Below are positions 1 to 64,000 of a stretch of DNA of 64,000 nt, in pieces. Below the pieces are notes generated by a model. That model ran no database searches. It had not been told where the DNA came from and saw only the letters and a list, made by a program, of their open reading frames with translations. The translations under genes and the position numbers were made by a program. Position 1 is the stretch's first letter. Each line of letters opens with the position of its first letter. Location: NCBI RefSeq assembly GCF_013426205.1, contig NC_089424.1, forward strand, positions 310,001 through 374,000, read 5' to 3'. The stretch comes from Metarhizium brunneum (Eukaryota > Ascomycota > Sordariomycetes > Hypocreales > Clavicipitaceae).

Positions 1-1524
1 AAACTCCTTGACATATTTTTGGGCGCGGCGCAAGTTATGTCTCGGGAGGCGAGGGAACAAATGATGCACGACTTGAAACTGGAGGCCGCCATGTATAAAG
101 TCCAGCCAGGGAGGGCAGTCGACATCCATGGTCGTCCGCGCCATCTTCTGGGCAAACGACTCGTGGACACCCAGATCGGCGCTCGACATGGCGAAGTGGC
201 TGAGTGTGAGTTGTACGTGCAACGGCGCGGTGACCATGTGCGAGATGAGCAGAAACGTGATGCGGGACGACCACGTCGGGATCGAGAGGTATAATGTCCG
301 GTAGCCGAACCAGTACCAGAAGAAGGCCTGGCCGGCCATTTCGAGATGGCGATGCCACCACGCCGGGCCTTTGCGCGGCGCCTGCGCCGGATCTAGGAGA
401 TATAGCCATGCCAGGCGGTACAGGTTGAAACGACCCATTAACAGGATGGGATAGTAGAGGTAATGCTGATGCTTGATGAAGAACTGAGACGCGGCGTCGA
501 ATTTCATCACACGATCGTAGTACGTCGAGCGGAGGGAAGAAAAAAATCGAGAAGAAATTGCGAAAAATGGCATGTGCTGAATGTCTGGGTCGTGCTCAGG
601 CGAGTTGGTTACGATGTGGTGCACATTGTGATTTCGTTTCCACCAACCGACTGAGAGCCCTCCGAGGAAATCTGCAATGAAGATGCCGACGCAGCTGTCG
701 GTGTGGAATCCATGTGTTATACTCAAGTGGCCGGCGTCGTGAGCCGCAAAGGCGAGTAGGTGCCAGAACAAGCCCAGGCAAATGCTCGAAAGGGTGTAGT
801 ACGAATAGTGAAGAAATGTTAGGAAGAGAGCAAAAAGGATCGAGTATCTGGCAAACTCGACAGCGTAGTAGCTATATTCGCACTGGTAGAGGCCTTTGGA
901 TCGCAGTTTCTCATCAAGCTGGCGGTATTTTGAGACAACCTCGTCTTGTGACATTTTGTCGAGAAGAGGATATTTAGAAACATCTGTTGATATAGCGTGG
1001 GCCGTTGACGTTTCCACATGACCGAACTGCCTTGGCTCCGTCTCTGACGATAATAACGATGACGCTGTAGAAAGAGGCGTATCATTACCCGTACGCCTCA
1101 AGCGAACTTGGTCTCCTGCCTGTCCAATATCGAAGACGGTCGATGATGGTGTGGATGTTCCAGATGAGCTGGCATCTGTTTCGGCGGATAACGCTTCGTC
1201 GCCGTCATTCTTGGACACGGGCAGTCTAAATATTCCTCCCTGTATCGGGGGCAGAAAGTTTTCCCACGTTCCGTGGACTCTTCCTATCACATACTTCTGC
1301 ATTTGTGCCTGCGCTTCCGCCGAGTGTAGTGCTGCGATTTCGTCCGTGGCATCACGGCCGACCATGTGCAATATTGATTTGTCCCCGCCCGGATGATATG
1401 GAAGCCATGCGTCGGCCTTTAGCACCTGGCCACGAAATATGATTATCTTTCGCCCATCCGCTATCAATCCTTGTATTTCGCTCCGAGACCAGAGACGGTT
1501 TCTGTGTGACATGGCCGGCGCCAT
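1..1524 (-). CDS. Delta-8 sphingolipid desaturase, 5' part (runs off the left edge)
   Basis: A single uninterrupted frame of 508 codons is visible; the C-terminus lies beyond base 1. The N-terminal cytochrome b5 domain has the heme-binding HPGG at residues 44-47 and a second candidate heme His near residue 70. The membrane desaturase domain carries three histidine boxes: HDAGH (262-266), HNVHH (299-303) and QVVHH (484-488). Gln in front of the third box is the hallmark of b5-fused front-end desaturases. In fungi this architecture is the ER enzyme that introduces the delta-8 double bond into the sphingoid base of glucosylceramide. The start at 1524 has a good context (ACC before ATG, G after); a second in-frame ATG lies four codons downstream at 1512. 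No intron is needed. A delta-6 fatty-acid desaturase is possible but less usual in this lineage. Confidence 0.9.
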   Translation of the reverse strand, partial: MAPAMSHRNRLWSRSEIQGLIADGRKIIIFRGQVLKADAWLPYHPGGDKSILHMVGRDATDEIAALHSAEAQAQMQKYVIGRVHGTWENFLPPIQGGIFRLPVSKNDGDEALSAETDASSSGTSTPSSTVFDIGQAGDQVRLRRTGNDTPLSTASSLLSSETEPRQFGHVETSTAHAISTDVSKYPLLDKMSQDEVVSKYRQLDEKLRSKGLYQCEYSYYAVEFARYSILFALFLTFLHYSYYTLSSICLGLFWHLLAFAAHDAGHLSITHGFHTDSCVGIFIADFLGGLSVGWWKRNHNVHHIVTNSPEHDPDIQHMPFFAISSRFFSSLRSTYYDRVMKFDAASQFFIKHQHYLYYPILLMGRFNLYRLAWLYLLDPAQAPRKGPAWWHRHLEMAGQAFFWYWFGYRTLYLSIPTWSSRITFLLISHMVTAPLHVQLTLSHFAMSSADLGVHESFAQKMARTTMDVDCPPWLDFIHGGLQFQVVHHLFPRLPRHNLRRAQKYVKEF

Positions 1525-3462
1525 GGTCGAGGGGTGAGTGCGGCCAAATTAGCGATAACAATGTCTTTAATAAACAGGAAAAGCACGAGTCGCGCTGAAC
1601 GGAGCCAGGGCCTTATTAATAAAAGGCTCAATTGGTTTGGTTGTGTGCCTGGCGGTTTCCCGCATCGTTCCACCTTTTACGAACTGGTCTATCTCCCCAT
1701 CACTCCGCCACAAGAACGGACATGGCCAGTTCCGGCGGTGGGCCGATGTCGAGTTGCAGTTTGCAGACCCATGTCATGTTCCTGCAGGTAATCGCATGGT
1801 ACAAGGCTGCCTAGAGTGATTGCGTGGCCCAGCACTTGTGAAACAAAGTTGCCTGCCCAGAGGCTGAGCTATGATGGAGTAAAGAGAAATGAAAAAAGGC
1901 GGTGGCAGCGCGTCTACCCTTAATCAAGGCAAGATCCACGGCCTCCACATGTTGCCGAACCTGAGCAACTAATCAAATAATTAGTCTTGGTCAGACAAGT
2001 AACCAAGAGACTATTGTGGTCCAAGAGTAACGATTATTTACAAGTGTCGGATTTGCTGATGCCAAACTGGTGATACTGCCTGGCGTCCTTTATGCAACTA
2101 GATGCATTAATAATGTGGAAAGCTGAATAAAAAAGAGACGAAAAGAAGAGAAAAAGAAGAAAGGAGGCCACATTTCTATGTGAACGAAACGTCACATAAT
2201 TAGTTATTGAAGATGAAGTAGGGGGCTACCAAGCATAATAACTAATAACCTATTTATTCTGTCCAGCCTTCCATTGTTCCTAACACTACATATAATATTG
2301 CTAGTGGTTAGTCTTTGCCTCTATCTCTTATTAGTTTCGAGCAACATGTCAGCAGTGCTTCAAGGCAAGACACAATTTGCACAGACCAAAATACACAACA
2401 CCAACCACAGACAATGCCCGCCGTCATAGTGCTGTCGTTTGTAACGATTCTTAAGAGGCGTCAATGGTGATCCTTGTTCATCATGTGATATATAGACGGA
2501 AATTATCGAGTCGTGGCCAATCAGTTCTTCATCACCCTTGCCATTGTGGCAGAGTGCAGCTGGTACGCCATAAAGGCTCAAGGTGAGCATAGGCGCAAGC
2601 TACTGCAATGCTTAACAATTCTTGAGATTAAAAATATACATGTCCCTGCTAAAGTGGGAAGCTTCTCCAATCTGAAAGGTTGATGGATGCACCGAGTGGC
2701 CGAGTTCCATGATAAAATGCTTCCGAGGGGAAAACGAGCAATTGTAATATCAATTTGCTTTCAATGTTACCACTAACACGGGCAAGTCCAACACACTAGG
2801 GTTAGGGTTAGGGTTTGTTTGGCGGCTGGACTGTGGATTTATCAACCTGGGAAAGTCAACATGATCCTTTATGCTCGGTTCGAAGTTTTTATAAGCCCCA
2901 CAATATACGAATTGATAGAAGCGCCAGAACATGTCATTATCATGACATTTCAACACAAGGGGGCAGTCTGTAGAGGCTCTGTCACCTGTGGCCGAGGCAT
3001 CGAGAGACGGTAACAGGCGAGACACCAGAGCTGCGGGACGGCGGCCACAGCATCATTGTCCCTGTCACCGTTCTCGTCTTCTCCACCCGATTCAGAGACT
3101 GGCTCGAGATACCTGCGTGGACGAGCGGGAGAAAGCAGTACGTTGGCATAGTCCTCAGCGTCAATGTCCTCTCGCACTTCTTCTTCAATGTTCCCCTTGT
3201 CGCCAGAAACTCGCACTACCGGGTACTAGAGTCGTCCTAGCCATTCTTACACGCTTGGTCCGGCTATATTTGTAAGGGGCACGGAGCTCATTCAGCCAGA
3301 AGCGTCAATGTCACAAACCAACAAATTGATTGCATTGCAGAAGAGGACAACTAGAAGCTCTTAAGGAGCTGGCTACCTGTTTATAGTCCATGCTCAGGGG
3401 CAGATTGTGAGACCTCAACCTCATTTGGTGGCGTTATTGCATTGGCGTCAGCCGAGTGCCTC
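1525..3462. other. Gene-poor stretch between desaturase and protease homologue
   Basis: About 1.9 kb without a supportable gene. It is the upstream region of the leftward desaturase gene and the 3' side of the leftward protease homologue. Short open frames here have no recognisable motif. The one distinct element is a telomere-like repeat near 2800. Confidence 0.5.
2797..2813 (+). repeat. Interstitial telomere-like repeat
   Basis: TAGGG followed by two complete TTAGGG units, identical to the fungal telomere unit. It sits inside single-copy sequence, not at an end. A shorter copy in the opposite orientation lies at 55973-55985. Confidence 0.7.
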
Positions 3463-4392
3463 TCAACGGCTCAGCCCGTTACCCCCTGCCGTTGCACTAT
3501 TCTCGTTAATCCAGCCCACATAACTACCAACTCTAGTAAATACTCCAGGAGAGTTGTTGCAATGTTTAAAGTGCCTTTCATCTCGTATCATCCATGAAGT
3601 AATACCAACTACCTGTTCTGTTTTCGGATCGATAAGAGGGCCGCCATCATCGTAAACACAGGTACTCGTACCATTTCCACCAGCGCATACTATTGTATCT
3701 CTACCAGCTGCGCCAATTTCCAACTCTGCACATTTCTCACGTTTATGGATGTCGAGACTAACTTTCAAAAGTTCATTGATTGGCTTCGCACTCGAATACC
3801 GATAATCCGACCAATTTACACCCCTTATTTAAATATTAGCATTATTTAAACTATAGTTTATAAGTTAAGGTATACTTACCAGCCTATAGCTATTGCAGTA
3901 GAATTAGGTGCCGGATCAAAGCCATCTTCAGGTAATCTTGCATAGCGTATTGTCTTGCTCTCCTGAATTGGGGTTGCTAATTTTACAATAGCAATATCAT
4001 TGATCGCAAAATCAGGGCCGGTTTGACCGACCTTTGTGGGATTAAGACGATAGTCAGGATGCTGCTTTATAGATGCGACTTTGACTTTGACTCCTCCACC
4101 GTTTGTCCTATTCTACATAATTAGTTTTATACTTCTTCTTAGGGGCGAATAGACTTACTACTGCTCCTGCCGTTACAAGAGTCATGTGACGGCAATGAGC
4201 GGCAGTCAGAACAGTATCACTATTCAATAAAATACCACCACACAAAGGCATACGAGGTCCCTCAAGAGAAACCATGAACGGAAATTCACCAAGCTTGGCC
4301 CTATCTCCGCCAACAATTCTCTTGTCCATAGCTGCTAATGTTGAAATAGCAGATAACGCGAGAACTAGCATAGTAGTAACTTTGCCAGCCAT
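3463..4392 (-). CDS. Secreted trypsin/chymotrypsin-fold (S1) protease homologue, probably inactive
   Basis: Three exons (4392-4159, 4112-3880, 3823-3463) with introns of 46 and 56 nt give 275 residues. A signal peptide is followed by the propeptide junction KRIVGG. His57 is present (TAAHC) and Asp102 is present (NDIAIV). The conserved GWG follows the second splice site. The active-site loop, normally CxGDSGGP, reads CVYDDGGPL, so the nucleophilic Ser195 is Asp and oxyanion-hole Gly193 is Tyr. Position 189 is Ser rather than the Asp of trypsins. The protein keeps the fold-defining cysteines, so it looks like a maintained pseudo-enzyme rather than decayed debris. The surrounding sequence is AT-rich. 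Established: S1 members lacking Ser195 do not cleave peptides. Its actual role is unknown; decoy, inhibitor-binding or regulatory roles are guesses. Confidence 0.85.
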
Positions 4393-4733
4393 TTTGAAAT
4401 TTAGAATAGATGCAAGATATGAAAGAGAAGCGTGTAAGATTGTGCGAGTAGTAACTAGAGGTAAATTTAAAAGACTTTAAAATGTTACCAAGTAGTAGTT
4501 ACTTGCAACGATATCTATTCAAGCTAGCTAGCAGCTAAGGGTTATATAGCAGTTTTAATAGCGGCGAGTTACTCTAGAGATGGGCTAGATAATAAAAGTT
4601 ACGCCGAATCTCCCACTCACTGCATAAACTAATATAGACTTTAGATTATTATAGCGTGAGTTATACTTTCCCTGGTCTTTATACCCCACTATACCTACTA
4701 GTATAGGCGGGCGGGGATACTTTCTCCTACAAC

Positions 4734-4934
4734 TACGGTCCACTCCCTGAATTATTCTTTATACGTGACCTAACAGGATAGCTAGTAGCAGGGGTTAATA
4801 TATTAACTATAACTTATATATTTTAAGAAATTAAGTATTAGAAAAGGTTTTATTAAAACGTTTTTTAGTTAATTATTAGCCTTCTTGTTAGGTCACGTAT
4901 ACAGAGTACAGAATAATTCAAGAGTTGGACTGTA
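4734..4934. mobile_element. Tc1/mariner-like MITE (non-autonomous DNA transposon)
   Basis: A 201-bp element with imperfect terminal inverted repeats of roughly 50 bp. The outer ends read TACGGTCCACTCC on the left and, reverse-complemented, TACAGTCCAACTC on the right. Both then share TGAATTATTCT and ATACGTGACCTAACA. It is bounded by TA dinucleotides, as expected for TA target duplication, and CAGTCC-type ends are usual for the Tc1/mariner/Fot1 superfamily. The interior is AT-rich and non-coding, so mobilisation would need a transposase elsewhere. Confidence 0.7.
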
Positions 4935-5343
4935 CATATATAAATCACGCTACTAATCTAAAAGTCAATGCAGAATCACGCGAATTCAAGTGCAGCAAGG
5001 ACTAGCTACATACCCAAGGTGGATCTACGTTGTAACGGGCCGAGCCCGGTGTGGCTCGGATCGCACTCTCCCGTATCTTTATTTCATCTATTTTTCAGCA
5101 CGAGCGGTAGTCGTTGGGTAACCCACGCCAAGTTCCGTATCCTCCAATATTCCACATTTCGCCTGACTCGTAACAAGGCGGGATGAGATTAGAATTGGGA
5201 TCCTGGACCTGGACGGTTGTTTGACACTGGCCTTTACCACGACATTGATGCAGGATTCTGTGTTGGCTGACACTGATTATGGATTATAGCATGAGTCGTA
5301 CAACTATGCAGTATTGTCTTTCTTACTACTAGCATTGTATAGG

Positions 5344-5384
5344 GAGCCGAGTACGGAGTAGAGCCGAGTACGGAGTACTCCGTA
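5344..5384. repeat. 17-bp tandem repeat ending in a 16-bp perfect palindrome
   Basis: GAGCCGAGTACGGAGTA occurs twice in direct succession (5344-5360, 5361-5377). The second copy runs into CTCCGTA, creating the perfect palindrome TACGGAGTACTCCGTA at 5369-5384. The TACGGAGTA core recurs in several other intergenic regions of the window. Confidence 0.8.
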
Positions 5385-6323
5385 ATACATCAAGGTGCCC
5401 AGGCCTAGGTAACTGTGGCCGCGTTTGCAACACCGAGGATCAAAAGATCAACAGTCCGAGACCGCTCTGTGCTAATAGCTGGAAGTCGACCCGACGGGTG
5501 GTGTCACGTTATGAGACTCATGTTAACTAGGACAGTCAGCGTCCGACATTTCGCGAATTGGAAGCATTCAGCCAATACGCTGTAAAAGGACATGGCCACA
5601 GGTCGTGGACCTACGTCGGACGTATTTACTCTAGCATGCTTGGGCTGCGGTATGGGAGCAAGGCAATGTGGGCGAACCAATCCCTGAGCATCCTGGCCCA
5701 ATATTCCTAGCCGACTAGAAAGGTCAGATGAAAAGCCTGATATGACGGAACTAGATGCCCCGGCCAAGCCTCACGCGCCTTGTGAGACACCCAGATAAGG
5801 CAAATCTTGCAAGATAATGCGAAGGCTTAGCCGACTTGACAGCCCCCCAAACCTGACTGCGAGCATTGAAAATCCTTCCGAGAACGCCGAGCACTGGAGG
5901 CAACCCATCACGAGAGGTGGTCATTACCACCAGGCCATTTTTGCTGGATTTTTCGATAAAAAGCACGTCGATAAGCCCCAGTGTTTGTAGAGTTGGCCAA
6001 CGCTTCTGGTTTATCCGGCAGCAGGTCGTAGATTTATAGATTTGATAGATAGTAGAGACCAAATGAGCGTTTCTGGGCGACAGGGCGCGAGAATTCGTAG
6101 CCTGATAATCTCAGCGGAACGGGACGGCAGCAGCGGAGAGGAGACGTGCATCAAGGACATGGACCTGCGACAGGAAGCGGAGCCTGTTGGGCCCAACAAT
6201 GATGTGACCAGCGCGACCAAGGCAATGGCGGCTTGCGACACCAAGCGAGATGTGGGAATCGACAGGGTCAATGGAGCAAACGAGGTTGAGAAGGGAAAAA
6301 ACAAGGCACGAGTTGGCTTCGGT

Positions 6324-6596
6324 GGTCTGGTCTTATCTCTTTGAAAGTCGAGCACCTTGTGGGGCCCCGCTGCCTCACGGATTGTGGTGGACAAAGCTAG
6401 TACTAAGTGAATAATATAATAGTGTGACCAGCATAATGTAGCTGCTTGCACCTGACAGGGTTGTTAGTATACTTCGTACTACTTAAACTATGTGGAAGTA
6501 AAAGTACTGTTTATCTGCTTTTATCTGATTAGTTATATACCCCTGGGCTTGGCCCCCCACAAGGTGCTCGACTTTCAAAGAGATAGAGTCCAGACC
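6324..6596. repeat. Foldback element with about 43-bp inverted repeats
   Basis: The arm at 6324-6366 (GGTCTGG...CTTTGAAAGTCGAGCACC...GGGG) is repeated as its reverse complement at 6551-6596 with only a few mismatches or indels. The arms are separated by about 184 bp of non-coding sequence. The outer edges are GGTCTGG and CCAGACC. The size and structure fit a MITE or foldback element. No target duplication could be assigned. Confidence 0.65.
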
Positions 6597-8870
6597 AGTC
6601 TGGTATGTCTAGTTCTTGAAAGCAGCAGGAGGTGGAGAGTAGGCCGCGGGGGCGGCGCCTTACCCGCGCAGGCAGGCGGTCGAAAACGGCACATGCAGCC
6701 AATTGCAGCGACCGACCAGACTTTATATGCAATTGAAGTTTCCAAGACATCTGATGCAGATAACTTGACTTAGTAGGTGCCTTAATATTTCTAACTTAAT
6801 GCGATTAGTAGGTCAAGGGACCCGGCTCAGAAACGACCTTGATAGTTGCACCATAATTCATAACCCGCTACCTCTCATACCGATCAGATCTTTATGAAAT
6901 GTCAAGTGTGCGATAACGCCACAAGTACAGTGGCCTCTCCCTCAGGAAAATATCATGGCCATCCGCGGTATTGTTGTTGGTTGCCACAGGTCTCACCGAG
7001 ACTTGAATGGGGAACGAAGACGGGGTGAATGAGATACAGGTCGAATACGTTCTTCCCAGCGATATTGGAACCCAAGCAACTTTCTCTTTGACAATAGTAA
7101 CGCTCATCTTCCTGGCGAGAGAATGGCCTCTCAGGTTTTTGTGACATCCTCGGGAGGAAGGAACACGTTCAGGCGGCGGGCCTTCCGGTTGAAAATCGAG
7201 TCAATCTGAAATTGCGAGAGGTTTACGAGTGTCACGTCCATCCACCATTCATTATTGACCATGTGAACGGCAATATCCCAATCTATACAAACCCCCGAAC
7301 ACTCTGGCATGGCGTGATTCCATCCCAGCCTCGTTGAAGAGGTGATGGGCATGCACAAGCCTGACGTCAGAAATCTTAACCCCAGGTCATGTTTGCTCGG
7401 GGCGACCCGGGACGATGGAACTGCCCAAATTCGAGCGTTTTCATCGTCTTTATGATGGCGCCGCGTACCGAACGTGCTTCAACGAGGAGATTTCAGCTCA
7501 ATGAACAAATATTTTCGGAGTACACTCGTGTGATTTGAAAGAGCTATGGGCAGAAAGGTATGAATAAGTTTTTTTGGGGGGGTCTGCGAGTATGTGCGCT
7601 GTCTCTGTTAATATAACTAAGCATTTATACAGACTGTTCCTTAATCATTGCGTTTTAAATACGATAATGTCTAGCATAAGGATTAACATTGCATGCTAAT
7701 ATCCAGCAGTTTTCCAAGCCTCCGGAGAAAGGGACTTTACTCAAACCTCTTTGTAAAACCAATAATAGAAAGGTTATAGCTAAATGGCTTATAGGCTTCA
7801 GCGTCGAAATCCATATGCATCGTGGGAACAAGAAGTCTGGTGCTAGTACATGGGACCTGTCAAGACGACAACTCTCGGCCCCGTGCGGCGGGCGAATTTT
7901 AATGACTCTGGACTCAATTATACTACAATTCAAGCCCCTGGCCCTCTATGGCATGGCCTATCGTCCAAAGTAACTATCAAGTTCAAGAAGGAATAGTGGA
8001 TTCACCATCTTGGTAAACAAAACATCAAGAGGGACGGTTGATGAGAATCAGACTATAATACACGCACACGCATGTAATTATTGCATAATATATACCATGA
8101 CAGAAGCAGCACCTCTGTGCTTCTCTGCTCGTCCACGTGGCGGCAGGACCCCGAGCGAATCAGGGTACTCATATCCATCTCCGGCGCCTGGAGTAACGAG
8201 CCTACCACGGTCAGCACATTCGCTGTCTCTCTCTGTGTGGTCTTGAAGCATATGGATGCCTCGACGTGGTGATGGGTTAAATCTAGACCATCACCGTAGT
8301 TGAAAGGAAACGTGTTCAAGCCAGAACAAGACTCGTTCCCCTCCACGTATAGTGATGGCTTTGGCATGGAAAGCTCTGTTCTACTTGTCACTGAATTGGC
8401 TTAGGCGTTTCCAGCCCATGACCCATTTGGTGGATTTGACGATGGCCCCAGAGTTTAATGATGCTTATCATCTGTCAACAGTATCCCTCTGGTTCCAGCC
8501 TTCTACGAGCCCGGACAGCATCGACCGCACCGGTCAACACCGACGCGCCCGAACAAAATCCGAATTTTAGTTCATAAGCTAAAGCAAGGCAGCTGTACCC
8601 GAGGGCGGACGCAAGACATGGAAGCTGCCGGTCAGAGTGTGGGTATTTTGCTTCGCGGGGTTGATGGTGAAGCATGTAATTGGTGTAAACCAGCCAGCGT
8701 TGTGACGTTTGCCGACGGTCGGCAATATTCTGTGCCTCACCGTTTTGGGTCTTGTCCATGCTTGCTCTCGGCGTATAAAGGGGACAGAGCCCTTCAGTCA
8801 GCTCGTTTCCAAACCTCGCATCGCATCTTCACAGTTGTCTATCGTGATAGTCTCATCAAGAAGAGAAGAA

Positions 8871-10211
8871 ATGAGTCCCGTGACAGTCGACACTGTAACC
8901 CAGGCTCGTGCCATTGTCAACGCCAGGTTGGACGAGTTGGACGACGGCCTGCATCAAGTGAACAGGACGCTCCATGCAAATCCAGAGCTTGCATACAAGG
9001 AGTTCATCGCCCATGACACCATTACCGCCTACCTCGAGAAGCTTGGTTTCCAGGTGGAGAGGAGCGCGTGGGGATTGGCCACGAGTTTTGATGCCACCGT
9101 TGGATCTGGCGATAGACAAGTCATCTTTTGTGCCGAGTATGACGCCCTGCCAGAGATTGGGCATGCCTGTGGCCACAACCTCATTGCCATCTCGTCCATC
9201 GGGGCCTTCCTTGGAGCGGCAGCGGCCATGTCGGCGCTCAAAATCGACGGCCGTATTCGACTCCTGGGAACGCCGGCAGAAGAGTCCGGCGGAGGCAAGC
9301 AGGACCTCGTCGAGGCGGGCGCATTCAACCCTCCCGAGAGCGTCGTCGCGGCCATCATGGCTCACCCCATGCCGATAGAGTATGTCTCTCAGGGGGGGTT
9401 CTCGGGCCTGGCGGGCATGAAGCTCATTGCTTGCCAAGGCACGCTCGTCGAATTCAAGGGCCGAACAGCACACGCGGCCGGTGAGCCGTGGAAAGGTGTC
9501 AACGCGCTTGACGGAGCCGTCGCGGCATACAACAATGTCTCTCTCCTGAGGCAACAGATGCACACGGAAGATAGAGTACACGGCGTCTTCGAGGTCGGAG
9601 GCACGGCGCCCAATGTGATCCCCGACTACACCCGCATGAACTGGATAGTGAGAAGCCCAACGGCGGCGGGATGTGACAAGCTCATGGAACGGGTGACCAA
9701 GTGCTGGGAGGCTGGCGCATCCGCGTCGGCTTGCGAGATGAAAACGACGAGGTTCGTCCGAAGCCCCTTCTTGTTGTTGCCAAGTTGTTCGTACTTGCTC
9801 GAGGGTGCCAAGAAGAAACTATTAACATTGGACATTCCCAACAGACAGCACCACTACTTGAATCTCAGGGCCAATGATAGTCTGTGCCAAATCTACGTGG
9901 ATGAAATGGCCGCCTTTGGCCAAAACATTCATCTCAAAATAGATCGGGCGTTGAACGCATCCACCGACATGGGCAACGTATCCCATTTTGTGCCCAGTTT
10001 CCACGGCGGAATTGGCATACCCGCGGAACCCGGCGTTGCCATGCACAATCCGCGGTTTGCCGCTGCCGCCGGGACGGATGAGGCTCACGGAGCGGCGATT
10101 CAGGCGGCAAAGGGAATGGCCATGCTGGGGTTGAGGGTGCTTTTGGACAGCAAAGTTGCCGCTCAAGCGCGTCTCGACTTTGAAAGGGACGACGAAGAAG
10201 CACACTTGTAG
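8871..10211 (+). CDS. M20-family amidohydrolase (PM20D2/AbgB-like)
   Basis: Dinuclear-metal amidohydrolase or dipeptidase. Motifs in order: AEYDALPEIGHACGHN (metal ligands of the M20D type), GTPAEESGGGK (catalytic Glu region), AIMAHP, and a lid domain with GRTAHAA. The ATG at 8871 follows a purine-rich leader. The frame is open throughout, but bases 9752-9844 look like a 93-nt intron: GTTCGT donor, ATTAAC branch-like site and CCCAACAG acceptor, encoding an out-of-family insertion. Spliced, the protein has 415 residues; unspliced, 446, because 93 is divisible by three. PM20D2-type enzymes hydrolyse abnormal dipeptides, and AbgB cleaves p-aminobenzoyl-glutamate. The substrate here is unknown. 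Upstream and downstream spacers are long, so there is no obvious cluster. Confidence 0.88.
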   Translation: MSPVTVDTVTQARAIVNARLDELDDGLHQVNRTLHANPELAYKEFIAHDTITAYLEKLGFQVERSAWGLATSFDATVGSGDRQVIFCAEYDALPEIGHACGHNLIAISSIGAFLGAAAAMSALKIDGRIRLLGTPAEESGGGKQDLVEAGAFNPPESVVAAIMAHPMPIEYVSQGGFSGLAGMKLIACQGTLVEFKGRTAHAAGEPWKGVNALDGAVAAYNNVSLLRQQMHTEDRVHGVFEVGGTAPNVIPDYTRMNWIVRSPTAAGCDKLMERVTKCWEAGASASACEMKTTRFVRSPFLLLPSCSYLLEGAKKKLLTLDIPNRQHHYLNLRANDSLCQIYVDEMAAFGQNIHLKIDRALNASTDMGNVSHFVPSFHGGIGIPAEPGVAMHNPRFAAAAGTDEAHGAAIQAAKGMAMLGLRVLLDSKVAAQARLDFERDDEEAHL

Positions 10212-11802
10212 CCTGTAGGGCACCGTCACACGCACGTATACATGAAGACAGGCTTACCAGTAAACCATTTGCGATTCACAATAAACAATTGGTCGAGATA
10301 TTTTTGTCTTGCCCAGAGCAGTTCACTGTCCCAACCCGGTCACTGTCCGAGACCTTCAAGACGGCATTTGTGAACTGGGGAACATGGAGAGTAAATTGAC
10401 TCACGCCGCGTTGCCCAGGAACTTGGAGGGTCTGTAGCACGCTACCAGCAGTAATTCTCCGCAGGGGAAATTGTTACAGAACGTTCCCGAGGCAGAGAGA
10501 CTCGAAATGTGACTGGCCGAGACGAGGATCCAGGACCTTCGGGCTTGCCGAAGACTCCGCAAACCTCACGCCAGAAACACGTCCCGTCTGGTATCAGTCT
10601 GTGCCATCAGGGTATGTACATGGGTGCGGACAGGGGCGCCATTTCCGACATGGCGGGCGCGACAGCGATATTCGTCGTGCGCGAATAGTGACCCAGGCTG
10701 CGAATAGTTGCGCCGTACCGCACGCCAACTGACATCTGGAGGCTACACGAATGGGAGCCGTGCTACTCATACATAGAGACTCCTGGGAAGCAAAAGCAAA
10801 ACCCGCAACGCCATCAAGCAGCCGCACGAGGGACTCGGCACAGCTGGTCCCGTCGTCTCGCTGAGTCACTGCCATGCGTAAAAGTCTAGTGCCAAGGCGT
10901 GCCTCAACACGAAAAGGGCCGTTATTTTTAGAGAGCCACTACTGCCAACTAGTACAAAACCATTCTAGACGGTTGGAGTCGTAGGGCCTGGCGATTGTAG
11001 TCAAGAGGCCAGGAGGCTTGATGACTCGGTCAAGAACCCCCCGACCCGGCGGGCAATCAATTCTCTGACACGACATCCAGCCCTACCCTCCACAGCTGGC
11101 GAACAGAGGCATTGATCGATCGACAGGATGCCCGAGAGCAGTCGGCCCGGTGCTATTGGCTCGCCGCCACGATCCCTGTGGCCGGCTGATGATTGCCGAG
11201 CGCCCAGCGCCATCCAAGACCCCGTCGTGCCCACAAAGCCGCGCGTTAAGAGGGCCGTCTGCGAATTTCTGGATCCTGAGGATCCCGCTGTCCCCTGAAG
11301 GGGAACACCTGGAAAAAGAACCTGGGCTGATGGGGAGGGCGGTGGTCCCGGCGAGCTGGCAAACGACGGCAAATCCCAGCCGCGACCCCAGAGCCATTGG
11401 GTTACGCCCAAGAGGAAGATGGTAAAGAGAAGATTGTCGCGCCTGTTTTGTAAGGGCTCAAAAGGTCCTGAGCGTTTATTACGTCTGCGGCGGCTCGCAA
11501 CGAGTAGCACGGAGTACTAGTAGCTGGAAAGGCTGAGGGCAGCTCTGGTTTTGTTGAAATACCACCTCGCGTACCACCCTGTCTCGCGCCCGTTGCGAGG
11601 CATGTACGGAGTACCAGACCAGACACGTGGCTGTCATCATTGACGCAAATTCTCCTCTCCTCTCCCGGCCTCTTCCCGTGCTGCCGCCGCCGAATTCCTT
11701 CCTCTGAATCGGAGGGAGACGAGGGCCGTTCTGTCAGTCCAGTGTCCTCTCTGGCCCACGACTGGGACAGCATCCGTCTTGCCATCCGCCCTCGCAAAAA
11801 GC
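10212..11802. other. Intergenic stretch with no supportable gene
   Basis: About 1.6 kb between two rightward genes. Open frames here show no family motif. Copies of the TACGGAGTA-type core occur near 11508 and 11605, within 300 bp of the next start codon. Confidence 0.5.
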
Positions 11803-13290
11803 ATGTCGTCGACAGAGGAAACCTTGTCTGCAGCCGGCGCTGCGCCCGGGGCCCAGGAACCGTCATCGACCCCAGAAATGTGTGCCGTCAAGGAGGCTGT
11901 GCCAGCGGCACCATCACCGCAACAGGCAACACTGGCTGCAACGGGCAGAGCTAGCACGCAAGACAGAGTCTCAGTCCATCAAGGCCAGCAGCAGCAGCCG
12001 CCGCCGGTGAAGCTGGTCAGGCAAAAGGACGGGCAGTGGGCGCTCGCCCGGGACGGGAGGCTGATCAACAACCTCTCGCGGGCCGTGGGCTTCATGGAGC
12101 TCGCCAACGCGGGCGACTTTGCCGCCAACGTGTGGAACGACGTGCCCGTGCCCGTCTACGCCGTCGTCTTCATGGCCATTGGCGGCACCGTCGCGGGCTT
12201 CCTGTCCATCTTTGCCTTCCGGGACGCCAGGCGCGCCTGCTGCAACGTCCGCTACCTGCGGAGGCAGAGGCTGCTGCTGCTCGAGGAGAAGAGGCGGCTC
12301 GCGGCGCGGTGCGAGTCGACGCTCGAGACGGACATCATCCTGGCCATCAACTTTCGCGAGCTGGGCACCGAGCTCGTGACGCGATGGATCATGGACCTGC
12401 TCATGGGCTTTGGCGCCATCCTCATCTCCGTCGGCACCTACATGGCCATTGGCGGCGCGAATCCCTCCGTCTTCCTCGCGTCCAACCTGCTGTCTGGCTA
12501 CGTCGGCAACACGCCCATTGCCCTCTTTGGCCTCTGCAACTCGTTGTGGGCTGCCTTCATCTTCGCCAAGGCCCAGCGGCACATCAGCGCGTCGCGCAAA
12601 CTGCTCGGCGCCTGCACCGCATCGGCCCTCGTCAAGCGAAGAGCGCGCAAGGTCCAGGTGTTTTCCGTCATCAACGGCACGGCCACCATCCTCGGCGGCG
12701 TGGGCTCCATGATTACGGCCACGCGGTGGTGGGGATACGTCATCCTGATTCCCGTCATCATATCCTCCGTCTTCTGCAACATTTGGTGGCGACGCATGAT
12801 TGGATACACGCGATCCGAGGGCCATCCCGCCATGGTCCGGGACGAACTCATCTACGCCCTCGAGTTCGCCGCCGCGTCCGAGGTCAAGAGCCTCGAGGAC
12901 CCCGAGGCCCCCCCGGCGTGGTGCGCCGAGCTGCCGGACTCACTCGGGGACATGCTTCGTTTCTTGACGCGCCACTCCCTCATTCACCAGTACTGCGCCG
13001 ACGTGATTGCCAATCCGCAAATCTGCCAGGCACTGGGCGGCAACGCGACCGACTTGGCCGAACTCTCCGTCAGTCCCGAGAGCCTGCTGGCTCTTCCGGC
13101 CGACCTCCAGCAGATTCTCCTCGACCATGCCCACAGCATGGCCCGCGAGGTCGGGCCCGATCACTTCAAAAACAGAGAGAGATATCTCGCCGAAATTCTT
13201 GGCACCTATTGCACCATGGCACTCCGCCATGGCATAATGGACGACACCGACAGCGCTGAGCGCCGGGAGAAGAATACGGAAAAGGTGTAG
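11803..13290 (+). CDS. Polytopic integral membrane protein, function unknown
   Basis: Uninterrupted frame of 495 residues from the ATG at 11803. The frame also extends upstream but without ATG. The N-terminus of about 85 residues is low-complexity, with Gln and Pro runs. About five hydrophobic helices follow (for example VYAVVFMAIGGTVAGFLSIF, MDLLMGFGAILISVGTYMAI and WWGYVILIPVIISSVF), separated by basic loops such as YLRRQRLLLLEEKRRL. The C-terminal third is soluble and helical. This resembles the conserved but uncharacterised integral membrane proteins of Sordariomycetes; I know of no assigned function. Confidence 0.8.
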   Translation: MSSTEETLSAAGAAPGAQEPSSTPEMCAVKEAVPAAPSPQQATLAATGRASTQDRVSVHQGQQQQPPPVKLVRQKDGQWALARDGRLINNLSRAVGFMELANAGDFAANVWNDVPVPVYAVVFMAIGGTVAGFLSIFAFRDARRACCNVRYLRRQRLLLLEEKRRLAARCESTLETDIILAINFRELGTELVTRWIMDLLMGFGAILISVGTYMAIGGANPSVFLASNLLSGYVGNTPIALFGLCNSLWAAFIFAKAQRHISASRKLLGACTASALVKRRARKVQVFSVINGTATILGGVGSMITATRWWGYVILIPVIISSVFCNIWWRRMIGYTRSEGHPAMVRDELIYALEFAAASEVKSLEDPEAPPAWCAELPDSLGDMLRFLTRHSLIHQYCADVIANPQICQALGGNATDLAELSVSPESLLALPADLQQILLDHAHSMAREVGPDHFKNRERYLAEILGTYCTMALRHGIMDDTDSAERREKNTEKV

Positions 13291-13998
13291 AAGCAATCTA
13301 ATCTGCCTTTGATCCGCTGCGGCCGGCTCGTTTGACAATCCCTTTCTTGCTCATAATAGTGTAGTCGGGCCACTACGTTTTCAGCATATACACGTTGCAT
13401 AGTTTTTGTTCTAGAGAGCGGTTTAGTTTTATACAGGACGTAATTCGAGAATAATGACAAAAGCATTGCCTTTCCGCCCACGTGTGCCTGAACCTTACAT
13501 GTAAACTCATCTTGTTGGCCATCTGGCTCGCGATACAACGCGCCCAACTGGTCGCCAACTCAACATGCCATGCAACGCTCCAAAGAGGCTCCATTTCCCA
13601 TTCCCGACTCTTTGCTCCGTATGTAGCCCAGACCAATTATCAAACCGACACAGCATTATCAGACGGGCACCCTTATCAGACTACCGAGTCGTCCGTGGCT
13701 TCCCACTCCGGTTAGCCCATGTCGATTCAAATCATGCTCCAGGGGTCAGCATGATTCAAACCGACCAGGATGCAAGGGCAGAGCCTTTCTCGGACCACCG
13801 GTGACGCGGGTTCCATCTTACCATGGTTCCTAAAACCCCGGCCAAGCTTCTCTCGGGGGGCTGTGTAGTTCGTCCCTCCGACGACGGCTCTGGCAAAGCC
13901 GCCCAGTGCTCTCTCACACTTGCCCCCCCTTCGCAGCCAGTCTCTCGCGGACCAGAGAGGCATCTCATTGATACCAGCAGCAGAGTCACAAAAACACC
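13291..13998. other. Intergenic region, promoter side of next gene
   Basis: About 0.7 kb; no gene or RNA recognised. It is pyrimidine-rich in the last 200 bases before the ATG at 13999, as is usual for fungal core promoters. Confidence 0.45.
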
Positions 13999-14991
13999 AT
14001 GCTCCTCATCGCCACGGCGCTGGTGTTGGCGCTCTCGCAAGCCGCGCTGGCGGCGGCCGGGTTAGGGCTGGCTCCCACACCCACGGCCAAGCAGCACGTT
14101 GCGGCAATCTTTGCTCGGCAGACGGGCCGCCGCGCCCTCGACGACTGCTCGTCTGTCCTCGACAACTTTCTCGATCTCCCCACGCCGCCGCCCGACCTTT
14201 CCAGCTACGCGCAGCAGGTGGCGGCCACGCAGACGGGCGCCGCCGCCATCCGCTTCCCAGACAGCCTCTCCAGCAGGGCGAGCAAGTACCAGTCCTCGGT
14301 GCTTTCGTGGTGCAGCGAACAGAGGGACGCCCTGACAAAGTGTACGGAGCTGCCGGCCCTGCAGTCGCAGTACTCGGGTGTCTGCCAGGCCGCGGGGGCC
14401 AACGCCGCGGCAACCGGCGCCAACGGCGGCACAGATTTGGGCATCAACATCTTTAATAATATCGATACAGGTGGTGGAGCTGGCGGTGCCGGCGGTGCGG
14501 GTAGTTCTGGAGGAGGAGGAGGCGGAGGAGGCGGCGGCAGCAGCGGCGGCGACGGTGCGTCCGGGGGAGGCGGTATATCCAGCGGTGCCGTTGCCGGAAT
14601 CGTCATTGGCGTTCTCGCAGCGGTGGGAGTACTCGCCGGCATCGCGGCCTTTGTCATCTGGAGAGCTAGGCGGAAGCGCGCGGCCGCGAACGCGATGGAT
14701 GTGGCGCGGCAGCAGCCGATGAGCGGGCAGCAGACGCCGCCCTCGGGCATGCTTCACAACTTCGGCCAGGCGTACGACAAGGACAGCCCGACATACAGCG
14801 AGGCCAGCTACCAGACTCTCCCGCACGAGCGGTCCGTCCATGAGATGCCGGGGGTGAGGGCCCCGGCTGAGTTGATGGGCAGCACGGAGGCGGTGCCTGT
14901 CGAACTGCACAACCCGGAGCCGGTGTATGAGATGCTGGCGGACTATCGGCCGAACAAGGCGGCTGTGGCGAATGTAGGATACAAGAGTTGA
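13999..14991 (+). CDS. Single-pass cell-surface protein with glycine-rich linker
   Basis: 330 residues without intron. The order is: signal peptide (about 1-20), an extracellular domain with at least four Cys (DDCSS, WCSEQ, KCTEL, VCQAA), a Gly/Ser low-complexity linker, and one transmembrane helix (AVAGIVIGVLAAVGVLAGIA). A basic stop-transfer RRKR and a cytoplasmic tail rich in Pro, Tyr and acidic residues follow, ending near PVELHNPEPVYEM. This layout matches the Mid2/WSC-like surface proteins of filamentous ascomycetes, and the VELxxxEPVYEM tail is frequent among them. A sensor or wall-anchored role is inference. Confidence 0.78.
   Translation: MLLIATALVLALSQAALAAAGLGLAPTPTAKQHVAAIFARQTGRRALDDCSSVLDNFLDLPTPPPDLSSYAQQVAATQTGAAAIRFPDSLSSRASKYQSSVLSWCSEQRDALTKCTELPALQSQYSGVCQAAGANAAATGANGGTDLGINIFNNIDTGGGAGGAGGAGSSGGGGGGGGGGSSGGDGASGGGGISSGAVAGIVIGVLAAVGVLAGIAAFVIWRARRKRAAANAMDVARQQPMSGQQTPPSGMLHNFGQAYDKDSPTYSEASYQTLPHERSVHEMPGVRAPAELMGSTEAVPVELHNPEPVYEMLADYRPNKAAVANVGYKS
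14469..14573 (+). repeat. Glycine-coding low-complexity tract
   Basis: A run of GGN codons with a pure GGA/GGC core codes for the extracellular glycine linker of the surface protein at 13999-14991. Such tracts vary in length between strains by slippage. Confidence 0.8.
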
Positions 14992-15202
14992 AATTTATGT
15001 GGTAATCAGCGCCGGGTTTTATCCCATGGTGAAGCGGCATCATTCGTTACTTGTGAATATTCATTGGAGTTTTTGCTTATTAGCCTCTTTCATAACTCGT
15101 TAAGTAGGCGGTATTTATCTAAAAAGTATTGCGTCCATCTTCTATTGAATTACATCATGGTCCATCACATCATATATACAATCCTCCGCCCAAAACAAAG
15201 TC

Positions 15203-16414
15203 CTACTCATGGGACGGCCCATAGCTGGCCATCAAATCAGCCATGGCCTTGGCCCCATTGTCGGCAAACAGTATCTTCGAATTAGACCACGTCTCCTCGG
15301 CGGATGCGCGGGCCCTGGCAAACATTTCCTTTTCATACTCGGCCGTAGACAACGGGCCGGCGTCTCGGGAGTCTGGCTCGTTCCACGCGCTCGCAATGGC
15401 TTTGGACAGCTCGAGCGCATCGCGCATGGCAAGGTTGACGCCTTCTCCGGCCCAGGGCATCATCAGGTGTGCTGCGTCGCCTATCAGTGTCACGCCTGGG
15501 GTATTTTCCCACGTGTGCCCAACGGGGAGCATGTACATCCGTCTCATGTTCAGGGCCCGAGGATCGCGGGGCGTCAATTCGTTATCCAGCGCCGTCTCGA
15601 TGAGCTCTTGGATTGCGGGGCTCCATGCCTGGAACAGCTTCGGGTCATGGAGCAGCGCGTCTCGGACAACGGCAGGGTCGGTATTGTCCTCGAACTGGGC
15701 AAAGTCGTCCTTGTTCGAGGATGAGGCGCTGACATGAAGACAGATGGAGCCTCCGACGCCTCGGTGGGTAACGAGGCCGTTTTTGCCGCCGAGAAGGAAG
15801 CTTGTGCCATGTCCAACGAGGCGTGCGAGATGGGGATATCGCTCTGACGCGTTGGGGATATGCAGGGTCGTGTAATACATGCCACCGTGTTGGGGCTCGA
15901 CAAGGGTCACGAGAGGCCGAACCTTGGACCATGCGCCGTCTGCTCCCACAACGAGGTCGTGTGTAAAGGTGCCATTGTCACCAAAGTCCAATGTAAACTG
16001 GCCTGTTGAGCTGCTCGCTGCCCTGCGGAGCTTGTGGTTCCATTTCAGCGCCTCGGGGTTGTTGGCCGCCAGCAGAAGATGAGTGAGCGAGTTGCGCGCC
16101 ACCTCGGGTCGATTACGGCCCGACCCAGAATCCTTGTAGTGAAGAGTGCCCTGGTCATCCACGATGAGGGTATCTTGGCTGCAGTCGTTGGTGAGAGCCG
16201 AGAACTGGTCCCAGAGCCCGCAGGCTTGGATGGCAGCTAGGCCTGCATCGTCGTGGAGATCGAGCATGCCAGATGGCGTTGACATGATGCTGTCTGAGGG
16301 GGCGTCGCGGAGTTCATAAATGGTGTATGGGATTCCTTGCTTCTGGAGGAGTGCGCCGAGACAGAGTCCCCCGGGGCCGGCGCCTACAATGGCGATTGTC
16401 TGTTTGGAAGCCAT
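15203..16414 (-). CDS. TetX-like FAD-dependent monooxygenase
   Basis: 403 residues from the ATG at 16414 and no intron. The N-terminal Rossmann motif GAGPGG binds the ADP of FAD. The internal motif GADGAWSKVRP is the DG motif of class A flavoprotein hydroxylases. GDAAHLMMPWAGEGVNLAMRD near the C-terminus is the FAD ribityl/phosphate motif. Length and motifs match the TetX/aromatic-ring hydroxylase family, which uses NAD(P)H and O2 to hydroxylate polyphenolic or polyketide-like substrates. It converges with the surface-protein gene (211-bp gap). There is no biosynthetic core enzyme next to it, so a detoxification role is as likely as a biosynthetic one. Confidence 0.88.
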   Translation of the reverse strand: MASKQTIAIVGAGPGGLCLGALLQKQGIPYTIYELRDAPSDSIMSTPSGMLDLHDDAGLAAIQACGLWDQFSALTNDCSQDTLIVDDQGTLHYKDSGSGRNRPEVARNSLTHLLLAANNPEALKWNHKLRRAASSSTGQFTLDFGDNGTFTHDLVVGADGAWSKVRPLVTLVEPQHGGMYYTTLHIPNASERYPHLARLVGHGTSFLLGGKNGLVTHRGVGGSICLHVSASSSNKDDFAQFEDNTDPAVVRDALLHDPKLFQAWSPAIQELIETALDNELTPRDPRALNMRRMYMLPVGHTWENTPGVTLIGDAAHLMMPWAGEGVNLAMRDALELSKAIASAWNEPDSRDAGPLSTAEYEKEMFARARASAEETWSNSKILFADNGAKAMADLMASYGPSHE

Positions 16415-17056
16415 TTTGGTTGTAAATATATGTGCCAAGACTCAGCCGGAGAAGTTGAGAACACAATGCAGAGGGGAGACGTGATGGGCTTTTCAACATT
16501 TAGGGCTAGGAGAAAGTTTATATACCGGAAACTTTCTGCCCCAAGGATCGGTGCTCTGTAGTCCGTATATTTGCTGGCATCACGGAGCCGCTGACGGAAC
16601 ATGAAATTGACTCGGCGAGCCGGACGCAGCTTCGGTCCCGAAACGTCGTACGGACGGGGCTACCCTAGGGCAGGCGGCGACGCCAGGAGCGTCAAATTTG
16701 CACCAATTATACGTCAACTGGGAAAGAGACGGGAAATTTTTTTCTATTGACACTACAGTTTGTAATGCGGCAATAGAGAAGTCCCAACTACATATACGTT
16801 CGTAGTAGGTACTGTAGTTTCATATCGCATTCACTAGATTGCCGCGGCACGACATGGGAACTGTGCCAACCTCAAGGCGAAAAACCGTTCCACCAAAGAG
16901 AATTATCGACATGGCGTTTGCTGCAATTAAAATATACATCAGAAACGGACTTGCCCGGCGAAAAGGTCATACCATCATTTTATTAAGTCAAGAGAGAGAG
17001 AGGTAAGGAGAAATTAAAAAAAAAAAAATTGCATGCAGACGCAAAAAGAAAAGTGG
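16415..17056. other. Intergenic region with poly-A tract
   Basis: About 640 bp between the divergent monooxygenase promoter and tRNA-Asp. It includes an A-rich stretch near 17016-17029. No gene seen. Confidence 0.45.
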
Positions 17057-17128
17057 CTCTCCCGCCGGGAATTGAACCCGGGTCTCAAGCGTGACAAGCT
17101 TGCATACTGACCACTATACTACGGAAGA
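17057..17128 (-). tRNA. tRNA-Asp (anticodon GUC)
   Basis: 72-nt cloverleaf on the minus strand. A 7-bp acceptor stem (TCTTCCG with CGGGAGA, one G-T pair) precedes a normal D arm. The anticodon stem CAAGC/GCTTG closes the loop TTGTCAC, giving anticodon GTC. The T arm is CCGGG-TTCAATT-CCCGG and the discriminator base is G. No intron. Confidence 0.93.
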
Positions 17129-17869
17129 TGAGGGCCAGTTTATCTCTGACCCCGTAGTTTCTGTCGATCGGAGGTCCATAATCCATATATATAGGCATCT
17201 AAAAACGCTGCACTGGCCTATTTTTCTCTCTTCAATGTTCACCCAGCTGCCATTTGCCAAAGTCACTGCCGAGTCACTTGAATATACCTCCAGGCGCCTC
17301 CACAAGCCCAAGCTCCAGATGTCTTGTTCATCTCCCTCTCTCCTTAGCTCGCGTTTCTCTCTAGCTATTAGTATACTTGCAGCATGGATCCGAAAATCAA
17401 CAAGAATAAAATACCAACATGGTTCCTTGCATCTCAAACTGCTCAGAGTTGAAAAGATGATTTTTACGTCGGAGATTGTGTCATTAGCCCTGGAGGAGTA
17501 TAATTTAACCCTCTGAATAATAATAGTCATCTCGCGCATGCAATAAAGGTCAATGCTTCGAGATCGCATTTAGAAGCAATGGGAATTGTTACTTTGACAC
17601 TATCTGTACTTGCTCTTCCCGAGGCTAATAAATCTAGCTTCTATTCCAAATTAAATGTCTCCTCTTTCTAGTTGTAGATTAAGCATTATACTAGAAGGCA
17701 AGGTGTATAGAAATGCTCTCATGCATTCCTATAAAGCTATATCACTGAATTATTATTAAGGAAGTTGTACTTTAATTCTGAGAAGAAAAAAGTACAAGTT
17801 CAATAGCGATTTCGTAGACTTTAGTAGAGTTGCGCTTTGCATCAAACTCTAGATCCATACAAACCAAAC

Positions 17870-18134
17870 TGTCTGCCGGCATGTGTTACACGGAAAAGGC
17901 CCAACAGATCGTGAAGCCCAACAAAAGGGCTTCGCCGATAAAGGAACCTGTTGGTTACACAGCTAGAACATGTGCCCGGGTAAGAGCCCTAGGCCTAGGC
18001 GTTCCTTTTATATATATAAAGCAGTCACCCTTCCCTTCCTTCCTCTTAGCAACTCAGGACCTTTGACATCCTACGAGATTATTATTGAATTGAGCCCCTT
18101 TTGCTCCAAGCCTTCATATTGAACCCTTGTCACA
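17870..18134 (-). mobile_element. Solo-LTR-like repeat, copy B
   Basis: About 265 bp. Its reverse complement begins TGTGACAAGG and ends GGCAGACA, and it aligns along its whole length with the copy at 21455-21732. Shared blocks include CCTAGGGCTCTT, GGGCTTCA and TTTTCCGTGTA. The ends fit the TG...CA convention of retrotransposon LTRs. No clear target duplication was found, and no internal coding region lies next to it. Confidence 0.6.
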
Positions 18135-18353
18135 GCATGTCTCCCTTGTCAATCTCCTTCAGCCGCCTAATGACAGGCCAGAAATCATGATTGCTCCTGG
18201 AAGACTTTACAAGCTCCCACTGCATCGTTACTCTGGTCGCCGGGGTCTGTCAAAGACGAAACATGTGTGGTTGCTCAGGCCTGCTAAAGGGATTCGATTT
18301 CAGATACTTTTTGCAGAATCCCGAGTCCATCCAGGTTTTTTCAAGACATGGAT

Positions 18354-18480
18354 TGTGACAAGGGCTCAACAGAGGGCTTGGAGCAATTTACTCAATTCAT
18401 CTAATAATAGTCTTTGGTATCAAAGGTCCTTGGTTTTCCTGAAGGCCTTGAGGGACCGAAGATGTCTATTTATATAAGTC
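18354..18480 (+). mobile_element. Truncated LTR-like repeat, copy C
   Basis: It begins TGTGACAAGGGCTCAAC and shares its first 90 or so bases with copies A and B (GGCTTGGAGCA, CTCAATTCA, AAAGGTCC). The similarity fades after about 18450, where a duplicated TCTATTTATATAAG motif occurs. Together with copy B it forms an inverted pair around a 219-bp spacer. Confidence 0.5.
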
Positions 18481-18529
18481 TATTTATATAAGAAGTCGGT
18501 GAGGACCTTCTGCCCTAATCCCGTGACCG

Positions 18530-18903
18530 TAGCCCTTGTGTAACAACGTGTGACATTGGCCCATTTCCGTGTGACATCAGTGGCCTCAGAATCGCCAGAG
18601 CCGACGCCAAGGATACCACCAGCTTTGAACCAGAGCATTGCACAGGCCATCCTATTTTTTTTGGCTTGCCAAATCCGCAAGTGTGCTGGGCGGAGATGCA
18701 GCAGTGTAGATACCCCCAGTGCCAATGACACCGTAGGACATGCAGAGCAGGAGCTCTCTGGATAGTAGACACGGAAACAATAACATGATGTCGTGGCCGG
18801 GTCCATAGTTTCTTACGCCATAGCTGTGCCGGAGAAAATGGGCAAGGGCCTTGATGAGGTCGCGAGCTGCCGATTTCATCATGGCATGAGAGGCATCATG
18901 CAC
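18530..18903 (-). pseudogene. Relic of an adenylate-forming (acyl-CoA ligase-like) gene
   Basis: On the minus strand a frame reads ...GVRNYGPGHDI...GVIGTGGIYTAASP...LADLAS. This matches the N-terminal block of fungal 4-coumarate-CoA-ligase-like enzymes, where GVxxGDxV, GVIxAGGxYTxASP and ELAxQ are conserved. It is then interrupted near an A8 run (18655-18665) and continues in other frames with SGSKLVVS and GSGDSEAT. The AMP-binding P-loop and the large C-terminal part are missing. It lies next to LTR-like repeats, so decay after insertion or rearrangement is likely. Confidence 0.45.
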
Positions 18904-20236
18904 CTCAGCCTGCAGGGGTGGGTAATTAGTTCAATATTGGTTGGTTGCATGTGGTTTCGGCTGCCGTTGAAGGAGTCGACGGAGTCTGATGCGGCAACGG
19001 TCTGGCGCATGGGCTACATATGTATGCAGGACGGGAGCTTGGTGACGTTGCCGAGTGGAAATGGCGTCCGTACATATGTAGTGTCATGCCGGCTTTGGGA
19101 GGATATGCTCGTAGCTCCCAGTCGTTGGGCGCAGACGACGTCGGAGCTTTTGGAATACATATCTCGTGTTCCAATGCAGCACCTTGAACGCCTTGCGCCA
19201 AGAGTGAGCACCAACTTACATCTGGACAAGCTTTCATTTATATATTGCTGATGCCTTTGGCCAAAACTCGAGGTGTTGCTGACCTGTTTCTAGTTAACTA
19301 CCAAAAGCCCTCGTGTTCCCGCAAGTCAGTCATGACAAAACCACCATCTAGATGCGAAGAAACTGTTCTTCGGCTGCAGCTCCGCAAGCGGTCAAATAAC
19401 CTCGTCAACTTGTGTCATTGCACTGCGTCAACGTCCACCTGCCACATTAGGCTCAAGGCCGGGCCACCAAATATGGCCGAGTTCAATCTTGGGTCTCTGG
19501 CAACAACTCCTGTTGTCTTATCGTCCGTGTCCAACTGCGACCACCAGCAAAGGACTGGCCAGAGCTCCGAACAACTTTTCTGACTGCCCTCTGCAGAGGT
19601 GATGCATATGTATTGCTCCATGCGGGATTCTGATTGGAGCTGCAAGCTCATGGAATTTGAACTTTGCCGCCGAGACTGCGCTCAGGCGTGTCGTGGTAGC
19701 ATCACAAGACATGAATCTCGGTGTGCATGGTGCAGGGAGTGCACAAGTGGCCGTTGGCTCATGCAGAACAGTTGAGGCAATGTAACTCGGAGCCTAACAT
19801 GGTTCTAGCTTATTGTAACCCAAATCCTCCGCCTTGGCATGCGTGATAAGACTAATGGCACTGACGTGTAGAGTATTCCAACGGGCTTTACATGGGGTAA
19901 ACTCGTCGCGCGGGCTTACGTGAAGTAACGTCATCAGTGTTGGTGCTTGCATGCATTCTCATTGTAATAGTTGAGAATGGGGCACAGTTGGTCTGCTTGA
20001 CATGCTGAGTTACGGCCATGGCGTGCCCGAAACTACCAAGGTTGCTGTTTTTCAGAAATGTACGCCATGTTAGCAACGAGATGAGCTTTTCAGCGTATAT
20101 GGAGTTACTCGAGTATTTATAGAGCTCGTCCTCTGGCAAAATCGTCTTCACTTGGTCGTGAATCTCCATGGTCATTGAACAACGATATACACTGCTCTTT
20201 TCAACACGTATACATCGGGAGCTATTCGTACATAGA

Positions 20237-21323
20237 ATGCAACTCACAATGCTTGCCAATGTATTTTCGTTATTTGTCCGGCTACTTGTATACAAACTGA
20301 TTTCCTTTACAGCTCGCCATCACCGTCTTGATCAGTGCGGTTTGTGCTGTTCCTTATCCCCCCTCAGTCGCCGACCCCAGTGTCACCTCAGAGCCCCCTG
20401 CCTCAGTTTTCACAGTCAAGAAACCTTATGGCGGCAACTTCATGCCCGGAAACCATCCCCAAATCACTGCAGGTACCGCTTCTGAATCTCCAGTTTCTGC
20501 CCGCATGGAGCGACGCCAGAAGGGCGAGCGTGTCCGCTATGGCAACCTCGCCACCCACAAGAGCCGCAACGTCCATGACGGCAGGGGCAACGGCGTCGAC
20601 TCTTATACAATGTACTGGGGTGACGGAAGTACTAGACAAGGCTGGCCCCCCAGAAGCCGCTGGGTCTCTTTCGAGAACATGTTCCACAATTACAAGAGCC
20701 AGATGTTGCGGTCCTGCGGCAACCAGAACCCCCCTCAGCCCAACAACAGCGGGAAAGAGATTGGTGCCATCTACGACGCCATCCAGAGGGCTGCCGATGC
20801 CTCTGGGGTTGACCACCGCTTCATCCTCGCTGTCATGATGGAGGAATCCCACGGTTGCGTTCGTGCCCCGACTACCAACTGGGGGGTGCGTAACCCAGGT
20901 CTCATGCAGGACCATAATGGCTACGGCACTTGCAACGATAACGGCCGCGTCCAGAGCCCGTGCCCTGCCTCTACTATTTACGAGATGATCAGTGAGGGTG
21001 CTGCCGGTACTGACTCTGGCGATGGCCTCGCCAGCTGCATGAACGAGTCTGGTCGTGGGGACATCTCTGCGTTTTACCGCGCGGCCAGAATTTACAATTC
21101 GGGCTCTATTTCCAACACGGGGCAGCTACAGAACGGTATTGCTACTCACTGCTACGCCAGTGACATTGCCAAGTGAGACTCTTCCCAACCATATTTTTGT
21201 CGAGATTGTCGCTCGCTGACTCGCTGGCCTGCAATGCATAGTCGTCTTACAGGATGGGTGAATGCTCCCTCCAAGTGCAACTGCGACAGGAACCCCGGCA
21301 GCTGCAATATTGTTACCCACTGA
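20237..21323 (+). CDS. Secreted GH23/SLT lysozyme-like protein
   Basis: Three exons: 20237-20260, 20313-21172 and 21242-21323. Intron 1 is 52 nt (CTGAT branch, TTTACAG acceptor); intron 2 is 69 nt. The product has 321 residues. Splicing of exon 1 to exon 2 creates a good signal peptide (MQLTMLANLAITVLISAVCA). A Pro/Ser-rich propeptide-like segment with a dibasic-type ERRQKGER is followed by the lytic transglycosylase fold. The catalytic Glu sits in MMEESHG (about residue 185), followed by NPGLMQ, the signature of soluble lytic transglycosylase and goose-type lysozyme domains. The tail is Cys-rich (CNCDRNPGSC). It probably cleaves the peptidoglycan of competing bacteria outside the cell, a role inferred from the family. 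It sits between inverted LTR-like copies. Confidence 0.82.
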
Positions 21324-21454
21324 TCATTGAACCCATAACATTTGGTGGTGAACTGGTGCTTTCAATAAAGTCGGTCCTATATGTATAGTTGGAATCAAAA
21401 CACTTGTTATCCTCGGCATTCTCCGTCTACGACTCAAACAAGAGGCCTGACTCC

Positions 21455-21732
21455 TGTGACAAGGCTACGATAGTAGGCCTGAAGCAAAAGGCTTGAATTG
21501 AAAGATGATCCTGAAGGATATCCAAGGTCTTTCGTTTTACAAGAGGAAGGAAGAGAAGAGTGACTACTATATAGTCAATATATATACATGAAGGGAACGT
21601 CCGTGCCTAGGGCTCTTGCCCGGTCATGTGTTGAATCTGTGTAGCCAATCGACAGGTCCTTTGTTGGTGAAGCCCCTTTGCTGGGCTTCAAAGTCGTTGG
21701 GTCTTTTCCGTGTACCAACTTGACTGGTAACA
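21455..21732 (+). mobile_element. Solo-LTR-like repeat, copy A
   Basis: 278 bp starting TGTGACAAGG and ending CTGGTAACA, so the termini form the short inverted repeat TGTGAC/GTAACA seen in LTRs. The flanks ACTCC (left) and ATTCT (right) differ by two C-to-T changes and may be a decayed 5-bp target duplication. It lies in the 526-bp gap between the lysozyme-like gene and the 3' end of the HET gene; nothing else is seen in that gap. Confidence 0.65.
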
Positions 21733-21849
21733 ATTCTTGTGCAGGTTGCGAATGGAATGCCGTTGGTTGGTACCATCTGCCCAAGATTGTCTGCCTGGAT
21801 ACCTTTTTGACGCCATAAACAGTTCAATTCGATTGAAAAGAAACGGACT

Positions 21850-24096
21850 TCAGCACAAGATGACATCTTCCTCTTTCAAACCCCAATTTTCCCTGTTAGC
21901 AATACCCTGGCCTTCCATCAAGCCAAAGATGAACGCTTCTCCAACCAGTCTGTAGTGTTGTTCTTTATTCATCCCTCTCAGTATGACAGGAACCCTCAAA
22001 CCAGGAATGATGCAGCAAACATCTCCTTCCTCGGCAGCCTCGGGAGCGAGCCCATAGTAGCCGTTGCTTGTGAGGATAAACCTCCGACCCGTACACCACG
22101 CACTCGTATGAAGTCTGAAATCTCTGCCATCACTGCCTTGCGCTACCTGTTCTATCTCAGCCATGTTCGCGTAGCCGAGAGAGGCGCTCTTCCTGCAAAG
22201 CCTCAGACAAAACGCCGCTTCATCCGCCGTCAAGGCCCAACGGCCCTCGTGTGCTCCCCGCCGCAGCGTCTTGATAAAGGCAAGCAGACGCTCGCCATCA
22301 TCGTATGCGGATTTATGCCTCGTCTTGGCTAGGTATATCCAAAGATTGACCAAAAAATCCTTGTTCTTGTCGGGAATCCGTTCTGCAAGTAGAACTAACA
22401 GATTCTGTAGAGGCAAAGGTACAACTTTCCACAGGATCGTCAGCGAATTCTGGTTCTGCAGAGAAAACCCTTCCCAAAGAGTACACAGAGCCGTAGGCAA
22501 ACCCTTGGGAAGGGCCTTGGATCGGAAGTGAATTCGGTCGAGGATAAGCCCACGAAGCCTCAAGCCTGCCGAGGAGACGAAGCTAAGCTTTGTCGGCTTC
22601 ATCCCTCGTGATGCGTTGTATGGCACATCATGAAGACCAAACTGGTCAGTGGAAGCAACGTAGTCCCATCTGGGAACCCAAGATGGTAGGTCGGATTTGA
22701 GCGTCTCGGAAGTGTGATCCACTGCTGACAGAATACATAGGTCATTCGTATGCTTGAGAAATTCGAGCGCCAGCTCATGGAATGCTTCATCATTCGGCTT
22801 TTGATAATCTGGCACCACAATCGGGCCACTTCCAAGACCAACCTGGGCCATGCGTAGTCCGAGAAACGCATAGACCCTATCTCTGGCATCTGAACACCGA
22901 AGACGCTTTGCCCGGGCTAGAAACGCAACAAAGTTTTCCGAGTCTGGCCGGTCTCTGTTCCAAAGACCGGCTATATGGACATCGCAGATAAATAGTCAGT
23001 GCTTGAAACATAGGAATTGGGCTTTGTGGAGGAGCCAAAAGTGAACTCGGACCAAATCCGGCCACGGGAACGCCGTCGAGCCGTACAGAACACGGGCATC
23101 TCTAGAGAGAGCAGCCTCTTGCACCACCCAGACACGGCTGAACCATGGCGAGACGATCATGTTGCCGAGAAAGCCCCATCTAGGATCCTTGGCCATGGGG
23201 TCGTCCTGGCCTAGGGGTGGTATTTGATCCCAAGAGCCGAACTGTTGAATCATCTGGTTGACGTCGCCTAGCAGAGATTCCACAAGGCTGCCTTGTCCAT
23301 TGTCTGGGCCGAGGCAGATTAGGGTTCTTTTGGCCCCCCCGAAGATGAGGCCCATGAGCGCGACCTGCTCGCTTTTCTCTTTCGGGTCTTCCTGGTTAAT
23401 GCAGATCGAGTCTGCCCACAGCGTTCTTGGTGCATCCGGTAATCGAACCCGTCTGAGCACATCCCACAAATTCACTGTGATGGGGATAGTCTTTCCGGCA
23501 CACCACAGCCGCTTGGTCTTGTTGCTGCTACCCCATACGTAGGAGATGATCTCAACCTCCGATAAGTCCGTGAGCGTACAAGTGTGAAGATGGCACAAGA
23601 GGGCTTCCTTGTCCTTTCCGGGTTGTAGGACTAGGTATCGGGTGTATTTTCCTCTTGGTAGAGGAGCGTACTCGTAAGGTTCGGGCGACTTGGAAAACTG
23701 AATGCTCAGACTAGTGAGGCTGAGCCTATATCTCTGTTTGCGTGGCGCCTGCGAATTCGTGTGCTCGCCAGTCGTCCCAGGCGCAGAGGGCCTTGGGGAA
23801 TCGTTTTGACTGGGATTGTGGACTATGGAAGTCGTGGGTAATGCAGAGCGTGTATACTGGACAGTCGGCTTGGCCTGCTCGCTTGCTTGAGGCTCAATAG
23901 GATGGCCGTCGTTCGGATTCCGAAGATGGGACGGGTCGCTAGTCATCCAAGTTTCCGCTTTACGTTCGAGCTGCGATACCATGGGCGTGTCGGCAGGGTT
24001 TTGTGGTGTTTTTCCGTTATTCTGCGCCCCGATCCCCTCCTCTTCCTTTCTCCCGAACTCCTTAAAGAGGCCTCGGGCAGAGGATTTTGAAGACAT
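21850..24096 (-). CDS. HET (heterokaryon incompatibility) domain protein, with in-frame stop or micro-intron
   Basis: One frame of 749 codons from the ATG at 24096 is broken by a single TGA at 22998-22996. An N-terminal Ser/Pro-rich region of about 145 residues precedes the HET domain. Its motifs in order are: EIISYVWGS, LWADSICINQED, WFSRVWVVQEA and, after the break, DARDRVYAFLGL. A long C-terminal region includes LPSWVPRWD. The break may be removed by a 39-nt intron (23009-22971: GTTTCA donor, CACTGAC branch, ATATAG acceptor), which would give 735 residues in frame. That is unusually short for an intron. Otherwise the gene has a recent nonsense mutation; CGA to TGA would fit. HET proteins trigger cell death when unlike strains fuse. 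Confidence 0.8.
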
Positions 24097-26612
24097 GTTC
24101 CAACAAACAATGTTGACAAGGCCGACGATTGACCGCGATGAGGTCGCTAATCAAGATGATGCGGAGACCACGCGCTGAATTCCAAGACATTTGCGGCTGA
24201 AATAAATAGGTGACATTCTTGGGTTTTCTTTAGGTAATCACACTCGACTTCGCTGAGTGGCAGCATCTTAAGGTAGCTGTACGCTACCCTCAGGTGCCAA
24301 TACATATCAGGCTCGATGTTGCGCAATGTCACCAGGCAGGAGGCTGCATTCTTACTGCGTAGACTGCCTCTATCACTCTTGCCAAAGCGGCCAAAAGAGG
24401 AGTATGGAAGCAAGATTGATGAACATGTCACCGTTTTCTCGGCTATATGAACTCGGTATAAGGCCCTCCATAGCCCCTGTGTCTGTGATATTTACAAGAG
24501 TAGATGTGTCTCTTTAGCCGTGACAATCCGTATCAATCCTAGCTTTCTACCATGTTTGGGTTATTTGTATCCCGATTCACGGCTAAAGTCACTAGTTATT
24601 TCTATCACACAGCTCTTCATCAGAGTCGGCCGTCAATATTATTACGCCACCTTGTGGCCTGATCTTCGCAAGCTGCTTGACAAGTCTTGTTACAAAATAG
24701 CAAGGCTGCCGAGAAAAACCCAGTAATGCAGCTCGCTGCAGATGTCAAGTGACTACATATGTAGTACAAATAATGAGAGTTTATCAGCTACCACTGGAAT
24801 CCCCCTGGCAGCCGAACTGCCGGAAACGAGCCAACACAACCCGGAGAATGTAATGCGCCTGCATGAGCGCATACAGCGGATTATGAGGACAAAAGCTATG
24901 TATATGGAATGTTTACTTTCGCTGACAAGCACCGGGAACTACCTGGCATCGTGGATATAATAGCCTCAATTGGCATAAAATCACATTCACAACAGTGCCG
25001 GTGGCTACTCGTGCTTCATCTCATCGTCCAACTGGACCAGTGGAGGATTTTTCCAATTACAGTCCCAGACAAGAAACGATTGGCCATCTCCCAAATTCCT
25101 GACAAGGTTATTTCCCCGCCTTCTGGGCGATAACATAGTTGATGTTTCTTATTTCTCCTAAAAACAAGTTTGTTAGTAAACAAGCTTCTGACTGCATGGC
25201 TACAAGCTGCGCATGCGTTTATGTAGTATATATTGATAAAATTCTACTATCATTACGATGGTGCTCATGGGCGAGTAGATATCTCGCTATTGCAACAGTC
25301 TCCTTGCGTAGTGCATCAAAAGGGGGCGAAAATGGCAAGCTCCTCTGATCTTACGTCATGCCCAACAGTGTTATTCAAATCTTTCTCAACCTGGCCAATA
25401 CTTCGTAAAGTTTCTTCTTTACTATTCATCTATTTCATCCACCTAAACGTGCACGTGTTGCTATAGGTCAGGCTTGTACGCAGGGCGGCTTAAATTGAAC
25501 CCCAAGAAGCATAATCCTAGCTGCCGCGGCCTCAAGCTAAGTGCCCAGACTCAGGCGATGATGATGTGATCATGGCGCTGCCGCTAAGACATATTACTTC
25601 ATCCCACGTGGCAACGGTGCCCAAGCGGCAATAGAAAAAAAAACCGTTTGTTGGTTTGAGTTTTGCAGGGGTGAAGGGTTGAGAAGGCCTGAGCCCTCGA
25701 GTGCTACGTTGCCCACGAGAGTCACCCAAACACCAGTCACTAAAATGCCAGAGCCGCGGGGATGCCCGGTATTAAATAAGATAAGGACATCTGTTCTGGG
25801 CTGCATTTTCAGGTCGGCAAATATTGGCTTCATGTCAAGCAAGCCACATGACGCTCTGGCATCGAACCCTTGCAAGATAGGAAAACAAACTGTGGAAATG
25901 CAATGGAATCAGTTCCGAGCAAACCTCTGAGCTGGTGAGCATCTATTTCAATATCCTTGAGCTCCCTCTATGGAAATTGGTGCTCTGAGTGGTGACACCA
26001 CTTAAGCATACTTGACGCAAACTCCGACGTTCCCGCATCCGGGAGTTGTTTCGGGTGTTACTTTGACTGCGGTCGTAATCCATTTAATTACGCAGAGGGA
26101 TGATAATATCGCGTCACGAGGGCCTGGCATAACGACTATAGAGTGTGTCTGTTTGGTGGTAAGCTGGGGTTGTAGCATGCTACCATGCGTGAGTCATGTC
26201 ACAACCATCTGCCGTAGAATACCGACCATTGCGACTCCTTGGCATGCAGATTTTCGAGGGGAATGCCGGTCAGGACCCTTGGGCTATGTCCTTCATTATC
26301 GTGTGCGGTTAATATAGTGTGCAATTCGACCCGCCGGAGGTTGTCGTCATGCACGGCCGCCAGAGTTTCCACGAGTCAGGCTGCTGTTTTGGTGACATGA
26401 GAAACAAGAGCACATCATGTACACACTACGCTACTTACATTGATCACGTTTGTGTAGAAGAAGACCGATGCATACATCTATATATATGTCCGCTGCACAC
26501 CCCGTCTCAAACTTTCCAAGGTGCTAATTCGCAATCTAATAGTCATCACCCATTATTACATACATCCCAAGGATTACTCCTTATTCCACACTCGTTAACT
26601 CCATTTATCAAT
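24097..26612. other. Gene-poor stretch upstream of small secreted protein
   Basis: About 2.5 kb, AT-rich in parts (24500-25450). No frame with a recognisable family was found on either strand. It includes the promoters of the leftward HET gene and of the small secreted protein at 26613. Confidence 0.45.
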
Positions 26613-27059
26613 ATGAAAGCTTCAAGTGTTCTTCTTGCTGTATTTTCTGGGCTGGCTATAGCCGCTCCTGCTCTGGACCCCCGTCAAAACGTTGACAAGC
26701 TCAATGCGGCCCTCAAAGCCCTCAACGAGAAAAACGCGGATGTGGAGGAGCGTATAGGCACAAGCGTGGATGACCAAGCCAAAAGACATAAACAATGGAA
26801 GGATCGGTCGACTAAACAAGTGGAATTGATCAAGACGGCGAAAGTCGTGGTGGACCAATTGGCGGAGCTCATTAATATAGCAGCACAGAAAGCTGATGAG
26901 GCACCAGGTAGACTGGATGAGCAAGTAAGTAATCTAGAAAGCTGACTAAGTTGCGAGTAATGAAGCTAATACAGCAAACTATAGGAGAAGAGGCGAGAAG
27001 CAGATAATCAAGACTATTGGAACATTGCAAAAGACTTTAAAGTTGCAATCAAGGGTTAA
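26613..27059 (+). CDS. Small secreted coiled-coil protein
   Basis: Exon 1 is 26613-26924, the intron 26925-26984, and exon 2 26985-27059, giving 128 residues. A signal peptide (MKASSVLLAVFSGLAIAA) is followed by a short propeptide-like PALDPRQ and then a highly charged helical region. Heptad-like spacing runs through KLNAALKALNEKN, KQVELIKTAK and VVDQLAELINIAAQK; there are no Cys. An alternative acceptor ten bases earlier (CAG at 26972-26974) would change the tail to an 11-residue ending. I chose the later one because it continues the charged helix. No family recognised; secretion suggests a wall-associated or effector-like role, which is inference. Confidence 0.68.
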
Positions 27060-27973
27060 ACCTTTCGGGCTGTCTTGCATTGCGAGGTCTTGGTGATTTT
27101 CCGACCTACAAGGAAACGCTATAGTCGTTGTATGGAGTTCTCCTCCAGGAGTTTAAGCTCGGCCGGCTATTGCATGATGGGACAAGAAGTAGCGTAGGAG
27201 AAATATACCGCCACCCTTTTCCCTCTTTCAAGAATTATTGGTGATTTGGTGTTGCGATTAAAGCCATGTGAATGAGTGTACATGCAGGCCGGACATATCC
27301 TTGATGCCTAAAACGACAGAGATGCTCGAGTTCAACTTGCCGACCATGTGGCTAATAGGCAATAAAGAGTAAAAACCCAGTTTTAGCTCCAGTGTTCCTC
27401 GCCACTTGCTTATTCACTCACAAGAGACTGACGTCAATTTGGTTCCTCACTTTCTATTGCACCTCAGAGCGCCTTGTTATACACTCAATTTGTTCACGTT
27501 TTTCTATTGTAGAACAGTATGGCCTTTTAGATAAATATATAAAGAGAGGTGATTGGACCAACCTGGATCTTGGATGGGCATCCACACCTAGACTGTCGAC
27601 AAGAATAGGGATTGACGCTGGTATAGTCTTCATGTAGAGTTCATAATACGGCCAAATTCAACCGTCAGCATGTGAGCGCCCACCGCCACAGCCCACCATT
27701 TACCATCCAACAACCACAATGACAGGCCTCTAAGCGGTGCAGGGTTTTGGCTGGACGCCCGGTAAGGCGTTTCCGGGCGCTCACCAACACAGCCTCTGTT
27801 GAGAGGGCTGAAATGTAACCCCATGTCATCTCCGACCGGCCGACAGTGCAAATGGTTCCGAGTGACCGGACAGATGGATCTATCTGAAGTATTCATTGGC
27901 CTGAGTTGCTACCAGTGCCTGAACTCTGCCAGGCAAGCATAGCTGCGAACTCGACAAATCCTGCAACACCACA
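27060..27973. other. Intergenic region
   Basis: About 0.9 kb between two rightward genes; no motif-bearing frame or RNA gene was seen. Confidence 0.45.
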
Positions 27974-30068
27974 ATGCCGCCGCCGGATCAACGGACCGCC
28001 TCTTGGCAAGTTCATACAAGCAGCCCGGCCGAGACTTCCAGCGGCAGTAGAGGCGGCCCTTGTCACACGTGCCGGCGTCAGCGGCTTCGCTGCGATGCCA
28101 CCAGGCCCAGCTGCAACAAGTGTCTGGCACGAGGCGTGGAATGTCTGGGCTACGGGCCACGGGCAATTCTCTGGGTGCAGCCCAAATCGCCTGCGCAGGT
28201 GGGAAAGTCGACAGATGAGAGCACAAAAGAACCAGAGTCGATGGCGGCGACGGGGAAAAAGAAGGGGAGGCCAAGATTGGTGCTGATGCCCAAGAATACA
28301 AGAGAGTCCCCGGCACAGTCGGAGCCTCAAGCACGCCATGAACCGGAATGGGTGTTTGTGAACCACGCAGACTCCCAGGATGGCAGGAGAGCACTGGCCA
28401 AGAAGCAGGCCGTATCGTCCGAGTTGGTACCTGCAGGATATCACAACAACATGCTGGCCCTTTCCATGCTGGATTATAGTATGCCACGCGCTTTGCCCTC
28501 GCATCATGACCCTTTCACAAGAGCGAGACTGACGTGCCTTTTTTTTTCGCAACTAGTGAACAAGTACATTGTTTCAGACATGGTTCTCTTCGACAACGAG
28601 GTCAACCCTCATAGAGTAGAGCTGGAGTACTGGCGGTATTTCCCAGACGTCATCATAGACATGGTCATCTCGTGCTGTCTCACGCACCAGGTCATACGGT
28701 GCCACGCGACGCAGGACAGTTTTCCACAGACGTCGAGCAACGTCCGTAGCCAGCTCGTCCATGTCACGAAACACCGCATATCGTCGTTTCAAAACCCGTC
28801 CGTTGGCATCATATTCAAGCATCACCTTCGCACGCTGCGGCAGCTCGGTGAGGACCTGAAGGATCAAGAGCTCCGATATAGTGATGTCGTACTCGCGGCC
28901 ATCATTACCCTGGTGAGGGTAGAGGTTCGTGGTGCCCATTCAGAAGCGGCCACGGCTGCATGCTGAACTGACGGTGCGAATAGATCCAGCAATCCGCCTT
29001 TGGGGCTTGGCCGGCCCATCTTGATGCCGCAAGAGCCATCATCGCCCAGCGCGGCGGTTTCCAAACATTTCTGCCGGAGAATAACGCAAACATCGGCGAG
29101 GGCTTGGCAACGTTTGTCTTGTAGGTTCACTCTCCGAGCCATGTCTGCCCTTCAAGGAGCACGAGGTTGACAGCATGGTCAGCGTGGACGTCCTTGGTGC
29201 CATATTCACACCCAGCAACATGCTGAATTCCCGCGACACACTCGCTCAGCTCGAGTACGTGCCGTTTCTGGACACGATTTGCAGGGACGGCGCAAATTCC
29301 GACTTTCCCTGCGCGAACCGACTCCTCGAATGCATCATACGAATCAACCAGATACGCACTCTTGGTCAGGGGGTCGAGGGACAAGGCTCTGATTTGGATA
29401 CGGCATGTTCGCAAATATTCCACCGCATCGCGTCATTTGATGCCGCAGCCTGGGCTCAGTCTCGGTTACTCGAGCTCGGCTCCTCCTCTCCGCCATCTTG
29501 GTCCCCCGAGATTCGAGATGCTCGTCAAAATGGAGCAATTGCGGTGCCGCGCGCCACGATTCAAGCCATGACGGAGGATCTAGCCCGAGCCTTCCAATAC
29601 GCCGTCATGCTATATTGCGTTCGAACGCTTTACATGGACCGTGGCAAATCCGTGCCGGACTCGCTTGCGTCCCTCGTCGCTGCTCCGCTTCAATCAAAAC
29701 AACAGGTTCCTCTTGATGTCGAAAACCTACACCAGTCTGCGCTACACGGACTTTTGCAAGCCTTGCACCGCCTCTGGGCCATGGAGAAGAGCAGTGGTCC
29801 GGCATGGGTGGGCAAGTTTTCGTTTTGGCCGATTTGGGTGGCGGGCATGGAACTTGATCCAAAAGTCGCAACGTCGCATGAGCAGACGTTTATATGCGCG
29901 TCGTTGCAAAGACTGTGCTACTACCTTGGTGCTCTGGGGCCGTTGGATGCCGTCTCTGCCCTGCAGGCTGTTTGGGCAAAGACGGCAGTTGAAGCCGGTG
30001 CTGGGCAGGACGAGACGTGGGATCGTCGACTCATGGTGCCAGGTCTGCGCTACATGTTTTGTTTCTGA
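27974..30068 (+). CDS. Zn2Cys6 transcription factor with fungal-specific (fungal_trans_2) domain
   Basis: Exons 27974-28924, 28984-29120 and 29174-30068; introns of 59 and 53 nt; 660 residues. The binuclear zinc cluster is near the N-terminus: CHTCRRQRLRCD, then CNKCLARGVEC. A basic Lys/Arg stretch (GKKKGRPR) follows and may be an AT-hook-like or nuclear-localisation element. The C-terminal part has the fungal-specific TF domain; splicing restores FGAWPAHLDAARAIIAQRGG and the SVDVLGAIFTPS block typical of it. The first splice joins VRVE to IQQSAFG and preserves the LxxxExxxG pattern; the second uses a GTAGGT donor and a CAG acceptor. It sits alone between a small secreted protein and a DJ-1-like gene; the target genes are unknown. 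Confidence 0.85.
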
Positions 30069-30633
30069 TGGCGCCGTTGTATGTGGGCTCTCTGCTTTTT
30101 ATTTTGTGGGGTAGACGTTGTGTTTGGTGGTTTGTCGACGGATGGAAAAAAGAAGCGGGCACTGACAGCAGCAAAAAGAGAACGTGTGCGGCCATCGGGA
30201 GTCGAACCCGAATCGGCTGAATGGAAATCAGCCATGCTAACCGTTACACCATGGCCGCTGCCGTGGTGGATGCCGAGGAGGTGCGCTATTCCACATCTCG
30301 TTCTTCTCGAAACGTTGCGGATCCAACACCACACCACACGGTAGGTTGCAACATGACACGCAGTCACACGCTTGATCTTGATGACTTATTTTTAGACACT
30401 GGATCCTTTTCAGTGCAGAATTTGATAGATAAATCAACAACAATAATAATAGTAAAATCGCAAAAATAACTCGACATGACATGAATCATGATGATACACT
30501 CCTGTTCCTGGGCCCTGTCAATGCGGTGGGGCTTTTGCAACATTGAAGAGAAACGCCATGTTAGCTGCGTCCCGTCTGCTCTGAATCAATTCCCTCAACC
30601 TCGACTTCAATCAACTCAGGTCCAGCTGCAAAC
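30069..30633. other. Intergenic region containing tRNA-Gly
   Basis: Short gap after the transcription factor. Apart from the tRNA it holds only AT-rich sequence with TAA/CAA runs near 30430-30460. Confidence 0.5.
30187..30258 (-). tRNA. tRNA-Gly (anticodon UCC)
   Basis: 72-nt cloverleaf. The acceptor stem GCGGCCA/TGGCCGC is perfect. The D arm contains TGTAACGGTTAGCA. The anticodon stem GCTGA/TCAGC closes the loop TTTCCAT, giving anticodon TCC. The T arm is TCGGG-TTCGACT-CCCGA and the discriminator base is A. No intron. Confidence 0.93.
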
Positions 30634-31362
30634 ATGTCGCCGGTGGCCGACAGCCCTCCCGTCAAGTATGGCATCCTCCTGTTCCCCGGGTTCCAAGCGC
30701 TGGACGCCTTCGGGCCCATCGACATCCTCAACATGCTGTCGCAAACGGCGCCCGTCCACTTCTCCATCATAGCAGCCACCCTGGAGCCCGTGTCGACCAA
30801 AGTCAAGCCCACGAGCCCTACCGTCGGCCAGTCCGTCGTCCCTACGCACTCGCTGGACAACGCGCCCGAGGACCTCGAGGTGCTCCTCGTCCCCGGCGGC
30901 GGAGGAACGCGACAGCTCGAGTCGACAGAGCCGCTGGTTGCCTTTCTGCGGGCCACGTACCCCAAGCTCAGGTATCTGTTGACCGTGTGTACGGGGAGCT
31001 CGCTGGCGGCGAGGGCGGGCCTGCTGGAGGGGAAGAAGGCGACTACGAATAAGCTTGCGTACAAATGGGTATGGTTTCCTTCTTGTCTCGGACGCAAGTG
31101 TATGTATGTACGCTGATGACGCTGACACGGAATGGCACCCTAGGTTGTGAGCCTCGATGACAAGGTCGACTGGGTTGCCAAGGCCAGATGGGTCACGGAT
31201 GGTAATATCTGGACCTCGTCGGGCATCTCTGCGGGAATCGACATGATGTACGCCTTTGTCAGTGAGATATATGGGCCCGACGTGGCGGGCGATATTGCTC
31301 GAAGATCCGAGTATATCCGCAACACGGACTCGGCTGACGACCCCTTTGCGTCGCTGGTGTAA
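30634..31362 (+). CDS. DJ-1/PfpI (ThiJ) family protein
   Basis: Two exons (30634-31068, 31144-31362) encode 217 residues. The start of the fold, KYGILLFPGFQALDAFGP, resembles the isonitrile-hydratase/ThiJ branch. The nucleophile elbow is LLTVCTGS with Cys119, followed by AARAGLL and the strand KATTNK. The second exon contains DDKVDWVAKARWVTDGNIWTSSGISAGID, the standard C-terminal DJ-1 block. The 75-nt intron splits KW and VV in phase 0. These enzymes include glyoxalase-III-like, isonitrile hydratase and chaperone-like members; the substrate cannot be told from sequence. Confidence 0.88.
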
Positions 31363-32504
31363 GATTTGTACATTTGGACAGGCTGGCACGGCGCGTTGTT
31401 GTGGTGGAAGGAGTACATAGAATAGACGTTCTTCTAGGATAGCAAGAGACTGCCTAATGTTGGGCAAAAAGAAAAAAAGTCAATTTTGGGGGCTGACCAC
31501 CTCAGCCGCAGCTTCATTTCTCCAGCCTCGCAGCCCATCCGGACGGACCGCCGGACGACAACCGAGTAGTATTTAATTACCTGCATGGCTCGCAGTCAGG
31601 TCTTGAAGGACGGACCTGGCAAGAGTCAGTCAGTCACACGCAGCCGACGCAGCCCAGGTAGTACGTACATGTACCCAGATCAGGCAGCTGTCCTGCTGCA
31701 TGCACCTCATGTCTTGCACAAAAACATGGCAAAACAGTACCCCGTGATACAAGCTCCTAGCCGCTGGGGTCACCGACGATGGTTCAGCTGTGTGCAGGGT
31801 TTCTCGGTTTGCCGCTCCTGGACGTCGTATTCCGACGGTTGGTTGGCTGGCTGGTTGGTAAGCGTACGAGCGGACAAGAAGGTTTGTCACTCCGGAGTAT
31901 CTCGGACTATTTCGCGCGACGTGGACCGCCGAGGCAAGGAGGACATACACAACATACGGAGTACACGCAGATACAATGCCATTTATTACGGAGCACCTCA
32001 GCTGAGACGGTCCACGGGGGCCCTTGTTCAGAGGATGAGGCCAAGGATGCCGAGTTCGGCTCCACATTCCAAAACGGGCGCCTCCCAAGTCCTGGGGGAT
32101 GAATGGCACTGGGTTGAGGTTGTGCAACAGCATGAAAGTGGAAGAGACATGATGACCATGTTTCTCCGTGTGACGGCACAAGACGGAACGGCACTGGCGC
32201 TTGCAAAAGGAACGAGGAAAAGAACAACAAAGACATCAAAAGGTGAAACTCAGGTACAAAGCTGCGTGCGTACTTGGCCTCGGTCCAAACCCAGCATTTG
32301 CATGCAAAAGACTAGCAGTGACAACGTGACTGTCGGATGACGTGGTTACAGTGGGGTGGCTGCCTGGGACGGCCCGTTGGGCACTGGGATTTATAGCGGG
32401 CGCAGGCCCCAGCGGCGCCAGGCCCCCCCTAGCAGCGCCCCCCCGGAGGCCTAAAATTACCACCGCCGTCAATCACGTTCAGCCGCCTGAGCCGATCACT
32501 GATC

Positions 32505-32513
32505 TTATCTGAT
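32505..32513 (-). promoter_or_regulatory. SreA-type GATA-factor site
   Basis: TTATCTGAT on the plus strand is ATCAGATAA on the minus strand, an exact match to ATCWGATAA. That is the extended GATA site bound by the fungal iron repressors SreA/Sre1/Urbs1. It lies 370 bp before the siderophore transporter ATG, which is the expected target class. Confidence 0.65.
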
Positions 32514-32560
32514 CAGCCGACTGCATGCTCCCACCAGCTGTCCAGCTGCCCATGCCAGGT

Positions 32561-32578
32561 GCACATGTGTACATGTGC
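32561..32578. repeat. Inverted repeat GCACATGT-GT-ACATGTGC
   Basis: Two perfect 8-bp arms separated by GT, 48 bp downstream of the GATA site in the same promoter. It could be a dimer binding site; the factor is unknown. Confidence 0.55.
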
Positions 32579-32882
32579 CTTGCTGATGCCCAGCCAAGTC
32601 GCTGCCACTGCAAGTCACTTTGCCCGCGCTCGCTTGCCTCGCTCACGTCGGCCACACACTGGTCACATTGTCTGTTGCTCACCCCCTGCCCCTTCTCCTG
32701 ATGACTACCGGACATCTCGTGTCCTTCTTTTTTGATTTCTTTGCTTCCTGCTTGATTTCCCTCCTCCAGCCATGAGTTGCAAACACCCTGCGCCATTTCC
32801 TCGGACCTGTGAACCATCCATCCTCCATCGTGCAAGGCAAGGCCGTGACTGCGGCCCGTTGCCGATATCCGACTAAGACAAA

Positions 32883-34667
32883 ATGCCGCGCTCAACGTCT
32901 CAAACACCGCTGTTCGGCCGCATCTCCCAGAGCTCCCAACATGTTCACGAACAGACATCCCTTCTGCCATCCCAGCCTGACGCCGGCCGTGTCCGAAGCC
33001 GAGCCCCTGGCGTGGCACGAATGGAAATAGTGGCATCGCAACTTACGACTGCAGAGCGAGCATGGCTTTTCTTTGGGATATTCCTCGTCGGGTATGCCTA
33101 TGGTCTCGAGAGCCAAGTCCGTTCAACCTACCAGCCGTACGCTACCTCTTCCTTCTCCCTACACTCGTATCTGTCCACCATCAATGTGCTCCGAAGCGTC
33201 ATCGCCGTGGCCGTCCAGCCGACAGCGGCCAAAATCGCAGACATATTTGGCCGTTTTGAAATCGTAGTGGCGTCCACCCTCTGCTACGTTGTCGGCATGG
33301 CCATTGAGTCCACCGCCTCATCCGTGTATGCCTTTTGCGTCGGCGCCATCATCTATCAGGTCGGATACACTTGCATCGTGCTGCTGCTCGAGGTTCTCGT
33401 TGCCGACTTCTCATCTATGCGAGCCCGCGTGTTTTTCAGCTACATACCTGCCTTGCCCTTTGTCGTCAACACCTGGATTAGCGGCAACGTGACGTCTGCC
33501 GTCTTGGCCGTGACCACTTGGCGCTGGGGTATTGGCATGTGGTGCATCATCTATCCCATTTGCTCCTTGCCCCTGATTACCACCTTGTACAAGATTGACC
33601 GCCGAGTCTCGCTGCCGAAGCACGGTGCGCCCAAGAACTTCCGCGACAGATGGAACTTTTTGGGGCTCGGAAAATCGACAAAGGGGCTGGCGGACCAGCT
33701 CGACGTCGTTGGACTCGTCACCATGGTTGGAGGATTCAGCTTTATACTCGCACCCGTCTCCATTATTGGAACGACGACTGAGCACTGGAGGAACCCCTAT
33801 GTCATTTTGTCGCTCGGCATCGGCTTCGTCCTTGTGCCGATATTCATCATTTGGGAACGCCGCGGTGCCAAGACGCCCCTTGTGCCTTTCCACCTTTTGA
33901 CCGATCGCGGTGTCTGGTCTGCCCTCGCTGTTCGAAGCTTGCTGAACTTTGCCTGGTATGTCCAGGGCAACTACTTGTACACGGTCCTCATCGTGGCGTT
34001 CGACTTTTCCATCGGCACGGCGACCCGCATTCTGTCTTTTTATTCCTTCTTTGGCGTTATAAGCGGCGTCATCGTAGGCCTCGTGGTCTACAGAGTTCGA
34101 CGACTGAAAGCCATCATTGTCGGAGGCACGATTCTGTTCACCGTTGCCTTTGTCGTGCTTTACAACTTTCCCGGGGGCGCGACGGCTCGCTCGCACGCCG
34201 GCATCATTAGCGGGCAGGTCCTCATGGGACTTGCCAGCGGCCTCTTTGCGTACCCAACACAGGCGTCTATCCAGGCGTCGGCGACTCGCGACCACGTTGC
34301 GATCCTGACCGGCTTGTACCTGTCGTTTTATAACGTCGGCAGCGCCTTTGGCACCTGTTTAGCTGGCGCTATCTGGAGCCAAGCCCTGTATCCCACGCTG
34401 AAACAGAACCTGGCCTTTCAACCAAACGAGACGCTTGCTCGGGACATTTATAAATCACCATTTCCCATAGTGGCACAGTACCCCGTTGGCACGGAAATTC
34501 GAAGCGCCATTATCGAAAGCTACAAGTCGGTACAGCTGCTGCTGTGCACGGCGGGATTGTGTCTGTGCATACCAATGATTGCGTTTGCCCTGGCACTGAG
34601 AAACCCCAAGCTTTCGGAGCGGCAGGTGCAAGAGGATGCGCTCGAGACAGATGAGGAGAATGCATGA
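32883..34667 (+). CDS. MFS siderophore-iron transporter (Sit/Arn/Mir-type)
   Basis: 594 residues without intron. A soluble N-terminus of about 55 residues precedes about 14 hydrophobic segments. Family-typical blocks are: GYAYGLESQVRSTYQPYATSSF at the end of helix 1, AKIADIFGRFE in loop 2-3, and QASATRDHVAILTGLYLSFYNVGSAFG in the second half. Near the C-terminus come the extracellular loop before the last helix and IRSAIIESYKSVQ, also typical of the SIT family. These plasma-membrane or vesicle proton symporters import ferric siderophores such as ferrichrome, coprogen or triacetylfusarinine; the ligand is not predictable here. An ATCWGATAA site upstream suggests repression by iron through a SreA-type GATA factor. 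The ATG at 32883 is preceded by ACAAA. Confidence 0.9.
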   Translation: MPRSTSQTPLFGRISQSSQHVHEQTSLLPSQPDAGRVRSRAPGVARMEIVASQLTTAERAWLFFGIFLVGYAYGLESQVRSTYQPYATSSFSLHSYLSTINVLRSVIAVAVQPTAAKIADIFGRFEIVVASTLCYVVGMAIESTASSVYAFCVGAIIYQVGYTCIVLLLEVLVADFSSMRARVFFSYIPALPFVVNTWISGNVTSAVLAVTTWRWGIGMWCIIYPICSLPLITTLYKIDRRVSLPKHGAPKNFRDRWNFLGLGKSTKGLADQLDVVGLVTMVGGFSFILAPVSIIGTTTEHWRNPYVILSLGIGFVLVPIFIIWERRGAKTPLVPFHLLTDRGVWSALAVRSLLNFAWYVQGNYLYTVLIVAFDFSIGTATRILSFYSFFGVISGVIVGLVVYRVRRLKAIIVGGTILFTVAFVVLYNFPGGATARSHAGIISGQVLMGLASGLFAYPTQASIQASATRDHVAILTGLYLSFYNVGSAFGTCLAGAIWSQALYPTLKQNLAFQPNETLARDIYKSPFPIVAQYPVGTEIRSAIIESYKSVQLLLCTAGLCLCIPMIAFALALRNPKLSERQVQEDALETDEENA

Positions 34668-35445
34668 TAGATACGGAGTACTGGACATACCTTTATACTT
34701 GCAAGCATGATATATTTATTGGAAATTTGCCCGGGTAAACTGAGATTAGACTGGGATTAGTATGCGTGATGGGGTTGTCGCAGCCGAGATCCGGATACCC
34801 TGCGAATAATAAGAGCATAGAGAGGGCATTTTATGATGACGACTTGGAACTGGTTTGAATTTTGCACATGGAATACACAGTTTTACTCGTGTGCAGGTGT
34901 GAAGCGGAGTGACATTGGCTGTGATGCCAGCAGGCAGGACTGGAGTCTGGTCCCTGGCTCTTATACTCCGTGCACAGTGCCTGCCTGTCTGGTCATGCAA
35001 GAGTCTGGTGAGATATGATGATTGAATCCCTGCGAATCTGCCCGTGCGGCCATGTGCATTCATGTGCCACGTAAGTGATGCATGCATTCAGCTATGGCCC
35101 TGCGCGGCACTGCAGATGTCTGAGTCCGGATGTCGTGCTGTTCCTGAGCCACTACTGAATGTTGCAGCCACCAGACATGCGCAGTTGCAGCCAGGCCCAA
35201 GCGGTTAGCGCTGAGTTCACCACCACCGACCACTTAGCACCTAACATTAGGTACCTAAGTACCCAGGTGCCCCAGCGGCACCGGCCGGCAGCACGTGTGA
35301 TGGCACTTGCAATTTCAAAAAAAATGACCGGCCCGCCATCGGCCACCTTTCGGCCGTCGTCCGTGATTGTATTGCCGTCGCCTGTCCATCAGTCATCTTG
35401 GGCCAACGACCAACTTTGTCCTGCTCACCACCACCAGCAGGCACC
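34668..35445. other. Intergenic region
   Basis: About 0.8 kb, including TACGGAGTA at about 34673-34681 just after the transporter stop and a TAGGTACCTAAGTACC near-palindrome near 35250. No gene seen. Confidence 0.45.
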
Positions 35446-36627
35446 ATGGCGTCGCAACCGCAGGATCCCGCGAACCCGGACAAGAAGAAGAGGCCCAGCG
35501 CTCTGCGGTCAATTCTGGCGGGCTCGACTGCTGGGGCCATCGAGATTGGTATGCTGCCCAATCCCCCCGGACTACATTCTGGTCACCAATGCCGTACTAA
35601 TACTCTGGTTTTAGCCATTACATATCCTGCGGAATGTATGTCGTAGGCCCTCGAACCCGGTTCGGCGTGTCGAATAGCGACGATACTAACCTGCGCAGTC
35701 GCCAAGACCAGATCGCAGCTGAATAGGCGGTTGGCCGAGGGCCAGAAATTGCCCTGGCCGCCGTTTGGAAAGCAATGGTACGCAGGATGCACCACGCTCA
35801 TCATTGGCAACTCGGCCAAGGCTGGCATCCGTACGTTGGCCAAAGTCTCCCCCGTCCGTCGCGGTGCTGCCCGGTGCTAATAGCCCGCCGTGCGATTTGT
35901 AGGCTTCGTCGCATTCGACCAGTACAAGAGGATGCTTGCCGACGCTGATGGAAAGCTGTCTGGCCCGCGAACCGTCCTCGCCGGCTTTGGAGCTGGTGTC
36001 ACAGAATCACTGCTGGCCGTGACGCCGACGGAGAGCATCAAGACGACCCTGTACGTATTTGCTCCGCGTGCAGTCCCCTTTGCCGAATCTACCCGCTGAC
36101 ATACACCGCCCTTGTTGCCTCGCAGCATCGACGACAAAAAGTCCCCCAAACCCCGGATGCGCGGGTTCCTGCATGCCGTGCCCATCATTGCGCGCGAACG
36201 CGGCATCCGCGGCTTCTTCCAGGGCTTCGTGCCGACGACGGCGCGCCAGGCGGCCAACAGCGCCACCCGCTTCGGCTCGTACACCTTTCTCAAGCAAATG
36301 GCCGAGTCGTACACGGCGCCTGGGGAGAAGCTCGGCGCCGTGGGCACCTTTGCCATGGGCGGGCTCGCCGGGCTGGTGACGGTGTTTGTCACGCAGCCCC
36401 TGGACACCATCAAGACGCGGATGCAGAGCATCGAGGCTCGCCAGCAGTATGGAAACACGTTCCGCTGTGCGACCATGATCTTCAAGCAGGAGGGCGTGTT
36501 GACCTTTTGGAGCGGTGCCTTGCCTCGGCTGGCGAGGTTGGTCTTGAGTGGCGGCATTGTGTTTACCATGTACGAGAAGAGTATGGAGCTGTTCGACAGG
36601 CTGGATCCGGAAATGAAGTATATCTGA
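35446..36627 (+). CDS. Mitochondrial tricarboxylate (citrate) carrier
   Basis: Five exons (35446-35548, 35615-35635, 35699-35830, 35903-36050, 36126-36627) encode 301 residues, the normal carrier length. The gene has three SLC25 repeats. The signatures are AITYPAEFAKTRSQL (PxExxK variant, typical of citrate carriers), VTPTESIKTTLIDD and VTQPLDTIKTRMQS. The block PWPPFGKQWYAGCT and the motif FVGFVAFDQYK also match the citrate/tricarboxylate transport protein (yeast Ctp1-like). Exon 2 is only 21 nt and encodes the proline-kink part of repeat 1. The carrier exchanges mitochondrial citrate for malate and supplies cytosolic acetyl-CoA. Confidence 0.92.
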
Positions 36628-36953
36628 GCTGAGCTTCTGGTGGCTTTGGGGCCGGGGTTTGGGCGTTTTGTAGCCGAGTGTGAACATTTCGCGATGCAGT
36701 GGTAGACTTTGAAAAGAGCCATATAGACCATTGGGATAATATACGATGCAAATATCATTTTATCTTTTCACGTTTTGCTATCTCGTACACATATCGTACA
36801 GCTAGTCTCGTGGCATGGATGGGGTATCCTGTTCCCCTGTTCCCTCTATTTCAAGCAGTCATGGGATATCCAGGGAGCCCATTCGTGCATTCTCCGACAC
36901 ATTACATCTATCGAAGCGGAGTGAAGCAATGTAAAAATCGGCTTGAAACGCCA
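36628..36953. other. Convergent 3' spacer
   Basis: 326 bp between the ends of the citrate carrier and the assembly-factor gene, AT-rich; no gene. Confidence 0.5.
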
Positions 36954-37488
36954 TTATTGAAGTCGAATCATTCCGGATAGTCGTTTGCCCAATCGTTCTA
37001 GCCACGTCCTCCTCGGCGCCTCCTCAATCTCTCGTACTAAATCTTGGAAATAGGTCGGCTGGCTCTTTGGTTCCAGCATTGGCCCTTTGAGTTTATACTG
37101 CATCGTAACATCAGTACCAATTGATGCATGCAAGGAAAGTGTATCCAGATGTATGGTTACGTAGTCTCGTTTGTCGGCGAGTGGCGGACTAACGTACCCT
37201 GTTGTTAAACTTGTCCTGTACAAGGAATTGCAGAGCTCTCGCCTTCAATGTCTCCTCTGCCTCCATGGCGGGATTATAGTTCTTGTAGCGCTCTTCGACG
37301 GCGGCTTTGAGGACGTCTTGGAGTTGGTAGTCGGGCCGAAGGTCTTGCTTGGGCCATTTTGCAAAGGCGTCGGCGTAGATGCGGCGCTGAGGTGGTGGTG
37401 GTTAGTGTTAGAAGATTGAGCTTGGGCATCGCAATTGGAGGGAGACAGAGGAGGGCAGCGTGGAGCTTACCGCTATTGAGCGCGACAT
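36954..37488 (-). CDS. Cbp6/UQCC2-like mitochondrial cytochrome b assembly factor
   Basis: Exons 37488-37471 (18 nt), 37386-37198 and 37097-36954, giving 116 residues. The N-terminus MSRSIARRIYADAFAKWPKQ is amphipathic. The WPxxxLRP...LQxVL pattern resembles Cbp6 (fungi) and UQCC2 (animals), small matrix proteins that, with Cbp3, bind newly made cytochrome b. The remainder is charged and helical (QDLVREIEEAPRR). The first exon is just six codons, so a simple ORF search starting later would misplace the N-terminus. The assignment rests on short similarity and size. Confidence 0.65.
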
Positions 37489-38240
37489 GGCTGTCCGCTG
37501 GTGGTGAGGTACTGGTACTGGCACTGGTGAGGTGCTGGTGATGCTGTTTCTATGGCGAAACGATTCTGTCCTGGGCCAACCGATGATGACTTACATAATT
37601 GAGATAAAATGTCAAGCGTGAGGTCGGTCGGGTGGATCGGATCTCCACTCTCGTGCTCAAGGGACAGATGCGGGGCCCACATAATGTATGTGGCTCAAGG
37701 TTCACACTGTCTGGCATTAGATGCTTTCGGCCATCTATACAGTGCCAATCTCAGGTCGCTCCATTAGATGATGCGGTCATTCGCATCTTGATTTTAGTGG
37801 CCGTAGCGGGCGTTCTAGGGGTTTCCACTTGCTGCCACCAGCGCTGAGGTCCATGTCTGCTTTAGATGCATTGATCGAGGTCGGGTCTGGTTAGCTGGCA
37901 ATCTCAGTGCTGCCTCCCAAAGTCCGCTCTCAAGTCCTTCGTCAGTCCGTTTCTTCAACGCTCAGAGCCGGGTACCCGTCATTTATCCCATTTAATCCAC
38001 TGCTAGTTCGTTCCTTCGAATACCTTTGTACGATTTCTTTTCACTTTTTTCCCTACTCGTGCGCCGTATCTCGAATTTGTCGGCCCCCTCTGCTCTTGCA
38101 TCACACAAGAAGGCGTTATCCCTGACTCGTGCTCCGCCTCCCCTCGTTTGATTACGTGCGTGGCAGCGATCCCTGACAACCGATCAGCAACTCTTCCCTT
38201 TCAACCCTCAGTCGTCGCTGTCATCGCGGCATCAGTCACG
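37489..38240. other. Divergent promoter region
   Basis: 0.75 kb shared by the leftward assembly-factor gene and the rightward Bsd2-like gene. It is C/T-rich near 38040-38240; no gene. Confidence 0.5.
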
Positions 38241-39377
38241 ATGCCTGGTCCCGGAAGATACGAACGGGTTAGTGATTTTTCTGCCATTTGGTCCTAGTTT
38301 CCTGGCGCTCTATATCCGGCGAGCGCTGCATTACTAATTGCCCACGATAGGTTAATGAACACGATGACGACGACCTCCAATCGTCGTACGAACCAAAACC
38401 TTTACACCCGGTCCCCAGCTCGCCGCCGCCATCATTCCACTCACGAGCCTCTTCTCTGACTCGACGAAATCGTGTTGACCCGGACCTGGAAGATGCGTTT
38501 GACGATGAGGATGCTAGTGACGATGAAGCCGACGATAGACAACGTCTCGTGAGACATAATACCACGCCTTCTACCACCAATTTGCCGCCCGTCGATCATG
38601 AGCCGTCATCTCCCCAGCCGACGCTAGCACAACCAAATTCGTCATCGGGTTCACGACCACGAGTCGTTGGGGGCGGTGTAGGCACAGACGGTGTTTTCGC
38701 AAACATGTCGGCACGTCCTGAGAGATCAGACTCTGAGAAGGATGAACAGCCGCCGGTAAGACTCTTGCCAGCATATGACGTGTTTGCACCTTTGCTAATT
38801 TTTTACGCCATAGTCATATGAGCAAGCCGCCGCCGACGCTGCGCCGCCATACTGGGAAACAACTATTCTGGCACCTGGCCTGGGCGGCCTGGATGAAGTC
38901 TATGTTGACGGAATGCCTGTTGGCTCAGTGTTTTCCTTCATATGGAACGGCATGATATCGACCTCTTTCCAGCTCGTTGGCTTTCTGCTCACATACCTAC
39001 TCCACTCAACACATGCCGCCAAAAACGGATCGCGTGCCGGTCTAGGAATCACACTGATACAATATGGTTTCTACATGAAGGACTCTGGAAGCGGCGATGC
39101 CCCAGTGATGAGTGGCCCTGACGGCTATGCCGCTCCGCCGGATCCAAACTCACATGACTTTAACGCAGGCGATGTCACAGATGGCGGTTCGACGACGATT
39201 ACTGGAAGCGAGTGGATGGGATATGTGCTGATGGTGGTAGGATGGTTTATCCTTATCAAGAGTGTGGCTGAATTCCTGAAGGCTCGAAGACATGAGCAAC
39301 TAGTGCTACAGAGCCCTGATCGAGGACTGGCTGTGCCGATTGTTGCTGAGGGAGAGAGCCCCGAACGAGTGGTTTAG
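38241..39377 (+). CDS. Bsd2/Ndfip-like Rsp5 adaptor membrane protein
   Basis: Exons 38241-38267, 38351-38755 and 38814-39377, 331 residues. The long acidic, Ser/Pro-rich cytosolic N-terminus holds DDDDLQSSYEP and an acidic cluster (DEDASDDEADD). A PPSY motif, the ligand for WW domains of the Rsp5 ubiquitin ligase, is created at the junction of exons 2 and 3. Three hydrophobic segments follow: PVGSVFSFIWNGMISTSF, FQLVGFLLTYLLHSTHAAKNGSRAGLG and YVLMVVGWFILIKSVAEFL. This is the Ndfip/Bsd2 pattern. Such proteins sit in Golgi/endosome membranes and direct metal transporters and other membrane proteins to ubiquitylation and vacuolar degradation. Confidence 0.85.
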
Positions 39378-40311
39378 CGGTCGAGTGTTTAACCACCCTG
39401 ACGTTTCATCCCTTTCAGTCGTGTATACAACGGCGATTGGATTCCCCAAGTATACTCCGAGAGACGGGATTCGCGGACCTGGATAAGCATTTGGCATTTC
39501 TTTTCGGCGTTGCTGCTATTCTGCGCTCGTTTTTTTTTCCCTTTTGGATGGGATTGCACTGGGCTCATGTTGAACCAATACTAGGCGAGGCACGAACTTC
39601 GCACTTTCTTCTCGTTGAAATAGCAAAAAATAGCAAATGCCGCTTGGCATAGACTTCCCTTATTGTAATGCACAGCCTCTTATGTCGACATGCGGTTTGT
39701 TGATGGTACGTTCGCTTGACCTGCAAGCCAAAACGGCGATGGACGGCTGTTTACGTCTTGGCAATGATAATATCTTGAGGTACACAGCTCACTGCCATGG
39801 TCATTGACACCTACAAGGGCAAAAGTACACTATGGCTGGAACATGATGGTGTGTTAAGACGTAGACCTGACATGGTCTAATTCTGCGGGGCAGTCGTCGA
39901 GTATTCATTTAAGGTGGAGCCATCGACTTCTCGGATCAAGCTTCCAGAAGTCAAGCGTGGGCGGCCCCGCACCAGCTCTCATACAAATAACGGTTAAGCT
40001 TCAGTTTGCCACCTGGATATCCCAGCTACACACCTTGCAATAAATCATTTTCGCCCTCCGGTATTCCAAGAATCCTTGAAAATAACCTTTGATCGTAACA
40101 AAGACCCGGCCTTGAAATTCAAGATAGTCGATTGTGAAGGATTCCTTTGCTCATAACATCGTGCCGAACCAGACTAACAGCTCCGCAAACGACATCACGC
40201 AGCCTGGCCAACTCGATACGAGCTACTCGAAGTCACCCTCGGGCCTGCATGCTCTTTGCCAGCTTTCTGCAACCACTTGCATCGATCCCCTTTATCCGCC
40301 AAAACTACAGC
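39378..40311. other. Intergenic region
   Basis: About 0.9 kb; no gene recognised. The frame of the next gene extends upstream to another ATG at 40249. Confidence 0.45.
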
Positions 40312-41185
40312 ATGGCGTGGCGGTGCTCCGGGGGTTCAAACGAACAGCTCATCGAGAATCTGTGGCGATCGGGCCTGATTACAGACCCGCGCGCCAAGGA
40401 AGCTTTCCTCAAGGTACTATCTTGACCGCGTACATGCCCTCTCGAACCCAAATCATACCGAGTGCATATACTCATCTCTTCTTGTTCATCTGGGAACCAG
40501 GTCGACAGAGCTCACTACGCCCCCCACTCCCCCTACGAAGACTCGCCGCAGTACATCGGCCATGAAGCGACCATTTCCGCACCACACATGCATGCCATGG
40601 CCATCGAGAACCTGCTCCACTACCTCACGCCCTCTGCGGCCTCCCCGGCGCCCCGGGTCCTTGATATCGGCTCCGGATCGGGCTACCTGACGCATCTCCT
40701 CGCCGAACTCGTTGGTGAAAAGGGTCTTGTCGTCGGGCTGGAGCACATCCCCGCGCTGCGCCAGATTGGCGAGGAGAATATGCGCAAGAGCACCGAGGGC
40801 ATGAAGCTGCTGGACTCGGGAAAGGTCAAGTTTCGAGTGGGCGACGGAAGACTCGGGCTCAAGGAGCCCGTCCGACGCGGCGAGGAGGCGCACGGGACAG
40901 ACTGGGACGTGATTCACGTCGGTGCCAGTGCAAGGGAGCTGCACCAGGCGTTGCTGGACCAGTTGAAGGCGCCGGGATGGTGAGTCTTTTTGTTTTTTCA
41001 ACCATGTCCGTGACGGGACGGCACCGGTTCTGATGATAATCCACAGCATGTTTATCCCCATTGACGACGACGCGAGTGGCGTGATGCAATCCGTTTGGCG
41101 CATTTCCAAAGACAAGGAGGGTAAAGTGCACAAGAAGAATATCTGTGGTGTTCGCTATGTCAAGTTGACGGATCCCCCGATATAA
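40312..41185 (+). CDS. Protein-L-isoaspartate O-methyltransferase (PCMT)
   Basis: Exons 40312-40413, 40501-40979 and 41047-41185, 239 residues. The start MAWRCSGGSNEQLIENL is the usual fungal/animal PCMT N-terminus. An in-frame ATG at 40249 would add 21 residues (MLFASFLQPLASIPF...), possibly a targeting extension. Motifs: KVDRAHYAP with the substrate loop, SPQYIGHEATISAPHMHA (catalytic region), SAM motif I VLDIGSGSGYLT, then DVIHVGASA and PGCMFIPI across the last splice. The enzyme methylates isoaspartyl residues formed in ageing proteins, starting their repair. Confidence 0.93.
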
Positions 41186-41539
41186 ATGGCCCACCTCATC
41201 GGGGTGGAAGGGGGGACCACTGGCGTTTTTTTTGGGCTTTGTATTACGGATTTTTTTTTGCAGGTCTGTCACATGGGATGGAGGTTTGTCACATTGCAAC
41301 GAAGATTGGAAATTGAGAGAAGACACTAAAACTCGTTTAATCTACTAGTATACCAACATGCCAGCGCTGTCTTACGTGCTCTCCTTTTTTCTTTGGTAAC
41401 TCATCCAATGCCATAACCCACGTATCCCGAACGTCATGAACTTTCATAAATGCAGGCAGGGAAAAAACAATATACGCCACTAGGGAAAAACTGTGTCACC
41501 GCGCCTACTTTTTGAGGACGCAGACTCGGAAACCGGCGT
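41186..41539. other. Convergent 3' spacer
   Basis: 354 bp between the ends of the methyltransferase and WSC genes, with T runs near 41228 and 41252; no gene. Confidence 0.5.
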
Positions 41540-42421
41540 TCAAGACATTCCCATGGCGAGAACAAGAGCCGCCATACCCAGGGCTACTGTGATGACACTG
41601 GCAGGTCGGGATGGACCCTCGCTGACAATGACCGAGTGGCTGGGGCTGCTGGGGCTGTTGTTGGCAGTAGTGCCCGGAGCAAATTTGGACGTAAACTCAG
41701 AAGGTACCTCCTCTGCCTCCGGGCATTCGCGCCCCCTGCAAGGGCCGGATGGAGGAGACGCAGACGGCTTGCTCTCTTCTTGTCGGTACGCTGTAGTGGC
41801 GGGCGCGGGAGGAGCAGGGGCCGTGTCGTTCGAGTAGGCCACGCCCCTTGACTCGGCCGCCGACGGAGTAGGTTCCCTGAAGGATGCCGCGTGAGGCTCG
41901 TCGGCTCCGGTCCTGGGCGTACTGGCAGCCTCGGTGGGGTGTGTGGCAATCGTCTTGAGAGCCGCGGGCGTGGCATCGCCGGCGGCAGCGGCAGGCTTAT
42001 CGGCAAGACGGGTCGTGGTGACATTGGGAACGGTCGGGGCCGCGGGAATCCGTTGGTAGAGGTTGTACAGCTGCTCTCCGTCGGCTGGGCTCGGTCCGCC
42101 GCAGCGTCCGGCCTTGTCGTCGCCCGACTTGCAGGCCTTGGAGCAACTCGAGTCGTCGGTCACCTCGTACTCGGGGGCGCCGCGGGACACGGAGTCCTCG
42201 CAGTAGCAGCCGTTTACACCGGCCGCGGCGTAGGAGCCGTTCTTGCCACAGGCCTGCTGGCACTGAGCGACGGTGAAGGAGTCGCCGAGATCCATTTTGA
42301 CTGGGAAGTCGCAGGCCTTGGCCTGGACGCAGCCGACGTATTTGAAACCGTCTGAGGCATATCGGGCTTGGGCGGAGGCGCCGGCGGCCATGAGACCAGT
42401 GACCAAGAGAGTGTGAATCAT
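41540..42421 (-). CDS. Secreted WSC-domain protein, probably GPI-anchored
   Basis: 293 residues, no intron. Signal peptide (about 1-17, ending ASAQA). One WSC domain (about 20-110) follows, with the eight-Cys pattern and motifs KYVGCV, AQCQQACG, GCYCEDS and CSKACKSG. A long Thr/Ser/Pro/Ala-rich stalk comes next, then a C-terminal hydrophobic tail (VITVALGMAALVLAMGMS) with no basic residues after it, which favours GPI anchoring over a transmembrane sensor. WSC domains bind wall carbohydrate. The upstream region has CT-rich runs. Confidence 0.86.
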   Translation of the reverse strand: MIHTLLVTGLMAAGASAQARYASDGFKYVGCVQAKACDFPVKMDLGDSFTVAQCQQACGKNGSYAAAGVNGCYCEDSVSRGAPEYEVTDDSSCSKACKSGDDKAGRCGGPSPADGEQLYNLYQRIPAAPTVPNVTTTRLADKPAAAAGDATPAALKTIATHPTEAASTPRTGADEPHAASFREPTPSAAESRGVAYSNDTAPAPPAPATTAYRQEESKPSASPPSGPCRGRECPEAEEVPSEFTSKFAPGTTANNSPSSPSHSVIVSEGPSRPASVITVALGMAALVLAMGMS

Positions 42422-43528
42422 TTTTTTATATGTACCGAGTGCTTTTGGTAAGTTTAGACAAGTACTGGATGGTGGAATATCTGCCTGGATAGCGTTGGGT
42501 AATACGGAGGAAAGCGACAAGTGAAGCACCGAAAGACTCTTTGGGTTGAAAGGGAAAAGAGAATCAACGGAGCCTCGTCCGAGTCAAATGGCAATTTCAG
42601 GACCTTGTTATCAAGATGGGATGAAGCGTTGGTGAGAGTGTTGCTGTTGTCGATGGAGGAATAAGGATAGGCGAGGACATCGTCTTATATCCTCGGAGCA
42701 CCCCCATTGACTGAATGCCACAGCTGCCTGAAACACTTGAAGCTATTCATGGGCCCGTCCAAGGCACGTAGCCGAAGCCACATTCAAATCAAAGGCAGGT
42801 CGCGGGCAACGAGTGCTGGGGGGGGGAAGGGGGCGTTGGAATGCAGCTGCAGCTTACACTGGCGTCGGCAGTGGTTGACTTGGACTTGCACGAGCCGCCA
42901 GGGACTGGAAGAATCACTTGTACCGACCCTAGACAGGTATTTCGGCTTCTGGGACAGCGTTCCAGAGACGGGCGCCAAGAGGGCGGAAAGGCTTTGGGTG
43001 GTGCGTGGTGGTTGAGTGGTGTCTGAGACATTTTGACGCGATGCCGTGGCCACGTCGCGAAATGTTCATGAGTACTCCGTCACGGGAGGATGTCAGTGTA
43101 GCAGGTTGGAATCTGGCCTAGTGCCTTCATTTTTGCGTGAAACCGCGTATAAGTGCGGCATCATATGTCGAGGTGGTTGTCGTGTTGCACAAGAAAGACT
43201 AATCGGCATGCTGAAAGAACCAGACCGCGCTCGGGCCAGACGAGATTCTACTTTGTAGCTGGACCGAGTTTAAAACATGGTCTTGATTGCTTTGTGAGAC
43301 TTGGGTATGCGTACGGAGAGTATGTCCAGCGTGAAAGTGCTCGGATTGATGGCGAGGCATCTTGGCCAGGCATTTTGCGTGTGAGTCGTTGGGTTTCCAT
43401 TGACATGTTGTTTCTAAAATCTCGCAAAAGACAAGAGTCCATATTGCCGTTGTAATTCATGTAGTAGCCTATGTCTGTCCAGTCAATGACAGCGCAAATT
43501 GACGCCAATCTCTGGCCTGTCGCTTAAA
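42422..43528. other. Intergenic region
   Basis: 1.1 kb: the WSC promoter and the 3' side of the next small gene. A TACTCCGT core occurs at about 43073-43080. No supportable gene. Confidence 0.45.
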
Positions 43529-43837
43529 TCATTCCTCCTTGGCCAGCCTTCCCACCAATGCCCTGCCTGCACTTTCTCCTTTGATCCAATCGTCTTCGGG
43601 AAAGATGTCGAACATGCCGACCTTGCGCAGCACTGGAATTGCAGCCTTGATGGCTGGTTCAAGGGCCGTTCTTTGGTGCTCGTCGCCGGCGTCGTACGCC
43701 TTGATGTTGACTATCAAGGCCCCGACTGTGCCGGTGGGCAGCTTGTCGCCGTTGGGGAGCGTGACAATGGGGAATGACTTGGCTAACGTCCCCATGGTCT
43801 GGTTGTTGATGTCTTGGAGACTCTGCGTAGAAGACAT
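43529..43837 (-). CDS. Small conserved cytosolic protein, function unknown
   Basis: 102 residues, single exon. It has no signal peptide, transmembrane segment or Cys. Features: FPIVTLPNGDKLPTGTVGALIVNI, then a helical AAIPVLRKVGMFDIFPEDDW. The layout is like a small uncharacterised family shared by fungi and bacteria (a DUF-type protein), which I recognise only loosely. The compact, well-ordered composition argues for a real gene. Confidence 0.65.
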   Translation of the reverse strand: MSSTQSLQDINNQTMGTLAKSFPIVTLPNGDKLPTGTVGALIVNIKAYDAGDEHQRTALEPAIKAAIPVLRKVGMFDIFPEDDWIKGESAGRALVGRLAKEE

Positions 43838-44348
43838 GGTGACTGATTTCAGACCGTGGAGATGTTGCTAACTATATTGATGGAAGAGGTGGAAGTGATG
43901 AATGTGATTCAATGTTTTTTTTTGTTGATGGTTCCGAGGTGTATGTCGAACGCTACATGACAGATATCATGGTATTTCTTGATTTATATGTATATTCCCA
44001 GTCTTAAATGGCTCAATGCAGGCGGTGCCTGTCCGCGGAAAGTCCGTGGAGCACGGGTTGAAAAGGCCATGGTTTGGACAAGGCAAATAACCATGCTGAC
44101 GGTATGGGAGATATTCGGAAAACCATAAACGCGAAGCTGTAGCTAGGCAAGGCCGAGAAAGGACCAATTCGGGAAGGTGGAAAGAAGTCTTAAGCTGGGA
44201 GGTCTTACGAGGGAGCCAGTACACTACATCGGGCATCATCCACGGTTCAATGTCTTCCTTGAGGAATTTGTGAGATTTACCCATAGAGGTGATTACACAA
44301 AAGAGGCACAACTCGTATTCAGCGAGCTTCACAGAGGGGTCGCTCGCG
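43838..44348. other. Spacer between two leftward genes
   Basis: About 0.5 kb; no gene. It is the promoter of the small conserved gene and includes a T/G run near 43915. Confidence 0.45.
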
Positions 44349-44871
44349 TTAGTTGAACAAACCGCGAAGCCCCAGCCCGATGACAGCATACACGGCCGTG
44401 CCAGCAGCCAGAACAGACAACCTGGAAATGATTAGCACTATATTTGGACGTTTCTTTTTGTCTCAAAAGAAGGGAACAGAAAGAAGGAAATGGACGCAAG
44501 AGCACGTACTCTCCATACGACTTCCTCCTCAAAACGAGCCCAATGTCGGCAGCGCAAATGCACAGGGTGCTGAGAATCAAGGTGCCCAACTCGTCGTTGC
44601 GGCCCTTCTTGGCAAGGTAGTACATGGCAAGGCCGATGGCCAAGTCTCGCGACCCAAGCAGGCCCGAGAAGCCGAGGGTGCTCTCGTGGTCTGCCGTTTG
44701 GGAGTCGCTCAAGGCTGTGATGCCAAAGAGCGCAGCTGTGCGATGAGGGGAAAAGGTGGCGAGGGAGCTGAGAACGACCCAGCTCGATGCCACGCCGAGA
44801 CCGAGCGTGTTCCACGTTGTCGGGGAGAGGGAAGAGAGGCTCATGTTGTCCAAATGGTGAAGTGATGACAT
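44349..44871 (-). CDS. Small DUF4267-type membrane protein
   Basis: Exons 44871-44510 and 44421-44349, 144 residues. An alternative start at 44844 removes nine residues. Four hydrophobic segments: GLGVASSWVVLSSLATF, LLGSRDLAIGLAMYYLA, ELGTLILSTLCICAADIGLV and, after splicing, LSVLAAGTAVYAVIGLGL. The GSRDLAIG block resembles the DUF4267 family of small fungal/bacterial membrane proteins. Function unknown. It is followed closely by the SDR gene in a head-to-tail arrangement (251 bp). Confidence 0.75.
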
Positions 44872-45122
44872 GCTTGCTTCATGTTGCGTGGCCGAGCGAG
44901 GCTCAACAGGTTCTGGTCAACAGTGCCGGCTTAATGGTTTGGCCGAAGCGCGACGCATCACCAGATGCTTTGTTTCTTCACACCAGACCTTCACCCTTCC
45001 AGCCTCAGGCGTCACGGGCAAGTTGGACAGCGGCACCTGGCGACGAATGGCCATGGCTTGGTTTCAAACTACCTGCTTGAATACATACATCATGATGTGG
45101 CGTCATTCAAGACCGTCATCCA

Positions 45123-46049
45123 TCACCAGTCTTGGGCTCCGTCCCAGGTCACGACTCTGCCAACGTCGGCATCCCTCTCGCCCTCGACCACGCTCCGCAC
45201 AAGGTCGCCAGCCCGCGCCGCATCTACAGCGCCCAGCTTCTTCATCTTTCGAGGGGTGCTCCCGCCCAGGTGCGTCGCCGACAGCCCGGGATTGACGGCA
45301 AACGTCTTGACGCCATCGTCCTTCAACACCTGGTACCAAGTCAACATGCACATGTTGACTGCCGCCTTGGAACACCTATATCCTTGGTGCGTGATGAGTC
45401 CATCTTTGGGCCAGCCGTCTTGCCGTTCTCCTGTCCTGGCTGAATCGCAATCCTCAAACGCCCCGCCGAGACTCGCATTGCTCGAGCTGAGAAATATGAG
45501 CCGCGCACGGGGGGACCTGATGAGCAAAGAGGCGAAGAGGCCAGTAACAACTTGGGCGCCCGCAACGTTGACGTCGTACGCCTTATTGAAGACTGCCCTG
45601 AAGTTGGATGCGTCTTTGCTGAAGGTGGTGTCGAAGAGAGCGCCTCGGTGCACGCGTTAGCCAAGTGTGAGTGAAGAGAGCAATACCGCCATACCAGCAT
45701 TGTTGATCAGGATGTCAAGCCATCCAAATCTATCCTTGACATAGTTGAATGCCTTCTCAATCGACTCGTCATCCGTCACGTCGATCTGTATGGCCTCAGC
45801 AGTCGAGCTTGACGGCGCCAGCATGCCCTTCAACTGGTCCATGGCGGCCAATGCCTTGGCCTGTGTGCGACCGCCAACAAAGATGTGGTATTGTTCTTTT
45901 GTTGACTGGATGAGCGCCTTGACCGTCTCGAATCCGATGCCGGTGTTGCCGCCAGTGATAAAGACGAGTCTTGAAAACACATACATGTTTTTTTGCGGGC
46001 ACGATGCAGATGAGGGGATCAAGAAACTAGATGGGAGTGCCCTGGCCAT
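45123..46049 (-). CDS. Short-chain dehydrogenase/reductase (SDR)
   Basis: Exons 46049-45695 and 45643-45123; the 51-nt intron has a CTAAC branch site. 291 residues from the first ATG. An internal ATG at 45986 gives 270 residues and places TGG close to the N-terminus as is usual, so the true start is uncertain. Motifs: cofactor-binding TGGNTGIG, DVTDDESI, NNAG (split by the intron and restored by splicing), LSSSN with the catalytic Ser and YRCSKAAVN with catalytic Tyr and Lys, then NPGLSATHLGG. Classical SDR, NADP-dependent by family; the substrate is unknown. A decayed NmrA-like gene lies upstream on the same strand. Confidence 0.87.
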
Positions 46050-48009
46050 CTCGGTGGGTGTGTCTACATCTCTGGCTTTATACGATGCCTACTCTGCCTT
46101 GTTTGCTGAGCTCGGGCCATGACATGTCGTTGGCTTTGACGAAATCATCCAGATGCGTCGCAAGGCTTGGGTTCTAGCATTGGCAGATTCTGTGTGGCAA
46201 TGCTGGCTGCGGGAGGGCAGGGCACAGAGTGTCCATTGCCATGTTGGCCAAAGCCTCAAGCCGCGGCCTAAGCTCGTCTAACAACCTCTGCCCGACCAAG
46301 GACAAAGCAAGTTTGTGTAACCTGCTACATGGTGCCGCATTTCATCGAGTCACCATCTCCGCCCACCCCGAGGACTTGCGGAATCCATCTCTCTCAAATG
46401 AAAGAAGCAGCCCCAGTGTCAGCTGATCTTTGGAAACATACCGAGCAGCCTGGAACCAGGTTTGGCTAGAAATTCCTCAAACGAGGGCAATCCTCCTCTC
46501 GCGCTTTGCGCAGCCGAACCCGACGATAGATGACTTGTTGCCCCGCCGCCTTGCTCATGGCCAGTGCAATCTCTTCAAGCACAGGCTATATAACCTCTCC
46601 GCCCCGTAAATGACTTTCTCAGGGCGGGCGAGAATGGATCCCATCAACTTGCCTGTGTCGCCCACAGCGTCTATCAGCGGGACGAGGAAGACGACGCGGA
46701 CTCCGGCTAGGGCTGTATCAAGAGAACCAGGATCATGGACGTCTTCCCGAACCACCTCTATGTTTCTGTCTGCAGGCGTCGCGATTTGCTAGATTTCTGG
46801 TCGCGGGTAATGGCCCGGAGCTTGTATTTTCGAGACAGTCCCGCGTCACCGAGAATGTAGTCGGTGACAAAGCTGCCCTACTAGCCTGCAGCACCAAAGA
46901 CACCGAAGATTTAGGACATGGGTGTAGGTTGACGCACACCGCTGCTGAAACATGTCATCAACTGACATCTAGATGATTGCCAATGGTTGACGCCTAAAAA
47001 TTATATAAGTTGGTGAGGGTTGTCTGACGGAGGCTTCCACTTAACTCCGTAAACTTGTAAAACCAGACAGATCCAGCGAGACGTCGACCCACTGGACGAG
47101 AGAGCTCTTCGCCTCGTATTTAGCAATATCAGCCACCGGGTGAAGATGCGCACGCTGGTATAAAGTCATCCCTTTTGATCGCAGCACACTCTCTTTCTAG
47201 CTACGCAAAGCTAGTGCTGCGACTTGAGGCTGATAATGCTGGATTACCGACCATTACATGCGCAGCTAGGGAAATATAGCAACGATTCCCTCAGGAGCGG
47301 ACAAAATTCAAGCATATAGTAGGACGTCTTTCTCGCTGCATTTCAGTCGGGGTGACGGTGAATGTCTTGACACGGGGCATGTCTATAGCCACCTAATACT
47401 GCGAAGTCCTTTGCCCAAGACGCATCACATCAATCCAACTATCTGCATCAGTCAACTCCACAACCTCAAGCAAATGGTCATTGAAACAATGAAAGCAAAA
47501 TTTACCAAGTTTTCCATACCATCACAACACTCGTTTTCTCCACTGCTGTCAGAGAACCATGAAATAGCTTCTTGCACATGTTGGCTTGTAGACGCGGAAT
47601 ATACCTCGAACTAGTAATTGGAGATTCCTGCTTTGAGCCTCCTACCTTGTCTTTGTCTGGGGTTATGCTTTTGTATGAGAGGCCCTTACCATTGGAATGG
47701 CTGTCTCGAAAGCAATAACAAGACCAACAATGCCCAACTTTGCTTCCGAGATGAAGACGTGGTAGTGGCAAGACTCGCATTCGGCGGCTGCATGTAATTG
47801 GTTCAGATCCACATTCACGGTAATTCACATGGTAATGTTGACTTTGCTTGTCTACAGTCAGCACATGTGCAGCTGAATGTTGTCAGGATATAACACGAGC
47901 TGCCCTTCCCCTCCTCAACAACTCGTCCTTGTCTAGTATCTCTCTGCAAATATTCTTCCCAAGGCGCCCGCGATAAAACAGCACTTGGCAGAGATCACCA
48001 TCACACCCC
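46050..48009. other. Gene-poor stretch with an NmrA-like relic
   Basis: About 2 kb with no intact gene. It contains the NmrA-like pseudogene (46555-46919). Between 46080 and 46555, fragments on the minus strand may be the mutated remainder of that gene. Nothing is recognised from 46930 to 48009. Confidence 0.45.
46555..46919 (-). pseudogene. Decayed NmrA-like (NAD(P)-binding) gene
   Basis: From the ATG at 46919 the minus strand reads MS*IFGVFGAAG**GSFV, then YKLRAITRDQ, which is the N-terminus of NmrA-like atypical SDRs, where GATGxQGG is expected. The two adjacent TAG codons stand where Gln (CAG) is expected, as C-to-T mutation would produce. A later stop and frameshift precede VREDVHDPGSLDTALAGVRVVFLV, which matches the family's next block. 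At least four stops and one frameshift make it non-functional. Confidence 0.7.
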
Positions 48010-48666
48010 ATGTCAGCTAGTCGTCCCTCTCGTCCCGCGCCCTCTTGGAACGGCGAGGTGGACAAGGTCAAAGAGGCTCGAAGCAGAGGAGATGCAGCAG
48101 CGGCCATCACCACGGCCAACGCTGCTGCCGACAATATAGAAAGCCACATCGGCGAGACCATGACCGGGTCTGCAGATGAGAATGAGGCGTTGACCGCTGC
48201 CCAACGCTTCACCTTTAATGTCGCGGCCGATGCCTGGCCGGGCTGGCAACGCGACGGACCCTTGCCGGACAAGCCTACTCTGCTCAGAGCAAAGCGTCTT
48301 GCCCAGCGCTCGGCGTCTTTGGTTGACAGATTGAAGCTTGGTCCGGTCCAGGTCGGTACAGGCGCCTGGCTCGTCGGCGCGTTCGACCTGGTGCTGGGGG
48401 ATTTTGAGGAGGCGATTGCTCGCTTCTCGGCCGCCTCTGACAACTATCATGCCGCATCCGCACCCGGGCTCGAACTACTGACTAGCGGATATGCCGTCAT
48501 GGCGAGGGGACTTGGGGAATCCAAATCCGAGGACGATATTGCCGGGGACCTGGACCGAGTCATTGCCCAGATTCTTGCGGGCAGCTTTGAGGATGGTGAA
48601 GAGTGGGCGGAGCAACTTCGCACAGCCTTGGCCGTCGTTTCGAGGAAAGAGTACAGGGAGATTTGA
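48010..48666 (+). CDS. Conserved soluble protein, function unknown
   Basis: 218 residues, single exon, ATG at 48010. Predominantly helical and Ala-rich, without signal peptide or membrane segment. A basic, Pro/Ser-rich N-terminus (MSASRPSRPAPSW) precedes helices such as VDKVKEARSRGDAAAAITTA, AKRLAQRSASLVDRLK and GDFEEAIARFSAASDNY. The last resembles a TPR-like helix. No Cys and no known motif. Codon bias towards C/G third positions supports a real gene. Confidence 0.65.
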   Translation: MSASRPSRPAPSWNGEVDKVKEARSRGDAAAAITTANAAADNIESHIGETMTGSADENEALTAAQRFTFNVAADAWPGWQRDGPLPDKPTLLRAKRLAQRSASLVDRLKLGPVQVGTGAWLVGAFDLVLGDFEEAIARFSAASDNYHAASAPGLELLTSGYAVMARGLGESKSEDDIAGDLDRVIAQILAGSFEDGEEWAEQLRTALAVVSRKEYREI

Positions 48667-50029
48667 TCCTAGCTCTCGGGGCATGTTTCGTGCGCGCCAA
48701 ATTCGAGCCATTAGGGAACGGTTGTCCAATTCAATTTGTAGCTAGCGGTTCTGACGCCTTGGTAATCACCCTGAGAAAACAAGATATCTTCTAGTCCTGC
48801 TATGACAAGATTCACTTGTGTGGGACTTGCGAGCTTTGTTTCCATGAACCTTGTTTCTAGCTTTTCTTACCCCTTCAAAAAATTAAAGAAAAAAAAGAAT
48901 AGTAATATCTTTCAGTCCGAATTGAGTCACTAGCTATCTGCGAATATACTGATGGGAATGTAAATATTGGTCAGGCGAGAGACACTGGATTTTGCGCTGG
49001 CACTGCCAGATCCCCCCCTCCGGGCCAGATTATACACTGGATTCGGGTGTATTATCAAGCTCGTCGGTTTCCAACGGTGATTTCGTATGTTACGGCGACG
49101 GGCTGGGGAAAGTTCCAGGGCATATCGCTCGCGCAGTGGCCACCCTTGTATGGAGTCGTCAAGCTCATTTTACTTTGAGTGCTGACGTCAACGGAGCTCT
49201 GGGGAGAAGCAGTGTGTTGCAACAAGGCAGTTGAGTAATTCTCTAGAGGTTTTACAAGCAGGGCCGAAAGTTAGAATATGTTCCTCCTTTAAATACTCAT
49301 TCTGACATGGTGTAACCTATACAATCGATCAAGATTGGCAATATTTGGTCTCTTCCAGGTAAGTGGGTCGAGGCATGCATTTACAGGGCTGGAGATGCTA
49401 GGTAAAGAATATGTCATGACAACTAGTTGCGTTGTTTTGCCTGGTTTACAATAACCAAGTTGCAGCAGGACTGCATTGTGTTAGAGAGCCCCTGAGTCAA
49501 TACAACGTTATTTAGGACATGTCGCCGGTCTAATTAAATATGACCACAATATATATTGGGACCGACATTGCAACTTGACGGGCTGATACACAGGCTTTGT
49601 TTCTGCCGATGTAGTGAGTCGAATCGTGCTTGATAGGGTAGCATATCATGTAAATTCAATGTTACTTCGGTGCTGCAATTTTCGCAGCGCCACACCTGTG
49701 ACGTGTCAACAAAGTGCTTACTCTAGCATCTCCATGTGGGAGCTCCGATGGCGAATATGCCAGGCAAGAACTGGCATAGGCATATTGATAGCAAACCTCC
49801 GATGCTTCCGAGTATTGAGCGGGGTCACCGCCGGCGGTTGTGGGCGCGATGGCCGGCCTAATAATATTAAACTTCAATGTTCCCTTACCCCCGGAATCTC
49901 CATCTGCCATACATGGTCTCATAACATATTCGCCCACGATATTCTCTCACTGTTGAGCCTCTCAACCGTTTAGACGCAAAGCTATCCGCACAGTCGTACA
50001 TCATCTAGGTACTGACTCCTTCCACCAAA
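48667..50029. other. Intergenic region
   Basis: About 1.4 kb, AT-rich in the middle; no gene or RNA recognised. Confidence 0.45.
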
Positions 50030-51103
50030 ATGTCCCCAACAGCGGCCGGAACCATGAGAGCCGTGGTTTGCAACTCGCCGGGCCCGACGTCCGTGCTGAG
50101 AATGCAACATATTCCTTTGCCCATTCCCGTGGAAGGCCAAGTCCTCGTCAAGGTTCTTGGCTTTGGAATCAACCGTGCTGGTACGTCTCGCCTCAACACC
50201 CACCCACCCACCTGATGATACCTAACGGACCTGGTGTTGTCTTGACTTTTAGAAATGTACACCCGCCAAGGTCACTCGCCGGGTATTGAATTCCCACGTA
50301 TCTTGGGCATTGAACTTGTTGGTGAGGTTGCTGGGTATCCTTCTGGCTCCGGAGCAGAGCCCGGCGACCTGCCCATCGGCACCAGGATCGCAACCTGTAT
50401 GGGAGGACTGGGACGACAAATCCCGGGGTCTTACGCCGAATATGCCTGCCCGTTGAAGGCGAACATTTCCCGAATCCCACAGACTAGCCTCCCCATCGCC
50501 ACGATTGCCGCCATGCCGGAGATGTTTCAAACAGCGTACGGTTCGCTTGTTCAAGCGCTGGAACTTAAGCCCGGCGAAAGCATCCTCATCCGCGGCGCCA
50601 CGAGCTCCGTTGGCCTCACTGCGCTCCAGCTTGCGCGGTATCTGGGTGCCGGGAGAGTGGCGGGATCGACGCGCTCCGGGGCCAGGGAGAAGATGCTGCG
50701 AGATTATGGGGCCGACGAGGTCTTTATTGACGATGGGAACCTTGCCAAGCACGCTCCTGCACAATTCGACAAGGTACTGGAACTAATTGGCACAAAGACT
50801 CTAAAGGATAGTATCAAATGCCTGCGCCCCAAGGGCATGGTCTGCATGACTGGCATACAGGGCGGGGAGTGGACAATGGATGACTTTTCGCCCATTACAG
50901 ATCTAGCCGAACGTCGGCGCCTCACAGGCTACTCGGGTGATCCAAAGGACTTCTTGGCACTGCCATGGGGTGAACTAATTCGGGCAGTTGAGAAGGGGGA
51001 GATTAAAGTCCCAGTTCGAGAGTTTCGCCTCGACCAACTGCAGGAAGTTCATGATACTCTCGAGCAGGGAGGAGGAGGACAGAAGATGGTGGTTGTGATT
51101 TGA
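50030..51103 (+). CDS. MDR-family quinone/alcohol oxidoreductase
   Basis: Exons 50030-50180 and 50253-51103, 333 residues. Medium-chain dehydrogenase/reductase fold: the GroES-like part has EGQVLVKVLGFGINRA and FPRILGIELVGEV. The nucleotide-binding part has LKPGESILIRGATSSVGLTALQLARYLGA, the AxxGxVG-type Rossmann loop in its quinone-reductase form. The structural and catalytic zinc ligands of classical alcohol dehydrogenases are absent, so it is a zinc-independent, NADPH-using quinone oxidoreductase-like enzyme. The intron falls just after the NRA motif. Confidence 0.87.
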
Positions 51104-54100
51104 GCCGCAGTATTCGCGAGACGGTAGAAACGGACCTGGATACTTTCTACTCATCCCTGTACTGAGAAAATGCAGCAATGGAGGGTATGGAATATTGTAC
51201 AGGTTACTTGCTGGTCTTGTAGCCTCTTCGAGGCCATTGGTGAAGAAAGCTCTCATTGACAGAGTTCCTGGGTAGGGAAATAGAAATCATCTAGTTGCAG
51301 AGTCACGATTCGCGAGGAACAGGCCAAGTATATTTATTATGACCCTAATGTAGAAAATTCCGACTCGATGACGATCCGATAAAATTATATACCGTAATGG
51401 CTTGTGGGCTACCATACGCACCATTTGACATGATGATATTGTTCAGACCGAGAATATAATGTCGTTTTGTATTATTGCCAACGCTACTCATAATTCATCC
51501 GCATTTGCATCATGATGTGTCGACACTTGTCGGAAGGAAGTCCAAATGAAGAACCACCAACAATGTGTGCCATTCTTGGCCAGCGAGAACCAGAATTCCA
51601 ATCATATAAAGAGCACCCCACAAAGGCTGAAGGGGCCAGGGGTAGATATAAAACGGGAAGAATGAAAAACTGTCAAGGTCAAATGTAGGCTTGCCCGGGA
51701 TCTGGGAAAGAGTTGGCCGACTTTTGCCATGGCTCACACTCCTTTCTCGCGCTACATGGGCAGTCGATGCAACCAGAGCCCAGGTATGTCGCGTAGTCTA
51801 CGCACAATGAGCAACTGGGCCGGCACAGCCTGCTTTGCAATGATCAAGAAGAAAGGCTTCGTAGGGGCGATAGCAGTAGTAAACCCCGTTTGGATCGGAG
51901 ACTGTTTCCGCACTCCAACCTGTCAATTGACCTTGGCAGCTGATCTATTGAAAACTCTTCAAATTTCTTTATGGCATCATTTGTTTGGTTTAAATGTATT
52001 GAAATCATTGAGGAGCACCCAGCCACAATAGCTTTAAGTTGGCCCACAAGATTGCATAGCCGTAGCTGAGCCAGAAGCGGCGATGGCGGTGGCCACGCAG
52101 AGGAGAGTGAATGAATCAAAGTGCATCTTGACAGGATGCTTTGGTAAAGCTGGGTGTTTGGTTCAGATGAAATATTGCTTGTTGGGATTGATGGAGATCA
52201 GTCGAGTTTCAGTTGTCTTGCCCTCGAAGCACGATGGGGTGTGGCCCTTTATGTTTCAAACGACGCCGCATTTTCTGAATTCAATTGATGGGAAACGTCA
52301 GAACCCGAAGCTCATGGGAACGGGTTACAGCTCGAGAGCCGTGTTTATCCGGCCTGCTGTGGGACAATAATATCCCGCCTCGCCGTTCGCTCAGTGTTGG
52401 CAGCTTGACCCATCAGCAGTCACAGCATATCTGACAGCAGGATGTCTACATACATGTAGTCTGTATTCCGGTTGACCTGTCATATACTTACGGATGTTGC
52501 GTGGAGATGCCGCGAGAAAGGGGTCAAGTGTTGTCATTGGCAGATGTACAGCAGCTGTCGGTGGTGCCCAAGTCCCCCCAAAAGCATCATGATGCATTCC
52601 TGTTCCATCCATCCAGGACACAGGAGGGCAGAGGAGACAGTAATACACGTTAGCTATCGAGTCGATATTATCCATAGTCCCGATACCTGCCGCTGGCTTC
52701 TGGGTTGATGCTGTAGCAAACGCCTCGGGAATAAGAGAACCACGGGTCTCGCGGCCCAGAAAATCTACAATATATTTTAAATGTTGCCAAGCCGCCAACC
52801 GGTACGGCCCGAAGCGATACTATCCTTTGAAATCGTTCCACTGACTGGCAATTATTGGGAATCGACGATCTCGTGCCTAATCCGCCAAATCTTGCAGTCG
52901 GCCAGTCGTTCCCATGCTCTTATATAATCTTATTACATGAAATAGCTGCACCTTGACGGTTTGGTATTACTGCCAAGACTTGTACAACATGACCACTATT
53001 GGGCATCAATTACACGTCGCATTGTAATTCCTGTACTGTGTCCGTAGTTGGGTACGATGGCCTCATCCCTTCTCTATGTGTAATACTTGCTGAACTTGTC
53101 ACCAACGCAACCATGTCAAAACTGACGTGAGGCGTCAGTACACCTTCCGGGCTAGTTTGACCGTTGCATGTCTCCCATCGGATCCCCATTGTTCACATGG
53201 ACACGGTAGTTACTGCGGCGGCGGCATGTCTCACCCCATAGATGATCTGCTGTGACGTTGGGTCACTTTTTTTCGGTGACACAGACAAATTACGTCGAGG
53301 CTTGAGCTACCTTTCAGTTACTGGAAAGTATGTAGCCGGGTTTTGATAGAATGCCCAATCAGAGATTCATCAAGCCCTGCGCAGACCGGGCCTCGGGCAC
53401 GCCCAACCCCAGAACTCTGCAGCAAACGAGTCAAGTCCACCTTTAGGGGTTGTCGCTTCTCTATGCCGGGGAAAAGAGTGTGGAGAATCCTTTCGCATCG
53501 ATTGTCTCATTATCCGACCCCCCTTTATTCTTACCAAGCGGTTCTTTGTTCGCTGATGGCCAATCTCAAAAAGGTGGTTCGATGATGGGAACAGAACACA
53601 CATAGGGTCCTGATCTCCTACACTACCTTAGAGAGCAGGAATCTACATGTGGTGCGTAAAACTACGGAGGACCTTGGCTAGAATAGAACGGATAGGCTCT
53701 GTGAGTCTCTCGAGTTCTCATGGCCCATGGCGTTCAGCCATGCAAGGTAACGTGGCTGCATTGAGAGTGTCTGTCACTACGTCACAGTGCATACACAAGG
53801 ATGGGAACGGATAATCCCTGTTTGCTCTTGGGACATCTGTACGCAGGGACTTGTCGGCTCCAACCGACCACCTTGTCAACTTGTTCAAATATTACGGCAG
53901 TGGCCTAGCTACTTATGTATAAGACACACAACGGAAGAAGAACATGAGACCTACAGCATATTAGTGGTGGAGCTCTTGATAGAATGTGTCAATCATAGGC
54001 AAAAGTTTGGCATCCCCGCTCATCGTGTATCGCTGGCTGACATGTGGCATAGAAACGCTCTTTGGGTTGCAGTGTGCCACACCCCATGCATATGCATACA

Positions 54101-54965
54101 CGTATATACGACAAATTGGTTGTCAGTGTTAGTTTCGTTCTAGCTCTTTATGTTATCGCCAGCTGCTTGGGTTTTAATGGTTGGGTGTTTGATGCTATAG
54201 TTTTATGCTGCCCAGAAAACACCATAGCAAACGCTTGAGGTGACTGGCTAAACCATCTGAGCACATTCCGACGTTTTTGTTCGACTGAAATAAGTAATAA
54301 TGTATTAAGGAAGATACGGATGAGTTAAAGCTAGGGATTATACGATTCTACAATAGCAAAGGGATCCATGTGTAACGGAGGCACGGAGGACCAAGAACCC
54401 CTCGACACTCCATTCTCTAGAGTGGTGGGTAATATATAGTAGCATTGAAAATTTTAGCATTTATGAAAGACGACGGCTCAGGTAGTACATATTGCAAAAG
54501 ACTGATTTTTCAAGACCACGATCAATGCGAACAAGAGCTTGCTTACTCTAATGTCTCAACCGTTACCGTTCATCATTTGTCTCTCCATCACGGGTTACTT
54601 CTGTCAATCTAAGTTACCTGACTTTTACCTAAGAGATTCAGCTTGGCCCTGTAGGTAATAGTTTTATGGTAATATTATACTAATAACTTGCTTGGAGATG
54701 TCATGCTACTGTCTTAGAACCACATTACGTTAGATATTACTGTCCAAGCCTTTTGAAAGATATTGTGGTCTGTAACCATGTCGGAGGACGTAGTTTTCAA
54801 GGTAGTAGGGGGATTCCAAGTCGGGGATAAAGTATAAAGCCATCATGTTTTGCCATCTTCACGCCCAGTCCTAATACCAATAATAAACACACTTGCTCTC
54901 AACCGACTATAAGAAATAACACTATCTCACTCTAAACGTTATTCTACAACATCACAATCCTCACT
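51104..54965. other. Long gene-poor stretch
   Basis: 3.9 kb without an intact gene. The only protein-like signals are the relic of a small secreted protein ending near 52126 and a Trp/Phe-rich stretch at 51510-51737 (minus) with no family. AT content rises from about 54200 to 54960. Confidence 0.5.
51990..52126 (-). pseudogene. Possible relic of a small secreted protein
   Basis: From an ATG at 52126 the minus strand encodes a clean signal peptide (MHFDSFTLLCVATAIAASGSATA). It is followed by MQSCGPT, a TAA stop, then SYCGWVLLNDF in the same frame before further stops. The Cys-Gly-Pro and Cys-Gly-Trp spacing is like small cysteine-rich effectors. An unrecognised intron could rescue it, but no good donor was found. 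Confidence 0.35.
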
Positions 54966-55431
54966 ATGCATTCTCTTGCCTTCCTTGCTACTCTACTTAT
55001 CCCCCTTGCAGCAGCAGCACCCGAGGTGGCTGCTTCCCCTGCCCCTGAGGCTGCTGGCGACGCCACCATCTATGATGGTAACAACTTCAGCGGGCAGAGC
55101 CAAAATATCCCAGTGAATGGAGTCTGTGTGAACCTAGGACCTCCTTTGTGAGCACACAATTCCATAGCCTGCCAACTACTATTATGCTGATATGTAGATA
55201 GCACCGACCGAGGCATTAACTCCATCAGACTAGCGGCTTCGGGCGAACATTGCAACATTCACGGGTATGTAATAAATTCATAAATCATATATCACACCCT
55301 CTTATCGTTCCGCCTGACTCATACGAAAAAGCCGATCAAACTGTGCGGGCTCTTCCTATACGGTCTATGAGAGCCAGCGGTACATGCACAATGTGGCATA
55401 CTCTATTCGCTGCCTCCGGGGCTCTTTTTAA
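54966..55431 (+). CDS. Small secreted beta/gamma-crystallin-like (I36-type) protein
   Basis: Exons 54966-55147, 55202-55264 and 55332-55431, 114 residues. A signal peptide (MHSLAFLATLLIPLAAAAP) and an Ala/Pro-rich propeptide precede one domain. That domain has ATIYDGNNFSGQSQNI, the Greek-key signature YxxxxFxG, then four Cys (GVCVNL, EHCNI, SNCAG, IRCLR) and the second-half motif INSIRLAA. This resembles microbial crystallin-like proteins and peptidase inhibitor family I36 (the Streptomyces metalloproteinase inhibitor fold). All three splice junctions restore Cys- and Tyr-bearing strands, which supports the model. Role open: inhibitor, wall protein or effector. Confidence 0.72.
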
Positions 55432-56101
55432 ATTCCAAGACGGCCGAGAAGCTGGGGGAGCCGTTCCTTGGCCATTTTTACTTTTGAAAATTTGGTCTTT
55501 GGCGGGCACCATTAACCAGCGAGGGTGATGATGGTTACTTTCGTTTTGGGCCGGTGAAGCTACTTTAAAACTTGGCTCAATCAACTACACTTTTTGCTAC
55601 AAATAACATCTGTTCGGGAGAATAGCGACTAGTATAGTTAGTTATTACCTTGAAACATTTGATTTATAACTCCTCGCACGTCAATATTTTGGGTTGAAAT
55701 ACATTTTAACCCAATATAGTTAGAAAGTGCATGTGTGACCATGTTTCTGCCGCTGGATATTGCAGCTGTCTTTGTTGTGATGAAGGCACATCCTCTTACC
55801 TAATTGCCTGTCTTATTCGGCTGGCATAGCTCGTCATGAGGTGGGAATTTGTCTTTTGACGGAAGAAAACGATTATGATTCTGGACTAAACTCATCTATT
55901 ATCCTCATACTGTGAAACTGAACCATGCAAACTACTCTATTTCTATCCATTGACGTATCATTGACCGGCTGACCCTAACCCTAACACACGCGCGTTAATG
56001 GAACGCCACTGCCGCCCGCGCTGGCCCTTTCACGCGGTGGCTGACTAATCCTTTCCCCGATTCTGCTGACAGAACCATCATGTCATGCTGGTCGCTTCTT
56101 C
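55432..56101. other. Convergent spacer with telomere-like motif
   Basis: 670 bp between convergent genes, AT-rich up to 55960. It contains the CCCTAA repeat listed next; no gene. Confidence 0.5.
55973..55985 (-). repeat. Interstitial telomere-like repeat
   Basis: CCCTAACCCTAAC, two telomere units in the orientation opposite to the copy at 2797-2813. Confidence 0.65.
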
Positions 56102-59100
56102 TCAAGCACCGTCAAAGACCAACAGGCTCTGGATCCTGGCTCCTCCAAAGCCGCGCCGACGCAATAGTTCCCGGCCGCGGTGAATAGGGAACTCTGCCAC
56201 AACCATGACGTCGACCTTGTCAGCACTGATTCCGGCTTCGTCTAGAAGCTGCAGCACCGCACAAAGCGTCTTCCCAGTGGCAAGCACATCGTCCACCACG
56301 ACGACGGACGTGCCTCTTGGGAATATGTTTAGGCCCACCTCTATCCCTTTCTCCCCCGCATCGTGAGAGGCGCAGGATGAGATGTGTGACGATGATTTGC
56401 GGACGGAAATCGTGGGAGGAGGGAGTTTGCCAGCTTCGCGAATCAAGGCCAGGGACGCGCCGACACGCAAGGCTGAGGCTGACGCATAGACAAAGCCGCC
56501 AACCTCGCAACACGCTACCAAATCAACTTTGGCCCAGTCACCCGTGAAGTGAGCTTGCAGCAGGGACGTGCACAAGCCCAGCCCGCCTGGCTGCTGAGAG
56601 ATGTCAAGCACGTGGCGGAATTCGATACCTGGACGTGGGAAGCCAGGCACTGGGCGTACCATGCTGGCCAGTCGCTGTAGGTTCTCGTGGAAGAAGGCAA
56701 GCAGATGGGTTTGGGCAAATTTCTTGGCCGCCTCATTGCCAGTCAAATCATTGTGGAAGAGCAAACTGGGTGGGTAGCACTCCGTGCCGTCGTCATTGTC
56801 GCCGCTGATTCGGCAGCTTCCACGAGCCCGTCGCGTTTCATTACTAGCTTGAATTCTGACCTCGAGCAGTCTGCTGCTTGGCACCAAGTGCGAAAAGGCT
56901 GCGACGGGTGCCTTGTCCCTCATTCCTGTGATGAGCAGCACGTCCATATCCATGGCGTCTTTCACCGCATTTAGAAAATGCTCCTCCCGCAGCTGAGGTC
57001 GATGGCGTAGCTGTTCCTGGAAGAATGCCGTCAACGCAGCCCGGTGTTGTTCTTTGTAGCGTCGGTCCCGAAGCAGGCGCTGGAGATTGGCCCCAGTAGC
57101 CTCTGCATATTCTCGCTTGGTCGTGTCGCCGATGGCGATTACGCGTGCTGTGAGCTTCGTGGAGGCACAGCTGGTGATGACGGAGACCCAGGTGTCGGCG
57201 CAATAATCCTTGCCTGCGCAGCTTTCGCCAGTAACGAGAATGATGAGCGTCGGCGCCATTGGTGCTTTGACTAGTGGACAAGTGTAAGCCAGGACCTTTC
57301 GCGGATCCGAGATCTGCTTGAGGCGGATCAGGCGCGGCCGGTTTGGACCGAAAGCTTTGGCTGCCAAAGCGGCATCTCTGGGGTCCGGCCCCAGGTCGGC
57401 ACCGTAGACCCCGCTGCTCAAGGGCAATAACTCTGCGGCGACGTTGTACACCCATTGTACGGCAGCTTGAACAGCTTCGGTTCCATCTTGGTCGCGGGAC
57501 CAGACGCCAGTCACAACGCAAGCAAAATCCCAGTCGCGACAACCGAAAGCAGTGGTGTCAGCTGCTACGTCGCAGACTGCTCCGCCGCCTTGCAGAAGAT
57601 GGAGATAGCAGAGCGGCGAGGGACGAGTCTTAATTGCTGTCACCAAGATTTCGATCATGCTGGCTTCCCCGATATGTTTGAGGAACAAGCATCGCTTGAA
57701 TGACGAGGTCTTGCTGCCGCCATGCCCACCATGCATGCCAGACATATACATTTCCGCCTCAAACAAACCGACGCCATTCACAGTATTGTAATTGTCTTCG
57801 GGTCCAAAAAGTCTACTCATGGGCGTGGGCGTGTGTGTCTGCGCTCCGAAGGCAAGCTTATTAGCTGTGGAAGATTCGATCATGGAAACGCCGAGGCACA
57901 GCATGTCCCTTTCCCAATAGAGATACGCATCTACAGAAGAATTTCGCGGGGACTTGGCGGCGACCAATTTATCGAAATCACCTAGTTTGAGTTGCGCTTC
58001 GCGCCTGTCGCTTAGTGGAATAACCCAATTTCGGATCGAGTAGACTGGAGCCAGGCAAGCCTTGAAAGTAACGCTTATTACGACACCAAAGTTGGTCCCA
58101 GCTCCTTTCATCGCCCATAATAGATCGTCTTCGTTATCCGGACACACAGCATCGATCGGCCGGTGTTGGCTAGGCACCCTGCCGATGCAGAGGACGCGAC
58201 CATTGGCGACGCTGACCATGACGGCACCAACGATGGCATCGCACGCGAGTCCATGAAGCCGAGCCAGGTGCCCAATACCGCCCTGTAGCCACAGCCCTGC
58301 GCCTAGGCTTGGGCGCGCACCCATGGGCACAGTCAGGCCCGCTGCCATGGCCTTGCGGACAATGTCCCCGGTCTTGCAGCCGGCCTGGGCAACAACCAAG
58401 AAACCGGAGTCGATGTTAGGTCCGGATCCTCCCTCGCCCCTGGCTTGGACAATGTGTACTTGGTCAAACGCGCCCATGTCGATGGAGACGACGTTGGGCC
58501 AGAGGCAATGGCCGCTATGACCCCCGCTGATTACGGTCAGGCCGACGCCGTGATCCAAAGCCCAACAGACGCACTGCTGCACGTGTCGAATATCGGTCGG
58601 CCTAACGATGGAGGCCGGACGGCGGAGGCGAGCCTGGCGGTTTTTCGCTCCATCTCCGGATCCCAATGGCACCTGCGACGTCAGTTCTGTGAGCGCTGTC
58701 GCATGCCGAGTAAAGGCCGCCATGATTTCGGGCGAGCTGAATAGGAGCTGGTCTTGACGGCCTTGCTCACGATGGCCCAAAGTGCGGCACACCTTGCGCC
58801 ACTCGGCTCGGGTGGACTTGTCCGCGTGCTCATCCTGCATGGCAAATCCTGCGATAAAAGGGGCAAAGCGGTCGAGCACCATGTCGTCATCCGCCACGCG
58901 AGTGACTCCAGTAGGGAAAGAAGTCGTTTGGTGGCACGTCAAGCCGTCGAGGTGCAAGGTCTCTTCGCGATGGAAAACCACCACGAATCCGCTGCCTGGC
59001 CGCTCAACAAGCAATTCCAGCGCCCGTTTGATGAAACTGCTTTTCGGTTTCATGCCGTACATGCTATGGCAGAATAGGATGACGTTAAACTTGTCGGCGC

Positions 59101-59557
59101 CGTCACCCATACCGTCGAAGCTGGCGCTGCTGTCCACAACAAATGGAATCCGATGGATGTCAGGCGGGCTTTCTAGACAGGGGAGTGGGATCCCTGTCCC
59201 CGAGGTAGAGTAAAGCCATTCCTTCAACCTTAAAACGAACAGTTCATTTGGTTCAAACGCAGAGTATCTCCCGATGCTACGTCTCATATAGCTGGGCAAA
59301 TATCCAAGTACGCTTTTAGGCCCGGGTCCGACTTCCAGCACCGAGATCCGGACACCCGAGTTAACAAGAGGGTCTAGCAGTGCAGATAGTTGAGGAATGA
59401 TGAAGTCTTGGTACGTCAGCCATCCGGAACTCCCTAAGAGGATCTCGAAGCCAGCACTATACTGTGAGTCAGACAACGGCCTCTTCGCGGATGATGACGT
59501 TGTCGTTGCCTTATGCCTAAGGCTCTGTTTGAGGGACTCAAGAGTGGTCAATGCCAT
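56102..59557 (-). CDS. Four-domain fusion: SAM methyltransferase / BBE-type FAD oxidase / PMVK-like kinase / APRT-like phosphoribosyltransferase
   Basis: 1151 residues in a single exon; ATG at 59557. Domain 1 (about 30-300): class I methyltransferase, SAM motif SVLEVGPGPKSVLG at 72-85. Domain 2 (about 310-765): FAD-linked oxidase with GGHSGH at 345-350, whose first His (347) is the usual site of covalent FAD attachment, and GAGLWLQGGIGHLARLHGL. The BBE C-terminal FGPNRPRL...DPRKVL closes it. Domain 3 (about 770-935): P-loop VTGESCAGKDYC, then KREYAEATGANLQRLLRDRRYKE, the pattern of animal-type phosphomevalonate kinase. Domain 4 (about 965-1151): VPGFPRPGIEFRHVLDI and the PRPP loop VVVVDDVLATGKT of adenine phosphoribosyltransferase. 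All key loops look intact. It is transcribed divergently from GTP cyclohydrolase I. Together the domains suggest methylation, oxidation, phosphorylation and ribosylphosphate transfer on one scaffold, probably on a purine- or pterin-like base; the product is unknown. Confidence 0.88.
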   Translation of the reverse strand: MALTTLESLKQSLRHKATTTSSSAKRPLSDSQYSAGFEILLGSSGWLTYQDFIIPQLSALLDPLVNSGVRISVLEVGPGPKSVLGYLPSYMRRSIGRYSAFEPNELFVLRLKEWLYSTSGTGIPLPCLESPPDIHRIPFVVDSSASFDGMGDGADKFNVILFCHSMYGMKPKSSFIKRALELLVERPGSGFVVVFHREETLHLDGLTCHQTTSFPTGVTRVADDDMVLDRFAPFIAGFAMQDEHADKSTRAEWRKVCRTLGHREQGRQDQLLFSSPEIMAAFTRHATALTELTSQVPLGSGDGAKNRQARLRRPASIVRPTDIRHVQQCVCWALDHGVGLTVISGGHSGHCLWPNVVSIDMGAFDQVHIVQARGEGGSGPNIDSGFLVVAQAGCKTGDIVRKAMAAGLTVPMGARPSLGAGLWLQGGIGHLARLHGLACDAIVGAVMVSVANGRVLCIGRVPSQHRPIDAVCPDNEDDLLWAMKGAGTNFGVVISVTFKACLAPVYSIRNWVIPLSDRREAQLKLGDFDKLVAAKSPRNSSVDAYLYWERDMLCLGVSMIESSTANKLAFGAQTHTPTPMSRLFGPEDNYNTVNGVGLFEAEMYMSGMHGGHGGSKTSSFKRCLFLKHIGEASMIEILVTAIKTRPSPLCYLHLLQGGGAVCDVAADTTAFGCRDWDFACVVTGVWSRDQDGTEAVQAAVQWVYNVAAELLPLSSGVYGADLGPDPRDAALAAKAFGPNRPRLIRLKQISDPRKVLAYTCPLVKAPMAPTLIILVTGESCAGKDYCADTWVSVITSCASTKLTARVIAIGDTTKREYAEATGANLQRLLRDRRYKEQHRAALTAFFQEQLRHRPQLREEHFLNAVKDAMDMDVLLITGMRDKAPVAAFSHLVPSSRLLEVRIQASNETRRARGSCRISGDNDDGTECYPPSLLFHNDLTGNEAAKKFAQTHLLAFFHENLQRLASMVRPVPGFPRPGIEFRHVLDISQQPGGLGLCTSLLQAHFTGDWAKVDLVACCEVGGFVYASASALRVGASLALIREAGKLPPPTISVRKSSSHISSCASHDAGEKGIEVGLNIFPRGTSVVVVDDVLATGKTLCAVLQLLDEAGISADKVDVMVVAEFPIHRGRELLRRRGFGGARIQSLLVFDGA

Positions 59558-60282
59558 TTTTTTGGATTGTGTGTATGTATGTATCTCATGAAATGATGGA
59601 TGCCGATGTAGTGTTGTCTTTTTTGAGTTGATCGTGGACCTACTTATAGACTCAGCGCGGGGATTGCAGCGGTTTGTTGGAATCCTATTTGGGGATTCTC
59701 CATGCCACACAAACTACGTGGGTTCCCAATGTGACACACGCCCAAAGTGACGCATATATATACCCGCCGTGTACTACAAATACGTGCTGTTACATCCGCC
59801 TCGGGATGTGTGTCAACAGTTGGCTATTGATCTTGTCCCACCCCTATCTGCTCCTAATGCAAAGCATCACGGCATAGCAATCAGAGATAGTGCAACGTCT
59901 GCACGCGAGCGGGAATTCATGAAACAAGGACCATTGGCAAAAGCTCGCTAACAGCGGCGTGATGACGGATATGTAGAGCTTCGGCCTGCTATCTCTACCC
60001 GCCGGTGACTCAGTGGCTAATCATGTCGTTGCCAGCGAGTATTACAGAGCACAGAATCATGTTTTGTGATCAAACGTGATGAAACAAGACTCAGTCCATT
60101 CGGTTTTCCATTGATCTTTAGCCTCTGCTTTCTTAATCTCCCCAGGCTCGAGCCACCAAAATCTACCGCCTGATCCCGATGACTGATGGTAATCGCGCCT
60201 CTTTTTCTTCATGTTTTCACCTATAATATGCTTTCTCGTCCCCTCTGTTATTTCTCAGATATCAGACCTTGCTCCGTGCCTC
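59558..60282. promoter_or_regulatory. Divergent promoter between the fusion enzyme and GTP cyclohydrolase I
   Basis: 725 bp separate the two start codons, so both genes may share control elements. It includes a pyrimidine-rich leader before the cyclohydrolase. An ATG at 60179 followed by a GTAATC donor and an ATATCAG acceptor could be an alternative 5' exon of that gene. No known factor site was recognised with certainty. Confidence 0.5.
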
Positions 60283-61151
60283 ATGGATCAATCCAAGAAG
60301 CAACTCCTCAGCATGGCCAGTATGTCCGACTCCTCAAACATCAGCATCGATTCTGCTTGCAGGAGCACGGATATTGAGCGTGATGAGATTTTGCCCACTG
60401 CTGATGCCTCCATTGTTCACGCGCCCCTTACCGACCGCCCTGTCAACGCTTCCGAGAAGTGCCGTAATGGTTTCGGAAAAGTCGCCCGCGGCCGCGTTGA
60501 TGAAACGCCCGAGCAAGTTGAAGCCCGGCTGGAGACGATGCGTAGCGCCGTGAGGACGCTGCTCGAATGCTTGGGCGAGGACCCCAACCGTGAGGGCCTG
60601 TTGGCCACGCCGTCACGGTATGCGAATGCGCTGTTATTCTTAACCAAGGGCTACCGGATCAACGTGGATGATGTTGTCAATAATGCACTCTTTGACGAGG
60701 AGCATCATGAGATGGTCATTGTCAAGGGCATTAAGTTCTCCAGCTTATGCGAGCACCATGTTCTGCCCTTTACGGGAAAGGTAAGTCTTTTTGAAATCCA
60801 TATTTCCCTCAGCCTGAAACTTATGAAAACGCTCAGATTCACATCGGTTATATCCCCTCTGGGAAAGTCATTGGGCTCTCTAAGCTCCCCCGCATAGCCG
60901 AGATGTTCTCGCGACGGCTGCAGATTCAGGAACGCCTCACTAAACAGGTCGCTGATGCTATCATGGAAATCATCGGCCCTCGGGGCGTCGCGGTTGTCAT
61001 AGAGTCGTCCCACATGTGCATGGAGATGCGTGGCGTTGAAAAGACAGGCACCGCTACTATCACGAGCTGCGTCCTCGGCTGCTTTAAGGAGGAGAAGAAG
61101 ACGCGTGACGAGTTCATGAGCCTTATTGGCGTAAATAAAACAGGAGTATAG
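60283..61151 (+). CDS. GTP cyclohydrolase I
   Basis: Exons 60283-60780 and 60837-61151, 270 residues; one 56-nt intron. The start is uncertain: the frame is open upstream to 60211, and a small 5' exon at 60179 is also possible. After a variable N-terminus of about 85 residues, the conserved core has [18 protein letters not shown] and [10 protein letters not shown] (zinc ligands Cys and His). It continues with [22 protein letters not shown] across the splice, [14 protein letters not shown], and [13 protein letters not shown] with the second zinc Cys. All catalytic residues I can place are present. The enzyme converts GTP to 7,8-dihydroneopterin triphosphate, the entry to folate, biopterin and many deazapurines. 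Fungi need one copy for folate, so this may be the housekeeping gene or a pathway-specific paralogue. Confidence 0.92.
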
Positions 61152-61546
61152 CCATAAGCTGGAACTATTCGTTCCGCCCCCTATACAGAAGACAGGGCGC
61201 GGGTGTACAGCGGTATAGTTGGTTAGAAGAAGAATATGACGAATGAATATTCCAAAATCTTCTTTCTCGGTTAGATTTCTAGCCTACGCCATTTCTACCT
61301 GAGCCGTGTCCGAGTTGGAGGCTTTGGGCTTCTGTAGTCCAAGCAATGTGTCACGTGATATCTTAGCATTGGATCTGGGGGCGCAACCAAAGCTAGAAGA
61401 TACTCCGTACGTTCTAATCGTGCCAGGCCCCACTATTTTTTGGGTCAAGCAAGGCTCTCACCACCAGAAGTGATTTTTTTTTTTCGCGAAGCCAACTTTG
61501 CGAATACCACCAATCTGCTCGATACGCCGCCGAAACCACGATCACA
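61152..61546. other. Spacer between GTP cyclohydrolase I and GMP synthase
   Basis: 395 bp, both genes on the plus strand. It includes TACTCCGTACG near 61402 and a T run near 61477. It is the likely promoter of the GMP synthase gene. Confidence 0.5.
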
Positions 61547-64000
61547 ATGGCTTCTACCCTTGAGGCCGAGGCGCCTCATAATAGCTTCGACGTATGTACC
61601 GCCACTACCCCGCAGAAGCCCAGAATTTGAGCCTCGAGGCTCCCTGGTCGTCACTCTACACAATTTGCGATTGGTCACTGCAGACAGAGCGTGCAGGCGC
61701 AATCGATGTACAGCCGTAAGACGAGTGGACTAGCTGACCCTGTCTTTCCAGACCATACTTGTACTCGACTTTGGCTCACAAACTAGCCATCTTATTCTGC
61801 GACGAATTCGGGCTCTCGGCGTCTTCGCTGAGCTACTTCCGTGTACCACCAAGGTCGCTGAGCTGCCATGGAAGCCTAAAGGAATTATCTTCTCTGGAGG
61901 TGTGAAATGTCTGGATGTATGGTTTGTGCCGAGGTCTGACTGAGCTACTAGGTCCTTCCTCTGTGTATGACGAGGGCTCACCCCGTACGGTTTCCGTCTC
62001 CCAAACGTCCTGTTACATGTACTCATATGTGTAGATGTTGATCCTGCTGTTTTTGAACTCGATGTACCCATTCTGTGAGTGTTTTCTACCCTCCTCTCCA
62101 GTCTCTGAACCTAGACTAACACGGATGTACAGTGGTATTTGGTGCGGCTTGCTCCAACACCCATCGATATACGCTGTGACACTGACATGAATGACCCCAG
62201 CTATGGTTGCCAGGAGATCGCTTGGCGAATCGACTCAAGTAATGTTGTTCGCGGAGAGGCACGAGGTTTGTGACGTTTGAAACGCCATCTAAAATTGCTT
62301 CTGACCCTTCTCCATAGAGTATGGCCACGCGGACGTCACCATCACCAAAGTTAACAGTCATGCCGACCGGCTTTTCGCTGGGTTGGGAGACGGAATTTCT
62401 GTCTTCATGTCCCACTTTGACAAGCTAATTAACTTACCCAAGGCGAGTGAAATTTCATTCGAATTTTTGGAAAACCTATTAACTCTAGCAGGACTTTGTG
62501 GTCATTGCTGCTACCAAGAACTCAGAGTTCGCCGGCATCGCCCACGAGGAGAAGCCTATCTTTGGTTTGTCTTCCCTAAGCTACTTTTGTAGCTCAGTAA
62601 GACAGGATGCTGACAAGGTGACTAGGTGTCCAGTTTCATCCTGAGCTCGAACACGTTGGTCCCTCCAAGGCCTTACATTAGAACTCCCTCTGACATTCGG
62701 ATCTAGACCCCCCGCGGAACCGATCTCCTGTTCAACTTCAGCGTCAACATCTGCGGAGCTCAACCAAATTGGAAAATGGGCAACTTTGTTGAGATCGAGA
62801 TCGCTCGCATCCGGGATCTTGTCGGTCCCAAAGCTCTCGTCATTGGTGGCGTAAGTGGCGGTGTCGACAGCACTGTTGGAGCGACTTTGATGCGTGAAGC
62901 CATTGGGGACCGCTTCATCGCGATAGGTATCAACAACGGCTGTATGCGTCTCAACGAGTTCGAGGAGGTCAAGAAGAATCTCAGGGACCACCTCGGTATC
63001 AATCTCACCGTTGTCGATGCCGGCGAGCTGTTCTTGAGTCGTCTTGCGGGTGTTACCGATCCCGAAAAGAAGCGAAAGATAATTGGGTCGACATGTACGT
63101 ACCCCGAGTTATCTTGGATGGGTTCGCGACAATGATACTGACTACACTAAAGTCATCGATGTGTTCGAGAAAGAGGCTATAAGGGTACGCCCCTTTCTCT
63201 GAAGGTGTGGAAGACTTACTAACATGGCCCACAAGATCGAAAAAGAAGCAGAAAACACACCAAATTCCGGGAAGGTCGAGTGGTTCTTGCAAGGGACACT
63301 ATACCCTGATGTGTAAGTCGTTGAGCTTGTAATGTCGAGTCCAAGCTAATAGCATTTCAGTATCGAGTCGCTCTCGTGGAGAGGACCCTCAGCGACAATC
63401 AAGAGTAAGCCGATAAAGCTCGGTGAAGTCATGCAAGAACTGGACACCAGCTAACTAGAGATAGCTCACCATAATACTGGCGGTTTGCCAGAGGTAAGAA
63501 AAATCAACGTCTATGATTCACTTCCCAGTTACTTACCAGCATGTAGCGAATGATGAATGGCGTAAGTCGAACACCGCTTAGCCAAGTTTGATCACACTGA
63601 CTAAGACGGTTTATTTAGCAAGGCTTACGTGTAAGTACACTTCTATCTTTTATCACGTAGTGAAATCTAACATGACTTCTATCACAGCTTATCGAGCCGC
63701 TCAGACTTTTATTTGTGAGTCTTATACTTGTCTTAAATACGCCTGGTCATGGAGCTAACAATACTGCACAGAAAGATGAAGTGAGGGTAAGTTAATAAGG
63801 GGGTAAATCTTGACGTCACTTTTACTAAGCTTTGCAGGCAATTGGTCGGCAACTCGGCATACACGAGTCGCTGGTAAACAGGCACCCATTCCCCGGGTAT
63901 GTTGATCACCCTCGAGCTTCTCATTCTCCTTGCCAGCTTTGAAGCGTCTGCTAACTAAATCGAATGCAGACCGGGAATTGCCATCAGGATTCTTGGCGAC
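61547..64000 (+). CDS. GMP synthase (glutamine-hydrolysing), intron-dense, 3' end beyond window
   Basis: At least 20 exons in 2.45 kb: 61547-61591, 61752-61899, 61952-61984, 62035-62074, 62133-62141, 62201-62265, 62318-62442, 62492-62564, 62626-62654, 62707-63094, 63153-63184, 63236-63312, 63361-63404, 63475-63493, 63547-63561, 63619-63630, 63688-63714, 63772-63786, 63838-63896 and 63970 onward. About 428 residues are visible. The class I glutamine amidotransferase domain has its nucleophile in GICYGCQE; the Cys codon is split TG|C by an intron after a 9-nt exon. VQFHPELEH supplies catalytic His and Glu. The ATP-pyrophosphatase domain has the P-loop SGGVDST, then DPEKKRKIIGSTF, and the GMP synthase dimerisation block LIEPLRLLFKDEVR and HPFPGPG. 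It aminates XMP to GMP. Intron 62443-62491 starts with GC. The spliced frame is intact throughout, so it looks functional despite the fragmentation. Confidence 0.88.

Follow-up and report, generated by a model that had tools for sequence, protein, structure and literature searches.

Gene Content of the Locus

Three neighboring genes of Metarhizium brunneum, encoding a GMP synthase, a GTP cyclohydrolase I (GCH1), and a large four-domain fusion protein, raise the question of whether they form a pathway from GTP to a modified nucleotide, as was proposed in a sequence-only reading of this locus. The window, that is, the whole analyzed stretch of 64,000 nucleotides, is C3:310001-374000 of a 37.8-Mb genome in 7 contigs. 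The adjacency of the three genes is confirmed by their open frames, spliced models, and domain matches, and the start codons of the fusion gene and GCH1 bracket the divergent region between them, as described earlier. The features, in window coordinates, are listed below.

56102-59557 including stop, minus strand: four-domain fusion gene, a single open frame of 1151 aa, no intron
58658..59557, minus strand: SAM-dependent methyltransferase domain of the fusion, histamine/nicotinamide N-methyltransferase-like fold, residues 1-300 (weak sequence match and low-confidence predicted fold)
57272..58660, minus strand: FAD oxidase domain, 6-hydroxy-D-nicotine oxidase/EncM/BBE-like, residues 300-762 (FAD_binding_4, PF01565, E 4.6e-13)
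56753..57265, minus strand: P-loop kinase domain, phosphomevalonate-kinase-like with altered substrate residues, residues 765-935 (PF04275, E 8.9e-23)
56105..56731, minus strand: adenine-phosphoribosyltransferase-like domain, residues 943-1151 (Pribosyltran, E 3.4e-16)
59558-60282, no strand: divergent intergenic region of the fusion gene and GCH1, 725 bp between two start codons
60283..61151 (60283-60780 + 60837-61151 including stop), plus strand: GCH1, divergent second copy, 270 aa, one intron 60781-60836, spliced model
61547..64000, continuing past the window end to C3:374497, plus strand: GMP synthase with many introns, flanking and outside the proposed pathway

Shared promoter elements of the fusion gene and GCH1 were considered and set aside, as the repeat search in the 725-bp region gave just two short direct-repeat families and reported no inverted repeats. 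A small separate gene at 54966, encoding a secreted-protein-like product, is not counted in the pathway.

GMP Synthase and GTP Cyclohydrolase I

PF00958 has one match in the genome (two candidates scored), located in the GMP synthase gene of the window. The hand-made GMP synthase protein gave 11 genome matches, ten of them its own exons and one a weak C1 match in a GATase frame; the 12 GATase rows of the genome belong to several genes. The catalytic-cysteine region, read by hand, is GIC-YGCQEIAW across an intron. As the sole copy found in the genome by both searches, this GMP synthase is most simply a housekeeping enzyme, and the suggestion that it is a cluster paralogue providing supply or self-protection was rejected. 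The parallel that had been drawn with bacterial deazapurine clusters through a GMP enzyme is also argued against, since according to excerpts of PMC6112128 the tubercidin and toyocamycin clusters carry a GMP reductase, not a GMP synthase as in the window.

GCH1 presents a different picture. The window protein contains an essentially whole PF01227 domain, spanning 2-178 of its 179 positions (E 2.9e-75), and matches 15 PDB sequences, all named GTP cyclohydrolase I. It contains the CEHH and SSH.C motifs, which we take to be the zinc and catalytic motifs of this enzyme, aligned with those of the other M. brunneum copy and of the Rutstroemia protein discussed below. Of the three GCH1 matches in the genome, two are the exons of the window gene, and the third is a gene with no intron (C3:933251-933784), located 0.56 Mb from the window copy. 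Thus, whereas GMP synthase occurs as the sole housekeeping copy, GCH1 does not. The cores of the two M. brunneum GCH1 copies are 65.6% identical, and both group with the Chaetomium and Scytalidium sequences in a four-member set with support of 98/94. The end branch of the window copy is 0.85 in the tree of 18 GCH1 sequences, compared with 0.29 for the other copy, which points to a divergent paralogue in the window and a housekeeping enzyme elsewhere. Branch length alone is no proof of a new role, since the Chaetomium GCH1 is long-branched too (0.74).

Domains and Conserved Residues of the Fusion Protein

The four-domain composition described earlier holds. P-mevalo_kinase, Pribosyltran, and FAD_binding_4 exceed their Pfam cut-offs, and sequence evidence for the methyltransferase part is weak, with E 0.058 in the window protein and E<=0.1 in 22 of the 30 aligned rows (best 3.4e-5). 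Its predicted fold agrees with the assignment in a model of low confidence, the putative closest solved structures being HNMT/NNMT; the structure model of the whole fusion (mean pLDDT 41) was left unused. Active-site residues are conserved in all four domains across 159 aligned rows.

The second domain fits a FAD_binding_4/BBE-like oxidase, as PF01565 is over its cut-off and H347, at the position of the putative FAD-linking histidine, is retained in 157 of 159 rows, the other two having an R and a gap. The BBE domain is seen at E<=0.1 in 26 of 30 aligned rows, the best PDB sequence match is 2bvf, a 6-hydroxy-D-nicotine oxidase, and every row (159/159) has Arg at the position opposite a 5k8e Cys. 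In the kinase domain, G777, G782, K783, and D784 are invariant (159/159). The K-R-K stretch of the solved phosphomevalonate kinase is replaced with E-S-C in the fusion family (E in 145, S in 156, and C in 134 of 159 rows), and D881 (155 D, 4 E) stands where the solved enzyme has the second residue of an arginine pair. For the phosphoribosyltransferase domain, all PDB sequences at E<=1e-10 are named APRT (16/16); D1089 is present in 158 of 159 rows (one E), and D1090, G1095, T1097, and E1073 in all 159.

APRT and phosphomevalonate kinase are the solved families nearest to the two C-terminal domains, but the fusion differs from both in scoring under the NCBIfam equivalog cut-offs (42.8 bits against 188.15 for the animal-type phosphomevalonate kinase, TIGR01223, and at best 88.5 bits against 125 for adenine phosphoribosyltransferase), and from the kinase also in the substrate residues. 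The closest solved relatives of the fusion include enzymes of small N-heterocycles, namely 6-hydroxynicotine oxidase, APRT, and, putatively, HNMT/NNMT.

Linkage of GCH1 to the Fusion Elsewhere

In Rutstroemia, a predicted protein of 1404 aa (P0083) begins with GCH1 and continues with the entire fusion, in tandem and not divergent. GCH1 adjoins the fusion in two fungi of different classes and in differing orientation. Two genes may have been merged in the P0083 model, in which case GCH1 and the fusion are still neighbors in Rutstroemia. The search with the GCH1 part of P0083 retrieved 18 long GCH1-bearing proteins of 772-2457 aa, one of them P0083 itself; the fusion Pfam domains were seen in none of the other 17.

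A clade uniting the window and Rutstroemia GCH1 copies is supported neither by the tree nor by the identities: the Rutstroemia GCH1 core is 61.7% identical to the window copy and 67.2% to the other M. brunneum copy. Given this lack of support for sisterhood, the two linkages possibly result from separate GCH1 recruitments rather than from one inherited pair. Such recruitments, interesting if real, would weaken the simple story of a single inherited pair.

The linkage of the fusion and GCH1, with two linked cases in all, is moderately supported, and evidence that reaches beyond one neighborhood exists for this pair and not for GMP synthase. The proposal of a GTP-derived pathway is accordingly partly supported: it was half right, standing for the GCH1-fusion pair by virtue of the divergent second GCH1 and the Rutstroemia link, and losing as a member the GMP synthase, an ordinary gene beside them.

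Proposed Pterin Pathway

The best reading available, which falls a little short of an even chance, is that the fusion and the neighboring GCH1 paralogue constitute a two-gene pathway from GTP to a tailored pterin. The dedicated GCH1 would convert GTP to 7,8-dihydroneopterin triphosphate, and the side chain would be trimmed by housekeeping folate-pathway steps or phosphatases. The HNMT/NNMT-like domain would then methylate a ring nitrogen of the pterin, the FAD oxidase would oxidize the dihydropterin (C7-N8 being the probable site), and PRPP would be coupled to the product by the APRT-like domain. Either the substrate or the nucleotide may be phosphorylated by the PMK-like kinase, whose place in this order is a guess. 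We infer the pterin substrate and the order of steps as well as the product, which would most likely be an N-methylated, oxidized pterin riboside or ribotide.

The set of pterin-route enzymes in the genome narrows the candidate substrates. There were no genome matches to PTPS/QueD (PF01242, which includes the ToyB-like CPH4 synthase), for which the same search was positive in 9 of 14 prokaryotic control genomes, to QueC/ToyM (PF06508, an enzyme of preQ0-type deazapurine pathways; one candidate scored, 12 of 14 controls positive), or to PCD (three candidates scored); intron-split PTPS/QueD and PCD genes could be missed by such searches. The folate-route enzyme HPPK does occur. The FolB, or dihydroneopterin aldolase, domain gave no genome match (one candidate scored), from which no inference was drawn because fungal FolB presumably sits within a larger protein. 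PTPS/QueD, QueC, and PCD are known enzymes for two common fates of the GCH1 product. With these unmatched and HPPK present, the fusion would need folate-type or simple pterins as its substrate, and a pterin of this kind, once N-methylated, oxidized, and ribosylated, would be an asperopterin-type compound.

Judged by analogy, no known compound comes closer to the proposed product than asperopterin A, the pterin core being common to both. It is an N8-methyl, 7-oxo ribofuranoside, and these three traits would match the methyltransferase, oxidase, and phosphoribosyltransferase of the fusion. According to excerpts of the review PMC6208954, the asperopterins of Aspergillus oryzae T-17 fluoresce blue and contain a pteridine ring, and a work in its reference list describes asperopterin A as a natural isoxanthopterin glycoside. 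The producer strain is said to be unavailable. A literature search, covering its sources in part, found no description of biosynthetic genes for asperopterins. If the pterin reading is true, the locus provides candidate genes for a fungal pterin glycoside that is apparently a genetic orphan, a fungal pterin pathway that is testable with two genes in a laboratory host, and a new use of PRPP chemistry.

An asperopterin-type product, taken by itself, we regard as rather unlikely. An O-riboside-forming phosphoribosyltransferase would be unusual, and the kinase would not obviously be needed for asperopterin. A small but appreciable chance is given to the most far-reaching version, in which one polypeptide would perform the whole pterin tailoring (N-methylation, oxidation, phosphorylation, and ribosylation), fed by its own GCH1 and yielding an asperopterin-type nucleoside, and in which the module would have spread horizontally among lichens, molds, and insect pathogens as the first fungal pterin natural-product pathway.

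Alternative Explanations

The neighborhood of the two genes could be incidental. In that case the GCH1 paralogue would serve some other purpose, and the fusion would act on a purine or another base, for instance one resembling a cytokinin, a modified adenine, or a substrate of salvage. This explanation is possible, if doubtful. The phosphoribosyltransferase domain retains APRT-type motifs and has APRTs as its best matches, and APRT-like base recognition suits adenine-like bases equally well, which counts against the pterin reading. The small number of linked cases, the 17 long GCH1 proteins with no fusion domains, and the unsupported sisterhood of the two linked GCH1 copies point in the same direction. 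On the other hand, finding the same unrelated gene beside the fusion in two fungi is unlikely, though this comparison is post hoc. Alternatively, the GCH1 copy may just raise the folate or dihydropterin supply, through dosage or for antifolate tolerance, with the fusion as a passive neighbor. HPPK of the folate route fits this idea, as do the extra GCH1 genes that occur in other molds: for Penicillium solitum, Table 3 of PMC6330040 places all 4 proteins annotated with GTP cyclohydrolase I activity among those whose copy number is at least double that in P. expansum. The strong divergence of the window GCH1, unlike that of a simple dosage copy, and the Rutstroemia case make this explanation quite improbable.

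Two further routes are argued against by the enzyme content of the genome. Tetrahydrobiopterin synthesis starts with GCH1, which could thus supply this cofactor, but PTPS and PCD had no genome match (an intron-split PCD could be missed), so that this route is disfavored and highly improbable. A fungal 7-deazapurine pathway of the toyocamycin/tubercidin type would have in common with the Streptomyces clusters both GCH1 and a purine-type phosphoribosyltransferase (excerpts of PMC6112128). These clusters need QueD-like and QueE-like enzymes, the latter (QueE/ToyC) being a radical SAM enzyme, whereas the M. brunneum genome had no QueD or QueC match in searches that detected them in most prokaryotic controls, which makes a toyocamycin-like route scarcely credible. 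Of the modified-nucleotide products suggested from the sequence, the pterin version thus survives and the deazapurine version is disfavored.

The pterin pathway resembles two other systems in part. The NRPS-like-pteridine island plu2792-2799 of Photorhabdus is likewise a GCH1-bearing gene island with a pteridine product, but it is bacterial and has PTPS, a pteridine reductase, and a pyrophosphokinase (excerpts of PMC5384830); the word methyltransferase is absent from the main text of that paper. The insect isoxanthopterin branch likewise involves oxidation of a dihydropterin followed by 7-oxidation, but it employs a separate dihydropterin oxidase and xanthine dehydrogenase, and ribosylation is not mentioned in the excerpts of PMC11121863.

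Distribution and Evolution of the Fusion Family

The protein search with the fusion gave 1086 proteins at E<=0.001 out of 7993 candidates scored. The best 120 of these matches all contain the three Pfam domains and have query coverage of 87-100%, while the remaining ones may include proteins hitting a single domain. The named rows among the best 120 presumably all belong to Pezizomycotina. No description of the protein was found in a literature search, and the papers listed for GCH1 with Metarhizium showed nothing on the window GCH1. The fusion is thus apparently a member of a widespread, well-conserved, and undescribed Pezizomycotina family. Informative operons of bacterial or viral relatives were sought and given up, since viral contigs contained no relatives and the 10 pattern matches in genome contigs yielded 0 confirmed cases.

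The nearest named relative of the window fusion is that of Metarhizium humberi (94.4% over 888 columns). For comparison with fungal classes, 47 named rows were chosen, leaving out two unnamed tree rows and several further named rows; the class labels are our own assumption. For 25 of the 47, the closest row belongs to the same class; median identities are 79.7% within and 77.3% between classes. For instance, the Trichoglossum and Lepraria fusions, from different classes, are 90.9% identical, whereas those of the window and M. guizhouense, from one genus, are 78.0% identical. Against this stand other same-genus pairs that are close, as in Gaeumannomyces (92.1%), Xylaria (86.8%), and the M. humberi pair mentioned above, and the lichen rows, whose nearest row is mostly another lichen row. 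The fusion tree is star-like with short inner branches. This loose tracking of fungal classes hints at horizontal transfer, or at loss after old duplications, and unequal rates could account for a part of it. Horizontal spread, if true, would mean that a feature of the product was worth keeping across very different fungal lifestyles.

Rows of the family named MAG come from assembled metagenomes. Aspergillus chevalieri has two fusion copies, which are 86.2% identical.

The fusion family

Among 47 chosen named matches to the four-domain fusion protein, drawn from the best 120 of 1086, some pairs within a genus share only 78.0% (Metarhizium), 80.9% (Lachnellula), or 79.0% (Hyaloscypha) identity, whereas identities between classes reach 90.9% and several exceed all three of these within-genus values. 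This pattern of protein similarity points to horizontal movement of the fusion.

Other genes and open frames

Window 54966-55431 (+): small gene with introns and an apparently secreted product, read by eye
Window 61547-64000, running on past the window end (L005:1547-4497 of the genome stretch L005): GMP synthase, many small exons
L006:4329-5996 (-) of the genome stretch L006: open frame whose N-terminal part is ordered and gives way to a long Asn/Gly-rich repeat array

The small gene sits immediately past the 3' end of the fusion. Pfam searches with its first exon and with the Asn/Gly-rich open frame gave no match. The GMP synthase exons were matched as 10 separate pieces in a protein search of the genome, a many-exon structure that contrasts with the nearby single-exon fusion gene.

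GTP cyclohydrolase I in other fungi

In four fungi, the predicted GTP cyclohydrolase I (GCH1) protein (P0160, P0161, P0163, and P0173) is continued by an F-box-like stretch, by eye apparently the same neighbour in all. This shared run-on suggests that the neighbourhood of the housekeeping GCH1 gene is conserved among these fungi. Another predicted protein, P0174, combines short-chain dehydrogenase, PTPS, and GCH1 domains in one chain, a set as would be expected for one-chain tetrahydrobiopterin synthesis.
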